In this document: positions 1 to 64,000 of the stretch, in pieces
Layout: each line of letters starts with the position of its first letter
Numbering within the stretch: the first letter of the stretch is position 1
DNA from: Bacteroidota bacterium
Lineage (GTDB): Bacteria > Bacteroidota > Ignavibacteria > SZUA-365
Length of the DNA: 64,000 nucleotides
Reading direction: 5' to 3'
Assembly (NCBI GenBank): GCA_003246455.1
Contig: QKAF01000009.1
Location: forward strand, 149,395 to 213,394
Notes under the pieces: generated by a model
The model's input: only the letters and a program-made list of their open reading frames with translations
Told to the model about the DNA's origin: nothing
Databases searched by the model: none
Position numbers and translations under genes: made by a program

Positions 1-759
1 CGGATCGTCGAGGATCTTGTTGAAATCGATGTCCATGAGCGTCACGGTGGAACCGTCCACGTACGATGCGTTGGTCTCCGCGATTTTCCCGTCGACAGCG
101 ACCTGCACGACGAGCTTCATGTCGCGGAAAAACTCCTTCATCTGCTCGAAGCCTTCCTCGGCGTTCTGCCCCTCATCGTCCGCGGAGGATTCCTCTTCCA
201 CGCCCGTCTCCTCCGACTCGTCCGCGCCCTGTTCGGGTGAGCGGATCAGAAGCGTCGCGGGATTCCCGGGCGTAAATCCGAACACCACGAACTCCCCGTC
301 CGCTTCCCCTTCCCCTTCCGCTTCCATGTCCGCGCCGCCCTCGCTTTCACCGAGTTCCGGCACCGCGGCGGCGGGATCCTGGCTGATGCGGACGGCTTCG
401 ATATTGTCGAAGGCATACATCGCCGTGTAGCCCGCGGCTTCCTCCGTGTCCAGCTTTTCGTGCGAAACGTAGCGGACGCCCTTCCCGAGTTTCGCCGCGT
501 TTTCACGGACGCTCTTATCGCTGAACGGTTCCATCGAAACCGCGTCCTGTTCGGTGTCGGCGCCGCTCTCCTCCGCGGCCTGCTTCATCTGCTGGGCCAT
601 CTCCTGAAGCGGAGCCAGCATCAGCTTGTTCATCTTCACATATTCGCGGATAGTGCCGCTGCCGTCATCGTTGACCGTGACGAGAACCTGTGTTTCAATG
701 CATCCGGAAAAGGCGAAGAGCGAAGCGAGCACAATGAGAAGGTGTATCCTGATTTTCAT
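1..759 (-). CDS. Exported acidic lipoprotein, C-terminus cut by window edge
   Basis: I do not recognise the family. The 253 visible residues start at an ATG and run off the left edge. The N-terminus is a lipoprotein signal (charged start, hydrophobic stretch, lipobox ending FSGC at about residue 20), so the mature protein is probably anchored to a membrane by its N-terminal cysteine. After it comes a VTVNDDGSGT-type stretch, as in LppM-like or DUF-type lipoproteins whose first strand contains a D-x-D-G-S-G turn. A long glu/asp/gly-rich low-complexity stretch lies at about residues 140-200. It is 53 bp downstream of the acyl-CoA synthetase gene on the same strand and may be co-transcribed. Function unknown; that it is a lipoprotein is fairly sure. 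Confidence 0.75.
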   Translation of the reverse strand, partial: MKIRIHLLIVLASLFAFSGCIETQVLVTVNDDGSGTIREYVKMNKLMLAPLQEMAQQMKQAAEESGADTEQDAVSMEPFSDKSVRENAAKLGKGVRYVSHEKLDTEEAAGYTAMYAFDNIEAVRISQDPAAAVPELGESEGGADMEAEGEGEADGEFVVFGFTPGNPATLLIRSPEQGADESEETGVEEESSADDEGQNAEEGFEQMKEFFRDMKLVVQVAVDGKIAETNASYVDGSTVTLMDIDFNKILDDP

Positions 760-812
760 AACGGCTCCGAATAAGTGTGAATTGCGGCACAGACAAAGTA
801 CGAATTTCCACA

Positions 813-2546
813 TTAGTGCGTCGAATCCTCTGCGTTGACGAGGAAACGTTTGATCTTCTGCGTGGTCGTTTTTTCGAACTCCGTCTCCTTGATCTGCACG
901 CTGCGAATCTGCTTGTAGACGGGGAGGCGCCGGTTGAGTTTGTTGATTTCGCCCTGCACGAGCGTACGCACGAATTCCGGCGTCACGTCGCTGCCGTGCT
1001 CCTTTCCGTAGTCATACACGGCGTTTGCGTCCGGAACGATGAGCACGGCGATGATTTCGTCGTCGTTCGCGGCGCGGTCGCCGTAGACAACGGATTCCAG
1101 CACGAATGGAAGCTTGTTGACGTGCTCCTCGATCTCCTCGGGGAACACGTTCTCTCCGTTCCGGGCGATGATCACGTTTTTCTTTCTTCCATTGATATGC
1201 AGGAACCCGTACTCGTCGATGGAGCCGACGTCGCCGGTGTAGAACCAGCCGTCCCGGAGCACTTCCCGGGTCGCCTGCTCGTTCCGGTAGTAGCCGAGCA
1301 TCACGTTGGGACCCGACGCGGCGATCTCTCCCCGACCTTCGTGATCCGGTCTGTCGATACGCAGGCTGACGCCCGGGAGCGGGAGTCCGGCGGCTTCGTC
1401 ACGGAATTTGCGCAGACGGTTGAGCGCGAGAATCGGTGCGCTCTCCGTCAGCCCGTAGCCCTGGATGAAGTGGAAGCCGAGGGATCGGAATCCCCGCGCG
1501 ACCTCGGGATCGGGGGCCGCGCCCCCGACGATGAGGATGCGTATCGCGCCGCCGAAACGGTCGTGCACTTCCTTGAACACTTTCCGCCGCGCACCGTCGA
1601 TGCCCATGACTTCCATGACGGCGATCAGGAGCATCAGCGGCTTCATGACCGCCGCGACCAGTTTCTTTTCCGCGATGGCCTGGGTGATGCGGCGGTACAT
1701 TTTATCGAAAAGCAGCGGCACGCCGAGAATGATCGTGGGACGCACGGTGAGCATGTCGTCCGCCACGGATTTGAGCGAACGCGCGTAATGCACCGAGGCG
1801 CCCGCGACCAGCGGACAGAGGAAGCCGCAGGTGCACTCATACGTGTGATGCATCGGAAGAACGGAGAGGAAGCGGTCTGCCGGAAGTATCTCGACCATCT
1901 GCAGCATGCCGCGCAGGTTCGCGCAGATGTTTTCATGGGAGAGCATCACTCCCTTGGCGTTGCCCATCGAACCCGAGGTAAAAACGATGACGGCCATCGC
2001 GCGGGGATCGACCGACGGAAACGCGTTCGCATCCGTCGCCGGCGGCGCTCCCTCGATAAGTTCGCGCATGCTGAACAGGTTGTCGCGGCGCGCGGGGAGA
2101 TCCATGTCCACGAGAAAATCGAGTGTCCGCACCGAGAGGAGGAACCCTTCGAACATGTCGCGAAAGTTTTCGGAGAACACGGCGGCCCGGGCTTCGGAAG
2201 CGTGGAGGATCGTCAGGATCTCGTTCTCCGGCAGATTCCTGTCTATCGGGACGACGACGAAATTGAAGCACGCGGCCGCGAGGTAGGCGATACCCCACTG
2301 CACCCGGTTCTCGGAAATGACCGCGACGTGATCGCGCTCCGCCAGTCCCATCTGGCGCAGGGCGCTGCCGAAGCGCTGAACGTGCTGCAGGAGCTGGGCG
2401 TAGGTGACCTGGCGGATGGGGGTCGCGTTCAGGTCCACGAGCGCAATGCTGTCGGGACGCGTTCGCATTCCTTCCTGCAGGATTGCCTGCAGTGTCGCGA
2501 ATTCCCGAACATCGTACAGGGGGTACTCTTCCAGAGGAGTCTTCAT
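813..2546 (-). CDS. AMP-forming long-chain acyl-CoA synthetase-like protein
   Basis: A 577-residue member of the acyl-adenylate-forming (ANL) superfamily. It probably activates a fatty acid with ATP to the adenylate and then to the CoA thioester on the inner face of the membrane. The phosphate-binding loop TSGSMGNAKG lies at about residues 190-199, the adenine/substrate motif YGLTESAP at 364-371, GWFYTGD at 433-439, and the hinge GRKKNVI at 453-459. A C-terminal TTTQKIKR segment holds the expected adenylation lysine. Length matches the FadD/FAA group. The ATG is preceded by a GGAG ribosome site about 9 bases upstream. Long-chain fatty acid specificity is inferred; an aryl- or medium-chain substrate is possible. 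Confidence 0.9.
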   Translation of the reverse strand: MKTPLEEYPLYDVREFATLQAILQEGMRTRPDSIALVDLNATPIRQVTYAQLLQHVQRFGSALRQMGLAERDHVAVISENRVQWGIAYLAAACFNFVVVPIDRNLPENEILTILHASEARAAVFSENFRDMFEGFLLSVRTLDFLVDMDLPARRDNLFSMRELIEGAPPATDANAFPSVDPRAMAVIVFTSGSMGNAKGVMLSHENICANLRGMLQMVEILPADRFLSVLPMHHTYECTCGFLCPLVAGASVHYARSLKSVADDMLTVRPTIILGVPLLFDKMYRRITQAIAEKKLVAAVMKPLMLLIAVMEVMGIDGARRKVFKEVHDRFGGAIRILIVGGAAPDPEVARGFRSLGFHFIQGYGLTESAPILALNRLRKFRDEAAGLPLPGVSLRIDRPDHEGRGEIAASGPNVMLGYYRNEQATREVLRDGWFYTGDVGSIDEYGFLHINGRKKNVIIARNGENVFPEEIEEHVNKLPFVLESVVYGDRAANDDEIIAVLIVPDANAVYDYGKEHGSDVTPEFVRTLVQGEINKLNRRLPVYKQIRSVQIKETEFEKTTTQKIKRFLVNAEDSTH

Positions 2547-2693
2547 GGCGTTTTCTCCGTGGCGGATTCCTGGTTCCCGATCATGTAGTCGTAAATCCGA
2601 TAATACGAAATTAGCGAAGAATTTTCACCGGCGCGATGTCCGGCGGGAGCGAATATTCCCCGGGTGAAACCATCCCCACGGGACATCGCCGAC

Positions 2694-3509
2694 TCACAGG
2701 AACATGAGCAGCGAAAAGGCCATCACCCCCATCCCCGCGACGAGTCCGTAGATGGCGAGGTGGTGTTCCCCGTATTCGCGCGCACCCGGAAGCAGCTCGT
2801 CGAGAGAGATGAACACCATGATCCCCGCGACGGACGCGAACACGATGCCGAAAATCACGTCGCTGAAAAACTGCAGAAGGATGAAATATCCGATGACCGC
2901 GCCGACAGGCTCGGCCAGGCCCGAGGCGAATGAGAGGAGGAAGGCCCGCTTCCGGTTGTTCGTGGCGTAATACACCGGGATCGAGACCGCGATCCCCTCG
3001 GGGATGTTATGGATCGCGATCGCCACCGCGATAGGTATTCCGAGCATCGGATCCTGAACTGCGGAGAGGAAGGTCGCGAGGCCCTCCGGGAAATTGTGAA
3101 TCCCGATCGCGATCGCGGAGAACAATCCCGTCCGGTACAGACCGCTGAGGTCCTTCTGCCCGCCGTTGGCGCTGGGGATCTCTTCGATCATGTGCATCTC
3201 ATGGGGGTTCTCTCCCGACGGGACCAGCTTGTCGATGATCGCGATCAGCGCGATCCCCCCGAAAAATCCTCCGACCGTCGTCCAGCTTCCTCCGACAGGG
3301 CCGAGCGCAACCGTGAGGGAGTCCCGCGCCTTGGCGAAAATCTCCACCATCGAGACGTAGATCATCACGCCGGCGGAGAATCCCATCGTGACGGAAAGGA
3401 ATTTCGTATTGGTCCGGTTCGCGAAGAAGGCCAGCGCGCTTCCGATTCCCGTCGAAAGACCGGCAAACACCGTGAGCCCGAACGCGAAAAGAAGATGCGA
3501 GCTATCCAT
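2694..3509 (-). CDS. ZIP-family divalent metal transporter (ZupT-like)
   Basis: A 271-residue integral membrane protein of the ZIP family, which imports zinc or other divalent metals. Both metal-site helices are clear: [10 protein letters not shown] in the fourth segment and [10 protein letters not shown] in the fifth. About eight hydrophobic segments are visible, and a short non-conserved loop lies between segments three and four. I chose the ATG at 3509, which overlaps the end of the upstream cation-efflux gene by 8 bases; a GTG at 3536 is an alternative. The tight overlap with an efflux-type transporter suggests one metal-homeostasis transcript. Confidence 0.9.
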
Positions 3510-4464
3510 GATTCTCGGTTCCGTTGTTCCACGCACTCCCCATGACGCAGTCCTCGTCCTCGAATTCGATCTCGAGCGTGATATGCTCGATCGCGTTGCC
3601 GAGCAGAAGATCCTTCGCCTGTTTTTTCACCGCGATCAGTTCTTCCCTGCCGATGCCGCGGTCCACGACGATATGCGCGCTGACCACATGATGGGCGCCG
3701 TCAAGCGACCAGACGTGAAGGTGATGCACCGAGTGCACCGCGGGTATGGCACAGAGGTCCTTCTCCATGCGTTCCGCGTTGATGCTGTCGGGGACGGCCT
3801 GGAGGAAAAGCTGGATGGTCTTGTTGATGTTGACCACGACATTGTAGTACAGGATGTACGAGGCGATCAGCAGGGAGAGGATCGGGTCCAGGATCGGGAC
3901 GTGCCAGAACTGCATGACGACGCTCACGATCAGGACCGCGATCCAGCCGAGGACGTCCTCGATCATATGCCAGGACACGACACGTGCGCTCATCGACGTC
4001 CCGCGCCTCAGCCGGAACACGGCGAGGCCGTTGAGCAGCACCCCGGCGACGGCGAACCACATCATTCCCAGGGCATTCGGTTCCGCCGGATTTGCCAGCC
4101 GCGGGAGCGCCTCGAAGATGATGAATACGGAGCCTCCGATGAGCACCAGCGCGTTCAGCAGCGCACCGAGCAGGGAGAAGCGCCGGTACCCGTAGGAGAA
4201 ACGCGTGGTGCGCTCGCGCCGCGAATATCGCTCGAGCAGCCAGCTGAGACCGAGAATCAGCGCATCGCCGAAGTCATGCAGCGCGTCGGACAGGATCGCG
4301 AGACTGTTCGTCCAGATACCGCCGAGAATTTCAGCGAAGGCGAACAGGATGTTGATCCAGAAGGCGAAGCCGATGTCGCCCAGGCTGTCGTGGACATGGC
4401 CGTGCGCATGGCCATGCGCGTGACCGGATTCCGAATGATCGTTATGCCTGTGCTTGTTTCCCAT
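3502..4464 (-). CDS. Cation diffusion facilitator (CzcD/ZitB-like) zinc/cobalt efflux transporter
   Basis: A 320-residue CDF antiporter, expected to export Zn2+ (or Co2+/Cd2+) from the cytoplasm in exchange for protons. The first 26 residues are histidine-rich ([11 protein letters not shown]), a metal-binding extension. Six membrane segments follow, with the CDF metal-site motifs in TM2 (SDALHDFGD) and TM5 (HMIED), then a cytoplasmic C-terminal domain with [10 protein letters not shown]. It sits upstream of, and overlaps, the ZIP gene. Zinc is the likely substrate but this is inferred from the His-rich tail and family. Confidence 0.92.
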
Positions 4465-4613
4465 GTAGCAGTGGTGCGCGTCCTTTCGAAAAGGTGAATC
4501 GCAGTGACCGCAATGTACGACATCCCCGCATGGGTCTCAACGCACTCACGCCGCCCTCGTTCAAACCCTCGTGCGCACCGTCATTTTGGGGCTTTACCGC
4601 TCGGACGAACCCG

Positions 4614-5489
4614 TCAGGGCGTTCCCGCGATCAACGCTGCACCGATCAGGAGCACGATGATGGCCAGTGCCTTCCGCAGCAGATCGGATTCGTGGAAAAG
4701 TCTTCCGCCGATCATGGATCCGAAAAACACCGACAGCCGCTTGATGGCGAGGACGAGCGCCACCGCGGCGAGCGCCGTCGCTTCGATCTGCGCATAGCGG
4801 TAGCCGAAGGTGAGAATCGCGACGATCAGGATCCAGCGGCCGTTTCCGCGCGCAGCGGTCCCCAGCCGGCCGGGCGTCCTCCCCGCCGCGATCGCAAAAA
4901 GCACGAAGTACCCGGCGGTAAAGACCTGCTGGAAGGCCATCATGGGAAGGGGGCGAAGATGCAGGTCGGTGAGAAGCAGCCGGTCCAGCACGGCAGTGAT
5001 GGTGAAAAGCGCCAGCGCGGCCAGGACGAGCCAGTGTCCCCGCGACGTGATGAAGATGCGCAGCGGAGCCAACGCGTCACCCTTCTTCATTTCCAGCACG
5101 TAGGTCCCCGCCAGCAGCAGCCCCATCCCGCCGATCTCGCGAAGCGACAGCGATTCTCCCAGGAACAGGTACGCGCACAGGGCGACGAGTCCCGGCGTGA
5201 GCACGAGCATCGGCAGCGCGCGGCTCAGTTCCAGATTGCGAATGGCCGACATGACCGAGAGAAACGCCAGCGCTCCGAGCAGGTTTTTCACCGCGAGCAC
5301 GGTCAGGGCCGGACCGCTGACCTGCGCAAAATCGACGGCAAAGAAAAACGGCAGTGCGATCGCCGCATTCAGCAGTGCGAGCAGCACGGAGAAATCCAGC
5401 GCCCGCATACCGAGCAGGGCCTTCTTTTCGGTAATCGAGGCCGCGGCGGAAAGCAGAGCCGAGGCAAATGCGAGCAGCATCCAGTTCAT
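4614..5489 (-). CDS. EamA/DMT-superfamily membrane transporter
   Basis: About 291 residues with ten hydrophobic segments arranged as two homologous halves of five, the layout of EamA (drug/metabolite) transporters. The second half begins near an RGHWLVLAAL segment and the protein ends GAALIAGTP. The start is the ATG at 5489, one base after the TGA of the TonB receptor gene. Longer readings upstream only run inside that gene in another frame. This spacing suggests translational coupling with the receptor, so the two may handle the same compound or its precursor. The substrate is not visible in the sequence. Confidence 0.8.
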   Translation of the reverse strand: MNWMLLAFASALLSAAASITEKKALLGMRALDFSVLLALLNAAIALPFFFAVDFAQVSGPALTVLAVKNLLGALAFLSVMSAIRNLELSRALPMLVLTPGLVALCAYLFLGESLSLREIGGMGLLLAGTYVLEMKKGDALAPLRIFITSRGHWLVLAALALFTITAVLDRLLLTDLHLRPLPMMAFQQVFTAGYFVLFAIAAGRTPGRLGTAARGNGRWILIVAILTFGYRYAQIEATALAAVALVLAIKRLSVFFGSMIGGRLFHESDLLRKALAIIVLLIGAALIAGTP

Positions 5490-5490
5490 A

Positions 5491-7779
5491 TCAGAAGAGC
5501 AGTTGCAGCCGGAAAAACATGTTCCTCCCGGGTTCCGCGGCGACAATACCCCGCAGCGTCGAAAGATGACGGCGCCAGGCGCGATCGAAAACATTCTCTA
5601 CTCCCGCGGAGAGTGCCGCATCGAGTCCCGCGAAATGGAACGTGCGGCTCTGCAGTCGGACGTGCATGATCGCATATCCGGGCGTGCGGTCCTCTCCCGG
5701 CGCCACCGCGTCCTGATCCGCCGCTGCATCGAGGGCCAGGTCTGCCGAGAAGAAGCCCGAGACCGGAACCCGCAGACCGATGCGTCCGCTGAGCGGCGGC
5801 ATCTGCGGGAGATCGGCGTCGGTTTCGGTGTCGCGCCCCCGTACATACGACGCGCTGCCGTAGAGGACCAGCGAGGAGAAGGGGTTGTATTCGACGACAA
5901 GCTCGCCGCCCTGCAGCAGCGCGGTGCCGACATTCGTTTTCACATACAGCGTATCGCTGCGTCTTTCGTCCACGACGAGATCATGCATCGCATTGACGAA
6001 GGCATTGACCCGCACCGTCACCCGGTCGGCATGCAGCCGGAGTCCCAGGTCGGCGACACTCCCCTTCTCGGCGGCAAGCCCCACGTCGCCGAGATACGTT
6101 GCTCCTCCGAGTTCGATATACTGAAAACGCTCCTCGAGCGAGGGTGCCCGGTAGGAACGCGAGACGTTGAGCGTTGCATCCAGCTGCGGCAGGAGACGGA
6201 AGAGAACGCCCGCGTGCGCGCTCCAGGAGACTTCGTCCGACTGCTGTGCAGTCCAGCGCAGGGTGCGGTTTGCCGGAGCGTCGTTCCTTATGCCGTTGCT
6301 CTCGATGTACAGGAGGTCGTACGCTTCGTCGTTTTCCACGTGGATCTGATCGGCACGCGCACCGAGCGTCAGCCGCAGCCTGTCTCCGGGGAGCGCCCAC
6401 TCATCCTGGGCGAACAGTCCGAGACTGCGGAAACGGGCCCGCGGAAGCGGGAGGTCGGCAATGACCATCCCGTTGGCCCGCACTTCACGGAGACGACGTC
6501 CATCGTATTCCCGCTGCCAGGCGTCCGCGCCCGCAACGAGGTGGTGCGCTCCGAACGACCAGTTCCCCTGCAGGAGGGCGGCGTTCATCGTGTGTTCAGC
6601 GGAGGGGCGCAGCACGGCCGCAGGACTCGGAATCAGCTCCACGTTCCGGTCGATGCGCTGGTGCGTCACGCGCAGCGAAAGCCGTTCGAGCGCATCGCTC
6701 ACTCCGTTCATGCGCCATTCGCCCTGCACCATTTCCCGGCGTTCATCCGGATACCGTGCCGATGCCTGGGCGGGAAAGGAAGCGCCTCCGGGGATGCCGA
6801 CATCCTGCGCGTCGAACAGCTGATAGCGCGCGCGCAGTTCGCCGCCCGCCGGGAGCCTGACGCCGGCGCCGGCGGAGATGCCGCGGTCATGGAACCGGCT
6901 GTCCCGAAGGATCCCATCCGGGGTCTGCGCGTCGCGTGCGGCGCGCATCGTGCCGCGTACGTGCAGGAACCATGTGTCATCCTCCGCGTCGATCCCCAGC
7001 GAACCCATGCTGCCGTCGTTGACACTGCTGTAGCTGCTGGCAAGCGATCCGCGCATCCGGAAGCCGTCGCCGAACTGCCCGTCGCGCGTCACGACATTGA
7101 CGACCCCTCCGGTGGCACCGGTGCCGTAGAGCGTCGATGCCGCGCCGCGGATGACTTCGATCCGGTCGATATCGCTGACGTCGATCATCGAGAGTCCCGC
7201 GGCATGGTTTGTCGCGGTTTCAATGCGCGTGCCGTCGACCAGCGTGACCACGTTCGCGCGGCTGAGACCGCGGATGCTCACGTCCGTCCCCCATACGCCG
7301 TCGCGCACGAGCGTGATCCCGGGAGTTGCATCCAGGGCGTCCGGAACGCTGACGGGGGCGAATCGTTCCATTTCGGTCGCATCGACAACGGTCAGCGGTT
7401 GCGGAATATTCCGCAGCAGTTCCTGCGAACGCGTCGCGCTCACCGTGACCGCGCCGAGATCGACAGGACTTTCTTCGAGCGTGATCCGGACCTCGGCTTC
7501 CCCGTCAGCTTCCGCGTGCACTTTCGTGAGCGCGGGCAGAAAGCCGAGATGCGTCGCACGCAGCGTGATTTCCCCACGTGAAGCCACACGGAGATGGAAA
7601 CGGCCGTCGCGGTCGGCAACGGCGCCGAACTGTGTTCCGATCACCTGGATATGGGCGCCGCCGAGCGGCGCTCCATCGACGCGAACGACAGATCCGCTGA
7701 TCCGGCTGGTCTGCGCTGACAGGAGCATCGGGAAAATTGGGAGAAAAAGCAGGAGGGCGATTGATCGGGGGCGAAACAT
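5491..7779 (-). CDS. TonB-dependent outer-membrane receptor
   Basis: A 762-residue outer-membrane receptor taking up a ligand with energy from TonB. Order: signal peptide (about residues 1-23), a carboxypeptidase-regulatory-like beta domain typical of Bacteroidota-group receptors (RISGSVVRVDGAPLGGA to the VTLEES region), a plug domain with VTVSATRSQELL and IEVIRGAASTLYGTGATGG, and a C-terminal 22-strand-type barrel ending in an aromatic residue (MFFRLQLLF). The ATG at 7779 follows an AAAGGATG ribosome site, so I prefer it to the upstream start. No SusD-like partner is present. Siderophore, haem, metal and vitamin receptors share this layout, so the ligand remains open. Confidence 0.92.
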   Translation of the reverse strand: MFRPRSIALLLFLPIFPMLLSAQTSRISGSVVRVDGAPLGGAHIQVIGTQFGAVADRDGRFHLRVASRGEITLRATHLGFLPALTKVHAEADGEAEVRITLEESPVDLGAVTVSATRSQELLRNIPQPLTVVDATEMERFAPVSVPDALDATPGITLVRDGVWGTDVSIRGLSRANVVTLVDGTRIETATNHAAGLSMIDVSDIDRIEVIRGAASTLYGTGATGGVVNVVTRDGQFGDGFRMRGSLASSYSSVNDGSMGSLGIDAEDDTWFLHVRGTMRAARDAQTPDGILRDSRFHDRGISAGAGVRLPAGGELRARYQLFDAQDVGIPGGASFPAQASARYPDERREMVQGEWRMNGVSDALERLSLRVTHQRIDRNVELIPSPAAVLRPSAEHTMNAALLQGNWSFGAHHLVAGADAWQREYDGRRLREVRANGMVIADLPLPRARFRSLGLFAQDEWALPGDRLRLTLGARADQIHVENDEAYDLLYIESNGIRNDAPANRTLRWTAQQSDEVSWSAHAGVLFRLLPQLDATLNVSRSYRAPSLEERFQYIELGGATYLGDVGLAAEKGSVADLGLRLHADRVTVRVNAFVNAMHDLVVDERRSDTLYVKTNVGTALLQGGELVVEYNPFSSLVLYGSASYVRGRDTETDADLPQMPPLSGRIGLRVPVSGFFSADLALDAAADQDAVAPGEDRTPGYAIMHVRLQSRTFHFAGLDAALSAGVENVFDRAWRRHLSTLRGIVAAEPGRNMFFRLQLLF

Positions 7780-7954
7780 GAAATCATCCTTTGAAGCCGG
7801 CATACTTCAGCCGGTACGTACTGCAAAATACGGCGTTCCGGAATCATACCCAATCCCTGCGACGCCGGCGGAAGACCGCGCGCTCCTGCAGGGATCAGCG
7901 AGGGACGAACGCACTTACACCGCCGCAGCCACGCGGAGCGAAGCGGAAAATGAA

Positions 7955-8011
7955 AGAGGCACAACCGGCCGGCGGCGGAACGCTCTCCGCACGCGGCACG
8001 GTTGTGCCTCT
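7955..8011 (-). terminator. Rho-independent-type terminator after the M28 peptidase gene
   Basis: A perfect 13-base inverted repeat (AGAGGCACAACCG at 7955-7967 and its complement at 7999-8011) lies 22 bases past the stop of the peptidase gene. On the minus strand it is followed by TTTCATTTTCC. The 31-base loop is itself GC-rich and can fold. Confidence 0.7.
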
Positions 8012-8032
8012 GCAAACGGGTATGGAGTCGCG

Positions 8033-9811
8033 TTATTTCTCGACGAGCGCGACAGTCAGGGTCACGGAATCCTCGCCGCGAAGAACAACGACAGGGACAT
8101 CCTCTCCCGGGGCATGACGGCTGAGCGCGGTCATGTAGTCGTAGATGTTGCGCACTTCGGTTTCGCCGAACTTCGTGATGATATCTCCTTCCTTCATGCC
8201 GGCCTTGTCCGCCGGACTGCCCGGGCTGGTGCCGTTGATGCGGAAGCCCTTGGGATTCTCCGAGTAATCAGGGATGGTCCCGACGTATACGTTGAATCGC
8301 GCGACCTTCTGGTCCTCTTTCTTCACGACCTTGGTAAAGGGAATTTCATCGAGCGCATCGACGTCGTCGATGATCTCTGCCACGTAGCGCGTGACCGTTT
8401 CCTCGCCCGAATAGTCGATCTTGTCCGCATCGTCGCTCGGACGATGGTAATCGGTGTGCAGTCCGGTAAAGAAGAACAGCACCGGGATTCCCTTGGTGTA
8501 GAACGACGAGTGGTCGCTCGAGCCCTGACCGTCTTCGATCAGCGCGAGAGTGAATTTCTCCGTGTCGTTGTCTTTCTCGACGATGTCCTTCCACACCGGG
8601 GAGGTGCCGATGCCCTGCACGTTGAGCTGGCGGGTGCTGTCCGGCAGACGACCGATCATGTCGAGATTGAACATCGCCCGGATCTTCGTCAGCGGAACCG
8701 TCGGTTTATCCACCCAGTGGCCCGACCCGAGCAATCCCATTTCTTCGCCGCTGAAGGCCATGAAGATCATGCCGTGCCGCGTGGGATGTTCCGCGTACCA
8801 CTGTGCGAGTTCGAGCATCCCCGCCGTGCCGGATGCGTTGTCGTCCGCGCCGTTGTGGATCATGGGCGTCTCGCCGCGGTAGAGGCTTCCTTCCTGGCCC
8901 CACCCGAGGTGATCGTAATGCGCCCCGACGACGAAGTAGTCCGCGCTTCCCGTTCCGTCGCGCATCGCGAGCACGTTGCGCGTGTTTTTCCGCACGAGAG
9001 ACACCTGGAAATGCCCGACGACCTCAAGCTCGATCCCTGCCTGGTCCATCCGGGCCGCTCCGGGATCGATGATGCTGGCGCCGACGCCAGCGGCGTCGAA
9101 CAGGCGCCGCGCAGCTTCGATGTGGATCTTCCCGACGGGAATGCCGGCATCGCTCGGGGATCGGTCGTAATGGAATGCGGTGACCTCGCGTTCTTCGTCG
9201 TGAATGATCAGCAGAGCCGCTGCACCGTGCTCACGGGCGGTGAGCGCTTTCGCGCGTGCCGTGGCAAGCATCGGGACGCTCCCGTGGGGGTTCACGCTTT
9301 CCGGATACCCGGCACGGACCACCACGACGCGGCCGGTGACATCGAGGCCTTCGTAATCGTTGCTTTCACCCGAGGGATCCGAGATGCCGTATCCCGCGAA
9401 AATGATGCGTCCGCGAAAATCTCCGGACGTCGAAAACGTGTAGGGAAGAAACTGTCCTTCTTCCACCGGGATTTCCCCGCCGTCCATCACCGCGGCGAGC
9501 GAATTGTTCGCGGTCTCGGCACCCGTGATCACCTCGAAGGTCTGAAAATACGTGCCGTTATCACCGGCAGGTTTCAGGCCGTAGCGTCTGAACTCCCGCG
9601 CGATGTATTCCGCGGCGAGATCGATCGAGGACGTTCCCGTGCCGCGTCCTTCAAGTTCGTCGGACGCAAGCCACGTGATATGCGAGCGCAGCTCATCGGC
9701 GGTAATGTTGGTGACGGAGTTCGACGGGACGGCAGGCAGGACAGCCAGCTTCTGCGCCTGGAGCGGCATGGCGAGCAGGAGCAGCGGGAGGAGCAATCCA
9801 ATACGTTTCAT
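8033..9811 (-). CDS. Secreted M28-family metallopeptidase with PA and PDZ domains
   Basis: A 592-residue exported aminopeptidase-like enzyme. A signal peptide (MKRIGLLLPLLLLAMPLQA) is followed by an N-terminal segment with LASDELEGRGTG and a protease-associated insert with FAGYGISDP and an HGAAALLIIHD stretch. Then comes the di-zinc peptidase core: GAHYDHLG, NGADDNASG, FSGEEMGLLGS and the later DHSSF histidine. These supply the expected His, Asp, Glu-Glu and His ligands. A C-terminal PDZ domain (GSPADKAGMKEGDIITKFGE) ends the protein. It probably trims peptides outside the inner membrane; the PDZ domain suggests recognition of C-termini. It stands as a single gene with its own terminator. Confidence 0.93.
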   Translation of the reverse strand: MKRIGLLLPLLLLAMPLQAQKLAVLPAVPSNSVTNITADELRSHITWLASDELEGRGTGTSSIDLAAEYIAREFRRYGLKPAGDNGTYFQTFEVITGAETANNSLAAVMDGGEIPVEEGQFLPYTFSTSGDFRGRIIFAGYGISDPSGESNDYEGLDVTGRVVVVRAGYPESVNPHGSVPMLATARAKALTAREHGAAALLIIHDEEREVTAFHYDRSPSDAGIPVGKIHIEAARRLFDAAGVGASIIDPGAARMDQAGIELEVVGHFQVSLVRKNTRNVLAMRDGTGSADYFVVGAHYDHLGWGQEGSLYRGETPMIHNGADDNASGTAGMLELAQWYAEHPTRHGMIFMAFSGEEMGLLGSGHWVDKPTVPLTKIRAMFNLDMIGRLPDSTRQLNVQGIGTSPVWKDIVEKDNDTEKFTLALIEDGQGSSDHSSFYTKGIPVLFFFTGLHTDYHRPSDDADKIDYSGEETVTRYVAEIIDDVDALDEIPFTKVVKKEDQKVARFNVYVGTIPDYSENPKGFRINGTSPGSPADKAGMKEGDIITKFGETEVRNIYDYMTALSRHAPGEDVPVVVLRGEDSVTLTVALVEK

Positions 9812-10013
9812 ATGCGAATCATCCGGGCTGAAAAGAAAATTGTCAGAAACACAAAAAAAACTTCACCAGGAACAAGATAGTTCCTCGAGGTATCGCCACG
9901 CAATGGCGGGGGGATTCCGGGAACACCCGCGCCCTGTTTTTCCATGCTGATTTCTTTATATTGATCGCATTCTCAACATGACGTTCTCATCCATCCAATT
10001 TCGGAGGTTTGGT

Positions 10014-10682
10014 ATGGCAGGTATGTTCGCACGCATAACGGATATCTTCAAGGCGAATATCAACGATTTGCTCGACAAGGCGGAAGATCCGGAAAAAATG
10101 ATCAAACAGATGGTCCTCGAGATGGAGGAAGCCGTCAACAAGGCGACGACCGCCGTCGGGTCCGCAATCGCCAACGAGAAGCAGCTGGAAAAGCAGCACG
10201 AGGAGAAGAAGAAGCTCGCGGCGCAGTGGCAGGAGCGTGCCGTCAAGGCCGTCAGCGCGGGCCGCGATGACCTCGCCCGGCAGGCGCTCGAGAAGAAGAA
10301 CATGTTCGAAAAAGCGAAGACGGACCTCGAAGCTCCGCTTGCCGAGGCGCAGAAAACCGCCCTCACGATGCGCGCGCAGCTCGAGCAGCTGAAGTCCAAG
10401 CTCGATGAAGCGCGCGTGCGCGAGGGAACGCTGATCGCGCGTCACCAGGCAGCCAAGGCCAAGAAACAGATTTCCTCCAGCCTCGCAGGCATCGGCGACG
10501 GTGCGTTCGCCAATTTCGACAAGTACGAACAGAAGGTGCTCAAGGCGGAATCCGAAGCCGAAGCCATGGCTGAACTCGCCGGGGACACGACATCGCTGGA
10601 CGATGAGTTCCTGAAGCTCGAAGCGGGAAGCTCCGTCGAAGACGAGCTTGCCCTGCTCAAAGCCGCCGCCAACAAAGAGTAA
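10014..10682 (+). CDS. pspA: PspA/IM30 family membrane-stress protein
   Basis: A 222-residue, almost entirely helical, charged protein of the PspA/Vipp1 family. These proteins assemble on the inner face of the cytoplasmic membrane and protect it from proton leakage. The amphipathic N-terminal helix (MAGMFARITDIFKANINDLLDKAEDP) and the following MIKQMVLEMEEAV segment are diagnostic, and a long coiled coil continues to about residue 170. The ATG at 10014 has a GGAGG site seven bases upstream; an upstream in-frame ATG lacks one. The next gene follows after 38 bases and is probably co-transcribed. No pspBC or pspF is in the window, so regulation differs from the enterobacterial system. Confidence 0.92.
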   Translation: MAGMFARITDIFKANINDLLDKAEDPEKMIKQMVLEMEEAVNKATTAVGSAIANEKQLEKQHEEKKKLAAQWQERAVKAVSAGRDDLARQALEKKNMFEKAKTDLEAPLAEAQKTALTMRAQLEQLKSKLDEARVREGTLIARHQAAKAKKQISSSLAGIGDGAFANFDKYEQKVLKAESEAEAMAELAGDTTSLDDEFLKLEAGSSVEDELALLKAAANKE

Positions 10683-10720
10683 TCCTGAACACGCAAAATA
10701 TATCACAAGGAGCATCACGC

Positions 10721-11308
10721 ATGGCCAGCATCGTCATTGCCACCCGCAAACGGGTGAAGAGCTACCTCAAGGAAATCTACGGGAAGAACTACAAGAACAG
10801 CGTGCAGGAAGTCGACGATTCCTTCGTCGTCCGCCAGGGATCCGCTGCCGTGAATATATTCGTTCGTCCGTTGAGCAAGGAAGACTGCCTCGTCACCTCC
10901 CAGGCGTACGTCGTTCAGAATGCGAAGATCGGGCCGAAGATCCTCGGCATGCTCATGCGCCTCAACGCGACGAACCCGGTCGGCGCGTTCGGCCTCCTGT
11001 TCGACGATACCATCGTGTTCCGCCATTCGATCTCCGGCGCGAACCTGGATCTGAATGAACTCCGTCTGAATATCCGGACCGTCGCGTTCTTCGCAGACGA
11101 GTACGACGACGATATCCGGAAAATCGCCGGCGGATTCCGTGCCGTCGACGCCCCCTCCGCGCTTACGGGAGACGCGCAGCCGGCCGCGGCGAAAGGCACC
11201 GCCCGGAAACAGGCCCCGGCAAAAAAACCTGCCGTGAAAAAAGCGGCGGCCAAGGCCCCGGCGAAAAAACCCGCGGCAAAAAAGGCGCCCGTCCGCAAGA
11301 AAAAGTAG
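10721..11308 (+). CDS. YbjN-like domain protein with a Lys/Ala-rich histone-H1-like tail
   Basis: A 195-residue protein in two parts. Residues 1 to about 145 form a compact alpha/beta domain with strands VEEVDDSF-like, NIFVRPLSKEDCL and GAFGLLFDDTIVFRHS. This resembles the YbjN / type-III-chaperone-like fold; I assign it by pattern only. Residues from about 155 to the end are a low-complexity tail of repeated AKKPA / KKAA / APAKK units ending KAPVRKKK, as in histone H1 and bacterial H1-like DNA-binding tails. It has an AAGGAG ribosome site and lies 38 bases after pspA. The role is unknown; the tail could bind nucleic acid or acidic membrane surfaces. Confidence 0.85.
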   Translation: MASIVIATRKRVKSYLKEIYGKNYKNSVQEVDDSFVVRQGSAAVNIFVRPLSKEDCLVTSQAYVVQNAKIGPKILGMLMRLNATNPVGAFGLLFDDTIVFRHSISGANLDLNELRLNIRTVAFFADEYDDDIRKIAGGFRAVDAPSALTGDAQPAAAKGTARKQAPAKKPAVKKAAAKAPAKKPAAKKAPVRKKK

Positions 11309-11322
11309 AGCATGCGCGGTCA

Positions 11323-11352
11323 GTGCCGCCGGAGCGTCTGTTCCGGCGGCAC
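11323..11352 (+). terminator. Terminator-like hairpin after the pspA pair
   Basis: An 11-base perfect inverted repeat (GTGCCGCCGGA at 11323-11333, complement at 11342-11352) lies 14 bases after the stop. No T-run follows, so termination would be weak or factor-dependent. Confidence 0.45.
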
Positions 11353-11497
11353 GTCCCGCCGCCACAGCAGCGCGGACTGCCCAACGCAGATCCCCCACCC
11401 CTCCCGGTTTTCCCGGAATCCCATCGAAAACGCCGATTGACCCGCACGTCGCCCCCCGTGCCGACAGCAATTAGAGGTCTCCGACGCCCTCCTTCCT

Positions 11498-11526
11498 TTG
11501 ACAATCAGCGAAGAATCTTACATATT
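11498..11526 (+). promoter_or_regulatory. Candidate sigma70-type promoter for the small STAS cluster
   Basis: A perfect TTGACA at 11498-11503 is followed after 17 bases by CATATT at 11521-11526 (4 of 6). An alternative minus-10, TATTAT, starts two bases later. It lies about 65 bases upstream of the ATG at 11590. Read by eye only. Confidence 0.45.
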
Positions 11527-11589
11527 ATGAGATACTGATTCACCGGGCCGGGCACCGTACCGCCGGCCGCTGCATGAAAGGAGAAGTAC

Positions 11590-11847
11590 ATGACGCCAGG
11601 GATCCAACAGTGGCCCGACGAAAGTCTGGAACGAAAGGCGTACGACGCCGTCAAACCCGTTCCCGTTGTTGAAGAAAACGATCGAAATCGTCTCGGTTAT
11701 CATATTTTTCTGTATCTCAAAGGCGAGTACCCCTCAATCGACGAAGCCCTGCACGTCGCCCAGCCGCGACTGCGCTGCAGCAAGCCGGAGGCTTCCCGCA
11801 TGATCGCCGAATTGCTGGCATCTCGACCGGAAAGCGAATTGTCATGA
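11590..11847 (+). CDS. Small hypothetical protein, first gene of the STAS cluster
   Basis: I do not recognise this 85-residue soluble protein. It contains a predicted helical C-terminal half (DEALHVAQPRLRCSKPEASRMIAELLAS) that could be a small winged-helix or similar module, and no membrane segment or signal peptide. An AGGAGAAG ribosome site precedes the ATG. Its last codons overlap the start of the next gene by four bases (ATGA), strong support that it is translated and works with the zinc-ribbon protein that follows. Confidence 0.7.
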   Translation: MTPGIQQWPDESLERKAYDAVKPVPVVEENDRNRLGYHIFLYLKGEYPSIDEALHVAQPRLRCSKPEASRMIAELLASRPESELS

Positions 11848-12062
11848 ACGACGAAACGGCGCAGACGCATCAGGAGCAATTGCGCCGGGAGCAACGAAGC
11901 TGTCCCCGTTGCGGATATGAAATCATGAATCCCCTGACGGACCGCTGTCCGCGCTGCTTCAGTCCCGTCGAACGGACGGAGGCGCATTGCGGCAGCTGCA
12001 CGTGGCAGGGGAACTGTGAGTTCGCCCATCTCGTTCATGATTCAAAGAAGAAGACATTGTAA
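11844..12062 (+). CDS. Small zinc-ribbon protein
   Basis: A 72-residue protein with two CxxC knuckles (CPRCGYE and CPRCFSP) plus CGSCTWQGNC further on, giving six cysteines suited to bind one or two structural zinc ions. No enzyme domain is present, so it is probably a nucleic-acid- or protein-binding adaptor. It overlaps the previous gene by an ATGA, and a STAS-domain gene follows 26 bases downstream. Function unknown beyond zinc binding. Confidence 0.75.
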   Translation: MNDETAQTHQEQLRREQRSCPRCGYEIMNPLTDRCPRCFSPVERTEAHCGSCTWQGNCEFAHLVHDSKKKTL

Positions 12063-12088
12063 CTACACATATTCAGCAGAGGCAGGAA

Positions 12089-12460
12089 ATGCAGATCAAG
12101 GAAACCATCGAAGGCGACGTCGTGGTGCTCGCGCTCAAGGGCAACCTGATGGGCGAACCCGAGACGACCGAGTTTCGCGAGAAGATCAAAAGCCTCGTCA
12201 GGGACGGCTTCCTCAAAATCGTTCTCGACGTGGCAAAAATAAAGTGGATCAACAGCTCCGGACTCGGCGCGCTCATTTCGGCGCTGGCCACGGTGAACGG
12301 CGGCGGCGGCGACATGCGCATCGCCAACGTGACGGAAAAGATCAACAGCCTGTTCATGATCACGCAGCTTATCAAAGTGTTCAAATCCTTCGACACCATC
12401 GAACGCGCGATCGCGAGCTTTCTCCTCGACCCCATCTCCGGGAAAGCGGTCGAAGAATAA
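12089..12460 (+). CDS. STAS-domain anti-sigma factor antagonist (SpoIIAA/RsbV-like)
   Basis: A 123-residue single STAS domain. Members bind or release an anti-sigma kinase depending on phosphorylation of a conserved serine. The motif INSSGLGALISAL (about residues 51-63) contains the phosphorylatable serine in the usual place. The preceding KIVLDVAKIKW strand and the following DMRIANVTEKI strand fit the fold. An AGGCAGG ribosome site precedes the ATG, and a strong terminator ends the cluster. No anti-sigma kinase or PP2C phosphatase is nearby, so the partner is encoded elsewhere. Confidence 0.9.
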   Translation: MQIKETIEGDVVVLALKGNLMGEPETTEFREKIKSLVRDGFLKIVLDVAKIKWINSSGLGALISALATVNGGGGDMRIANVTEKINSLFMITQLIKVFKSFDTIERAIASFLLDPISGKAVEE

Positions 12461-12486
12461 CTCCTCCCCACGGAGGCAGCTCATGA

Positions 12487-12525
12487 ACGCAGGGCGGATC
12501 ATCGGATCCGCCCTGCGTTTTTTTT
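12487..12525 (+). terminator. Strong intrinsic terminator
   Basis: A 14-base perfect stem (12487-12500 with 12505-12518) closes an ATCG tetraloop and runs into eight T residues (12518-12525). It is the best intrinsic terminator in the window and ends the cluster of the STAS gene. Confidence 0.92.
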
Positions 12526-12547
12526 CACATGTGCTGAAATTTACCGG

Positions 12548-12688
12548 TCAAATCCTCCAGTGCAGACCGACCGCCCGTTTCCCCGTCACCATCCCATCGA
12601 AAATCAGTTTGCCCGCTTCTCCTGCCAGGGCGCAGCAGACGTGCAGCAGCAGCGGTCCTCCTCCGTGAGGGATATAGACTGTCTCCAT
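12548..12688 (-). pseudogene. Possible N-terminal remnant of a LigB/DODA-type extradiol dioxygenase
   Basis: A 46-codon frame opens 22 bases downstream of the DUF2723 gene with an AGGAAG ribosome site. It begins METVYIPHGGGP, which closely resembles the N-terminus of DODA/LigB-type dioxygenases, where the histidine of PHGG helps hold the metal. After that the sequence (LLLHVCCALAGEAGKLIFDG) loses similarity and the frame stops at an early TGA, against about 250-270 residues for an intact enzyme. I read it as a decayed or internally deleted fragment. A genuine short peptide is the alternative. Confidence 0.35.
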
Positions 12689-12710
12689 CGTTTCGGACTT
12701 CCTGGCTGCG

Positions 12711-14630
12711 TCAGGGAAGTCGGCTGCTGTTGCGACCCAGCCACTCATTGATACCGTTGTCGCCCGGAGCAAATTCCAGGGCCTGCCGCAGCACGGCGTC
12801 CGCCTCGCGGAACAGGCCCCCGTTATGCAGATAGACGCCGCGATTGAGCAGCATCGAGGCGTAGAGCCTGCGCATCTCCACGGGGAGACGGTCGTCACTG
12901 GGGAACGGCCGGTACTGCAGCTTCACGGTTTTCGTCGCGGCGGGAGCGGGCAGATCCTCCGGCCGGTAAAGGCGGAACGCCAGTCCCTCCGGTACGCGCA
13001 CATACCCCGGCGCGAACTGTTTTTCCATTTCAATCGTGACGTAGACAGGACGCGACCGATAGGCATGATCGATGATGCCGTTCAGCATCCCGTTGTAGGC
13101 GGATTCGATCCCTGCAGGGTCGTACGGCTGTCCATGTTCGAACTGATCGAGATACGGGAGAAATGCTTCGATCTCCGCACGCGACGCCCTGTAGACGTCG
13201 GGATAGTTGTTTTTCAGCTGTTCGAGGTACCACGACCGGCGGAACAGTTCCTTGTCGAGCACGGTCACGTCGGGACGCTCCCCTTCCACCCGCTGAAAAT
13301 AATACGAGGCCGAGACCCAGAAATCCCATTGATAGGAGATCACCAGCGCGTCCGGTTCGAGCGAGGCGTACATGTTGCGGGTGTAATCCTCGACGAGGTA
13401 ATTGCCGGACTGCGACACGCGGCTCCACTGCAGCAGCAGCGGGAGAATGACCACGGCGCCGATCAGCAGCGGATTCCGCAGCAGCGGCTGCCCCCGAAGG
13501 AATTTCGACGCGGCCGCCGACTGCAGTCCGAAGGCTGCCAGGGCCGCAAGGATGAAAAAGGCGAGCAGGAAATAGGAATCGATGTCCAGGATTTCATATC
13601 CCGCGGCCCAGACAAGACAGGTCAGGAAAAGCAGGAGGAGGAACGCGCCCAGCTGCCGGCTGCGGCGAAACACCATAACGAGCCCTGCCGCGGCGGGAAG
13701 GAGTCCGATCCAGACCAGGTCGCGGCCGAACGCCTCCCATGCGTAGGCGAACTGCCTGCCCCAGGCATCGGCACTGGAAAACATCCATACGCTGTATTGT
13801 TTCCCGCTCAGATGCCAGAAAAACCGCTCGATGGTCACCGGGTTCCCCCAGTTGAGCCACGGATGCGACGCTGCCCGGAGCGGCAGGTACAGGTATGGCA
13901 GCAGTCCGGCGGCGAATGCGCCGGCGGCGAGCCCCAGGTTCTTCGCGAAGCCCGCGCTGCGCCGATGCGTCATGAAGAGCAGCGCGAGCAGGGCCGGAAG
14001 AAGAAAAATGGTGCTCATGTGATTGGCGAAGGAGAGCCCCGTCAGCAGCGCGGTCAGCAGCATCCTGTTCCGGAGCGTGGTGCCCTCGGCGGGCAGGAAG
14101 AAGAGCCGCGCCGCGCTCCAGAGCACGAGCGACAGCATCAGGATATGCAGCGCGTACACCTCGATCGAGAGGGCGGTGCGCCAGAACGTTCCGCTGAAGG
14201 CAAGCAGCAGTCCCCCGGCAACGGCCGCGGCCAGCGACAAGGGAACGTCTTCCGCCGCATCGGCGGGTGCCTGTGAGGGCGGACTTTTCTTCCTTGCGCT
14301 TGCCTTGCCCGCGGGGCGACGCGGACGAAAGCGAAGGAGTTCGTAAAAGAACTGCACGGATACGGCCGCTCCTCCGGCGGACAGGACGGCGGCGAAAACA
14401 TTCAGGCGGAAGATACCGCTGCCGATCGGCAGAAGCGCCCAGAAACCGGCGAGCAGCGTGAATAGCGGGTAGCCGGTCGGGTGGGCGATTCCCCATGTAT
14501 GCGCCACCGTGGCCAGTTCTCCGGCATCGATGAAATCGACCGAAGGCGCAAGCGTCAGCGCATACACGACGAAGGCAGAGAGGAAGACCCCTGCGGAGGC
14601 GTACAATCGAAGGCGACGCGGGTCTTTCAT
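12711..14630 (-). CDS. DUF2723 polytopic membrane protein, glycosyltransferase-like
   Basis: A 639-residue membrane protein of the DUF2723 family, common in Bacteroidota and relatives and related to protein O-mannosyl- or arabinosyl-type GT-C transferases. The N-terminal core has the family signature: LAPSVDFIDAGELATVAHT with an acidic pair in the first periplasmic loop, then AHPTGYPLFTLLAGF. About ten hydrophobic segments follow to residue 400. The rest is a soluble domain, with a TPR-like end (LLNRGVYLHNGGLFREADAVLRQALEFAPG). It overlaps the ABC ATPase gene by ATGA. It probably transfers a sugar from a lipid carrier on the outer face of the membrane; substrate unknown. Confidence 0.88.
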   Translation of the reverse strand: MKDPRRLRLYASAGVFLSAFVVYALTLAPSVDFIDAGELATVAHTWGIAHPTGYPLFTLLAGFWALLPIGSGIFRLNVFAAVLSAGGAAVSVQFFYELLRFRPRRPAGKASARKKSPPSQAPADAAEDVPLSLAAAVAGGLLLAFSGTFWRTALSIEVYALHILMLSLVLWSAARLFFLPAEGTTLRNRMLLTALLTGLSFANHMSTIFLLPALLALLFMTHRRSAGFAKNLGLAAGAFAAGLLPYLYLPLRAASHPWLNWGNPVTIERFFWHLSGKQYSVWMFSSADAWGRQFAYAWEAFGRDLVWIGLLPAAAGLVMVFRRSRQLGAFLLLLFLTCLVWAAGYEILDIDSYFLLAFFILAALAAFGLQSAAASKFLRGQPLLRNPLLIGAVVILPLLLQWSRVSQSGNYLVEDYTRNMYASLEPDALVISYQWDFWVSASYYFQRVEGERPDVTVLDKELFRRSWYLEQLKNNYPDVYRASRAEIEAFLPYLDQFEHGQPYDPAGIESAYNGMLNGIIDHAYRSRPVYVTIEMEKQFAPGYVRVPEGLAFRLYRPEDLPAPAATKTVKLQYRPFPSDDRLPVEMRRLYASMLLNRGVYLHNGGLFREADAVLRQALEFAPGDNGINEWLGRNSSRLP

Positions 14631-15553
14631 GCGGAAGTATCCTCCTTCTGTTCCGTGATGCCGAGGAAATAATCTTCGAGCGAGCGCCGCGGCGCGAACG
14701 ACGAAACGGCGGCGCCGGCGCTGATGAGACCCGCGTTCGTTCTGGCAAGATCGGCTTCCGCGACGGAACAGGCGATATAATCATCCTGGCGTACTGGATC
14801 CGAAACCCACTCCATCCCCTGCAGCAACTCAAGCGTCCGCTCCATCGGGTCCGCCTGGATGCGCACGGCGACGCGCTCACGGTTGAGCAGTTCGCGCACC
14901 GCTCCCTGCACCACGAGCTTGCCGCGATGGAGAATGCACATGCGCGTGGCGACCTGCTCGATTTCGTGCAGGAGGTGCGAGGAAAGGAACACCGTCATAC
15001 CATGTTCGCGGTTGAGGCGGAGAATCAGTTCGCGGACCTCCTTCATCCCCTGCGGGTCCAGGCCGTTCGTGGGTTCATCGAGTATCAGCAGCTCCGGATC
15101 GGCGACGAGCGCCTGCGCGATCCCCAGCCGCTGCTTCATGCCGTGCGAATAGGATTTCACGCGGTCGTGCGCGCGATCGGCGAGCCCGACGATGTCGAGC
15201 ACTTCCATGATGCGCTTGCGGTCCACCGCGCCGTAGAGCGCGGAAACGATTTCCATGTTCTTGAGCGCGCTGAGATAGAGGTAGAAATCCGGTCGTTCGA
15301 CCAGCCCGCCCACGCGTGCGAGCGCTTCCCGGTTGCCGTTCACTTCCCTGCCGAACAAGCGGATGGAGCCCGAGGTCGGCGCGATAAGCGAAAGCACCAT
15401 CCGGATGGTGGTGCTTTTCCCGGCTCCGTTGGGACCGAGGAATCCGTAGATGTCACCGCGCAGGACCTCGAGATCGAGGTCCTGCACTGCGAGGCGCTTT
15501 CCGTAGCGCTTGTTCAGCTGCCGTGTCTGGAGAATGATTTCGGGATCGTTCAT
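14627..15553 (-). CDS. ABC transporter ATP-binding protein
   Basis: A 308-residue ATPase of the CcmA/NatA/DrrA kind. Walker A is GPNGAGKST, the signature region reads SHGMKQRLG, Walker B is LLILDEPTNGLD, and the H-loop histidine lies in LSSHLLHEIEQ. The C-terminal extension (about residues 225-300) is the regulatory tail seen in this subgroup. I prefer the ATG at 15553 to a GTG three codons earlier. No permease gene is adjacent: its neighbours are a PepSY protein upstream and the DUF2723 gene, which overlaps by four bases. The membrane partner must be encoded elsewhere. Confidence 0.9.
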   Translation of the reverse strand: MNDPEIILQTRQLNKRYGKRLAVQDLDLEVLRGDIYGFLGPNGAGKSTTIRMVLSLIAPTSGSIRLFGREVNGNREALARVGGLVERPDFYLYLSALKNMEIVSALYGAVDRKRIMEVLDIVGLADRAHDRVKSYSHGMKQRLGIAQALVADPELLILDEPTNGLDPQGMKEVRELILRLNREHGMTVFLSSHLLHEIEQVATRMCILHRGKLVVQGAVRELLNRERVAVRIQADPMERTLELLQGMEWVSDPVRQDDYIACSVAEADLARTNAGLISAGAAVSSFAPRRSLEDYFLGITEQKEDTSA

Positions 15554-15575
15554 GCGCGTCACCCGTTCGTTCGAA

Positions 15576-16139
15576 TTACAGATAGAGCATGAGGAAAACG
15601 GCGGGAATGATAAGCCCTGCCGCAGTCAGCCATGCGCCGCGTCCCGTAATGCCCTTCTTCCCTTTCAGAATGAACAGGCCCGATATCGCGAGCAGGATCA
15701 GGGCGCCGGCGAATATGTCGGAAAACCAGGTCCAGAGATTTTTCGGTGTATTGTAATGCAGGTAGTTCACTTCGAAAAACACCGTCCGCCGGCGCGCGTG
15801 CTCAAGCAGGCCTTCGCCGGTCTCCGCGTCCACGGTGAGCGAACCGCCGTCGAGGAAAATCTTGAGAATACCCGGTTCGGGGAAATAGTGTTTCTTGAAG
15901 TTTCCTTCCTCGCCCAGCGGACCGAGCAGGGCAATCGCCATCTCGCGGGTGAAGCCCTCCTGCTCGAAGGGCTTCACCTGCACGTCTTTCTGCGTGATTT
16001 CGTAATTCGGGTCCCATTCCTTGATATGGTTCAGGGCGATCCCGGACAGCGCGTAAATCACGGTCATACCCGCGAAGAAATACCCAAGGTCGCGATGAAT
16101 CGCCTGGTTCCACTTGCGGATGCGTTGCGTCGCTTTCAT
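15576..16139 (-). CDS. PepSY-associated membrane protein
   Basis: A 187-residue inner-membrane protein of the PepSY-TM helix family. It has an N-terminal helix with the characteristic IHRDLGYFFAG (histidine in the first membrane segment), a periplasmic loop containing a PepSY-like segment (LKIFLDGGSLTVDAETGEGLLE), and VNYLHYNTPKNLWTWFSDIFAGALILLAISGLFI. A third hydrophobic segment closes the protein. Relatives often accompany iron-reduction or redox modules. It lies nine bases after the lipoprotein gene and 22 bases before the ABC ATPase, so the three are probably one transcript. Confidence 0.85.
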   Translation of the reverse strand: MKATQRIRKWNQAIHRDLGYFFAGMTVIYALSGIALNHIKEWDPNYEITQKDVQVKPFEQEGFTREMAIALLGPLGEEGNFKKHYFPEPGILKIFLDGGSLTVDAETGEGLLEHARRRTVFFEVNYLHYNTPKNLWTWFSDIFAGALILLAISGLFILKGKKGITGRGAWLTAAGLIIPAVFLMLYL

Positions 16140-16148
16140 TGTCCCCTG

Positions 16149-16763
16149 TTATTCTTCTGCGTTGGCGGATTCTTCAGCGGGTGCTTCCTTCGCGACAGGC
16201 ACCGAGGAACCGTCTTTCATTTTGTAGGAAACGGCGTCGGCATACCAGGTCGACAGGTACGGCTTGCCGCTGGCCTTGAGTTCCGCACGCTTCGCGTTGA
16301 CGGCGTCGAGCCCCTGCGGCTCCACGTGTCCTTCGTTCTCTCCGCCTTCGGCGGTTGCGGACGGCGTCGCGTGATCGTGATTCTCGCGCTCCATTCCTTC
16401 GCGCACTTCAGCTTCCCATTCGTCGAGATCCGCGGCGTCCATGCGCGTCTCGCGGAGAATGGCGGTCACGACGACATCGCTGCCTTCGAGTTCGCGGGCG
16501 AACGAGGGCATATCCTCGGGGGCCTCGATGCGAATCTTCACGTTCGGTTCGAGCTCGGTGATATGGATACGGCGGCCGCCATGCTTGCAGACATGCGTCA
16601 CCGTTCCTTCAAGGGTGATTTGCTTTCCGAGGTACTGTTCCGGACTGTCCAGCAGCTGCGAGACGGTCATGACCGCCGCGGCGTCGGTGTTTTCCGCTTC
16701 CTGCTTCTGGCCGCAGGCGGCGAAAAGCACGGCGATGAGTGCGAGTGAAAGAATCTGTTTCAT
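16149..16763 (-). CDS. Lipoprotein with OB-fold-like domain
   Basis: A 204-residue lipoprotein (lipobox LFAACG at about residue 16). Its middle part (MTVSQLLDSPEQYLGKQITLEGTVTHVCKHGGRRIHI) has the pattern of a periplasmic OB-fold domain: a GKxITLEGTVTHVC strand pair and a later VVVTAILRETRMD strand. The C-terminal 80 residues are glu/ala-rich. The ATG at 16763 is preceded by AGGAG. The conserved C-x3-G near the middle could bind metal. Next gene: the PepSY protein. Function unknown; a metal or redox accessory role is a guess from the neighbour. Confidence 0.75.
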   Translation of the reverse strand: MKQILSLALIAVLFAACGQKQEAENTDAAAVMTVSQLLDSPEQYLGKQITLEGTVTHVCKHGGRRIHITELEPNVKIRIEAPEDMPSFARELEGSDVVVTAILRETRMDAADLDEWEAEVREGMERENHDHATPSATAEGGENEGHVEPQGLDAVNAKRAELKASGKPYLSTWYADAVSYKMKDGSSVPVAKEAPAEESANAEE

Positions 16764-16887
16764 GTGCGTTCTCCTATAGGTGTATCGGAAGATGTGAATC
16801 GGCGCGTGTGTATTCAACGAGTTTCGGAGCATGTTCTGGTCGGATCGCTGTTCCCGCCTTGCCCGGCAGCGGCGAAGCCCCGCGCGC

Positions 16888-18147
16888 TCAGGCGGAAGCG
16901 TACGATTTTTCCATGACGACGCGTCCTTCCTTCACGACGGTGTTCAGATGGTTCACTCCGTAATGATAGATGATGCGCTGGTAATTCGGGGTGTCGAACA
17001 TCAGCAGATCGGCCTGTTTTCCTTCCTCGATGCTGCCGAGAGCATCGGAGCGATCGAGCGCCGCCGCCGCGTTCAGGGTGACGGCCGTGATGATTTCCTC
17101 CATCGTCATGCGCATCTGCGTCGCCGCGAGACTCATCATGAGCTGGATGTTCTCGCTCGTGCAGGAGCCCGGGTTTGCGTCGGTGGCGATCGCGACGGGG
17201 AGACCGCCGTCGATCAGACGGCGCGCGTCGGGATATTTCTCTCCGAGGAACAGCGAGACGCCCGGCAGCAGCGTCGCGATGGTGCCGCTGTCGCGCATAC
17301 GTGAGATGCCGTCCTCGCTGATATGATCCAGGTGATCGGCGGAAGCGGCAAAAACGTCGCCGGCGAGCTCGGCACCGCCGCCGGGAGTGATCTGATCCGC
17401 GTGGACGCGGGCCTTCATCCCGAGTTCCCGCGCGCGCATGAATATGCTGCGGGCTTCCTCGATCGTGAACGCGCCTTTTTCGACGAAAACATCACAATAC
17501 TCGGCCAGCCGCCGCTGTGCGACCTCGGGCAGCATGCGGTCGATGACCAGCTGCAGGTAATCCTGCCGACGTTCACGGTAATCGAAGGGAATGGTATGCG
17601 CGCCGAGGAACGTCGGCACGATTTCGACGACGTGCAGTTTCTGCAGTTCGCTGATGACTTCGAGCATTTTGATTTCGTTCTCGAAATCGAGTCCGTAACC
17701 GCTCTTGATCTCGACGGTGGTGGATCCGAAACCGAGACAGCTGTCGAGGCGGTGCAGCGCGTATTCCGTCAGTTCGATCCTGCTCGCTGCGCGGGTCGCC
17801 TTCACGGTGGTGTTGATTCCGCCTCCGGCCGCCGCGATCTCGGCATAGGTGGCCCCGGCGATGCGGCGGGCGAATTCCTCTTCGCGCGCACCAGCAAAAA
17901 CGAGGTGCGTGTGCGAATCGACAAAGCCCGGAAGGATGGTCTTCCCGAAGGCATTGATGCTGCGCTCGGCTTTCGAGATATCGATCCCGTCAGAGGGACC
18001 GACATACTCGATGCGTCCGTTCTTCACCCCGACCGCGCCGTCCTCGATCAGACCGATATCGCGCATGTCGCGACCCTGCCTGTGGCGCGCCCCATGGGCG
18101 GCCACGGTCACGATCTGGGAAGCGTTGTAGAAAATGAGATCCATCAT
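16888..18147 (-). CDS. hutI: Imidazolonepropionase
   Basis: A 419-residue amidohydrolase that opens 4-imidazolone-5-propionate to formiminoglutamate in histidine degradation. The family landmarks are in place: GFVDSHTHLVFAG (metal-binding HxH), the GGGINTTVKATR substrate loop, KSGYGLD, the second metal histidine in LGAHTIPF, HADQITPGGG, and TDANPGSC with the catalytic aspartate. Length matches the family. The other hut genes (hutH, hutU, hutG or ftcD) are not in the window. It lies 45 bases downstream of aspS on the same strand. Confidence 0.95.
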   Translation of the reverse strand: MMDLIFYNASQIVTVAAHGARHRQGRDMRDIGLIEDGAVGVKNGRIEYVGPSDGIDISKAERSINAFGKTILPGFVDSHTHLVFAGAREEEFARRIAGATYAEIAAAGGGINTTVKATRAASRIELTEYALHRLDSCLGFGSTTVEIKSGYGLDFENEIKMLEVISELQKLHVVEIVPTFLGAHTIPFDYRERRQDYLQLVIDRMLPEVAQRRLAEYCDVFVEKGAFTIEEARSIFMRARELGMKARVHADQITPGGGAELAGDVFAASADHLDHISEDGISRMRDSGTIATLLPGVSLFLGEKYPDARRLIDGGLPVAIATDANPGSCTSENIQLMMSLAATQMRMTMEEIITAVTLNAAAALDRSDALGSIEEGKQADLLMFDTPNYQRIIYHYGVNHLNTVVKEGRVVMEKSYASA

Positions 18148-18192
18148 ATCAGTCCGCCTGGTTGTTCCGCGATTTCTCTTTCGGCAGCGACG

Positions 18193-19965
18193 CTATTTCC
18201 GCACCTCGATATGCAGTTCCTTCAGCTGCGCCTCCGACGCCGGCGACGGCGAACCGTCCATCAGCGACAGTGCGCTGTTGGTTTTCGGGAACGCCACGAC
18301 GTCGCGGATGCTCGAGAGTCCCGCGAGAATGGTGATGATTCGATCCAGTCCGAGCGCCACCCCGCCATGCGGCGGCGCACCGTAGCGGAACGCGTTGATG
18401 AGGAAGCCGAATTTCTCGTCGATTTCCTCCTGCGAAAGACCGAGGACGGAGAAGATCTTCGACTGAAGGTCTCCGTCGTGGATACGGATACTGCCGCTGC
18501 CCACTTCGCTGCCGTTCCACACGAGATCGTAACAGTCGGCCCGCGCCGCGGCGGGATCGGTGTCGAGCAGGGGAAGGTCCGACGTCCGCGGAGAGGTGAA
18601 CGGGTGATGCTCGGCATAGAACCGCTGTTCTTCTTCGTCCCACTGGAACAGGGGGAAATCGGTCACCCACAGAAGACGGTGCGCGGAGCGGTCGATCAGT
18701 CCGAGTTCCCGCGCCAGTTCCAGCCGCAGCGTCCCGAGCGCCTCCAGCGCCTTCCTGCGCCGCGCATCCGCGACGATCAGAATGAGATCGCCGTCCGCTG
18801 CCTGCATGGCCGTGCGAACCCCGGCAAGCAGCTCCTCGCTGAGGAATTTTGCGACCGGTGACTGCAGCGTCCCCTCCGAGGCCTTCATCCAGACGAGGCC
18901 GCCCATTCCGAGGGCGCGTGCACGCTCGGTGAGGTCGTCGAGCTTCTTGCGGCTGAATTCCTCGGCACGGCCGTGGACATTGATCCCCGAGATAATACCG
19001 TCGGCTTCGAGCGCGCCGCTGAAGACCTTGAAGTCCGTCGCCGCGAGCGTCGCGTTCAGCGTCACCAGTTCCATGCCGAAACGCAGATCCGGTTTATCCG
19101 ATCCATAGCGTTCGAGCGCTTCGAAATAATCGAGGCGCGGGATGGGAAGAGCGAGGTCGACGCCGATGGTCTCCTTCAGGATGCGCTGGGCAAGGCCTTC
19201 GATGAGCCGGTAGATATCTTCCGCGGTGACGAAAGACATTTCCACGTCGATCTGCGTGAATTCCGGCTGGCGGTCGGCGCGGAGATCCTCGTCGCGGAAA
19301 CACTTGACGATCTGCATGTAGCGATCGAAGCCCGAGACCATGAGCAGCTGCTTGTATGTCTGCGGCGACTGCGGCAGCGCGTAGAATTTCCCCTCATGCA
19401 CGCGGCTGGGCACGAGATAATCGCGGGCGCCCTCCGGCGTGCTTTTCATCAGCACCGGGGTCTCCACTTCAATGAAATCCTGTTCGTCGAAATACCGGTG
19501 CACGATCTGGTAGACGCGATGGCGGAGAAGCAGGTTTTTCTGCAGCACCGGGCGGCGCAGGTCGAGATACCGGTATTTCAGGCGCAGATCCTCGTTGGCG
19601 TCGACGTCGTCTTCGATCTCGAAGGGCGGTATTTCTGAAGCGGTGACGATCTCGAAGGAGTCGACGACCACTTCAATTTCACCCGTCGGCATCTCGACGT
19701 TCGTCATGCCGTCGGGCCGGGGCTGCACCGTTCCGGTGATCGACAGCACGTACTCCGACCGCAGATCGTGCGCTTTTTCATGCACCCCGGCGTTGTGCTG
19801 GGGTGCGAACACCACCTGCGAGAGTCCGTACCGGTCGCGCAGATCGATGAAAATCATGCCGCCGAGATCGCGCCGGCCGTCCACCCAACCGTTGAGTGTC
19901 ACTGTCTGTCCGACGTGTTCCTTCCGCAGTTGTCCGCAGGTATGTGTACGCTTGGTGAAGTTCAT
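18193..19965 (-). CDS. aspS: Aspartyl-tRNA synthetase
   Basis: About 590 residues, the normal length of a bacterial AspRS with the GAD insertion. Order: N-terminal OB-fold anticodon domain (VTLNGWVDGRRDLGG), class II motif 1 (HRYFDEQDFIEVETPVL), flipping loop and QSPQTYKQLLM, motif 2 (FRDEDLRADRQPEFTQID), the inserted GAD domain (about residues 280-420), and motif 3 (GGVALGLDRIITIL). I chose the ATG at 19965, where the conserved N-terminus (THTCGQLR) begins; the longer frame to 20040 is unlike the family. Essential translation gene. Whether it also charges tRNA-Asn cannot be told here. Confidence 0.95.
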   Translation of the reverse strand: MNFTKRTHTCGQLRKEHVGQTVTLNGWVDGRRDLGGMIFIDLRDRYGLSQVVFAPQHNAGVHEKAHDLRSEYVLSITGTVQPRPDGMTNVEMPTGEIEVVVDSFEIVTASEIPPFEIEDDVDANEDLRLKYRYLDLRRPVLQKNLLLRHRVYQIVHRYFDEQDFIEVETPVLMKSTPEGARDYLVPSRVHEGKFYALPQSPQTYKQLLMVSGFDRYMQIVKCFRDEDLRADRQPEFTQIDVEMSFVTAEDIYRLIEGLAQRILKETIGVDLALPIPRLDYFEALERYGSDKPDLRFGMELVTLNATLAATDFKVFSGALEADGIISGINVHGRAEEFSRKKLDDLTERARALGMGGLVWMKASEGTLQSPVAKFLSEELLAGVRTAMQAADGDLILIVADARRRKALEALGTLRLELARELGLIDRSAHRLLWVTDFPLFQWDEEEQRFYAEHHPFTSPRTSDLPLLDTDPAAARADCYDLVWNGSEVGSGSIRIHDGDLQSKIFSVLGLSQEEIDEKFGFLINAFRYGAPPHGGVALGLDRIITILAGLSSIRDVVAFPKTNSALSLMDGSPSPASEAQLKELHIEVRK

Positions 19966-20555
19966 GGATGTCCGTTGAAGCGAGTGAAACAATTCATCCC
20001 GGAAATATACAGAAAATGTATGAGACGCCGTATCCGGCAATGACGCCTCCGCCCTCCCGGCAGCGGGGTACGCGGATGCCCGGGCGACGACCAGGCCGCG
20101 AGGCGCCCCCGGTGCCGGCCGCCGGTATTTTTGTTCTCTCGGGGGAAATCACTACCTTTGTTTCTGGACAGAGTTACCTTTATATCCGATACAAAAACAA
20201 GCACCTGCGTCCCATGGACCCCCGATCGCGAAGCACCTGTTCACCGTCTGATATCGACTCTGTCTTCGCTGGACTTTCTCTCCGCCACGGGCGGAATCAG
20301 CTCCCTCGTTCTCTTGTTTCCGTCGCCGCTATGGTGCTCGCGCGGCGCAAGCGCTCCGACTGCGGAGCAGAAAGGATGGCTGCCTTCCCCTCGCACCAGC
20401 ACTGCAATCCAGGGTACGTAACCAGTCGATTCCCTTTTCCGGTGTTTCCCCCGCGCGGCATCCCCGCTGCGACGGGCGCCGTTTCACCGGTCCGGGTCCC
20501 GCATGGGACCATCTCCCCCGACGTTCACATCTGATCTGATAAACAGAGGTACTGT
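19966..20555 (+). other. Divergent intergenic region between aspS and PFOR
   Basis: About 590 bases without a convincing gene; the short frames here have no ribosome site or recognisable content. It must hold the aspS promoter (minus strand) and the PFOR promoter (see 20130-20160). With that promoter the PFOR leader would be about 390 bases, unusually long. I could not recognise a riboswitch or known small RNA in it. Confidence 0.6.
20130..20160 (+). promoter_or_regulatory. Bacteroidota-type promoter upstream of PFOR
   Basis: TTTG at 20130-20133, a 19-base spacer, then TACCTTTG at 20153-20160, an exact match to the TTTG-N19/20-TAnnTTTG promoter described for Bacteroidota. Overlapping it, TTGTTT-N17-TATATC could serve as a weak classical promoter. 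Confidence 0.55.
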
Positions 20556-24149
<3,594 letters not shown>

Positions 24150-24250
24150 TCGACCGCATGGAGCGGCGCGCGAAAGCGCGCTGCTCCTCGACGGCGTCTG
24201 CCTGAGGTGGACGCCATTCCAAGGCAAAACACATAACCGAGGATATACGA

Positions 24251-25249
24251 ATGGATCTCACAACCACTTACATGGGACTGCAGCTGAAGAATCCGCTGGT
24301 CCCGTCGGCCTCTCCGCTGTCGAAGGATCTCGGCAACATCAAACGGATGGAAGATGCGGGCGCATCCGCCATCGTCATGTATTCCCTGTTCGAGGAGCAG
24401 ATCGCCCACGAGCAGCGTGAACTCGACCACTTCCTGACCCAGGGCACGGAAAGCTACCAGGAAGCCATGAGCTATTTCCCGGTGACCGCGGATTACTCGC
24501 TCGGTCCCGACGAATATCTCGAACATATCCGCGCCGCGAAGGAAGCTACCGCGATTCCCATCATCGGCAGCCTCAACGGCGTCTCCGCCGGCGGCTGGCT
24601 CGAGTATGCGAAGAAGATCGAAGAAGCCGGCGCCGACGGCCTCGAACTCAACGTCTATTACATTCCGACGAACGCGAACTACAAACCCGAGGAAATCGAG
24701 AGCATCTACATCGACGATCTTCGGCGCATCAAGGAAGCCGTCAAGCTTCCCGTCGCAATGAAGCTCAGCCCGTATTTCAGCACCATGGCCAACATGGCCC
24801 GGAAGCTCGATGAAGCGGGTGCCGACGCGCTGGTGATGTTCAACCGTTTCTATCAGCCCGACTTCGATCTCGAACAGCTTGAAGTCGTTCCGGCCGTGAA
24901 CCTCAGCACCTCGAGCGAAGGACGTCTGCCGCTGCGCTGGATTGCGATTCTCTACGGCAACGTCAAGGCGAACCTCGCGGCAACCACCGGCATCCATACG
25001 CATCTCGACGCGCTCAAAATGCTGATGGCCGGCGCCGACGTCACGATGATGTGCTCTGCCCTCCTCGAGAAGGGACCGCAGCACCTCAGTGTCGTGCTCA
25101 ACGATCTCCAGCGCTGGATGGAGGAAAAGGAATACGCCTCCGTCGCACAGATGAAGGGCAGCATGAGTCAGCGTTCCGTCGCCGAACCCGCAGCCTTCGA
25201 ACGCGCAAACTACATGAAAGCGCTCAACAGCTGGAAAGTCACGATCTGA
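24251..25249 (+). CDS. Dihydroorotate dehydrogenase-like FMN protein paired with PFOR
   Basis: A 332-residue TIM-barrel protein of the dihydroorotate dehydrogenase-like family. It starts [24 protein letters not shown], and has [11 protein letters not shown] and [12 protein letters not shown] at FMN-contact positions. The classical catalytic Cys/Ser loop of true DHODs is not obvious, so I do not call it pyrD. Relatives frequently lie directly after PFOR genes and are thought to act in an electron-transfer reaction rather than pyrimidine synthesis; that role is inferred. A GAGGA ribosome site and a bidirectional terminator downstream frame the gene. Confidence 0.88.
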
Positions 25250-25297
25250 CCGCGAACGCAATCCCTCCCACACCGGTCAGCAGATTTTTGACCTGCG

Positions 25298-25327
25298 AAA
25301 ACGCCCCGCGAATGCGGGGCGTTTTTC
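25298..25327. terminator. Bidirectional intrinsic terminator
   Basis: A stem of nine base pairs (ACGCCCCGC at 25301-25309, complement at 25314-25322) with loop GAAT, a run of A before it and TTTTT after it. It can stop both the DHOD-like gene (plus) and the SET-domain gene (minus), which converge here. Confidence 0.85.
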
Positions 25328-25346
25328 ATTATCGGAAGATACGAGG

Positions 25347-25802
25347 CTATCTCACGGCAAGCATGGTGCCGCGGCATGCGGGCGAACCGCAGCGGCAGGC
25401 AAATTTCCGCAGCGCTTCCTCATCATACTCCCCGTCGTAATCCAGGTGATAGTCGTACGTGAGCTCCTCCCCGGGAGCGATCGTGCGCAGCGCGATGATG
25501 AACACCCGGCCGTCGATCACTTCCGTTTCGCAGTTCGGGTCACAGCAGTGATTGAGATACTTCGCATCGCTGCCGCCGACCCCTCCGTCCAGCACGAGAT
25601 CGTCATCAACGGAGAAGAGCAGGACGTGCGGATGATCCGACGCGTCGTCGTCATAACGCCGGTCGGCCTCTTCCTGGGATATCCTCTCCCCGAGGTATTC
25701 GATGATGCGCGTCCCGCGACGGATGCGGCGCGCCGCGAACGCTCCGGTCCCGTGAACGGGAGAAGCGCGAACTTCAAGAAACGGTTTACGGTCACTGGCC
25801 AT
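25347..25802 (-). CDS. SET-domain protein with post-SET cysteine motif
   Basis: A 151-residue stand-alone SET domain, the lysine methyltransferase fold using S-adenosylmethionine. All key elements are visible: GTGAFAARRIRRGTRIIEYLGE (cofactor loop), YLNHCCDPNCET (the NHxxxPN knot motif), ELTYDYHLDY (second knot strand with the catalytic tyrosine), and the C-terminal post-SET motif CRCGSPACRG, which binds zinc with the knot cysteine. The ATG at 25802 begins the conserved part; upstream codons look non-coding. Bacterial SET proteins are found in chlamydiae and scattered lineages. The target is unknown; the lysine-rich protein at 10721-11308 is a possible one, a guess only. Confidence 0.88.
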   Translation of the reverse strand: MASDRKPFLEVRASPVHGTGAFAARRIRRGTRIIEYLGERISQEEADRRYDDDASDHPHVLLFSVDDDLVLDGGVGGSDAKYLNHCCDPNCETEVIDGRVFIIALRTIAPGEELTYDYHLDYDGEYDEEALRKFACRCGSPACRGTMLAVR

Positions 25803-25867
25803 GGCGGTCCGGGTTTGATTGAAACAGCACGAGAGACAAATGTATCCAATGTTTCCCGACAGTACAA

Positions 25868-25887
25868 CGCCCCGCGGATGCGGGGCG
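25868..25887 (-). terminator. Hairpin after the TldD-like fusion gene
   Basis: CGCCCCGC (25868-25875), loop GGAT, then the complement (25880-25887). It is nearly identical in stem to the terminator at 25298-25327. On the minus strand TTGTACTG follows, so termination may be weak. Confidence 0.5.
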
Positions 25888-25952
25888 CTGCAGTGATCAG
25901 TATTCACCGGGCGAGAGCCGCATCCCGTGCGGACACTCGCTTTCATCAGAGG

Positions 25953-28900
25953 TCACTTCATCAGGGGAGACGGGACGATCGGCGGTTTGGGCGTGATGGC
26001 CCGCTTCTCCTTTCGCACTTCCATCTCGTCGACCAGGATCGCGCGCGGGGCGATGACCGAAAGCGGGATACCGCCGTATACGCCGGCAAACGAACGGCTG
26101 AAACTGAGAATCGCGCCGAAGCCCGGAATGGGACTGTCCCCTTCCTCGAGACAATTCCAAGCCCTCCTGTCCGTGCTGGCGGTCAGTTTGCGCAACGCGC
26201 TCGCGCCGGGTTTGAGGATCTCGATCGACCGCATCGGGGATTCACTGCCGTCGGCCACGCTGACGCGATAGATGCGCACCGCGTCGCCGAGAGGCGTTGC
26301 GGCATTGTTCCCCATCTGGAACATCGCGAATGACGCGGAGAAATCGTCATCGACCGCGGGAGCGGAAACCGCGTTGGGGCGAATGCGGCGAACGATGTAC
26401 GCGAACGGCAGATCCTCTTCGGCTGCCCGCTCGAGAAGCAGCTGCTTCATGTCGGCAGCGGCGGGACCGTCAGACACCGTGATGTCGAAGACGCCCGGTG
26501 AAATACCGTCTCCGTCGCCGACTCCGATACTCCGGTGTCCGGTGGAACTGGGAAGTGACGGTGTCGGGATCCGATCGGAGATCAGGCTTGCAACGTTCCC
26601 TCCGTCAACGAGGAGTAGCCTGTCTTCGGGACGCACCCCTTCGGCATCGATGCTGAACGATCCGGCGAGACGCACGCCGTCGAATTCACCGATCCGCGGA
26701 GCGCTCGCCATCGACAGTTCCTTCGGCAGAATGCGTTTCCCGATTTTATCCTTGAGGTTGCGCTTCTGCATCTGCGCCCCCATCATCGCCATCGCTCCTT
26801 CCAGAACAGGCATGCGCGACGCGATCAGCCCTTCCTCTCCGAGATACAGTCGGGTGAACAGTTCCGGCACGGCCTGATCCTCGAAAAGCACGGGACCGGA
26901 ATACGAGCCGTCCATCGCCGTGGCGGTCCGCCGGGCGACGAGTTTCCCCGACATGCCCCGAATCTCCTCGGCGAGCGCCGCCGCGTCGGGGAGCTGATCC
27001 GGTGTGACCGCCTCATGCATCATGAATTCCATCAGCGGTTCCCCGTCCTCCGCCTGGGCACTGGCGGTGGCGGCAACCATGGCCAGCGTTTTCGGTACAG
27101 CAACGACGGTTCCTTCGTTGTTCACGAAATACACCATCATCCGGTGGAACGAGAACTGGACATTGGAGGCCTGGATGTCGGGATGCTCCTTGAACAGCGC
27201 GGAAAGGGAACGGACGCGCTCCTTCCAGGCGGCAACGTCGCAGGACGACGACGGCGCTGCTTCAACACTGACGACCGGATCCGCATCGGCGAAATCCTCG
27301 ACGTCCTTCATCTCTTCGGAAACCTGCTGCTGACGCAGCGCGGCGCGTTTCTTCTCGAGCTTTTCGGTCTCGGCCTTGTATTTCCGATCCGTACGCAGCC
27401 ACAGCTCGCGGCGGATGGCGTCGTAATTGTCCTCGATCGGCAGCGACGACCCGTAGTCGTCCATCGAGAAGCCGAAGTCCATGCTCACGTAATGTTCCTG
27501 CGTCTGCTTGTGATCCCCGACGAGGACCCGGATATCCTGCGCGCGATCGCGGCTCGTATCGAAACGCGTGATCGCTCCCGCCGTGGCCTGCATCGAGACG
27601 CTCTGCTTGTCCTTCACCTGGTAGCTGATGAAGAACGGAGCGCTGACGCCTTCAAGTGACAGGCGTTCGCTGTTCCGTTTCAGCTCGTCCTTCATTGCAC
27701 GAAGCAGAACCGGTTCTTCACCGCCGACGGAGGAACGGTCTCCCGTCGCCGCGGGATCTTTATCGGGCCGCGGCAGCAGGGGTGCGCGTTCCTGCGACTT
27801 GTCTTTCTTCTGCACCTCGATCTGCGAGATCAGCAGTGCGGGCGACACCGCGGAAACGGGAACGCCGCCGGATTCCGCGCCGCAGGTGCCGGTAAACACC
27901 GCGTTCGTTTTCCCGGCCTCCGTGATGTTCGAGAACATCACCAGCGGCGTGCCCACCAGATCCACCCCGCGGACGAGTTCGTCAGGCCGGCCGTCGAGAT
28001 AGATACGGTACACCTCTGTGGGCGTTACGTTGAAGGCATTGGGCGAGTAGCGGCCCGTCATCGTGAAACCTCCCATGACGGACTTGAAATACAGGCCGAA
28101 TTCCTTGTCCTGCTTCCGGCATTCTTCCCGCAGCATCTCGCGCAGTTCTTCGTCGCTGCGCGGCTCCGTGGTCGAAACGATGAGATTCGACTGCCGCGAT
28201 ACGGGCTGATACCCGGCCTGCGCGCGCCCGTGTCCGTTCGACGACGGGTGTTTTTCGAACGGCGTCCGGTTCATCAGGAAATCCTGCAGGATGCCGTTCT
28301 TGACGACGCTGACGCTCTGTCCGCGCACGCCTTCGTCATCATACACGTAGAAGCCGTTGAGGTCCTGTCCGTCGAGTTTCCGCCTCGTCGGATCGAACAC
28401 CACGCTCATGTGCGCGGGCAGGACGGACTGTCCTTCCTTCTTCTTGAAGGTCTGACCTTCGGTCTCCTTCTTCTGGCGATGGCCTTCCACACGGTGACCG
28501 AAGATCTCGTGGAAGAACACGCCGCCGGCTTCACCGGAAAGCAGGGCCGGACCGGTAAACGGCTCGACCACCGGCGCCTCGCGCATCGCGGTCAGCGTCG
28601 CGACCATTTCCCTGACATCCGCGGCGATCGACTCCTCCGAAGGGAGTCCGGCGATGTCGTAGGCGAAATAGCTGCGGTAGAGCGGCAGTTCCATACCGTC
28701 GGCGCACTTGATTTCCGCGCGGAGCATGACGCGCACCGCAGGACGGTTCTCCGCGACCACGCTCCCCTCGCTCGTGACGATGCGCTTGCGGTCAACCGAG
28801 AACGTCATCGAGGCTTCGCCCGTCGTGATGTGTTCCGATGAAAGGAATCCCTCGGAAATCCGCTTCAACCGGGCCTCCCATTCGGAGCGGTCAGGGAGGA

Positions 28901-29459
28901 GCGCCGCGGCGTCGAGCAGCGGATCGACATGCTCCTCCGCTTTGGTGATGCTCGCGAAATCGAATGACTTATCCTCCGCTTCCACTTTCACGGCCGTATT
29001 CGCGCGCACGGCCTGGTATTTTTTCGCGGCCTTCCGGTATTGCTGGTTGGTTGCATTCCACAGCACCATCCGTATCGCGGGTTCGTCGAACTCCAGCGGT
29101 ACGGAAGTGAACTGCGGGAATTCGAAATCGAAGGAATCCGACCCGCGGATTTCCCGGGTATTGTCCATCTCGTAGTCACCGACGCGCAGCTGAACAGTCA
29201 GGGTGCTGTGGTGATCGTCGTCGCTTTTCTTGACGGCCCCCAGGGACGCGGAAACAGAACTCGTGTAGCTGTCATCGATGCGATACGAAAGGAAATACGC
29301 CGCGGGATCCTGCGTTTTCAGCACGGACATCTCCCGCTGCAATTCCTTTTTCATGACGTCCAGAACCGGATCTTTCTGTGCGGCGGCCGGTATCGCGGCC
29401 AGAAAAAGAAGCACGGAAACAAACGGCAGGATAATCCTCTTACGATGCGTGGAGTACAT
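25953..29459 (-). CDS. Exported fusion of two TldD/PmbA-like halves, first half catalytic
   Basis: A 1168-residue exported protein with a signal peptide (about residues 1-28) followed by two homologous TldD-like halves. Half one (about 30-560) has the metalloprotease motif HEIFGHRVEGH (H317, E318, H322). It also has the downstream TCGAESGGVPVSAVSPAL, equivalent to the CG-rich segment that supplies the cysteine zinc ligand of TldD (C526 here). Half two (about 578-1168) begins with the same MKxELxRN...PFFISYQVKD pattern, but the HExxxH region reads FEDQAVPELFTRLYLGEE and the late cysteine is gone. It should be inactive, like TldE/PmbA. TldD/TldE act in the cytoplasm as a heterodimer trimming peptides, so an exported single-chain version is unusual. 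A promoter lies at 29589-29617. Confidence 0.88.
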   Translation of the reverse strand: MYSTHRKRIILPFVSVLLFLAAIPAAAQKDPVLDVMKKELQREMSVLKTQDPAAYFLSYRIDDSYTSSVSASLGAVKKSDDDHHSTLTVQLRVGDYEMDNTREIRGSDSFDFEFPQFTSVPLEFDEPAIRMVLWNATNQQYRKAAKKYQAVRANTAVKVEAEDKSFDFASITKAEEHVDPLLDAAALLPDRSEWEARLKRISEGFLSSEHITTGEASMTFSVDRKRIVTSEGSVVAENRPAVRVMLRAEIKCADGMELPLYRSYFAYDIAGLPSEESIAADVREMVATLTAMREAPVVEPFTGPALLSGEAGGVFFHEIFGHRVEGHRQKKETEGQTFKKKEGQSVLPAHMSVVFDPTRRKLDGQDLNGFYVYDDEGVRGQSVSVVKNGILQDFLMNRTPFEKHPSSNGHGRAQAGYQPVSRQSNLIVSTTEPRSDEELREMLREECRKQDKEFGLYFKSVMGGFTMTGRYSPNAFNVTPTEVYRIYLDGRPDELVRGVDLVGTPLVMFSNITEAGKTNAVFTGTCGAESGGVPVSAVSPALLISQIEVQKKDKSQERAPLLPRPDKDPAATGDRSSVGGEEPVLLRAMKDELKRNSERLSLEGVSAPFFISYQVKDKQSVSMQATAGAITRFDTSRDRAQDIRVLVGDHKQTQEHYVSMDFGFSMDDYGSSLPIEDNYDAIRRELWLRTDRKYKAETEKLEKKRAALRQQQVSEEMKDVEDFADADPVVSVEAAPSSSCDVAAWKERVRSLSALFKEHPDIQASNVQFSFHRMMVYFVNNEGTVVAVPKTLAMVAATASAQAEDGEPLMEFMMHEAVTPDQLPDAAALAEEIRGMSGKLVARRTATAMDGSYSGPVLFEDQAVPELFTRLYLGEEGLIASRMPVLEGAMAMMGAQMQKRNLKDKIGKRILPKELSMASAPRIGEFDGVRLAGSFSIDAEGVRPEDRLLLVDGGNVASLISDRIPTPSLPSSTGHRSIGVGDGDGISPGVFDITVSDGPAAADMKQLLLERAAEEDLPFAYIVRRIRPNAVSAPAVDDDFSASFAMFQMGNNAATPLGDAVRIYRVSVADGSESPMRSIEILKPGASALRKLTASTDRRAWNCLEEGDSPIPGFGAILSFSRSFAGVYGGIPLSVIAPRAILVDEMEVRKEKRAITPKPPIVPSPLMK

Positions 29460-29588
29460 CGATCCTCCTCGTATGGTGATATGAATAATGAGAACCCGAG
29501 TTCGTCCCCCAGCTGCGCTCCGCGACTTCGTCGCAGGGCACAGGACCTGACGTTCTCAATGGCATCCGATCAGTGCGAGTATTTGTCA

Positions 29589-29617
29589 ATAATAAGAGTA
29601 CATGATCGGAATGTCAA
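29589..29617 (-). promoter_or_regulatory. Sigma70-type promoter for the TldD-like fusion
   Basis: On the minus strand, TTGACA (29612-29617) is followed by a 17-base spacer and TATTAT (29589-29594), five of six to consensus. It lies about 130 bases upstream of the ATG. The 303-base gap 29460-29762 also carries the start region of the plus-strand surface protein, for which I could not assign a promoter. Confidence 0.65.
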
Positions 29618-29762
29618 GTCAATCCCGGCCGCGCTCCGGCCCGCATGCCCGTCTCCCGCCTCACCAATTTCTCACGTTCGAGGTATACCTCCTGTTGCCG
29701 GAAATCCGTACATTTCGGCATTCGAATTATCCTGTATTCTGACATTGGCAAAGGGTAGGACA

Positions 29763-32700
29763 ATGCAACGAATCATGGCGATTTCCGCGGCAGCGGTGCT
29801 GCTCTGCGTATTCAGCGCCAGCGCCCAGGTATCGATCTCCGCGCTCAGCACGCCGTATACGGAGGACTTCAACACCCTCATCAACACGGGGTCGGCGAGC
29901 TTCGTCGGCAACAGCACCATCCCCGGATGGTACCAGGAACGCACGGGCACGGGCGACCTCATTGTCGCCGGCACGGGCAGCAGCAACGGCGGCGCGCTCT
30001 ACAGCTTCGGCGATGCGTCCTCCACCGAACGCGCGCTGGGATCCGTCGGCTCGGGGAATACCGCGGTCGGCGATCTCTGGTGGGGCGTTCGGCTGGTGAA
30101 CAATACCGGCGCCACGATCACCTCGCTCGCCATCGCCTACACGGGCGAAGAATGGCGGTATTCCGGAACAGCGGCCGCGCAGACCGTGACATTCTCGTAC
30201 CAGACCGGGACCAGCCTGTCGAGCCTGACGACCGGGAGCTGGACGGACGTCACCGCTCTCGATTTCACCAGCCCGGTCATCAGCGGGACAACCGGAGCCC
30301 TTGACGGCAACCTCGCGGCGAACCAGGTCCAGCTCTCGACCGTGGTATCCGTAACGCTGAGTCCCGGCGACGAAATCATGCTCCGCTGGTTCGATCCCAA
30401 CCATGCCGGCTCGGATCACGGGCTCGCCATCGACGACTTTTCGGTAACGGCGTTCGGCGCAGCGGCACCGACCGTGGTGGAATTCGCATCCGCCGCATCG
30501 TCGTTCCTTGAAGACGCGGGTACGGTCTCCATTACCGTCAGCATCGCCAACCCGTCCCCGTCCGCGGCCACGACCGTGGATGTGGCGCTCACCGGCGGTA
30601 CCGCGACAAACGGAACCGACATCTCCCCCGCATTCGCCACGCAGACACTGACCTTCCCGGCAGGAAGCAGCCTCGACCAGACCGTCTCACTCACCATCGT
30701 CGACGACGCGCTGTTCGAAGGCAACGAGGACCTCAGCTTCGCATTGCAGAATGTCACCGGAGGCAGCAGCGCCTCGATCGGCGCACAGTCGATGCATACA
30801 CTGACCATTCTCGAAAACGATCCTCCCCCGATGCCCAGTGTCGTGGTCAACGAATACTTCAACGCCTACGGGAACATCGCCACCGACGAGGGCGTGGAGC
30901 TGCTCGTCGTCAGTGACGGTCTCGACATGCGCGGCTGGTCCATCGCGGACGCCACGAGCGGCGGGACCTATCCCTACGGCGTGGTCACCTTCACGAACGA
31001 TCCGCTGTGGAGCAATCTCCAGGCGGGAACGATCATCGTCATCGGCGGCATCTACTCGGCACCCATCCAGGATCTCGATGCCTCCGACGGACTCCTGATC
31101 GTGCAGGCGCCCGCGAACGGAAGCAGCAACCAGTACTTCTCCCACTCCAGCAACACCCTGTCCTTCGCAGGCTCGTCCGACGCACTGGCCATCCGTGACG
31201 GCGGCGGAAATTTCGTGCACGGTCTGGCGCACGGAAGCAACAACCAGAATACGTTCCCCACGGGCATGTTCGGCTGGAAGAGCGGATCGCTGGCCAGCAC
31301 CGAGAGCCTCGGCTTCTCCCGCAGCGGAGCCCCGATGCTCTACACCGATTTCCTCGTTGACACCTACGCGGCCGTCGTGACGCCCTCGCTTGGCGCGGCG
31401 AACGATGCGGACGGCAACCGGGCGTTTCTCCGCTCCATCCGCAGCCGCTCCGTGACGGCCAACCGCACCCTTGCGGGAAGCTTCTTCTGGAACATCGTCG
31501 TGCAGAACGGCGCAACGCTTACGCAGAGCGGTCCGGTCGCCATCGGCAACCTTCTCTCCGTCGAAGAGGGCACCTTCGATGAAAACGGACAGGGACTGCG
31601 GCTCGACGGCGCGGGGAATGCAGAGAACGGCACCGGCGCCGGGGACCTGATCGTCGGCGATGACCTCGGGACCGATGCGACGCTGCTGCTCCCGCAGAAC
31701 CCGCTGATCCTCTCCGGTCAGATGGACTTCGACCACAGCGATGCGACGGTGCGCTACGCCGGCATTTCCGCGCAGACCGTCATGCCCGCCGCGTATTTCA
31801 ATCTGACACTCAGCAACGGCGGTCAGTCCCAGCCGAAAACGATCAGTGGTGCGGTTTCCGTCCTCGGCACGCTGACCATCGATGCGAGCGCATGGCTGCA
31901 GGTGGAGAAACCGCAGGTGATCATACTGGGCGAAACCGGAACGTATGTCAACAACGGCCGCTTCCTCGGCGATATCCGCACGTCGCGGATGTTCACCGGA
32001 GGCATCGAAGCCTTCGGCGGCATCGGCATCGCGCTTGAAGCCAGCGTGCCCTCCATCGCTCCGGCGGTGCCGGGGCTGGTGACCGTCACGATGACCAGCG
32101 GAGAGTATATCTGGGTTGGGGATCTCCCTTCCATCCTCCGCTATTACCGGATCGACGACAGCTTCCCGAATGCCATGCCGGTGACCATGACCGTCAGCTA
32201 CGCGCAGCAGGATCTCAACGGACAGACCGAAGCCGGCCTGCAGCTGCAGAAATCCGGGGACAACGGGGTGACATGGACGATGCGTCCCGCCACACTCAAC
32301 ACATCGGTGAACACGCTGACGCTCGACCTGAGCGATATCGACGGAATGTGGACCATGCATGCGAATCCCCCGCAGGGCATGATCGTCACCGACCCCGTCG
32401 CGATCACTTTCGAGGCCGAGGAAAACGGGCCTCTCCCGGCCACCAGGATCGTCAATGTGACGAACGGTTTCAGCGGAGGGTCCATCATAGACTGGACCGC
32501 CTCCTCCTCCACCATCGAAGTCCCGACGTGGTTGAACCTCACGCCGGCTCCCGCGACCGGGCATAACGACGGCAGTTTCGCAGTGGATATCACGCGGAGC
32601 GACCTCGCGCCGGGCTGGTACTACGGCACCATCACCGTCACCGATCCGCATGCCTCCAACGATCCCGTCGTGATCCCCGTCTCCTACCGCGTGTATGAAC

Positions 32701-34037
32701 CGAGGAAAATCAGCATCGGGACCGACACGCTGCGCATCAAGGTGACGTACAAGCGCGTGGCGGTCGCGACGAGCATTCCGGTCATCAACGGCGGCGAAGC
32801 CTTCGGCCCCGGGGTGATCGCATGGAGCGCGTCCACCACCACACCGTGGCTCACCATGACGAATGCGAGCGGACTTGAAGGCGATGCCTTCACTCTGCAG
32901 ATCAGCGCCCTGACCATGCCCGCGGGCAGCTACACGGGGGAAATCGTGATCACCGGCACCAACGATGTGACGGGAGCCCCGATCGTCAATTCCCCGCTCA
33001 CGATTCCGGTGATTCTGGAAGTCGAACCGTGGGACCAGGTCGTCCAGTCCGTCTCCTCCCTGCCGATGGGCAGCAGCGTCTCCTTCTTCAATCCGCTGGG
33101 ACAGATCATCGCCAGGCTGGCGGTTACCGGCGGCACCATGCAGAGCTTCAGCATGCGGCTGATGCCCTACGGGCTGCCGCGGAACATCCAGCGCCTGCGT
33201 TATGCCTACCGCCACTACATCATTTCGGCGACCGGCACATACACGTCCGACCTGACGCTCTATTACACGCTGAGCGAACTGGGCCAGACGGGCATCACGG
33301 AACCCGGCCTGCTTCGACTCTGGCGGCAGATTCCCAACCAGTTCAGCTGGACACCGTTCCCGGGCTATGCGACGCCGGTCGCACAGAGCGTCACCGGTGT
33401 CGGCCTCAGCGATCTCAACGGGATCTGGGGTATGGCCTACCCGTTCTTCCCCGCGCAGTATCCCGGAAACGCGGTCGCGCAGTGGATCGCCCCCGATCGG
33501 GCGCAGCTGCAGTGGACGGATGAAGTGGGGACTTCCGATCTCGGCTTCATCGTCGAGCGCAGCGCGGCAGGCAGCGAAGAATGGCGCACGGTCGGCATCG
33601 TTCCGCCAAGCCAGAACGGCAGCTATCTCTTTGAAGACGCCGTGGCATCAACGTCCGGATGGCGCTACCGCCTGCTTTCATTCGACACCGAAGGCGACGC
33701 ATGGCAGACTGCCCCGGTCGAACTCTCGCCCATGGGCATTCTCGCAGCCGGGGAGCTTTCTCCGATGACGCTCGCCCTTGAGCAGAACGCACCCAACCCC
33801 GCTTCGATTGCCGGAGGCACCGCCGCGGTGCGCTTCTCCATACCGGCCGCATCCGCCGTGCGGGTCGTCCTCTGCGATGCGACCGGCCGCGAAGTTTCCG
33901 TTCTCACCGACGGCTTCCGGGAGGCCGGCATACATGCCCTCAGGATTCCGATTGGCGGACTCGCCCCGGGGATGTACTTCTACCGGCTGACCTCCACGGC
34001 GGGCACGCTGACCCGGGCCATGGTCGTCACGCGATAA
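29763..34037 (+). CDS. Large exported surface protein with Calx-beta domain and type-IX-like sorting tail
   Basis: A 1424-residue secreted protein. Signal peptide at 1-22 (MQRIMAISAAAVLLCVFSASA). A beta-rich N-terminal domain follows to about 235, then a Calx-beta-like domain (about 237-355, with GTATNGTDI and a NDPP end) and a lamin-tail-like domain (about 358-470, VVNEYFNAYG to IIVIGG). Beta-sandwich repeats come next, with an Fn-III-like module near 1260-1330. The last 90 residues match the FlgD/type IX C-terminal sorting pattern: LALEQNAPNPAS, VRFSIPAASAVRVVLCDATGREV, GLAPGMYFYRLT. The ATG follows AAAGGGTAGGA. The frame extends far upstream but only as antisense to the neighbouring gene. 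It probably ends on the cell surface or outside; no catalytic motif seen. Confidence 0.88.
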   Translation: MQRIMAISAAAVLLCVFSASAQVSISALSTPYTEDFNTLINTGSASFVGNSTIPGWYQERTGTGDLIVAGTGSSNGGALYSFGDASSTERALGSVGSGNTAVGDLWWGVRLVNNTGATITSLAIAYTGEEWRYSGTAAAQTVTFSYQTGTSLSSLTTGSWTDVTALDFTSPVISGTTGALDGNLAANQVQLSTVVSVTLSPGDEIMLRWFDPNHAGSDHGLAIDDFSVTAFGAAAPTVVEFASAASSFLEDAGTVSITVSIANPSPSAATTVDVALTGGTATNGTDISPAFATQTLTFPAGSSLDQTVSLTIVDDALFEGNEDLSFALQNVTGGSSASIGAQSMHTLTILENDPPPMPSVVVNEYFNAYGNIATDEGVELLVVSDGLDMRGWSIADATSGGTYPYGVVTFTNDPLWSNLQAGTIIVIGGIYSAPIQDLDASDGLLIVQAPANGSSNQYFSHSSNTLSFAGSSDALAIRDGGGNFVHGLAHGSNNQNTFPTGMFGWKSGSLASTESLGFSRSGAPMLYTDFLVDTYAAVVTPSLGAANDADGNRAFLRSIRSRSVTANRTLAGSFFWNIVVQNGATLTQSGPVAIGNLLSVEEGTFDENGQGLRLDGAGNAENGTGAGDLIVGDDLGTDATLLLPQNPLILSGQMDFDHSDATVRYAGISAQTVMPAAYFNLTLSNGGQSQPKTISGAVSVLGTLTIDASAWLQVEKPQVIILGETGTYVNNGRFLGDIRTSRMFTGGIEAFGGIGIALEASVPSIAPAVPGLVTVTMTSGEYIWVGDLPSILRYYRIDDSFPNAMPVTMTVSYAQQDLNGQTEAGLQLQKSGDNGVTWTMRPATLNTSVNTLTLDLSDIDGMWTMHANPPQGMIVTDPVAITFEAEENGPLPATRIVNVTNGFSGGSIIDWTASSSTIEVPTWLNLTPAPATGHNDGSFAVDITRSDLAPGWYYGTITVTDPHASNDPVVIPVSYRVYEPRKISIGTDTLRIKVTYKRVAVATSIPVINGGEAFGPGVIAWSASTTTPWLTMTNASGLEGDAFTLQISALTMPAGSYTGEIVITGTNDVTGAPIVNSPLTIPVILEVEPWDQVVQSVSSLPMGSSVSFFNPLGQIIARLAVTGGTMQSFSMRLMPYGLPRNIQRLRYAYRHYIISATGTYTSDLTLYYTLSELGQTGITEPGLLRLWRQIPNQFSWTPFPGYATPVAQSVTGVGLSDLNGIWGMAYPFFPAQYPGNAVAQWIAPDRAQLQWTDEVGTSDLGFIVERSAAGSEEWRTVGIVPPSQNGSYLFEDAVASTSGWRYRLLSFDTEGDAWQTAPVELSPMGILAAGELSPMTLALEQNAPNPASIAGGTAAVRFSIPAASAVRVVLCDATGREVSVLTDGFREAGIHALRIPIGGLAPGMYFYRLTSTAGTLTRAMVVTR

Positions 34038-34044
34038 TCGCACA

Positions 34045-34069
34045 ATCGCGGACCACGCCCGTCCGCGAT
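34045..34069 (+). terminator. Hairpin after the surface-protein gene
   Basis: A nine-base inverted repeat (ATCGCGGAC at 34045-34053, complement at 34061-34069) lies seven bases after the stop. No T-run. Confidence 0.4.
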
Positions 34070-34099
34070 CGTGAAACGCATACCTTCATCTTCTGACGC

Positions 34100-34127
34100 A
34101 AGCGGGTCCGGGAAACCGGACCCGCTT
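34100..34127 (+). terminator. Second hairpin, 12-base perfect stem with GAAA tetraloop
   Basis: AAGCGGGTCCGG (34100-34111), loop GAAA, and its full complement (34116-34127). Very stable and placed between the surface protein and mntP. It lacks a T-run, so it may be an RNA-stability element or a factor-dependent terminator. Confidence 0.5.
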
Positions 34128-34212
34128 CACATACCGCGTACGACGTATCGAATTCAGCAGTATATTGGAGACGCTACCGTTTCGTCATGCATGTGATCCT
34201 TAGCTGCGCCGC

Positions 34213-34776
34213 ATGGACTTTCTCACCCTTCTCTTCATCGCATTCGCTCTCGCCATCGACGCATTCGCGGTGTCCCTGTCCACCGGTGCCTACCTCGTGA
34301 AGGCGGACGGACGGCAGACCTTCCGCATGGCATTCCATTTCGGACTGTTTCAATTCCTCATGCCCATCATCGGCTGGGCGGCGGGCACGAGCTTCGCCAT
34401 GCTCATCGAGACGGCGGATCACTGGATCGCCTTCGGCCTCCTCGCCGTCATCGGGGGCCGCATGATCTGGAACGCGTTCAGGAGCGAGGGGGAGTCCATC
34501 AGGAACGATGTGACGAAGGGATGGTCGCTCATCAGTCTCTCCGTGGCCACGAGCATCGACGCGCTCGCCGTCGGGCTCAGCCTCTCGATGATCAGTGTGC
34601 AGATCGTGTTTCCCGCGCTGATCATCGGCATCGTCGCCGGGGGCATGTCGGTGCTGGGGATCCGCCTGGGCGAGCGGGTTTCTCACTCGTTCGGAACCCA
34701 CATGGAATACGTCGGGGGAATCATTCTGATCCTGATCGGCGTGCGGATCGTTCTCGAGCACCTCGCGATGATCTGA
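34213..34776 (+). CDS. mntP: Manganese efflux pump MntP
   Basis: A 187-residue, six-segment membrane protein of the MntP (DUF204) family, which exports Mn2+. The two repeated halves each carry the family motif: ALAIDAFAVSLSTGA in the first membrane helix and ATSIDALAVGLSLS in the fourth, with the metal-binding aspartates. I found no yybP-ykoY manganese riboswitch upstream, so any control by manganese would be through a protein. The gene converges with mtgA, with 19 bases between stops. Confidence 0.93.
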   Translation: MDFLTLLFIAFALAIDAFAVSLSTGAYLVKADGRQTFRMAFHFGLFQFLMPIIGWAAGTSFAMLIETADHWIAFGLLAVIGGRMIWNAFRSEGESIRNDVTKGWSLISLSVATSIDALAVGLSLSMISVQIVFPALIIGIVAGGMSVLGIRLGERVSHSFGTHMEYVGGIILILIGVRIVLEHLAMI

Positions 34777-34795
34777 TTCCGCGCCGTGCGTCGTC

Positions 34796-35512
34796 CTACA
34801 GGAGCGGGGGCTGCCCCTTCGGAATCGCGACGCCTCCCATTCTCCCCATGATCCAGGTCACGCGCCGGTTGATGTACTGCGTGGGCTTTGCCGGAGACCA
34901 CCGGCGCGGGTTCGGAAGGACGGCGGCGATGAGCGCCGCTTCCCGCCGGGTGAGCTTCGAGGCGGATTTCCCGAAATACCGTCGCGAGGCCGCTTCGACA
35001 CCGTAGACACCGTCGCCCATTTCCACGATATTGGCGTAAACCTCGAGGATGCGCTTTTTTCCCCAGAGCTGTTCGATCAGGAAGGTGAACCAGGCCTCGA
35101 GTCCCTTCCGAATATAGTTGCGGCCGTGCCAGAGGAACACATTTTTCGCCGTCTGCATGCTGATGGTCGAGGCACCGCGCACTTTTCTTCCCCTGTGTGC
35201 GCGATTGTAGCGCATGGCGTCTTCCATCGCCTTCCAGTCGACCCCGTTGTGCCGCATGAAACGCGCGTCTTCCGAACCGACGAACGCGCGGAAGAAAAAC
35301 GGCGATATCGCCTCGTACGGTACCCACGACCGATCGATTCCCACTGGTTTCGCGGCAAAAAGCCCTTCGTAGACACGCAGGAACATGATCGGCGTGTACG
35401 CGGGGGGGAGGACGCGGAGCATCCCGACACCGAGAACGGCCAGGAAACACAGCACTGCGAGGGTACGGAGCAAGCCGCGAAGGAAGCGGGCGATGAATCG
35501 AAACGGCATCAT
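34796..35512 (-). CDS. mtgA: Monofunctional peptidoglycan glycosyltransferase
   Basis: About 238 residues: a cytoplasmic tip, one membrane anchor (about 10-35) and a GT51 transglycosylase domain that polymerises lipid II into glycan strands in the periplasm. Motifs: FVGSEDARFMRHNGVDW with the catalytic glutamate, GASTISMQTAKN, KKRILEVYANIVEMGDGVYGVE and KLTRREAALIAAVLPNPRRW. There is no transpeptidase domain, hence monofunctional. Two adjacent ATG codons (35512 and 35509) are possible starts. Confidence 0.93.
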   Translation of the reverse strand: MMPFRFIARFLRGLLRTLAVLCFLAVLGVGMLRVLPPAYTPIMFLRVYEGLFAAKPVGIDRSWVPYEAISPFFFRAFVGSEDARFMRHNGVDWKAMEDAMRYNRAHRGRKVRGASTISMQTAKNVFLWHGRNYIRKGLEAWFTFLIEQLWGKKRILEVYANIVEMGDGVYGVEAASRRYFGKSASKLTRREAALIAAVLPNPRRWSPAKPTQYINRRVTWIMGRMGGVAIPKGQPPLL

Positions 35513-35574
35513 GCTGCAAATATAGCCCTGAGACACCGCTTTCCCCTCACTTTCGGCCGCCATCCGACATTTTT

Positions 35575-35606
35575 TTTGCTCCCGTTGACCGGATCGTGTA
35601 ACTTTG
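35575..35606 (+). promoter_or_regulatory. Bacteroidota-type promoter for the Spy-like lipoprotein
   Basis: TTTG (35575-35578), 20-base spacer, TAACTTTG (35599-35606): an exact match to TTTG-N19/20-TAnnTTTG. The ATG is about 90 bases downstream. Confidence 0.6.
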
Positions 35607-35695
35607 CGCAGAGCATGATTGTCATTTGTCGGTTATGCCGGATATTCGGCATCAGGTCAGAAACCAATCAACTTTCACTTTTTACAGGAATACGC

Positions 35696-36826
35696 ATGAA
35701 AGCACGGCTGCTTTTTCCGATCCTCGGACTGATCCTTCTGGTCAGCGCCTGCAGTGAGCAGTCACAGGTGAATGAGCCTGTGAGCACGGCTCCGGGTACG
35801 GCGGCGAAAATCGCCCAGCTGAACCTCTCCATGGATCAGGCTGCGTTCGTCGACGAGATGTATTACATGGATGAGGATCTGAGCATCCTCCTCGATCCCG
35901 TCAATTTCGACGCGATGTCTGACATTGCCGGACCGGGCGACCGTCGCGATGTACGCGGATATGTCGACATGGCAGCGATCGTGTATTATAATCTGATCGT
36001 CAAGGCAATGCCGGACCTCGATCCCGCAGTGCTCGAGCAGATCCGCAACCTGATCGCCACGTCGAACGAAGCACGTGCAAAAATCATCGCCGAGGGCATC
36101 GCGGCCGGCATGACGCGCGAAGAGATCGCCGCCCTGCTCGCGACCGAGCACGATACCCTGATGCAGAACATTTACACGATCATCGGCGAACGCGGCGTGG
36201 CCGCCGTCGAGGCATACAAGCTGAAGCTGCAGGAAGAGCGCGAGCGTCTGCGCCAGGAAATGATCGCCCTCCGCATCGATCGCGAAGTGCAGATCATGAC
36301 CGAAAAGCTCGGACTGAACGACACGCAGGCCGGCGCCGTCCGTGAAGCGCTGGTCTGGCAGCAGGAGCAGATCGCAGCCCTCCGTCTCCAGTACAAGGAC
36401 GATCCCGAAGGATTCCGCGCGGCGCTGCAGCGTCTCCTGACCGAATTCGAAGCCCGGATGATCAACGCGATCGGCGAAGAACTCTGGCAGCAGTGGAAGG
36501 ACCTCCGCAGCGGCCGTACGGGAACCGGCGACCGTCGCGACCCGATCCTCGAGCAGGTCAAGCATCTGACCCAGCTTCTGGGGCTCAACGAGCGCCAGCA
36601 GGCACAGCTCACGGAAATCCTCACCAACCAGCAGAACCAGATCAAGACGCTGGTTCAGAAGTACGGCACCGACCGTCGCGGTCTCGCCCAGGCGCTCAAG
36701 GATCTCCAGGAGCGCACCAACAAGGCAATCGCCGGCATCCTGACCCCCGAACAGCTCTCGATCTGGGAGCGCTATCTCCGCGGCGGTATTCGCCCGGGTG
36801 ACGGCGGCGGGCGCATGGGCGGCTGA
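35696..36826 (+). CDS. Lipoprotein with tandem Spy/CpxP-like helical repeats
   Basis: A 376-residue lipoprotein (lipobox VSAC at residue 19 or so) that is almost wholly helical after the signal. Two similar units of about 80-90 residues lie in the C-terminal half. The first runs from EKLGLNDTQAGAVREALVWQQ to INAIGEELWQQW, the second from QLLGLNERQQAQLTEILTNQQ to IAGILTPEQLSIW. The pattern (LGLNxxQ ... LTPEQ ... W) resembles the LTxxQ helices of periplasmic Spy/CpxP chaperones or metal-resistance proteins. The linkers repeat GDRRD. A GGAA ribosome site precedes the ATG and a strong terminator follows. Role inferred as envelope stress or metal sensing. Confidence 0.75.
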   Translation: MKARLLFPILGLILLVSACSEQSQVNEPVSTAPGTAAKIAQLNLSMDQAAFVDEMYYMDEDLSILLDPVNFDAMSDIAGPGDRRDVRGYVDMAAIVYYNLIVKAMPDLDPAVLEQIRNLIATSNEARAKIIAEGIAAGMTREEIAALLATEHDTLMQNIYTIIGERGVAAVEAYKLKLQEERERLRQEMIALRIDREVQIMTEKLGLNDTQAGAVREALVWQQEQIAALRLQYKDDPEGFRAALQRLLTEFEARMINAIGEELWQQWKDLRSGRTGTGDRRDPILEQVKHLTQLLGLNERQQAQLTEILTNQQNQIKTLVQKYGTDRRGLAQALKDLQERTNKAIAGILTPEQLSIWERYLRGGIRPGDGGGRMGG

Positions 36827-36860
36827 CGCACTGCTGATTTCCGCATGCACAGGAGAAATC

Positions 36861-36887
36861 AAGGCCATCCCGCGGGATGGCCTTTTT
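36861..36887 (+). terminator. Intrinsic terminator
   Basis: Ten-base stem (AAGGCCATCC at 36861-36870 and complement at 36875-36884) with loop CGCG and a TTTTT run. Confidence 0.9.
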
Positions 36888-36923
36888 CTTTTCTCTTGCG
36901 TACCGGGCGGTTCCCCCTGCCGA

Positions 36924-36954
36924 TTTCCAAATTCCCTCAGAATTCGTACCTTTA
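36924..36954 (+). promoter_or_regulatory. Weak candidate promoter for icd
   Basis: TTTC (36924-36927), 19-base spacer, TACCTTTA (36947-36954), one mismatch in each element from the Bacteroidota TTTG / TAnnTTTG form. About 120 bases upstream of the icd ATG. Confidence 0.35.
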
Positions 36955-37073
36955 AAGATCGTTGAACCCAAACGCACCTTCGCTGCATCCAGTATGAGAT
37001 GCAGTCCGTTTCGCAGCGCGGGACGGCACACCTGTAATCCAGCACCACCAACCTATATCCTGTGGAGTATGGC

Positions 37074-38318
<1,245 letters not shown>

Positions 38319-38423
38319 ACCGCGGTACCGGGACCTGCCGCTGCCTCCAGGGCAGGTCCCGGCTGCAATTCTCCAGCGACTCCACCACTTGAGACCATCA
38401 GGATTAGACGGAAGGATCCTCCC

Positions 38424-39539
38424 ATGTATCTCTCTCATCAAGGCAAGCATACGCGCCAGGCTCATGTCGGACTGCCCGAAGGGACGTTCGAGGAAGAACA
38501 CGGACGTATGGGCTTTTTCGGACCGGTTTCACATCTGTACCGTCTGCATCCGCCGACGGACTGGACGCATTACGACGGTCCGCTGCGCCCCCGCGCATTC
38601 GATTTCAACGACGCAACACCGGCCGACGCGAGCGACCCGCGCGGCGCACGCATGCGCCTGCTGTACAACGACGATGTCACCGTGAGCATCTCCCGCCGCA
38701 GCGAAGCCATGCCGTACTATTTTCGCAACGGCGACGGCGATGAAATCTGGTTCGTGCATGAAGGCGAAGGCCGCATCGAAACCGACTACGGGGAACTGTC
38801 CTACGAAAAGGGCGACTACATCGTCATTCCCCGCGTGACCACCTATCGCATCCACCCTTCGGTGAAGGAGAATTTCTTCCTCATCATCGAATCCTATCCG
38901 CAGGTCAGCGTTCCGAACATGCAGCAGAAAGGCCTGATCGGCATGCATGCGCTTTTCGACAGCTCGGCCATCACCCTGCCGAAGCTCCCGGAGGAATACG
39001 AGGAGCGCGCGGGGATCGACCATGAAATCGTCGTGCAGCGCGAGGGCGCATGGACATCGGTCGTCTACCCGTTCAATCCGCTGGACGCGGTGGGCTGGAA
39101 AGGCGACTGCTACCCCTGGAAAATCAACGTGCGGGACATCCGCCCGGTGATGAGTCACCGTGTGCACCTTCCGCCGCCGGCGCATACCACGTTCATGCTG
39201 AACAACGCCGTGGTATGCACCTTCCTTCCGCGTCCGCTGGAGGAAGACGACGATGCGCTGAAAGTGCCGTTCTACCACCGCAACGCGGACTACGACGAAG
39301 TGCTGTTCTACCATGAGGGGAATTTCTTCAGCCGCGACAATATCCGACCGGGAATGGTCACGTTCCATCCCACGGGTGTGCATCACGGTCCGCACCCCAA
39401 GGCGCTGGCGAACATGCACAAGATCAAGCGCACGGACGAGATCGCCGTCATGCTCGATACGCTCAACACGCTGCATGTCGCGCCCGAGGCCGAAGATGTA
39501 GAGTGGAAGGAATACTGGCAGAGCTGGATGAAAAAATAG
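38424..39539 (+). CDS. hmgA: Homogentisate 1,2-dioxygenase
   Basis: A 371-residue non-haem iron dioxygenase that opens homogentisate to maleylacetoacetate in tyrosine/phenylalanine breakdown. Landmarks are RMGFFGPVSHLYRLHPPTDW near the N-terminus, the iron-site region YHRNADYDEVLFYHEGNF (His and Glu ligands), and PTGVHHGPHP (His ligand) near the C-terminus. It is shorter than the roughly 430-445-residue proteobacterial and human enzymes but is in the range of a shorter bacterial subgroup. No hpd or fumarylacetoacetase gene is adjacent. It requires oxygen, in contrast with PFOR in the same window. Confidence 0.88.
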   Translation: MYLSHQGKHTRQAHVGLPEGTFEEEHGRMGFFGPVSHLYRLHPPTDWTHYDGPLRPRAFDFNDATPADASDPRGARMRLLYNDDVTVSISRRSEAMPYYFRNGDGDEIWFVHEGEGRIETDYGELSYEKGDYIVIPRVTTYRIHPSVKENFFLIIESYPQVSVPNMQQKGLIGMHALFDSSAITLPKLPEEYEERAGIDHEIVVQREGAWTSVVYPFNPLDAVGWKGDCYPWKINVRDIRPVMSHRVHLPPPAHTTFMLNNAVVCTFLPRPLEEDDDALKVPFYHRNADYDEVLFYHEGNFFSRDNIRPGMVTFHPTGVHHGPHPKALANMHKIKRTDEIAVMLDTLNTLHVAPEAEDVEWKEYWQSWMKK

Positions 39540-39564
39540 TGTTTCCTGCGGCGCGTCATGAAAC

Positions 39565-39594
39565 AAAAAATCCCCCGGCAGCGGGGGATTTTTT
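39565..39594. terminator. Bidirectional intrinsic terminator
   Basis: AAAAAATCCCCC (39565-39576), loop GGCAGC, then the complement (39583-39594). The A-run and T-run let it work on both strands, between the convergent hmgA and ricT. Confidence 0.9.
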
Positions 39595-39642
39595 CATTTC
39601 TGTCGTCAGGCTGAAAATCGGTCGTCGGGCACGAAAGCAGTA

Positions 39643-40704
39643 TTACCGTTCGGCGGATTCGTGCTGCTTCTGTTCGAGGATGGCGTTCACCTCGTCCAGG
39701 GTCATGCGGTCCCACGCGTTGTCCTTGCGGTAGTGCACGTATATCGCGTCCTGGAAAATATCGATTTTCTCGATCCTGCCTTCGCCCTTCTTGGTCGTGA
39801 TGCCGTATTCCAGCGGAGGGAAACGTTTGAGAAGTTCTTCGTAGAGCTGCGCTTCATAGCTGAGGCAGCACTTGAGGCGGCCGCACTGACCGGCGAGCTT
39901 GAACGGGTTGATCGTCAGGTTCTGCAGCCGCGCCATGTCGGTCGAGATCGGTTCGAACATCCCCAGCCAGGAACTGCAGCACAGTTCGCGGCCGCAGACG
40001 CCGAAACCGCCCATGCGTTTGGCTTCGTCCCGCGGACCGATCTGCCGGAGTTCGATCCGCGTGCGATATTCCGCGGCCAGTTCACGTACGAGCTGGCGGA
40101 AATCGACACGGCCGTCGGCCGTGAAGTAAAACGTGATGCGGTTGCGGTCGAACTGGTACTCGACGTCGACCAGCTTCATGGGAAGGTCGAGCTTATGAAT
40201 CTTGTCGAGGCAGATCTGGAATGCGGTCTGTTCCTGTTCGCGGTGGAAATCAAGGACTTTCAGATCGTTCTCCTCCGCGATACGGATCACCTTGCGGATC
40301 TCTCCCGCGCAGGGGCGCATGCGCAGACGGCTCTTCATGTAGGCGGTCGCACCGGTGCTGCCGACGACGCCGAGATCGATCCCCTTCTCGGCTTCAACGA
40401 TGACGAACGTCCCTTCCTCGATGTCGAGCGCCTTGTCGTTGACATAATACCCGCGGCGTTCGCCTTTGAACACGACCTCCGTATGCGGAGCGGCCGCGTC
40501 GGGATCGGAGGATTCCTCCTCGTGACAGCATCCCGAGGAAGCGGATTTCCCGTCGCCGTCCGTGCGCCCGCCTTCCGGGGTATTCGCGACATCCCCCTCC
40601 TCGCTCGAATACACCAGCACGGCATCGTCCAGTTTATGCAGCTCGAGCGGGACTTCCTTCTGCGTCTGATCCTTACTCCGCTCTATCGGCTGTTCATCGA
40701 TCAT
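39643..40704 (-). CDS. ricT: PSP1-domain protein RicT (YaaT-like)
   Basis: A 353-residue PSP1-domain protein. In Bacillus subtilis the homologue is part of the iron-sulfur-containing RicA-RicF-RicT complex that affects RNase Y-dependent RNA maturation. The core carries the family cysteine pattern GVCGRELCCSSWL and CGRLKCCLSYEAQLYEEL. The N-terminal 90 residues are variable and acidic with a GCCHEE segment. It directly follows holB with 14 bases between them, the same gene order as in Firmicutes, which supports the assignment. Which nuclease it works with here is unknown. Confidence 0.9.
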   Translation of the reverse strand: MIDEQPIERSKDQTQKEVPLELHKLDDAVLVYSSEEGDVANTPEGGRTDGDGKSASSGCCHEEESSDPDAAAPHTEVVFKGERRGYYVNDKALDIEEGTFVIVEAEKGIDLGVVGSTGATAYMKSRLRMRPCAGEIRKVIRIAEENDLKVLDFHREQEQTAFQICLDKIHKLDLPMKLVDVEYQFDRNRITFYFTADGRVDFRQLVRELAAEYRTRIELRQIGPRDEAKRMGGFGVCGRELCCSSWLGMFEPISTDMARLQNLTINPFKLAGQCGRLKCCLSYEAQLYEELLKRFPPLEYGITTKKGEGRIEKIDIFQDAIYVHYRKDNAWDRMTLDEVNAILEQKQHESAER

Positions 40705-40718
40705 AATCTACCTTTCTA

Positions 40719-41843
40719 TCAAAGCGCACCCGCGTCAGGAGTGATACACCGTCGAAGGCGCTGGGAAAGCACGATCATCAGATTTACAAGATGCACATTT
40801 TTCGGGACGAGGTCAACGCAGTGTTCGATCTCGTCGATCGCGCGCGAACAGTCCGCATCGGGATAATGTTCGGCAAAACGCGTGATGGGCTCCCGGAAAT
40901 CGGTATTGATCATCCTGTCGCCCGCGCCCTCCCGCACGGCCAGCACGTCGCGGAACCACCCGCCCACGGCCACGAGAAACCGGATGAAGGCATCGCGGTC
41001 GTCCTGCCCGAGTATGGCCTGAATGCGTTCCATGAGCTTCTGGGGGTTGTACATCACGACGGCCCGGAGATAGGCGAGAACCTCTTCCCGCTTGACGAGC
41101 CCGCCCTCCTGCACCATCTGCAGGGCGAGGCCATAGCTCCCGCCCGCCAGCTGCGCCGCCGTCTCCGCGTCGTCCGGAGAGATGCCGGGCTGCCGTTTCA
41201 ACGCCGCCGCGATGACGTCATCGCCGAGGACGTCGAAGCGCAGAAGCTGGCAGCGTGAGAGGATCGTCGGAAGCAGGGCGTCTTTCCTCGAGGTGGTCAG
41301 AATGATCTGGAGATCCCCTGACGGTTCCTCGAGCGTCTTGAGCAGCGCGTTGGCTGCGCTGCTGTTCATCCGGTCCGCGTCGCTGATGAGCACCACCGTC
41401 CGGCCGCGTTCGCCGGCTCGGAATGCCGCTTCCCGCCGGATATCGCGCACGCTGCTGATCTTGATGCCCGACGCCTTGCTCATGCTGATATGATGGTACG
41501 GATTATCCGCTTTCGCGTCGATCTGTTCATTCATCTCCTCGAGCTCTTCGGCGGTCAGCTTGTCGACGGCAGTGTCTTCGTCGGGTTTCGACGGCATGGG
41601 GAAAATCAGCTTCAGCCGCGGATGCCGAAGCGCCGCCATCGTCTGACAGCTGGTGCAGCGGCCGCATGGTTCGAACGTTCCCTCGCTGCAGTTGAGCGCA
41701 CGGGCAAACATGAGCGCGGCAGCGTCCTTGCCCGTCCCTGCGGGGCCATGAAACAGCAGGGCATGCGGAATGCGGCCGCTTTCAAACATGCTGCGGAGAA
41801 GGTTCTTGACTCGCTGCTGACCGATGACGGTGTCCCAGGACAT
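40719..41843 (-). CDS. holB: DNA polymerase III subunit delta-prime
   Basis: A 374-residue AAA+ clamp-loader subunit. Walker A-like GPAGTGKDAAALMFA, the zinc module C-x(8)-C-x2-C-x2-C (CSEGTFEPCGRCTSC), Walker B-like VVLISDADRM, and the arginine-finger region LKTLEEPSGDLQIIL (the SRC/sensor-1 part reads LPTILSRCQLLRF). It helps open and load the beta clamp during replication. I start it at the ATG at 41843; the longer frame would need a TTG. Co-transcribed with ricT. Confidence 0.92.
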   Translation of the reverse strand: MSWDTVIGQQRVKNLLRSMFESGRIPHALLFHGPAGTGKDAAALMFARALNCSEGTFEPCGRCTSCQTMAALRHPRLKLIFPMPSKPDEDTAVDKLTAEELEEMNEQIDAKADNPYHHISMSKASGIKISSVRDIRREAAFRAGERGRTVVLISDADRMNSSAANALLKTLEEPSGDLQIILTTSRKDALLPTILSRCQLLRFDVLGDDVIAAALKRQPGISPDDAETAAQLAGGSYGLALQMVQEGGLVKREEVLAYLRAVVMYNPQKLMERIQAILGQDDRDAFIRFLVAVGGWFRDVLAVREGAGDRMINTDFREPITRFAEHYPDADCSRAIDEIEHCVDLVPKNVHLVNLMIVLSQRLRRCITPDAGAL

Positions 41844-41915
41844 AGTGCTGCTCAAAAAAATGATGTGGTGATTGACCGGCCCGGCGCCTGCCGCGGACCC
41901 GCGGTGCGGTTTCTG

Positions 41916-44051
41916 TCAGAAGGCGTGTCCGATACCGAACTGGAATACGCCTTTCCGAACGACATCGCTCCACAGATTCTTCTCCCAGAACCACCGGTCG
42001 CTGTCCACCGACGGGTTATAGGCCTTCATGCCGAAATCGATGCGGATCGGGCCGAAAAACAAATTGTAACGAAGGCCGAAACCAATGGCAACAGCAGTCT
42101 GTGCGAGTTCGATGTACTCGAATTCGGTCCAGAGATTTCCGGCGTCGGCGAAACCCACGAACCAGAAGCCGTCGAGCCAGTTATGCGCCGTCGGGAAAAG
42201 ATGCCAGCGGATTTCCGCGCTCACTTCCAGGAGGGCGTTGCTTCCAAAATACGCCGCGTTCGTGTTCGCCGCGAGTTCCCGCGCCGTCCACCCGCGGATG
42301 CTCGAGGCACCTCCGGCATAATACCGCCGGTTGGGCGGAACCGGGAGGTCTTCCTGCTTGCTGTTCCCGAAACGGACGATCCCCCCCGCGCGCAGCTTCA
42401 GGCCGAAAATCGTGGTCCTGTTTCGCGAAAGATCGCTGAAGAGTTTTGTCAGGCCCTCGATTTTCACGTACTGTGTCGAGCGGATGCCCCGGGCGGCGTC
42501 TTCCTGCGGGAGCGGGCTGATGCCCAGCTGTTCGAGCAGGCCGGCTTCCTCCAGGTTCACCTTGAGGGAGTACCCGGTGGAGGGATTGAACAGATCGTCG
42601 GTGCCGTCTTCCTCGAGACTGAAGGAGCGGATGGAGTTGCGGTAATTGATCGTTTCCGTGGTATCGATGTTGATGTAGCCGCGGCCCAGCAGCTTGTTGG
42701 CGTCGCCGCTGAATTCGGAGATTTCATACGTCCAGCTGAGTTTCGCGCTGCTGCGGGTGCTCAGGTACCGCTCCCCTCCGATCACGAGCTGGAGGATGCT
42801 CCCTTCGGCGAGATCCTCCTCCGCGACGAGGCTGTACGTCCCCGCCAGATACCCGGAATTCCTGTTGGAAAACAGGTACGGCTGATCGAAGCGCAGCTGC
42901 GACGTCGCGATATAGGTGCGCGAAACGTTCGGGATGCGTCCGAGCAGGTTGAAGCGTGACGACAGCGTCTGCGCGCCCGCGAACACGTTTCGCATCAGAA
43001 AGGACACCTCGCCGCCGGTGGTCAGCCCGTTGAGCTGGTTGTTGACGATCAGACCGGGGGCGATTTCGAAGCGCTGCCGGGGCTGGAGCTCGAGGATGAT
43101 GGGGACCAGCGAATCCTGCTGGTTGTCGATTTCCGGAAACGTCGGAGTGATCGCGACGTAGGAGAACACGCCGAGGCGGTTCAGGTTCGTTTCCGCGTCG
43201 TTCTGCCGCTGACGCGAATACACCTCCCCGTTCGTGAACTCCACGCGGTCGTAGACGATCTTACGCGCGAGGTTCAATTCGTCCACGCCCTTGATATCTT
43301 CCGATATCGCTCCGAAGTACAGCCGGCGTCCGTGCCGGAAGGTCATCTTGATGATGACGTTGTTGTTCGAGAGCTTTCGTTCCACGACGATCGTATCGAC
43401 GACCGCGCGGGGGAAACCATTATTGGCGAGTATGTCGAGAATCCGCGTCCGTTCGGAATGAACCTCATCGGCGCTGTATCGCCGGCCGGGACGCAGCAGG
43501 GCCTCGCGGTTGATTTCCCCGAGCACCCGTGGAGGCAGCGCGCCGAGATTCCGGTACGCCACGGAGTCGATCAGCGACGGGGAGCCTTCCTCTACCGTGA
43601 ATCGCACCGCCACCCGGTCGCCGTCACCCACGCGCTCGTAGCTGCCGTTGACCGTGGAGGCAAAAAATCCGTTGTTGATATAGAACTGACGCAGCAGCGC
43701 GATATCGTCCTGAAAGGTCTGATAATCGAAGTACCTCGGTTCCTGTGCAAACGGGAACCGCGGACCGAGACTTTTATAGATGCTCATCGTGATCCCCGGG
43801 GGCGCCTCCTGGGTGTGCAGTTTGAGCAGAAGTGCGCTGCTCGAAAACGTCGCATTCCCTTCGAACCGGATCTCGTCCACGAGAACGGAATCGTACAGGG
43901 AAGGATCGATCTGCGCGCGGAGTGCTTCGGAAGGAATAAGCAGGAAGGCAAGAATCAGGACATACATTCCAGACAACAGCCCAGCATGGGAGTGCCGGGC
44001 TGCGCTGGTATAGCGTCTACGCTTTGCGCTGCTGTGTATGGGAGCATGCAA
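41916..44051 (-). CDS. Omp85-family outer-membrane protein (BamA/TamA-like)
   Basis: A 711-residue outer-membrane barrel with N-terminal POTRA domains and a C-terminal 16-strand-type barrel. POTRA-like segments: VDEIRFEGNATFSSSALLLKL, the RVAVRFTVEEGSPSLIDSV part and a further one to about residue 330. The barrel includes RRYYAGGASSIRGW (the conserved lid-loop R-G-W motif) and ends GVFQFGIGHAF with a C-terminal phenylalanine. Two to three POTRA domains is fewer than the five of most BamA proteins, so it may be a TamA-type or specialised assembly factor. The start is uncertain: TTG at 44051 gives a charged signal peptide, while ATG at 43967 lacks a positive n-region. Confidence 0.88.
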   Translation of the reverse strand: MHAPIHSSAKRRRYTSAARHSHAGLLSGMYVLILAFLLIPSEALRAQIDPSLYDSVLVDEIRFEGNATFSSSALLLKLHTQEAPPGITMSIYKSLGPRFPFAQEPRYFDYQTFQDDIALLRQFYINNGFFASTVNGSYERVGDGDRVAVRFTVEEGSPSLIDSVAYRNLGALPPRVLGEINREALLRPGRRYSADEVHSERTRILDILANNGFPRAVVDTIVVERKLSNNNVIIKMTFRHGRRLYFGAISEDIKGVDELNLARKIVYDRVEFTNGEVYSRQRQNDAETNLNRLGVFSYVAITPTFPEIDNQQDSLVPIILELQPRQRFEIAPGLIVNNQLNGLTTGGEVSFLMRNVFAGAQTLSSRFNLLGRIPNVSRTYIATSQLRFDQPYLFSNRNSGYLAGTYSLVAEEDLAEGSILQLVIGGERYLSTRSSAKLSWTYEISEFSGDANKLLGRGYINIDTTETINYRNSIRSFSLEEDGTDDLFNPSTGYSLKVNLEEAGLLEQLGISPLPQEDAARGIRSTQYVKIEGLTKLFSDLSRNRTTIFGLKLRAGGIVRFGNSKQEDLPVPPNRRYYAGGASSIRGWTARELAANTNAAYFGSNALLEVSAEIRWHLFPTAHNWLDGFWFVGFADAGNLWTEFEYIELAQTAVAIGFGLRYNLFFGPIRIDFGMKAYNPSVDSDRWFWEKNLWSDVVRKGVFQFGIGHAF

Positions 44052-44056
44052 GGTGA

Positions 44057-44284
44057 TTAATAGTCGTTTTCCTCGTCGCCATAGAAGAAATCCTCATCCA
44101 CCGGGTAATCCGGCCAGATATCTTCGATGGATTCATATGTTTCATCCGGATCCTCGAGCTCCTGCAGGTTTTCCAGCACCTGCAGCGGAGCGCCAATCCG
44201 GGTCGCGTAGTCAACGAGCTCATCCCGCGTCGCGGGAAAAGGGGCGTCATCCAACCAGGAGGCGAGTTCCATGGTCCAAATCAT
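44057..44284 (-). CDS. DUF2795 small protein
   Basis: A 75-residue soluble protein of the DUF2795 type: an ELASWLDDAPFPATRDELVDYA motif followed by an acidic C-terminal tail ending DEENDY. The family is small and of unknown function. An AGGAG ribosome site precedes the ATG at 44284; a second in-frame ATG lies four codons on. A consensus sigma70 promoter lies about 70 bases upstream, so it is probably strongly expressed. The BamA-like gene begins five bases after its stop and may depend on this promoter. Confidence 0.82.
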   Translation of the reverse strand: MIWTMELASWLDDAPFPATRDELVDYATRIGAPLQVLENLQELEDPDETYESIEDIWPDYPVDEDFFYGDEENDY

Positions 44285-44355
44285 GATTGGTATCTCCTAT
44301 CGTAGAAGTGTGTTAACGAGTGCAGCAGGACATCATTCCCCAAATGCACGCGCCA

Positions 44356-44384
44356 ATTATAGCGAATGGACAACGCTTTGTCAA
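44356..44384 (-). promoter_or_regulatory. Perfect consensus sigma70-type promoter
   Basis: On the minus strand TTGACA (44379-44384), a 17-base spacer and TATAAT (44356-44361). All twelve bases match consensus. It drives the DUF2795 gene and probably the Omp85 gene behind it, and sits in the 126-base gap after the cysteine-rich protein. Confidence 0.88.
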
Positions 44385-44410
44385 GGGAAATCACGCCGGG
44401 ATTCAGGGAT

Positions 44411-44620
44411 TTACGAAGAAATCGCACGATTGCGGTCATCATCCTCGCCAGCCGGGCGAAAGAGACATCGCGCATGTTTGCTGTGCAGGCGGTTCGCCTT
44501 GCTGCACCACACACCGACGTCCCTCCGGCACGCGCCGACCGCGCACGGGTCGCTGAATGCGGAGAACCTGCAGCTGTAGTCGCAGTATTTCGGGTATTCT
44601 TCAGGATTCTGCTCTTTCAT
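44411..44620 (-). CDS. Small cysteine-rich protein, last gene of polysaccharide operon
   Basis: I do not recognise a named family. The 69 residues hold six cysteines (positions 13, 17, 26, 31, 39, 52) in the pattern KYCDYSCRFSAFSDPCAVGACRRD, followed by a WC and an ARC. There is no signal peptide, so metal or iron-sulfur binding in the cytoplasm is more likely than disulfides. The start overlaps the stop of the O-antigen ligase gene in an ATGA, as do the three other junctions of this operon. This supports real translation, although the gene is easily missed. Confidence 0.65.
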   Translation of the reverse strand: MKEQNPEEYPKYCDYSCRFSAFSDPCAVGACRRDVGVWCSKANRLHSKHARCLFRPAGEDDDRNRAISS

Positions 44621-45846
44621 TTCCTGTCCGCTTCACGGCCGGGCCACTGGAATCCGATCGTCGCCGCAGTGTTGGCCAGTCCGAGGGTCATCCACAGCAG
44701 GAGTACGATTTCGTGGTCGCCGAAGTTGTATTCCGCCATTCCGTTTACGAGGAAACCGGCAAACGCCGCCAGCGAGCCGAGTGCGAGCGCACCGACGGGC
44801 GTGCCTTTTCCCTGCCGTATGATGCGCCACTCCCTCCGAACGATTGCGGCGAACAGGGCCAGCATCGCGATGAATCCGATAATTCCATGCGTCGCGAGCA
44901 CGTGGATATAGGTGTTATGGAGGTGTCCGCCCTCGTCCTTGATCGCATCCGGAACGTACGTGCGGTACATCGTATACATCTCCCCGTCCCCGACACCCAC
45001 GACCGGGTGCTCGACGAACATCCGCCATCCCGTGCGCCACATGCGCATCCGGCTCTGATTGCTCTGCACCACAGCTTCGCCCCCGGTCTCGCCCTGGAGT
45101 TCGGTTTTCTGCATCGTGAACATCAGCGAGAGGCGCTCGCGATACTGACGCGGCGCGATCAGAAAGACGAGGACCAGTACGACGGCCAGAGCGGGGATGA
45201 GCATGCGATAACGCAGCGCCCCGATGAGCACCGCGCCGGCGGCAAAACCCAGCCAGCTGCTGCGTGTCATCGTCAGGACGAGCGCGACCAGCATCATGGC
45301 AACGGCGGCACCGATGATGCCGCGATCCCTCTGCGAGATGTTCCTGTCGAGGAGAAGCGGCAGGAAGAGGAGCAGGAGGATCATGCGCAATCCGCCGCCG
45401 GTCATGTAATGCTGAAACAGTCCCAGCCGTTCCTCGTTCCCCAGCGCCTGGTGCGCGATGCCGAGCAGGGACTGCAGTCCCGCGGCGACGGCCATGACCA
45501 TGAGAAAACGGCGCAGCGCGCGCGCATCGGGAAAGGCGGCCGGAAAGAAAAACACGGTCAGGATCAGGAGCAGGCGTTTCGCGCCGGTGAGCGCCGAGGC
45601 GGGATACGTCGCGAATGCCGTCATGAGCAGTACCGCGGCGACCCATGCGAGGAGGAAATAATCGATGCCCGAACTCTTCAGCACCGTGCGAGGGGAAAGT
45701 ACCGCCAGCGTGATGAACGCGGCACCCGCGATCGCGAAGGCGATCGAGGACAGGGCGATGGAAAAGAGAATTCCTGCGGTCATGATCGTCAGAGACACCG
45801 CAAGAGTCTGGCGGGAATACTGGATGGCCGTTTCGCGCTGCATCAT
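44617..45846 (-). CDS. O-antigen ligase / Wzy-type membrane protein
   Basis: A 409-residue polytopic membrane protein with about eleven hydrophobic segments and the Wzy_C/WaaL domain. The large periplasmic loop carries the RMRMWRTGWRMFVEHPVVGVGDGEMY and GGHLHNTYIHVLATHGIIG segments, with the arginine and histidine typical of ligases and polymerases. It probably joins or polymerises a lipid-linked glycan on the outer face of the inner membrane. It overlaps the MsbA-like gene upstream and the cysteine-rich gene downstream by four bases each. Ligase versus polymerase cannot be decided from the sequence. Confidence 0.88.
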   Translation of the reverse strand: MMQRETAIQYSRQTLAVSLTIMTAGILFSIALSSIAFAIAGAAFITLAVLSPRTVLKSSGIDYFLLAWVAAVLLMTAFATYPASALTGAKRLLLILTVFFFPAAFPDARALRRFLMVMAVAAGLQSLLGIAHQALGNEERLGLFQHYMTGGGLRMILLLLFLPLLLDRNISQRDRGIIGAAVAMMLVALVLTMTRSSWLGFAAGAVLIGALRYRMLIPALAVVLVLVFLIAPRQYRERLSLMFTMQKTELQGETGGEAVVQSNQSRMRMWRTGWRMFVEHPVVGVGDGEMYTMYRTYVPDAIKDEGGHLHNTYIHVLATHGIIGFIAMLALFAAIVRREWRIIRQGKGTPVGALALGSLAAFAGFLVNGMAEYNFGDHEIVLLLWMTLGLANTAATIGFQWPGREADRK

Positions 45847-47663
45847 AGGTGGAACTGCATGTCGTAGAGACGTTTGTAGAGTCCGCCGCGCGCGAGGAGT
45901 TCTTCGTGTGTCCCGGTTTCCTCCACGCCTCCGGCGTTGAGCACGTAGATGCGGCTGGCGCGCTGAATCGTGCTCAGACGATGCGCGATGACGATCGACG
46001 TGCGGCCTTCCATGAGGTTCTCGATGGCTTTCTGCACCAGCACTTCCGATTCGGTGTCGAGCGATGAGGTGGCCTCGTCGAGAATGAGGATGGGCGGATT
46101 CTTGTAGATCGCCCGCGCAATCGAAAGCCGCTGCCGCTGGCCTCCCGAAAGCTTTACGCCGCGGTCGCCGATCACGGTGTCGTAGCCCTCCGGGGTTTCC
46201 ATGATGAAATCATGCGCGTTCGCAGCGCGTGCGGCAGCGGTGACGCGGTCCATGTCGACCTCCGACTCGCCGTACGCGATGTTCTCCCGGATCGTCGCAT
46301 TGAACAGGAAGGTCTCCTGCGTCACGATACCCATGAGACCGCGCAGTGAGCGCACGGTGATGTCACGAATGTCGCGTCCGTCGATGCGCACCGCGCCACC
46401 GGTGACGTCGTAGAAGCGCGGAACCAGATCGACCATGGTGCTTTTCCCCACCCCGCTCGGTCCGACGATGGCCACGACCTCTCCCGCCTGTATTTCCGCG
46501 TTCACCCCGCTGAGCACTTCCTCGCCGGTGTCGTAGCGAAAGCGCACGCCGTCGAAGACGATACGATCGCTGAAGGCCTCGATGTCGGCGGCCCCCTCGC
46601 GATCCACGATGCGCGGCTGGATGTCGAGCACGCTGAACACGCGTTCGGCCCCCGCGACGCCCTGCGAAATGTGATTCACCGTCTGTCCGAAATACTTGAG
46701 CGGCTGCATCATCTGCAGCATCGCAAAGATGTAGGCGACGAAGATGCCGCTGGACATTCCGCTCCTGCCGGTGAGGATGGCATCGCCCATGAACCAGAGG
46801 ATCACCACCACGACGAGGACGCTGAGCGTCTCGGTGATGGGCGATGCGAGATCGCGGCGACGCTTGATGCCGACATAGGTCCGGTAATAGGACTGGTTCT
46901 CTTTTCCAAATTTCCGGATCTCATAATCCTCTGTGCGAAACGCACGGATGATGCGCATGCTCGACAGGCCCTCGTCCAGAACGGACGTCAGCCGCGCGAG
47001 GGACTCCTGCAGCACGTCGCTTTCGCGCTTGACCCAGTTTCCGATTTTTGTCAGGATGATGCCCGTGACCGGCAGCAGGACAAACGCGATGAGCGTCAGC
47101 TGCCAGTCGATGACGAAAAGCAGCGCCGTATAGACCAGGATCTGCGGCGGATCTCGGAACAGGCTGTTCACCACCGCGATGGCCGAATCGTTCACCAGCT
47201 GCACGTCGCTGATGATGCGCGACATGAGCATGCCCTTCTTCTCTTCGGTGAAATAGCTCAGCGAGAGGCGGTTCATGTGCTCGTAGAGATTGCGGCGCAG
47301 ATCGCGGATGATCCCCTGCTCCGCCGGCGCCATGCTCCACGACTGCGCGTACTGGAACAGATTCTTGAAGAAGAATGCGCCGATGATCATTACGCAGAGG
47401 TATTTGAGCGCGGTCACGGCGTCGGTTGACGCCATGATGTTGTTCATCTGCGTGAACGCCCATTCTTTCAGCGTGCCGATCGAGAGCGGCGGCATGGGTT
47501 TCGCCGTCGGATAAACGGGATCGAAAAGCACATTGATGAAGGGAATGACGAGAATGACCGTGGCCATATTGAAAACAACGGAGAAAAACATGGCCGTCGA
47601 CGAGATCGCCAGGTTCTTTTTATACGGCAGGACGTGCCTGAGAATGCGAAGGACGGTTTTCAC
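45843..47663 (-). CDS. MsbA-type ABC exporter, lipid A/lipid-linked glycan flippase
   Basis: A 606-residue half-transporter: six membrane segments (residues about 20-310) fused to a nucleotide-binding domain. Walker A GPSGVGKST, signature LSGGQRQRLS, Walker B ILILDEATSSLD, and H-loop IVIAHRLSTI. It would act as a homodimer. MsbA proteins move lipid A-core across the inner membrane; the surrounding glycosyltransferases and ligase support a lipopolysaccharide or lipid-linked glycan substrate. Both junctions are four-base ATGA overlaps. Confidence 0.93.
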   Translation of the reverse strand: MKTVLRILRHVLPYKKNLAISSTAMFFSVVFNMATVILVIPFINVLFDPVYPTAKPMPPLSIGTLKEWAFTQMNNIMASTDAVTALKYLCVMIIGAFFFKNLFQYAQSWSMAPAEQGIIRDLRRNLYEHMNRLSLSYFTEEKKGMLMSRIISDVQLVNDSAIAVVNSLFRDPPQILVYTALLFVIDWQLTLIAFVLLPVTGIILTKIGNWVKRESDVLQESLARLTSVLDEGLSSMRIIRAFRTEDYEIRKFGKENQSYYRTYVGIKRRRDLASPITETLSVLVVVVILWFMGDAILTGRSGMSSGIFVAYIFAMLQMMQPLKYFGQTVNHISQGVAGAERVFSVLDIQPRIVDREGAADIEAFSDRIVFDGVRFRYDTGEEVLSGVNAEIQAGEVVAIVGPSGVGKSTMVDLVPRFYDVTGGAVRIDGRDIRDITVRSLRGLMGIVTQETFLFNATIRENIAYGESEVDMDRVTAAARAANAHDFIMETPEGYDTVIGDRGVKLSGGQRQRLSIARAIYKNPPILILDEATSSLDTESEVLVQKAIENLMEGRTSIVIAHRLSTIQRASRIYVLNAGGVEETGTHEELLARGGLYKRLYDMQFHL

Positions 47664-48502
47664 GTAGCAGGATTCTCCGATGATTCTTCGAGATGGTCGA
47701 GCCCGCGGATACAGCGCATCCGCGGATTCTGCTGCAGGGCGGCGAAACGGTCCAGACAGCGCTGCGGCACATCCGTGCGGGGATGGTGCAGGTGGATCTG
47801 GATCGCGAGGTGTCGCAGGGACCGCGCCTTGAGTCCATGCAGACGAAGGCGCAGTTCGACGTCACTGTCTTCTCCGCAGCCGGGGCCGTCATAGACTTCG
47901 TCGAAGCCGTTGATCGCCATCAGCGCGTCGCGATGCACCGAAAAATTGCTCCCGAGCATGCCGCGGTTCGACCCGTGCAATATGTTCCGCAATCCCGGGC
48001 TTTCAAAACGGAGTCCGTCCTCCACGCGCTTGGCGTGTCCGCGCAGTCCGTCCCACCACATCCCGGCGGATATCCGCTCGAAGCGCCCCTGCTCCACATC
48101 ATGGAGAGTGAGGGCCGCGGTCCATCGGGCGCTGGTCTCCACGCGCCGGCCGCACAGGTAGCGCCCGGTTTCCCGTGCGGTCATATGGTCCTCGATGAAG
48201 CGGCGATGCGGCAGGCAGTCGCCGTCGGTGAATATCAGGTAGTCGCTTTCCGCCGCGCGGATCGCGCTGTTCAGCATGACGTTTTTCCGCCATCCATTGT
48301 CGTCATGCCGCAGATGCTGAACGGCGAGTGCATGGCGCGTGCGCGCCTCTTCCACGACCGCGGCGATCTCCGGCCCCGATCCGTCGTCGGCGACGATGAC
48401 CTCGAAATCGCGAAAGCTCTGGCGCGCGCAGGCGGCGAAAATCATGCGCAGATACTCGGCCCGGTTATACACCGCGACCACGTATGAACAGGCCGCCGTC
48501 AT
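47660..48502 (-). CDS. Family 2 glycosyltransferase
   Basis: About 280 residues with a GT-A fold. SYVVAVYNRAEYLRMIFAAC opens the domain, VIVADDGSG binds the nucleotide, and IFTDGDCLPHRRF holds the DxD-type metal motif. GFDEVYDGPGCGEDSDVELRLRLHG is the acceptor/catalytic region typical of galactosyl-type GT2 enzymes. The ATG at 48502 overlaps the stop of the GT9 gene in an ATGA. It presumably adds a sugar during lipopolysaccharide core or O-chain assembly; donor and acceptor are not visible. Confidence 0.9.
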   Translation of the reverse strand: MTAACSYVVAVYNRAEYLRMIFAACARQSFRDFEVIVADDGSGPEIAAVVEEARTRHALAVQHLRHDDNGWRKNVMLNSAIRAAESDYLIFTDGDCLPHRRFIEDHMTARETGRYLCGRRVETSARWTAALTLHDVEQGRFERISAGMWWDGLRGHAKRVEDGLRFESPGLRNILHGSNRGMLGSNFSVHRDALMAINGFDEVYDGPGCGEDSDVELRLRLHGLKARSLRHLAIQIHLHHPRTDVPQRCLDRFAALQQNPRMRCIRGLDHLEESSENPAT

Positions 48503-49545
48503 GGCATTCTCCCGTCCCCGGCAGCCGGACTTCCCCCACCCCGTCCCATTGCGCGAAGCAGTGCGTCGGCGACGCGAGACGGTGCGATCCCGGTCATGCA
48601 GACGGGATCCGGACAGTCGAGGCGCCTGCAGCACCGGTTTTCGACGTCATCGATGCGCAGCACCGTCGCGTGTTCCGACCATGGTCCCTGGCTCTTCGGA
48701 TCGGACGGCCCGTAGAAGACCACCACCGGCTTCTGCAGCGCGGTCGCGATATGCGTCGGCCCGCTGTCGTTGCCGACTGCCGCCGCACACCGCTCCATCA
48801 GTGCCGCGGCTTCGCGGAGCGAACCCGGCGGGGCCGCAGCGACGCGTCCGTTCGTCCCCGCGACAGCCTGCGCATCGCGACGCTCCTCCGCGCTCCCGCC
48901 GAAGACGAGGAAGCGGAAGCCCGCGAGACGGGGATCCTCCACCAGCTGCTGCCAGTGCGCCAGCGGCCATTTCTTGGAAGGGTACCCGCCGGTGGGAATC
49001 AGTGCGATCACCGGAACGTCGTCGCTGAGACCGAGTTCGCGCCATTGCTGCGCGGCAAGGGCGCGCTCGGCGTCTGAAACGCGCCAGACGAGCGCGCGGC
49101 TTTGTTCCGGAATATCCATGCAGCCGAGCACGAAGAGGTTGAATTCCACCTCATGGCCGTGATTGGCGGCATGCGCGCTCAGCCGGTGCGTGTAGAGTTT
49201 CTCCCGGATCCGGAAGTCGAACCCGATCCGCACTTTCGCCCCGCTAACAACGGACTGTATCGCCGTGGCAGGCGAACAGATGAGGTCAATGGACAGGTCG
49301 AAGCGCCGCCTGCGCAGACGCCGCAGGAAACCCAGCTGATACCGTATGCTTTCATCTTCGAAACGGATGATTTCGTCGATGTCGGGATTGTTCTCGAGCA
49401 CGAATGCACTGGCGGTGCGCACCACATACGCGATGTGCGCCTCCGGGTAGGCCCGGCGGAGATTCGTGAGCAGCGGCGTCGTCCACAGCACGTCGCCGAT
49501 GCCGCTCATTCGTATCACCAATATGGATTGGGCGGGAAATTTCAT
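48499..49545 (-). CDS. Family 9 glycosyltransferase (heptosyltransferase-like)
   Basis: A 348-residue GT-B enzyme similar to the LPS heptosyltransferases WaaC/WaaF. ILVIRMSGIGDVLWTTPLLTNLRRAYP is the N-terminal signature, IPTGGYPSKKWPLAHW holds the nucleotide side, and GNDSGPTHIATALQKPVVVFYGPSDP is the donor-site loop. The C-terminus has a CCRRLDCPDPVCM cysteine cluster seen in some family members. It is the first gene of the five-gene operon; no clear promoter was found in the 150 bases upstream. Confidence 0.9.
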   Translation of the reverse strand: MKFPAQSILVIRMSGIGDVLWTTPLLTNLRRAYPEAHIAYVVRTASAFVLENNPDIDEIIRFEDESIRYQLGFLRRLRRRRFDLSIDLICSPATAIQSVVSGAKVRIGFDFRIREKLYTHRLSAHAANHGHEVEFNLFVLGCMDIPEQSRALVWRVSDAERALAAQQWRELGLSDDVPVIALIPTGGYPSKKWPLAHWQQLVEDPRLAGFRFLVFGGSAEERRDAQAVAGTNGRVAAAPPGSLREAAALMERCAAAVGNDSGPTHIATALQKPVVVFYGPSDPKSQGPWSEHATVLRIDDVENRCCRRLDCPDPVCMTGIAPSRVADALLRAMGRGGGSPAAGDGRMP

Positions 49546-49696
49546 TGGACAAAAATGCCAGCACGAAAGCTAGCACATTCCGGCCGCAGGAACAACGGAA
49601 AGGATGCGGATCGCGAAGCTCGTGCGGTGCCCGCGGCGCCCCTCATTTATGGGATTAACCGGTGCAGCGCAATCGACAGCAGCGGGCGGACGGCTC

Positions 49697-50179
49697 CTAC
49701 AATTTATATCCGATGGTCCGAAGGAATTTCTTCCGTACCTCGATATCCGCCTCCGTTTCCACGCCCTGCGTTTTCATGCCGTCCACGACACCGAGAATGG
49801 CGCGCCCCTGTTCGGTTTCGGCGATGATCACTTCCGTGGGATTCGCCGTCGCGCAGAAAATGCGCGTCACTTCCGGCACCTGCTTGATCGCGTTGAGGAT
49901 GTTGATCGGGAATCCCTCACGCATCATCACGATGAAACAATGTCCTGCGGCGAGAGTGGATGCGTTTTTCACGGCGAGATCGACCAGGTCGGTCTCGTTG
50001 CCGATCCAGCGCACGAGCGCGGGTCCTGACGCTTCGCAGAACGCAATGCCGAATTTCATCGAGGGGTTGGTCTGCACGATCGCCTCGTACACGTCCTCGA
50101 CGGTTTTGATGAAATGCGAATGCCCGAGGATGAAGTTCATTTCCTCGGGTTTTTCGATGGGGATGACTTTCAATTCCAT
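49697..50179 (-). CDS. Adenosine-specific kinase family protein
   Basis: A 160-residue protein of the small adenosine-specific kinase family (DUF355), known from archaea and scattered bacteria. It contains the family segments NFILGHSHFIKTVEDVYEA, KFGIAFCEASGPALVRW and FCATANPTEVIIAETEQGRAILGVVDG. The protein length equals the family norm. Phosphorylation of adenosine to AMP has been reported for an archaeal member; I infer it here. It is transcribed divergently from the FnIII lipoprotein gene, with a 283-base gap in which I saw no clear element. Confidence 0.88.
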   Translation of the reverse strand: MELKVIPIEKPEEMNFILGHSHFIKTVEDVYEAIVQTNPSMKFGIAFCEASGPALVRWIGNETDLVDLAVKNASTLAAGHCFIVMMREGFPINILNAIKQVPEVTRIFCATANPTEVIIAETEQGRAILGVVDGMKTQGVETEADIEVRKKFLRTIGYKL

Positions 50180-50462
50180 ATACGCCTCTCAGACGATGTT
50201 ACCTGATGATATTCAGCAATCGAGGGACAGAAACGGGACATATACGCAGAAATTCCGTATATTCTGTTGTTGATTCACATACACAGACAGGGGACCGAAC
50301 AAGGTACGCTTTTTGCAATAGAGCTCCAATGAGCGGAAATCCGCGATCTGGAACCCGGGCCATGCTCCATGCGTTTACTTGGAATGAGCCGTTTTTACAT
50401 CGCCAGATAGTTTTGACCAGGTACGATTCCATTTCCCACCAACTCAACACCAGAGGATTGTT

Positions 50463-51380
50463 ATGAAGATCTTCCGCATTATCACGATGGTTGCGCTCGC
50501 CGCGCTGCTGTCTTCCGCATTCACGGCCTGCGACGACAACACGACCGATCCGGTTGATACCGATCCCGTACTCGCCGCGCCGACGAACCTGAAGGCAGCC
50601 TCCGCGGACGGCGCCGTCTATCTCAGCTGGACAGCCTCCATCGATGAAGGCGAAAGCAATTTCGGCAGCTATGAGATCACCATCCTGAACAAGGCCACCA
50701 ACGAGACACTCGCACCGCGTACGGTGAGCAAAGGCATCACCAGCCTGCGCGTGGATCCCCTCACCAACGGCGTCCGTTACCAGTTCACCATCCGCTCCCT
50801 CACCGATCTCGGCAAGGAAGGCACCACCTTCTCCACGATCGAATGGTCGCCTGCGGTTCGCCAGACCACGGATCTCAACGGACTTCCGATCAAGGTCTAC
50901 GCCACCACCTCCACGAATTTCAACAGCGCGATCGACCTCTACAATGCCGACGGAAAGGCCGAAGTGATTCCGCAGTCGGGCCAGACCTTCCAGGATCGCG
51001 GTGATCTCTATGTGTTTGCTCAGAGCAACTCGTCCACGCTTTCCATCATCAGCCCGGATCAGGCGAACAATCAGGGGATGGTTACGCAATTCTCGAATGC
51101 CACCCCGGTTGACGTTGACGACCTGAACGCGCAGCTGGCCATGGATCCCCCGACGGACGCCAGCTACACGCAGAAAGAGCTCACCCTCAATAACGGCACT
51201 GTCTCCGCAGGCAAGGTGTACTTCGGTCGCATCGTGCGCGGGAACGACATGTTCTACTTCCGTTTGCTCGTCAAGAAGGGCAGCAATGGATCCCTCGTTC
51301 AGGGTTCCGGCGCCGACCGTTACATCGAGCTGGTCGCGTCCTTCCAGAACGCACCCAACAATCCTTTCGCAAAGCACTGA
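50463..51380 (+). CDS. FnIII-domain lipoprotein, first of a tandem pair
   Basis: A 305-residue lipoprotein (lipobox FTACDD, cysteine at residue 23). A fibronectin type III domain (about 38-135) begins APTNLKAASADGAVYLSWTAS and contains NGVRYQFTIRSLTDLG. A second beta-rich domain (about 140-305) ends YFRLLVKKGSNGSLVQGSG and NNPFAKH. An AGAGGA ribosome site precedes the ATG. It is a clear paralogue of the gene at 51700-52602. Probably exposed on the periplasmic or outer side; ligand unknown. Confidence 0.85.
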   Translation: MKIFRIITMVALAALLSSAFTACDDNTTDPVDTDPVLAAPTNLKAASADGAVYLSWTASIDEGESNFGSYEITILNKATNETLAPRTVSKGITSLRVDPLTNGVRYQFTIRSLTDLGKEGTTFSTIEWSPAVRQTTDLNGLPIKVYATTSTNFNSAIDLYNADGKAEVIPQSGQTFQDRGDLYVFAQSNSSTLSIISPDQANNQGMVTQFSNATPVDVDDLNAQLAMDPPTDASYTQKELTLNNGTVSAGKVYFGRIVRGNDMFYFRLLVKKGSNGSLVQGSGADRYIELVASFQNAPNNPFAKH

Positions 51381-51393
51381 GCTGACGCCCTGA

Positions 51394-51425
51394 CTGCGTC
51401 CCGTGTTATACAAAACGGGACGCAG
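51394..51425 (+). terminator. Hairpin at the end of the first FnIII gene
   Basis: CTGCGTCCCGT (51394-51404) pairs perfectly with 51415-51425, loop of ten bases. No T-run; the right arm runs straight into the heptamer repeats. Confidence 0.5.
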
Positions 51426-51473
51426 GACGCAGGACGTAGGACTTAGGACGTAAGACGTAAGACGTTAGACGAA
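51418..51473. repeat. Eight tandem degenerate 7-bp units
   Basis: Eight consecutive heptamers of the form RGACGYA: GGACGCA twice, then GGACGTA, GGACTTA, GGACGTA, AGACGTA, AGACGTT, AGACGAA. The units are in exact register with no gap. Confidence 0.9.
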
Positions 51474-51514
51474 AGCCGTCAGTCATTCGGATATCCGAAG
51501 GGCTGGCGGCTTTC
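51471..51514 (+). repeat. Long inverted repeat with nested palindrome
   Basis: GAAAGCCGTCAGTC (51471-51484) pairs with 51501-51514 with two wobble positions, and the loop contains the self-complementary TTCGGATATCCGAA (51486-51499). The whole can fold into a single 44-base hairpin. Confidence 0.85.
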
Positions 51515-51535
51515 GCATTCCACCTTCCTGCTTGT

Positions 51536-51556
51536 GGACGAGCCGTTGGCTCGTCC
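51536..51556. repeat. GGACGAGCC palindrome
   Basis: GGACGAGCC, loop GTT, GGCTCGTCC. The arms are perfect. The form resembles small palindromic intergenic repeats (REP-like) seen in multiple copies in many environmental bacterial genomes; only one copy is in this window. Confidence 0.7.
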
Positions 51557-51699
51557 CTACGGCCTTCCTGCCTCCTGCTTCCTGCCTCTTTCCCCTGCAC
51601 GGCAAATTTTCTATCTTGCGGCAAACACGAGCAATCCGCCGCAAATTCGCCTCCACGCAGGCATGCGGCATCAATCACTATCAGTACGAGGGTATGCAC

Positions 51700-52602
51700 A
51701 TGGATTTCAAGCAATTCCGCGTCCTTCTTGTTGTCGCCCTGCTGGCGTTTTCGACCGCATGCGACGAAGAGACCACGGGACCGGTGGACGCCGACGTTTC
51801 GGCGCCGACGAACATCCGCGCGGCGTCTGCCAGCGAAGCGATCATTCTGAACTGGACCGCCTCCGTGAGCGAAGGACAGGATAACTTCGGCGGCTACAAG
51901 GTCACCGTTCTGAACCAGGAGACCAATCAAACCTTCTTCGAAAACGCGCCGAAGGGCAGCGGCCACACACTCACCGGCCTGAGCAACGGCACTCGCTACC
52001 TGATCACCGTGCGTGCCGTGACATCGCTCGACAAGGAAAGCTCCGACGCTGCGACCATCGAGTGGGCACCGGCGATTCGCCGTGACGTGAACCAGGACAA
52101 TCAGGAAATCCGCGTATACTCGACGACGTCTACGACCTATAACAGCGCCGTCGACTTTTTCAATGAAAGCGGCATCTGCGAGGTCATTCCCCAGGCGAGT
52201 CAGACGTTCCAGGAACGCGGCGATCTTTTCGTCTATGCACCGAACGAAACGTCGAATTACATGGTCATTCGCAGCCCGAGCGCAGCGGTCAATTTCAAGG
52301 GACTGGAGACCCAGTTCTCCACCGTGTCGTACAACGCCGACGATCTCGACGAGCAGTATGCGACCACGCCGCCGGCAACCGGCACCTACACCACAGCCGA
52401 AGTCACGATTACCAACGCAGCTGTCACCGCCGGGAAGGTCGTGTACGGCCGTCTGAAACGCGGAACGGATTATTATTATTTCCGCCTGCTCGTCAAACGC
52501 GGCAGCAGCGGGAAGCTCGTGCAGGGCACCGGCGTGGACCGGTACCTCGAACTCGTCGTTTCGTTCCAGCACATCCGCAACGTCCCCTTCGCCAAGCACT
52601 GA
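51700..52602 (+). CDS. FnIII-domain lipoprotein, second of a tandem pair
   Basis: A 300-residue lipoprotein (lipobox STACDE, cysteine at residue 21) with the same two-part layout as the gene before it: FnIII domain APTNIRAASASEAIILNWTAS, then a domain ending YFRLLVKRGSSGKLVQGTG and FAKH. The ATG at 51700 is preferred to the one at 51694 because the GAGGG ribosome site then sits at a workable distance. The pair arose by duplication; sequence between domain ends has diverged widely. Confidence 0.85.
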   Translation: MDFKQFRVLLVVALLAFSTACDEETTGPVDADVSAPTNIRAASASEAIILNWTASVSEGQDNFGGYKVTVLNQETNQTFFENAPKGSGHTLTGLSNGTRYLITVRAVTSLDKESSDAATIEWAPAIRRDVNQDNQEIRVYSTTSTTYNSAVDFFNESGICEVIPQASQTFQERGDLFVYAPNETSNYMVIRSPSAAVNFKGLETQFSTVSYNADDLDEQYATTPPATGTYTTAEVTITNAAVTAGKVVYGRLKRGTDYYYFRLLVKRGSSGKLVQGTGVDRYLELVVSFQHIRNVPFAKH

Positions 52603-52610
52603 TCATCATG

Positions 52611-52638
52611 AGGGAGGCCGCATCGGCGGCCTCCCTTT
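52611..52638 (+). terminator. Intrinsic-type terminator
   Basis: An 11-base perfect stem (52611-52621 with 52626-52636), loop ATCG, followed by TTTCATT. Confidence 0.8.
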
Positions 52639-52656
52639 CATTACGGAGTCCCGCGC

Positions 52657-53451
52657 ATGCTCCCTTCATTCTATACCGACGACGGCAGCGGACTTCCCCT
52701 GCTGCTCATCCACGCCTTCCCTCTCAACGCCGCCATCTGGCAGCCCCAGCGGCGTGACCTCAGCCATCGTCATCGCGTGATTTCCTTTTCGCTCCCCGGA
52801 TTCGGACGCGGAGGCGCGTTCCGTGACGGGACCACCATCGACGACTGCGCCGATCTGGCTGTCGAGCTGCTCGACGAACTGAACGTGCCCCAGGCGGTGG
52901 TGGCCGGCTGCTCCATGGGAGGGTATATCACCCTGGCGATGTACCGGCGGCACCCGTCCCGCGTACTGGGCATGATTCTCGCCAACACGCGCGCCGGAGC
53001 GGATTCTCCGGAAGCCGCTGCCAACCGGCGCTCCCTGGCCCGTGCAATCCGAGACGGGGGCCTCGAGGATTTCCTTTCCGGCCAGCGCGCGAAACTGCTC
53101 GGCCCGAGTACCATGCAGAGCGCGCCGGACATTCTCCGTCTCGTCGACGACATGCTCGGTACGGCCACCGTCGAAGGTACGGCGGGGATGCTCGAAGCGA
53201 TGGCGCAAAGACCCGACTCGTCGGATGTCCTTGCCGCGGCGGACGTCCCGGTATGCCTCATCGCCGGAGAAGAGGATACCCTGATCCCGCCCTCCGAGGC
53301 CGAACGCATGCAGGCGATCCAGCCTGCCGCGGAGCTGCACGTGCTTCCGGCGAGCGGACATCTCAGCTGTCTCGAACGCCCGATCCTGTTCAACAGCGCC
53401 GTCTCGACATTCCTCGAATCCCGTTTCGCCGATCCCGGAAACGGAGGCTGA
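52657..53451 (+). CDS. Alpha/beta-hydrolase
   Basis: A 264-residue hydrolase of the alpha/beta fold. LLIHAFPLNAAIWQPQ holds the oxyanion region, AGCSMGGYITLAMY is the nucleophile elbow with Ser, and AGEEDTLIPP and ASGHLSCLE give the Asp and His of the triad. The substrate is not evident; esterases, haloperoxidases and 3-oxoadipate enol-lactonases share this layout, and the last would fit a range of aromatic-degrading contexts but no pathway genes are adjacent. The dicarboxylate transporter gene follows 18 bases downstream. Confidence 0.88.
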   Translation: MLPSFYTDDGSGLPLLLIHAFPLNAAIWQPQRRDLSHRHRVISFSLPGFGRGGAFRDGTTIDDCADLAVELLDELNVPQAVVAGCSMGGYITLAMYRRHPSRVLGMILANTRAGADSPEAAANRRSLARAIRDGGLEDFLSGQRAKLLGPSTMQSAPDILRLVDDMLGTATVEGTAGMLEAMAQRPDSSDVLAAADVPVCLIAGEEDTLIPPSEAERMQAIQPAAELHVLPASGHLSCLERPILFNSAVSTFLESRFADPGNGG

Positions 53452-53469
53452 TCATGACGCAGGCCCGTC

Positions 53470-54999
53470 ATGGCTGAGGCCCGAAGCCTGCAGACCCCCG
53501 CGTGGCTGCGCATTGCCGGATTGCTGGGCGGTGCGGCCGCGGCACTCCTTCTGATGCTGCTGCCCGCACCGGAGGGTCTGAGCGGCGCCGGCCAGGCGGT
53601 ACTCGCCACCGCCGCGCTCATGGCTGTCTGGTGGATCACCGAGGCCCTTCCGATTCCCGTGACGGCGCTCCTTCCCCTCGTCCTTTTTCCCGTGCTCAAT
53701 GTCATGCCCATGGCGGCGACGGCAGCGCCCTACGGACATCACCTGGTATTTCTTTTCCTCGGCGGTTTTGTCCTCGCGCTGGCCGTGGAGCGCAGCGGGC
53801 TCCACCGCCGCATCGCGCTGCGCGTCATCCTGATTATCGGGGAAGGCCCCTCCCGCCTCGTCTTCGGGTTCATGCTTGCGACCGCCGTGCTGTCGATGTG
53901 GATCTCCAATACCGCGACGGTCATGCTCATGCTCCCGATCGCCCTGGCCGTCATCGACCAGATGCGCGCGGGAGGAGATACGCGCGCGGGATCCCCGTTC
54001 GCGGTCGCCCTCCTGCTCGGTCTCGCCTATTCCGCAAGCATCGGCGGTGTGGCGACGCTCATCGGGACACCGCCCAACATCGTGCTTGCCGGCGTCCTTG
54101 CCAAGCTCTACCCCGGCGCCCCGGAAATCGGCTTCGTCGAATGGATGATGTTCGGCGTCCCTGTCGCCGCGATATTCCTGCCGGTTTCATGGTTCCTGCT
54201 CGTCCGCGTCCTGCCCGCCTCACGGATCGCAGAAGGATCCGGAACGGCCAGCGGGACGGCCGCACTCCGCGAATCCCTGCGGCAGCTCGGCCGCATGAAG
54301 CGGAGCGAGCGCATGGTCCTCGTGGTCTTCGTCCTCACCGCCGCCGGGTGGGTGTTCCGCACGCCGCTCGAAATCGGCGTGGTGCAGCTGCCGGGGCTGA
54401 CGATGCTCTTCCCGAATGTCACCGACGCGACGGTCGCGATGGCCGCCGCCCTGGTCCTGTTTCTGCTCCCCGGCTCCGACGGCGGCGCGCTGTTTTCATG
54501 GAATGAAATCCAGCGCGGCATCCCCTGGGGAATTCTCCTGCTCTTCGGGGGAGGCTTCGCGCTCGCGGAAGGCATGCGGGAAAGCGGCGTGACGCTGTAT
54601 CTCGGCAGCTGGCTGACGGGACTCGAAGGACTCCCGCTCTGGGTCACCATTCTCCTGATCTGCACGCTGCTGACATTTCTGACGGAGCTGACCTCGAATA
54701 CGGCCACCGCGACGATTCTCCTGCCCGTCCTGGGTTCCGCTGCCGTGACCCTGGGATACAACCCGCTGCTGTTCATGGTCCCGGCGGCCCTCAACGCATC
54801 CTTCGCCTTCATGCTGCCGGTCGCGACACCCCCGAACGCGATCATTTTCTCTTCCTCTTTCATCAGCATCCGGCAGATGGCCGCCACGGGATTCCTGCTG
54901 AATCTCGTCGGCGTGCTGCTCGTCACGGGCATGATGCTCCTGCTCGGTCTGGAGGTCTTTTCCATCGATCCGGCGATGCTCCCCGCATGGGTACGCTGA
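53470..54999 (+). CDS. SLC13/DASS-family sodium:dicarboxylate or sulfate symporter
   Basis: A 509-residue transporter with about eleven to twelve membrane segments. The two inverted-repeat signature motifs are present: SNTATVMLMLPIA in the first half and TELTSNTATATILLPVLGSAA in the second. ATLIGTPPNIVLAG and FMLPVATPPNAI are the other substrate/sodium loops. It probably imports C4-dicarboxylates or citrate with Na+. The ATG has no ribosome site of its own: a GGAGG serves a seven-codon frame (53454-53477) that overlaps the start. Co-transcribed with the hydrolase. Confidence 0.92.
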   Translation: MAEARSLQTPAWLRIAGLLGGAAAALLLMLLPAPEGLSGAGQAVLATAALMAVWWITEALPIPVTALLPLVLFPVLNVMPMAATAAPYGHHLVFLFLGGFVLALAVERSGLHRRIALRVILIIGEGPSRLVFGFMLATAVLSMWISNTATVMLMLPIALAVIDQMRAGGDTRAGSPFAVALLLGLAYSASIGGVATLIGTPPNIVLAGVLAKLYPGAPEIGFVEWMMFGVPVAAIFLPVSWFLLVRVLPASRIAEGSGTASGTAALRESLRQLGRMKRSERMVLVVFVLTAAGWVFRTPLEIGVVQLPGLTMLFPNVTDATVAMAAALVLFLLPGSDGGALFSWNEIQRGIPWGILLLFGGGFALAEGMRESGVTLYLGSWLTGLEGLPLWVTILLICTLLTFLTELTSNTATATILLPVLGSAAVTLGYNPLLFMVPAALNASFAFMLPVATPPNAIIFSSSFISIRQMAATGFLLNLVGVLLVTGMMLLLGLEVFSIDPAMLPAWVR

Positions 55000-55102
55000 G
55001 AGCAGGGAGCGATTTTTGAACTGCCGCTGTCTTGGAATTTGTCGGGGGAACCGTCAAATTGATTGCTGTGCCCGAGAATCCACTCATCGAAGCATCACGG
55101 GA

Positions 55103-55777
55103 ATGAAGCGTTATACCATCTCCAGCCTCCTTGTCGCCGCCGTCCTTCTCTCCGCCGTTCTGCCGGGCGCGATGCACGCGCAGAGCCCGTTCCGCCTCAA
55201 GCGGACGAAAAAGGAGAGCACGCCCATCAACGTAACGCTGATGGCGGGCTACAACGGCATGTCGGAGCCGGCGAACATATTGCAGGACAGCTTCGAGAAC
55301 ACGAACCTGACCTCGATCGGGGGATCCGCGTTCGGGCTTCAGGCGATGATCGAACTCGATACGATACTGATTCCCATCTGGGCGGGCGTGGAAGGAAGCT
55401 ACTACCGCATGATGAAGCGATGGCTGTATGACGATCCCGACGTGCATTATATTGGAGAAGTCGGACGCGTCGACGCGGTGGAATCACTGTGGGGAATCGG
55501 CGCGAATGCGTTCCTGGCTTTCGGACCTGTCGCGCATTTCACGCTGATCGTGGGCGGGGGCATGCAGTACCAGGATGCCCGCATCGACAAACAGCTTCCG
55601 ATCGAGGGGAACCTGACTGAGGATCGCGTGATTCCCGTGGCCCTCGCCGCGATTGACCTCATACTGCTGCAGTACGAACATGGGAGTATCGACGCCCAGT
55701 TCAGAGGACTCAAGGGCTTCGGCGACTACGGCAGCATCCAATTTCAGTCGATGCTCGCCTTCACCTTCAATTTCTGA
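55103..55777 (+). CDS. Small exported outer-membrane beta-barrel protein
   Basis: A 224-residue protein with a signal peptide (MKRYTISSLLVAAVLLSAVLPGAMHA, cleaved near residue 26) and alternating beta strands, ending SMLAFTFNF with the C-terminal aromatic residue expected of outer-membrane barrels. Segments such as VTLMAGYNG, VEGSYYRMMKRW and HFTLIVGGGMQYQ look like barrel strands. No enzyme motif. Start at the ATG at 55103. It precedes the cytochrome region, but no shared transcript is evident because the next gene is on the other strand. Confidence 0.7.
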   Translation: MKRYTISSLLVAAVLLSAVLPGAMHAQSPFRLKRTKKESTPINVTLMAGYNGMSEPANILQDSFENTNLTSIGGSAFGLQAMIELDTILIPIWAGVEGSYYRMMKRWLYDDPDVHYIGEVGRVDAVESLWGIGANAFLAFGPVAHFTLIVGGGMQYQDARIDKQLPIEGNLTEDRVIPVALAAIDLILLQYEHGSIDAQFRGLKGFGDYGSIQFQSMLAFTFNF

Positions 55778-55786
55778 GATCCTGTT

Positions 55787-56428
55787 TCATTCCTCGTCGA
55801 GAGGAACCACCACGCTGATCGCCCCGCGCAGATCACCGACGCTGTATCCCGTCGCCCGGTCGGACGGGTACTGCGCGCGGATCGCCGCCCGGACGTCCGC
55901 CGCAATCGCGTTTTCCGGTCCATGACATCCGAGACAGGGCTTCATGACGGTAATCGGCTTGAGAAAGCGCAGCATGCGCCGGCTGTCTTCACGGACGATC
56001 TCGACATGCGCCGTCGAGGAATTCATCTGGCCGCTCTGTGCGAGCGCCGCGAAATGCCCCAGCACCTGGCGTTCATACACGTCGGGGGCGTCCACCGGAT
56101 TACGGGTCTTCTCGGTGACGCGACGGATGGTGACCCCTTCTTCCGCGCCGATCAGCGCACTGAGTTCCTGCGCCCGCTCGGCACAGTGGGTCACCGTCCC
56201 GGCCAGGCCGCGGTCCTTTATGCTCTGCTGCACCTCCCCCATCAGCGTCCCCACCAGTTTCTCAGCCGCCCGCCGTGCCTTCTCCTCGGCCAGGCGGCTG
56301 CCGTCCGCTTCGTCGACCGACGCCTCTCCGCTTCCGCAGCCGCCGCTCAGCAGCAGTACCAGCAGGAGCGCCCAGATCCCCTGTCCGTATCCCTTCCCCC
56401 GAGCTCGCGCGTTCCGGAACGTCATCAT
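55787..56428 (-). CDS. DUF3365 haem-binding lipoprotein
   Basis: A 213-residue lipoprotein of the DUF3365/Tll0287-like family. The signal carries a lipobox (LLSGGCG, cysteine near residue 31). The C-terminal half has KPITVMKPCLGCHGP, a single CxxCH haem-attachment site, and YSVGDLRGAISVVVPL, a PAS-like sensor or redox fold. These proteins are thought to sense or carry electrons in the periplasm. GGAGG precedes the ATG. It is divergent from the cytochrome operon and shares its intergenic region, so it may be regulated with it. Confidence 0.88.
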   Translation of the reverse strand: MMTFRNARARGKGYGQGIWALLLVLLLSGGCGSGEASVDEADGSRLAEEKARRAAEKLVGTLMGEVQQSIKDRGLAGTVTHCAERAQELSALIGAEEGVTIRRVTEKTRNPVDAPDVYERQVLGHFAALAQSGQMNSSTAHVEIVREDSRRMLRFLKPITVMKPCLGCHGPENAIAADVRAAIRAQYPSDRATGYSVGDLRGAISVVVPLDEE

Positions 56429-56506
56429 GCTATCCTCCTCAAGGTGTGCTGTATTCTACGAAACAGGGGCGCCGGATGCAATAATCCGGATTTCTGCCCG
56501 GAATCG

Positions 56507-56535
56507 TTGACGTGAATATCAATTATTGATAGATT
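56507..56535 (+). promoter_or_regulatory. Candidate promoter with embedded palindrome for the cytochrome operon
   Basis: TTGACG (56507-56512), 17-base spacer, TAGATT (56530-56535), 4 of 6. Between the two elements lies the perfect inverted repeat TATCAA-TTA-TTGATA (56517-56531), well placed for a repressor. The gene ATG is at 56564. Confidence 0.45.
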
Positions 56536-56563
56536 GATACACCCTTATATACGAGAGAGCCTT

Positions 56564-58054
56564 ATGCCCAGACTCCCCAGACACTTCTACAATCCGGTCA
56601 GTCTCATCGGCACCGGTGTGGCCCTTGTCGCCTTCGGTACCGTGATCGTCTTCTTCCTCATGGACGTCCTCGGGTACACGACTTCCCCGTACCTCGGAAT
56701 CTTCACGTACATGATCATTCCGGGAATCATGATTCTCGGCCTGTTCCTCATCCCTATCGGGGTTCTTCTCGAACGGAGAAGGGAAAGAAAATACGGGACG
56801 GCAAAGCATAGATACATCGTGCTGGATTTCAACGATCCCGCGCACCGATCCGCGCTGATGATTTTCACTGTCGTGACGATGCTGCTCACGGTGGTATCGG
56901 CAGCGGGCACCTACCAGGCCTATAACTATTCCGAGTCCGTGGAATTCTGCGGCGAGATCTGCCATGTCGTCATGGAACCCGAATATGTCGCGTACCAGCA
57001 TTCGCCGCATGCGCGCGTCCGCTGCGCGGAATGTCACATCGGCGAGGGTGCCGACTGGTTCGTCAAGGCGAAGATCTCCGGGTCCTACCAGGTATACTCC
57101 GTGCTCTTCGAGAAATTCAGCCGGCCGATCGAGACCCCGATCGCGAACCTGCGTCCCGCGCGCGAGACCTGTCAGAAATGCCACTGGCCGAACGTCTTCA
57201 CCGGCGTGAAGGAACTCTCGAAAAAATACTATCCGCTGGACACGACGGAGACGGAACCGTGGATGATCGTCATGAACCTGAAGATCGGCGGCGGCCAGAG
57301 CGAACTCGGTCCCACCACCGGTATCCACTGGCACATGAACACGGCCAACAGCGTGCACTACTACGCGACGGACGAGAAGCGCCAGGAAATTCCCTGGGTC
57401 GAATCCACCGATCTCGCGGGAAAGACCACGATCTACCGCTCGACCGGATCCGAGTATGACGACGAGCAGATCCGGAAATTCGAGCAGCGCCGGATGGACT
57501 GCATCGACTGCCACAACCGCCCGTCTCACATTTACTATCCCCCGTTCCGCACCGTCAACGATGCGATGGCGCTCAACCGCATCGACAGCACGCTCCCGAA
57601 TATCCGTGCGCTGGCATCCGCGGCCCTCACGCAGGAATACAGCAACAAGAACGAGGCGATGCGCCTGATCCCGAGTTTCCTCCGCCGGGAGCTGAAAACG
57701 GCGAGCCCGAACATCACGACGACGCGGAAAAACGACGTCGATCGGACCATCAAGGAAATCCAGGCCATCTACACGCGGAATTTCTTCCCCGAAATGCGCG
57801 TATCCTGGGAGCATTACCCCAACAACATCGGGCATACCTACGACATGGGCTGCTTCCGCTGCCATGATAACAAGCATGTCTCCGAAGACGGGAAAGTGCT
57901 CACGAACGACTGCAACGTCTGCCACACCATCGTCGTGCAGGGGCCGACCCGCGATCCGCAGCAGGACATGCGCGGCATGGAATTCGTGCATCCCGCGAAT
58001 ATCGACGGCGCGTGGCGCGAGGTGCCCTGCGCCAGCTGCCATCTCGGCGTCTGA
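56564..58054 (+). CDS. NapC/NirT-like multihaem cytochrome c with membrane anchor
   Basis: A 496-residue inner-membrane cytochrome. Three hydrophobic segments lie at about 10-35, 43-70 and 98-120, then a periplasmic domain with six canonical CxxCH sites (CAECH, CQKCH, CIDCH, CFRCH, CNVCH, CASCH). It also has an atypical CGEICH (a CX3CH spacing, residues 129-134) before MEPEYVAYQHSPHARVRC, a region that resembles the quinol-side end of NapC/NirT proteins. Seven haems in all. It probably accepts electrons from quinol and passes them to other cytochromes of the operon. Longer and with more haems than four-haem NapC. Terminator at 58114-58159 suggests it has its own transcript. Confidence 0.85.
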   Translation: MPRLPRHFYNPVSLIGTGVALVAFGTVIVFFLMDVLGYTTSPYLGIFTYMIIPGIMILGLFLIPIGVLLERRRERKYGTAKHRYIVLDFNDPAHRSALMIFTVVTMLLTVVSAAGTYQAYNYSESVEFCGEICHVVMEPEYVAYQHSPHARVRCAECHIGEGADWFVKAKISGSYQVYSVLFEKFSRPIETPIANLRPARETCQKCHWPNVFTGVKELSKKYYPLDTTETEPWMIVMNLKIGGGQSELGPTTGIHWHMNTANSVHYYATDEKRQEIPWVESTDLAGKTTIYRSTGSEYDDEQIRKFEQRRMDCIDCHNRPSHIYYPPFRTVNDAMALNRIDSTLPNIRALASAALTQEYSNKNEAMRLIPSFLRRELKTASPNITTTRKNDVDRTIKEIQAIYTRNFFPEMRVSWEHYPNNIGHTYDMGCFRCHDNKHVSEDGKVLTNDCNVCHTIVVQGPTRDPQQDMRGMEFVHPANIDGAWREVPCASCHLGV

Positions 58055-58113
58055 GATACCGGCGCATGAACCGCTCCGGATTCATAGATTCCGATCTTCA
58101 GTTCCCGTAGCAA

Positions 58114-58159
58114 AAAATCGCGGGCAGCATTGGAAAAATGCCCGCGATTTTCGATTTTT
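58114..58159 (+). terminator. Intrinsic terminator after the NapC-like gene
   Basis: A 13-base stem (58114-58126 with 58139-58151), loop of 12 bases, then TTTCGATTTTT. Also works on the minus strand in part. Confidence 0.8.
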
Positions 58160-58174
58160 AGATGACAAATTTTT

Positions 58175-58197
58175 CCAGAGGAAACTGTTTCTTCTGG
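58175..58197 (+). promoter_or_regulatory. Inverted repeat, probable operator of the large cytochrome genes
   Basis: CCAGAGGAAAC (58175-58185), one central T, GTTTCTTCTGG (58187-58197): 11 base pairs with a single mismatch. It lies about 80 bases upstream of the 13-haem gene, near an AT-rich minus-10-like TATAAA at about 58227. Confidence 0.5.
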
Positions 58198-58270
58198 CAA
58201 GCATATTTCCCCCGGTGTTCCGATATAAAATAGACGCACATCCCTCCCCCTCCGAAAGGAAGTTTTTTTT

Positions 58271-60466
58271 ATGCCCAAAAAAAAGACAATTTCATCCTTG
58301 GTATGGATTGTCGCGCTCGGTCTGCTGACGGCGGCCTCTGCGCTCGCACAAACCGCCGAGGACTGCCTCGCCTGTCACAGCGACACTGAACTCACCACCG
58401 AAAGGAACGGCCGCGAAGTATCGCTCTTCGCGCGCCCCGATCTCCTCAAGAAATCGAGCCACAGCAAACTGGCCTGTGTCTCCTGTCACACGGGTTTCGA
58501 CCCCGAGAACATTCCGCACAAGGAAAACATCCAGCCGGTGCAGTGCACGAGCTGCCATCAGGACGCGGTCGTCAAGCACCAGTTCCATTCGGTGCAGCTT
58601 TCGATCGCCAAGCGCAACGGCACGCTGCAGAACGCCTGCAAGCAGTGTCACGGCACGCATGATGTTCTCCGGCTCGACAACCCGGCTTCTCCCTTCCACT
58701 ACAGCAACCTCACGCAGACCTGCGCGAAGTGCCACCCCGACGTCGCGACGTCGTTCGGCGTGTCCGAGCACGGGAAAGCGCTCGCGAAGGGAATCAAGGG
58801 CGCCCCGACGTGCATCGCCTGCCACTCGCAGGATGTCACGGGCCACCAGGGCAAGCTGAGCAAGGTCGAGACGAAGAAAGTCCAGGAGCAGCTCTGCCTG
58901 CAGTGTCATGCCGACAATCCCGATGTGCGCAAGCGCATGGGACCCACGGCGGCCTTCATTCAGTCGTACGAAAAGAGCGTTCACGGCGCAGCCCTGCTCG
59001 GAGGCAACGGCGACGCGGCGAACTGCGTTTCCTGCCACGGCAGTCATGAAATGAAGCGCGGCTTCGATCCCGATTCGAAGGTCAACAAGCTGCACATCGC
59101 CGACGACTGCGGCACCTGCCATACCGCCATCGCGGCGGAATACAAGAAGAGTATTCACGGGAAATCGGTGGAGCGCGGCAATCTCAGCGCCCCGGGCTGC
59201 ACGGACTGCCATGGCGAACACAATATTCTCCAGGTGAGCGATCCGAATTCGCCGGTCGCCCCGCAGAATGTCTCCCGCCAGGTCTGCGCACCCTGCCACA
59301 GCTCGCTCGCGCTTTCCGCCAAGTACGGTTTCGACTCCAAGCAGACGCGCACCTACGAAGGCAGCTATCACGGTCTCGCCCTCGTCGGCGGATCGAGCGA
59401 AGTCGCCAACTGCGCGAGCTGTCACGGCGTCCACAATATCCTTCCCTCGAGCGACCCGAAGTCCCAGATCAACAAGAACAACCTGGTGCACACCTGCGGC
59501 CGCTGCCATCCGAACGCCAACGTCCGCTTCGCGACCGGAAAGATCCACTCGACGGAAGAGAACGCGGAAGAAGAGCCGCTGCTCTACTGGATCGCGACGA
59601 TTTACATCATCCTGATCATCGTGGTCATCGGCGGAATGCTGCTGCATAACGTCCTGGATTTCCGCCGCAAGGCGATCAACAAGCTCAAGGTGCGCCGCGG
59701 ACACGTTCCGCATCACGGAGGCAGCGCGCGTCTGCACATACGGATGACGCTGAACGAACGGCTGCAGCATGCGTCCCTGCTCACCAGCTTCTTCGTGCTG
59801 GTGTTCACGGGCTTCATGCTGCGCTTCCCCGAAGCATGGTGGGTCGAGGGCATTCGCAACCTCAGCGTCCATGTCTTCGACGCGCGTTCGGTGCTCCACC
59901 GCATCGCAGGTGTCGTCATCATCGGCGCCAGCGTCTACCACATCTTCTACCTCGCGCTCACCGAGCGCGGCCGCCAGCTGTTCAAGGACTTGCTGCCGCG
60001 GATCAAGGACGCGACCGACGCCATCGGCGTCCTCAAATACAACCTGGGGCTTTCCGAGATCAAACCGAAGTTCGACCGCTTCTCGTATATCGAGAAGAGC
60101 GAATACTGGGCGCTGGTCTGGGGCAACATCGTGATGGGAACCACGGGCGTCATCATGTGGTTCGACGAGTTCTTCCTCGGCATCTTCACGAAACTCGGGT
60201 ACGACGTCGCACGTTCGATTCACTACTACGAAGCATGGCTCGCGACACTGGCCATCCTTGTCTGGCACATCTACTTTGTCGTCTTCAATCCTGACGTGTA
60301 CCCGATGAACCTCGCGTGGCTGAAGGGATCGCTGACGGAAGAGGAGATGGAAGAAGAGCATCCGCTCGAGCTCGAACGCCTCCGCGAGGAGCGCGGCGAG
60401 AAAACCGCATCCGAAGGAAGCACGACCGACAGTGACATCATCGACATCCCGACCAGCGGCGAATAA
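58271..60466 (+). CDS. 13-haem cytochrome c fused to a b-type cytochrome (CbcL-like)
   Basis: A 731-residue exported-then-membrane protein. Signal peptide 1-26, then thirteen CxxCH haem sites between residue 32 (CLACH) and about 409 (CGRCH). A membrane segment at about 437-459 follows, then a b-type cytochrome domain (about 495-680) with four or more membrane helices. Histidines suited to bind two b haems are at H500, H543, H557, H651 and H666. The C-terminal 50 residues are charged. This is the layout of CbcL of Geobacter, an inner-membrane quinol oxidase in respiration to low-potential acceptors, though CbcL has fewer haems. The following gene is 40 bases downstream. Homology to CbcL is by layout, not by alignment. 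Confidence 0.88.
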   Translation: MPKKKTISSLVWIVALGLLTAASALAQTAEDCLACHSDTELTTERNGREVSLFARPDLLKKSSHSKLACVSCHTGFDPENIPHKENIQPVQCTSCHQDAVVKHQFHSVQLSIAKRNGTLQNACKQCHGTHDVLRLDNPASPFHYSNLTQTCAKCHPDVATSFGVSEHGKALAKGIKGAPTCIACHSQDVTGHQGKLSKVETKKVQEQLCLQCHADNPDVRKRMGPTAAFIQSYEKSVHGAALLGGNGDAANCVSCHGSHEMKRGFDPDSKVNKLHIADDCGTCHTAIAAEYKKSIHGKSVERGNLSAPGCTDCHGEHNILQVSDPNSPVAPQNVSRQVCAPCHSSLALSAKYGFDSKQTRTYEGSYHGLALVGGSSEVANCASCHGVHNILPSSDPKSQINKNNLVHTCGRCHPNANVRFATGKIHSTEENAEEEPLLYWIATIYIILIIVVIGGMLLHNVLDFRRKAINKLKVRRGHVPHHGGSARLHIRMTLNERLQHASLLTSFFVLVFTGFMLRFPEAWWVEGIRNLSVHVFDARSVLHRIAGVVIIGASVYHIFYLALTERGRQLFKDLLPRIKDATDAIGVLKYNLGLSEIKPKFDRFSYIEKSEYWALVWGNIVMGTTGVIMWFDEFFLGIFTKLGYDVARSIHYYEAWLATLAILVWHIYFVVFNPDVYPMNLAWLKGSLTEEEMEEEHPLELERLREERGEKTASEGSTTDSDIIDIPTSGE

Positions 60467-60505
60467 GCCGGGATCGGGACATTGAATCGTTCGAAAGGAA
60501 TACTC

Positions 60506-62581
60506 ATGAACATGCTGCAAGCAACGCGGTTCGGCAGCTCGGCAGGGACCTGGTCCCTGCCGACGCTGCTCGCCGCTCTTTTTATGCTGACGCTTGCCGT
60601 TCCCGTCTTGGCACAGGGCAACGCGGACTGTTTCATGTGTCACGAAGACAAGGATCTTCGCGGTACGGTGAAAGGGAAATCCCGTTCGGTGTACGTGGAC
60701 GACAAGGTTTTCAAGAATTCGGTGCACGGGGAATTCGAGTGCGTGATGTGCCACCTCGACGTGGACCCGGACGATCTCCCGCATGCCGATGATCTCGAGC
60801 CCGTCGACTGCTCCACCTGCCACTCCGAAGTGGCGGAAAAGCAGGCGCGGTCGCTGCACGGGAAAGCCGCACGGCGGGGCGATGCGCTTGCGCCGACCTG
60901 CGCGACCTGCCATGGGACGCACAATATTCTCAAGAAGACCGATCCGAAATCTCCCGTGCGCGCGTTCAACATCCCCTTCCTCTGCGGCACCTGCCACAAG
61001 GAAGGGTCCCCGGTATCCCGGCAGCGCGCGATCCACGAAGATCATATCCTCGAGAACTACACCGAAAGTATCCACGGCGTCGGTCTGCTGCGCAAGGGAC
61101 TGGCCGTCGCGGCGACGTGTATCTCCTGCCATACCGCGCATGAGATGCTTCCCCATACCGATCCCGCATCCTCCATCGCCCGAAAGAACATCGCGAAGAC
61201 CTGTGCGAAGTGCCACGTGCAGATCGAGCAGGTCCACGTGAAAGTCATCAAGGGCGAGCTCTGGGAGAAGCAGCCGCATCTCCTTCCCGCCTGCCCCGAC
61301 TGCCACCAGCCGCACAAGATCCGCAGCGTATACTACGATCAGGGCGTCGCGGACGCGCAGTGTCTTTCCTGCCATCAGAAGCCGGACCTTCGCAACAGCG
61401 AGGGGAAGACGATGTACGTGGACTACCAGGAAATCGGGCATTCGCGCCACAAGACGGTCGCTTGCAGCCAGTGCCATTCCGGCGTGAACCAGTCGCACAA
61501 GCGGGCCTGCGATACGATTGACAAGAAGGTCGACTGTGCGAGCTGTCATCCCGAGATGGCGGAGAAGTACGCAAACAGCATTCACGGCAAGAAGCTCGCC
61601 GAGGGCGATCCGATCGCTCCGGCCTGCGTCGACTGTCATGGAACACACGGCGTGCTCGGGAAAGCGAATCCGAATTCGCGCACTTTCCCGACCCGCGTTC
61701 CGACGCTCTGCGGCGAATGCCACCAGGCCGGCAAGAAGGGCGCGGCGCGCGTCGCCAACAAGGAAGACGTCGTCGGGCACTACATCGAGAGCATCCATGG
61801 CAAGGGCCTGCTGCAGAGCGGTCTCGTCGTCACGGCGCAGTGCACCGACTGCCATACGGCACACGAGGTGCAGCCGAGCAAGGATCCGCGGTCCAGCGTC
61901 AACCACCAGAACGTCGCTTCCACCTGCGGCAAATGCCACCACGGCATCGAGCAGCAGTTCGGTCAGAGCATTCACAGCCGTCTCGTGAACAAGACCGACA
62001 AGAACCTGCCGACCTGCAACGACTGCCACAGCGCGCATACGATCCGCCGTGCGGACACCCAGGGTTTCAAGCTCGAAATCATGGATCAGTGCGGACGCTG
62101 CCACGAAAAAATCGCGGAAACCTATTTCGACACGTATCACGGAAAAGTGTCGCAGCTCGGATACACGAAGACCGCGAAGTGCTACGACTGCCACGGCGCG
62201 CATGATATCCTGCCGCCCAGCAATCCCCGTTCGCACCTCAGCCACGATAACGTGGTGAAGACCTGCCAGAAGTGTCATGCGGGCGCCAACCGCCAGTTTG
62301 CCGGTTACCTGACGCACGCGACCCATCACGATCCGGATAAATACCCGTATCTTTTCTGGGCCTTCTGGGGCATGACGTCGCTGCTCGGCATCACCTTCCT
62401 GATCGGCGGCGCGCATACCATCCTCTGGCTGCCGCGCGCGTTGAAATGGCGCAAGCAGCTGAAAGAGCTGGAAGAATCGGAAGACTTCGACAGCATCGAA
62501 TTTGACGAGGAGGCAAGTGCCGGCGGCACGGAACCACCTCCCCACATCGATTCGGATGAAAACGGAAAGGAGAACAGCTGA
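60506..62581 (+). CDS. 19-haem membrane-anchored cytochrome c
   Basis: A 691-residue periplasmic cytochrome with signal peptide, nineteen CxxCH sites (from CFMCH to CQKCH) and one C-terminal membrane helix (LFWAFWGMTSLLGITFLIGGAH). An internal duplication is visible: the block CSTCHSEVAEKQARSLHGKAAR to CAKCHVQIEQ recurs as CASCHPEMAEKYANSIHGKKLA to CGKCHHGIEQ, with the haem order preserved. Many spare histidines are there as distal ligands (bis-His haems). The ATG at 60506 has an AAAGGAA site. The stop lies three bases before the b-type cytochrome ATG, so the two form a complex. It should carry electrons from the membrane outward. Confidence 0.9.
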   Translation: MNMLQATRFGSSAGTWSLPTLLAALFMLTLAVPVLAQGNADCFMCHEDKDLRGTVKGKSRSVYVDDKVFKNSVHGEFECVMCHLDVDPDDLPHADDLEPVDCSTCHSEVAEKQARSLHGKAARRGDALAPTCATCHGTHNILKKTDPKSPVRAFNIPFLCGTCHKEGSPVSRQRAIHEDHILENYTESIHGVGLLRKGLAVAATCISCHTAHEMLPHTDPASSIARKNIAKTCAKCHVQIEQVHVKVIKGELWEKQPHLLPACPDCHQPHKIRSVYYDQGVADAQCLSCHQKPDLRNSEGKTMYVDYQEIGHSRHKTVACSQCHSGVNQSHKRACDTIDKKVDCASCHPEMAEKYANSIHGKKLAEGDPIAPACVDCHGTHGVLGKANPNSRTFPTRVPTLCGECHQAGKKGAARVANKEDVVGHYIESIHGKGLLQSGLVVTAQCTDCHTAHEVQPSKDPRSSVNHQNVASTCGKCHHGIEQQFGQSIHSRLVNKTDKNLPTCNDCHSAHTIRRADTQGFKLEIMDQCGRCHEKIAETYFDTYHGKVSQLGYTKTAKCYDCHGAHDILPPSNPRSHLSHDNVVKTCQKCHAGANRQFAGYLTHATHHDPDKYPYLFWAFWGMTSLLGITFLIGGAHTILWLPRALKWRKQLKELEESEDFDSIEFDEEASAGGTEPPPHIDSDENGKENS

Positions 62582-62584
62582 TCC

Positions 62585-63436
62585 ATGCCTGAAATTCGGA
62601 CCCCACGAAGCCCGCGCCAGTTCCAGCGCTTCACGCGACTCGAGCGGCTGCTGCACATCCTGATGATCATCAGTTTCATCAGTCTTGCACTCACGGGCAT
62701 GACGCTCAAGTTTTCCTACACCGGCTGGGCGAAGATCCTCTCCCATATCTTCGGAGGATTCCAGTTCGCCGGCTACATCCACCGGTCCGCGGCCACGATC
62801 ATGTTCGGCATCTTCGCCGCCCACATCTACGACCTCGCCGTCACGAAGCGGCGGGAGTACGGAAGCTGGAAGGCACTGCTCTTCGGCGAGTACAGCATGA
62901 TTCCGGGCAAGAAGGACTGGGAAGACCTGAAGGGATCGATCAGATGGTTTCTCGGCAAGGGACCGCGTCCGCAGTACGGGCGCTGGACCTACTGGGAAAA
63001 GTTCGATTATTTCGCCGTGTTCTGGGGAATTTTCGTCATCGGTTCCACCGGGCTCACCCTGTGGTTCCCGGAATTCTTCACCAACTTCATTCCCGGATGG
63101 ATGCTCAACGTGGCGACCATCATCCACAGCGATGAGGCGCTTCTCGCCACCGGTTTCATTTTCACCGTGCACTTCTTCAACACGCATCTCCGCCCGGAGA
63201 AATTCCCGATGGATCTCGTGGTGTTCACCGGTCGCATGCCGCTGCATGAGCTGAAAATGGACAAGCCCGAGGAATACGAGAAACTGAAGAAAGCCGGGAG
63301 GCTGGAAGAATTCATGGTCGAAGCTTACCCTCCCGTGGTCGAACGCGCCATCCGGATCTTCGGCTGGACCGCGCTCATCACCGGCTTCAGCATGGTCATC
63401 TGGATCGTGTACGCGATGGTCTTCACCTATCGTTAA
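62585..63436 (+). CDS. b-type cytochrome membrane subunit
   Basis: A 283-residue membrane protein with five hydrophobic segments: ILMIISFISLALTGM, SAATIMFGIFAAHIY, FAVFWGIFVIGSTGL, LLATGFIFTVHFF, and a C-terminal anchor (GFSMVIWIVYAMVF). Candidate haem b ligands are H25 in ERLLH, the H in YIHRSAATI, the H in AHIYD, HSDEALLATG and TVHFF. It matches the b domain of the preceding 13-haem fusion along its whole length, for example EKFDYFAVFWGIFVIGSTG against EKSEYWALVWGNIVMGTTG. Probably oxidises quinol and hands electrons to the 19-haem protein. GGAG site upstream. Confidence 0.88.
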   Translation: MPEIRTPRSPRQFQRFTRLERLLHILMIISFISLALTGMTLKFSYTGWAKILSHIFGGFQFAGYIHRSAATIMFGIFAAHIYDLAVTKRREYGSWKALLFGEYSMIPGKKDWEDLKGSIRWFLGKGPRPQYGRWTYWEKFDYFAVFWGIFVIGSTGLTLWFPEFFTNFIPGWMLNVATIIHSDEALLATGFIFTVHFFNTHLRPEKFPMDLVVFTGRMPLHELKMDKPEEYEKLKKAGRLEEFMVEAYPPVVERAIRIFGWTALITGFSMVIWIVYAMVFTYR

Positions 63437-63460
63437 GCGTCTCCTCAGCGAATGCAATCG

Positions 63461-63490
63461 ACGGCTCCGGTTTCCGGGGCCGTTTTCTTT
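63461..63490 (+). terminator. Terminator at the end of the cytochrome operon
   Basis: ACGGCTCCGG (63461-63470), loop TTT, CCGGGGCCGT (63474-63483), one wobble pair, then TTTTCTTT. Confidence 0.8.
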
Positions 63491-63492
63491 AT

Positions 63493-63528
63493 GGGAGGAG
63501 CGGAAGGGGCGGGAGGAGCGGAAGGGGC
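63493..63528. repeat. Two perfect 18-bp direct repeats
   Basis: GGGAGGAGCGGAAGGGGC occurs twice head to tail (63493-63510 and 63511-63528), purine-rich, directly between the terminator and the stop of the DUF1634 gene. Confidence 0.9.
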
Positions 63529-63535
63529 GGCGCGC

Positions 63536-63898
63536 TCAATGTGTAATGGAAAACGCAATGCTGATCGCGATCACCGTCAGCACGATGACCGTGATCCCGA
63601 CATAGTGCCAGTCGCGTTCGACGAGGAAGGTCCATCCGGTAATGAAAAGCCGCAGGATGGGTGTGAGCATCAGGGCGAAAATTCCCGCGTAGAGGAACAC
63701 GAACGGGTTGCCGAGCACCGCGGACAGCGGCGATGCGGCGAGGCCTGTCAGCCAGTCGAAATTCGCCACCGGTATCGGCGCGTCATACCAGGACGGCTGC
63801 GCGGCATAGAGCGCGAAGCCGATCAGCATCAGCGCTCCGCTGACGGTGATCCCTGCCATGAGGGCCCGACTGACGATATGTTCTCTGCTGCTAGGCAA
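63536..63898 (-). CDS. DUF1634 membrane protein
   Basis: About 120 residues with three hydrophobic segments. The pattern AGITVSGALMLIGFALYA ... GNPFVFLYAGIFALMLTPILRLFITGWTFLVERDWHYVGITVIVLTVIAISI is typical of DUF1634, a family almost always coded next to a TauE/SafE permease, as here. The start is a TTG at 63898 that overlaps the upstream gene, with GAGGATGA before it; an internal ATG at 63859 is the alternative. Its role is thought to be an accessory of anion export. Confidence 0.85.
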   Translation of the reverse strand: MPSSREHIVSRALMAGITVSGALMLIGFALYAAQPSWYDAPIPVANFDWLTGLAASPLSAVLGNPFVFLYAGIFALMLTPILRLFITGWTFLVERDWHYVGITVIVLTVIAISIAFSITH

Positions 63899-64000
63899 AC
63901 ATCATCCTCGCGGCAACGACGAGTATGAGCACGATAAATACATACACGATCGTCCGGCTGTGAAGCTTCGCGCCGATGCGCGTCCCCAGCTGCGACCCGG
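63891..64000 (-). CDS. C-terminal end of a TauE/SafE-type permease (partial)
   Basis: Only the last 35 residues and the stop are in the window. They read GSQLGTRIGAKLHSRTIVYVFIVLILVVAARMMFA, the G-x2-LG-x2-I-G...-L-R-x5-F pattern followed by a final hydrophobic helix that ends TauE/SafE (DUF81) sulfite or sulfonate exporters. The DUF1634 gene start overlaps its stop by eight bases. The rest lies beyond the right edge. Confidence 0.75.
   Translation of the reverse strand, partial: GSQLGTRIGAKLHSRTIVYVFIVLILVVAARMMFA

Follow-up and report, generated by a model that had tools for sequence, protein, structure and literature searches.

A probable exported single-chain TldD/E-type zinc peptidase with an active-looking and a dead half, and its split relatives

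The window, a 64,000-nucleotide stretch of a contig from a bacterium of the class Ignavibacteria, encodes a protein of two related halves that we judge to be, with good probability, a Sec-exported single-chain zinc peptidase of the TldD/E type, in which the dead second half would serve as a chamber wall and whose ancestors were encoded by two separate genes. The two-half exported architecture of the protein is confirmed as real rather than a product of chance by the profile comparisons, the structural model and the signal-peptide survey described below. The gene and its parts are as follows.

25953..29459, (-): whole fused gene, 1168 aa, a single open frame of 1168 codons
29379..29459, (-): putative signal peptide of the Sec / signal-peptidase-I type, aa 1-27, with the predicted cut between AAA and Q, recognised in the sequence
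27762..29378, (-): half 1, TldD-like, aa 28-566 (PF19289; E. coli TldD 5nj5_A)
28494..28511, (-): zinc motif H317-E318-x-x-x-H322, invariant and aligned with TldD H262/E263/H267
27882..27884, (-): C526, the expected third metal ligand, aligned with TldD C454
27720..27761, (-): linker of 14 aa, aa 567-580, where split relatives have a stop codon, a spacer and a second signal peptide
25956..27719, (-): half 2, inactive TldD-fold lobe, aa 581-1168 (AlphaFold2 model, Foldseek)
26844..26885, (-): dead-site counterpart of HExxxH, FEDQAVPELFTRLY, aa 859-872, from hhalign column pairing
26055..26090, (-): counterpart of the Cys segment, FAGVYGGIPLSV, aa 1124-1135, which lacks Cys, read from the sequence

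Architecture of the fused protein

The TldD C-terminal domain PF19289 is detected in the window protein with 120.7 bits over the whole protein (cut-off 22) and its best stretch at residues 304-550, and half 1 matches the E. coli TldD chain 5nj5_A with an E-value of 9e-14. Half 1 carries HEIFGH at residue 317 and TCGAESGG at residue 525. In E. coli TldD the metal ligands and the catalytic glutamate are H262, E263, H267 and C454 (PMC5810440), with which H317, E318, H322 and C526 pair in an alignment of the sequences alone. HExxxH occurs in 105 of 105 half-1 segments collected versus 0 of 88 half-2 segments (with a few segments contributed more than once by one genome). None of the 16 aligned fused proteins deviates at the zinc-motif and Cys residues, and the C526 position is also invariant in 12 aligned half-1 sequences. 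Half 1 thus appears to carry a metal site made up of H317, E318, H322 and C526, and would be expected to bind zinc and to act as a hydrolase. The clamp tether of TldD, a salt bridge between Lys456 and Glu270/Asp272, is not preserved in the window protein, which has A528, E325 and H327; since K456 is replaced by A528 and D272 by H327, the geometry of the active-site cleft may differ. The protein scores 91.6 bits with the NCBIfam TldD equivalog model (cut-off 635) and has no match to the N-terminal domain PF01523, for which the sole match in its own genome lies at C128. By PF19289 search it is the only TldD of its own genome with an intact HExxxH.

Profile-profile comparison with hhalign aligns the two halves with a probability of 100 and an E-value of 5.4e-79 and places T869 and R870 of half 2 in the columns of H317 and E318. 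PF19289 is found in half 2 itself above the cut-off (24.5 bits) and in 29 of the 29 half-2 relatives scanned. An AlphaFold2 model of half 2, computed with 29 relatives as input, reached a pLDDT of 87.1 and a pTM of 0.89. Searched against the PDB with Foldseek, it returned 16 matches with E-values below 1e-17, every one of them TldD, TldE or PmbA; the best is chain 5njb_B, the inactive subunit from E. coli (E 1.7e-23, TM 0.71 by target), and the first match outside these proteins follows at an E-value of 0.045. Half 2 therefore has what is expected of a TldE-like subunit, namely a TldD/E fold devoid of metal ligands. A model of the whole fused chain, for which an alignment of fused proteins only was used (A5), gave the same 16 matches at a pLDDT of 77.6 and a pTM of 0.78, with low confidence around the Cys segment (residues 524-556). 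A mixed alignment of fused and split proteins (A3) was dropped for modelling, as it stacked all halves onto half 1.

The predicted signal peptide of the window protein reads MYSTHRKRIILPFVSVLLFLAAIPAAA, followed by Q. Across the family, with every member that has a usable start taken in, a hydrophobic N-terminal stretch of at least 1.9 on the Kyte-Doolittle scale was found in 71 split half-1, 60 split half-2 and 16 fused proteins, compared with values of at most 1.45 in 13 cytoplasmic TldD/TldE controls, a comparison that somewhat favours the family because the best of several ATG codons was taken for its members and the first ATG for most controls. The family signal peptides look typical on reading by eye, and no lipobox was seen in the N-termini of family members. 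Export of the window protein via a Sec-type signal peptide is thus a prediction, and it gains support from the occurrence of such a signal in essentially all relatives. The initial annotation had described one exported chain of two TldD-type halves, the first active-looking and the second dead. Its coordinates, its strand and both motif pairs that it quoted are exact; the signal peptide, PF19289 in both halves, the hhalign result and the HExxxH counts bear out the description, and the TldD fold that it expected of half 2 is the one predicted.

Partnership of the two halves and proposed function

The family is present in 53 of the 197 genomes of the class, 48 of which encode the two halves as separate genes and two as a fusion (the window and G086), while in two more half 1 is truncated where the contig ends (G113, G222) and in one the gene is broken into several frames (G128). 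In 12 of the 48 genomes with separate genes the pair is unlinked, with about 150 kb between the halves in G283 and separate contigs in the other cases, and both are retained. A second set of 16 genomes was searched via their loci, 13 of them picked for lack of an adjacent half 2: 15 hold both halves, non-adjacent in 12, and the remaining one (L053) sits at a contig end. Half-1 genes from genomes that lack an adjacent half 2 had been candidates for solo enzymes and were discarded as such, as searching the whole genomes located half 2 at another place in almost every case. Pairwise codon comparison of near relatives gave dN values of 0.20-0.41 for half 1 and 0.27-0.32 for half 2 against saturated dS (>1.5), which indicates purifying selection of similar strength on both. 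The near-constant co-occurrence, also of unlinked halves, together with this selection makes a strong, though computational, case for the dead half being needed.

The harmlessness of TldD/E in the cell is ascribed to the enclosure of its active site in a two-subunit shell. In the exported protein, half 1 would be the cutting half and half 2 would form the other wall of a closed chamber that admits only unfolded peptide ends to the active site, and these ends would be cut into short pieces outside the cytoplasm. By analogy with TldD/E we infer the dimer and chamber geometry, the peptide substrates and the catalysis, and the protein may have a general peptide-clearing role in the periplasm. No conserved neighbour family was found in the loci of the relatives, where the commonest upstream Pfam family, histidine phosphatase, occurs in 7 of 49 loci; this lack of conserved neighbours favours general peptide clearing over one dedicated substrate. 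In the window, a gene for a SET-domain protein (25347-25946, (-)) begins 6 bases past the stop codon of the protease gene on the same strand, a pairing that is absent among the neighbour families of the relatives' loci.

A protease dedicated to the maturation of a single exported peptide, whether RiPP-like or some other secreted precursor, is the alternative that fares best, even if we consider it improbable: TldD/E, often encoded outside the gene cluster, matures several RiPPs (PMC10885120), but the exported pair is spread across much of Bacteroidota without a shared neighbour family. We give slightly less weight to a TldD-fold enzyme that acts on small molecules as an amidase or N-deacetylase. 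Such an activity would agree with the changed clamp-tethering residues, and TldD-like N-deacetylases are named in the title of a review cited by PMC10885120; the window protein nonetheless keeps the complete ligand set of the peptidase and has a paired dead lobe resembling TldD/E, and biosynthetic neighbours are not conserved. With regard to assays of a zinc-dependent peptidase, E. coli TldD/E is inhibited by o-phenanthroline and actinonin and not by EDTA at up to 100 mM (PMC5810440), so that a chelator control needs care.

Our search of a library of open-access papers turned up no description of TldD/E in exported or fused form. If the proposal is correct, the family would represent a previously undescribed extracytoplasmic chambered peptidase system and, if widespread in Bacteroidota, suggest that peptides are handled outside the cytoplasm by a route that has not been studied.

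Origin of the inactive half

The E. coli TldD/TldE system (MEROPS M103; PDB 5NJ5) resembles the window protein in fold, as judged from the model for half 2 and from sequence for half 1, in the combination of HExxxH and a distant Cys in the active half, in the ligand-less dead partner and in the constant presence of that partner. It differs in being cytoplasmic and composed of two chains of about 450-480 residues each, whereas the halves of the window protein measure about 540-590 residues and are joined in one exported chain, and the dead partner of the latter is apparently of separate origin. In order to place half 2, a tree was built of half 1, half 2, cytoplasmic TldD, TldE and TldD with a Tat signal, in which each group occupies one side of a branch and the two halves together are split from the other three groups with a support of 100. 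Forcing half 2 and TldE into one clade, as common descent with TldE apart from TldD would require, costs 46 log-likelihood units and is rejected (AU p 0.007), in quick trees that contain only five TldE sequences on branches flagged as long; for these reasons we regard a separate origin from TldE as likely rather than proven. The profile of half 1 scores full-length half 2 at roughly 115-300 bits and E. coli TldE at 14 bits, that of half 2 scores TldE at 11 bits, and among NCBIfam models half-2 sequences match TldD rather than PmbA in 17 versus 4 cases.

Half 2 is thus likely to be the sister of half 1, a dead duplicate of it and not TldE (PmbA), with which it shares the role of an inactive TldD-fold partner. 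The initial annotation had taken the dead half for a TldE. Under that reading a true TldD-TldE pair would have been exported and fused, and half 2 does lack the ligands as TldE does and finds its best structural matches among TldE chains, which score slightly ahead of TldD. We nevertheless think it rather unlikely given the joint placement of the two halves away from TldE, the rejection of the forced clade, the weak TldE profile scores compared with those between the halves and the preference for the TldD model. TldE is itself supposed to be a copy of TldD that lost its centre (PMC5810440), and the same step, loss of the site in a TldD copy, seems to have been repeated in the exported lineage. 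On balance we therefore lean towards the TldD fold having gained a dead twin on two occasions, in the cytoplasm as TldE and independently in an exported lineage widespread in Bacteroidota, where the two were later fused at least five times. A second independent pair of active and dead subunits, retained as a pair almost throughout and fused repeatedly, would, if true, argue for the dead lobe as a functional necessity of the TldD fold.

TldD-type proteins with an export signal are also found beside TldE without one (G049, G004 and the window's own genome at C128), but they carry a twin-arginine rather than a Sec signal and the motif HESVGH, lost at C128, and they form a separate branch. At C128 (L032, 667-3596) the window's own genome holds a second TldD/TldE-like pair, in which the TldD-like protein has a Tat signal (MQRRTFLKSTAAL; PF10518 over cut-off) and no HExxxH, and its TldE-like neighbour has no obvious signal peptide. 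In G049 a run of five TldD/TldE genes (C12, 137499-144837; L134, L141, L147, L148, L149) comprises three TldD with twin-arginine signals (KRRDF) and HESVGH and two signal-less TldE, which could be carried out as passengers of the Tat substrate.

Split relatives and repeated fusion

A scan of one genome per species yielded at least 518 candidate stretches, the best 80 of which were fetched; among these 80, relatives occur in Bacteroidales and other Bacteroidota, Ignavibacteria, Kapabacteria, Bryobacterales and one Desulfobulbaceae record. Most encode half 1 followed by half 2 as adjacent separate genes, each with its own signal peptide, and such split pairs (L034 and L059 in Bacteroidota, L103 in the Desulfobulbaceae record) are direct homologues of the window protein in the ancestral, two-gene form. 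The two halves of the window protein are both closest to the same lineage, and its nearest relatives are all split: in G152, G155, G156 and G157 of its taxonomic family and in G159 of its order, half 1 ends at a stop codon and is followed by a short spacer and another signal peptide, and the gene is absent from three genomes of its genus. At the junction, L034 reads PLLPRPDQDSSTPQTRERTY, a stop codon and then MRIFISITAVILFGVLTADSVAQQQEPLVIRAMKDEL, while the window reads PLLPRPDKDPAATGDRSSVGGEEPVLLRAMKDEL, with neither stop codon, spacer nor second signal peptide. Long frames of 1203-1262 residues in G155, G156, G159, G166 and G190 had been candidates for fusions and proved to be split, as each contains stops and a further signal peptide.

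Fusion is also found outside the window. In a tree of 89 half-1 sequences that includes 17 from fused proteins, it arose at least five times, in the window, in L004, in a group of ten Bacteroidales, in a group of four Dysgonamonadaceae and in one Tannerella record, and placing all fused proteins in one clade is rejected (AU p 1e-5). Fusion is favoured over fission because the halves are duplicates that already have separate signals when split, and it would be the last step because the halves of the relatives are already exported as separate genes. The computation thus shows that export and the dead partner predate fusion and that the ancestral form is a two-gene pair; the initial proposal, by which TldD and TldE as active and inactive subunits had been fused and moved out of the cytoplasm, is not supported. 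From an ancestral pair with a signal peptide on each subunit, a recent in-frame change in the window organism would have eliminated the stop codon of half 1 along with the signal peptide of half 2 and thereby joined obligate partners 1:1. The fused form would offer biochemistry a natural single-chain version at this ratio. An assembly artefact concealing two genes is very improbable even though the fusion is known in the window's exact lineage from one assembly only and its family members are split. The junction is internal to a contig of 214 kb, the reading frame runs on intact through it, and it carries a 14-aa linker of its own with precisely the signal peptide missing; in 15 other fused proteins, too, the linker contains no inner signal peptide.

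Two further arrangements were observed in the family. One member is split over three frames (L015, L028, L029; G128:C67), representing either a pseudogene or a sequencing error. Butyricimonas sp. (G205, L101) has ten matches, apparently five half-1/half-2 pairs, one of which lies in a single frame of 1120 aa.
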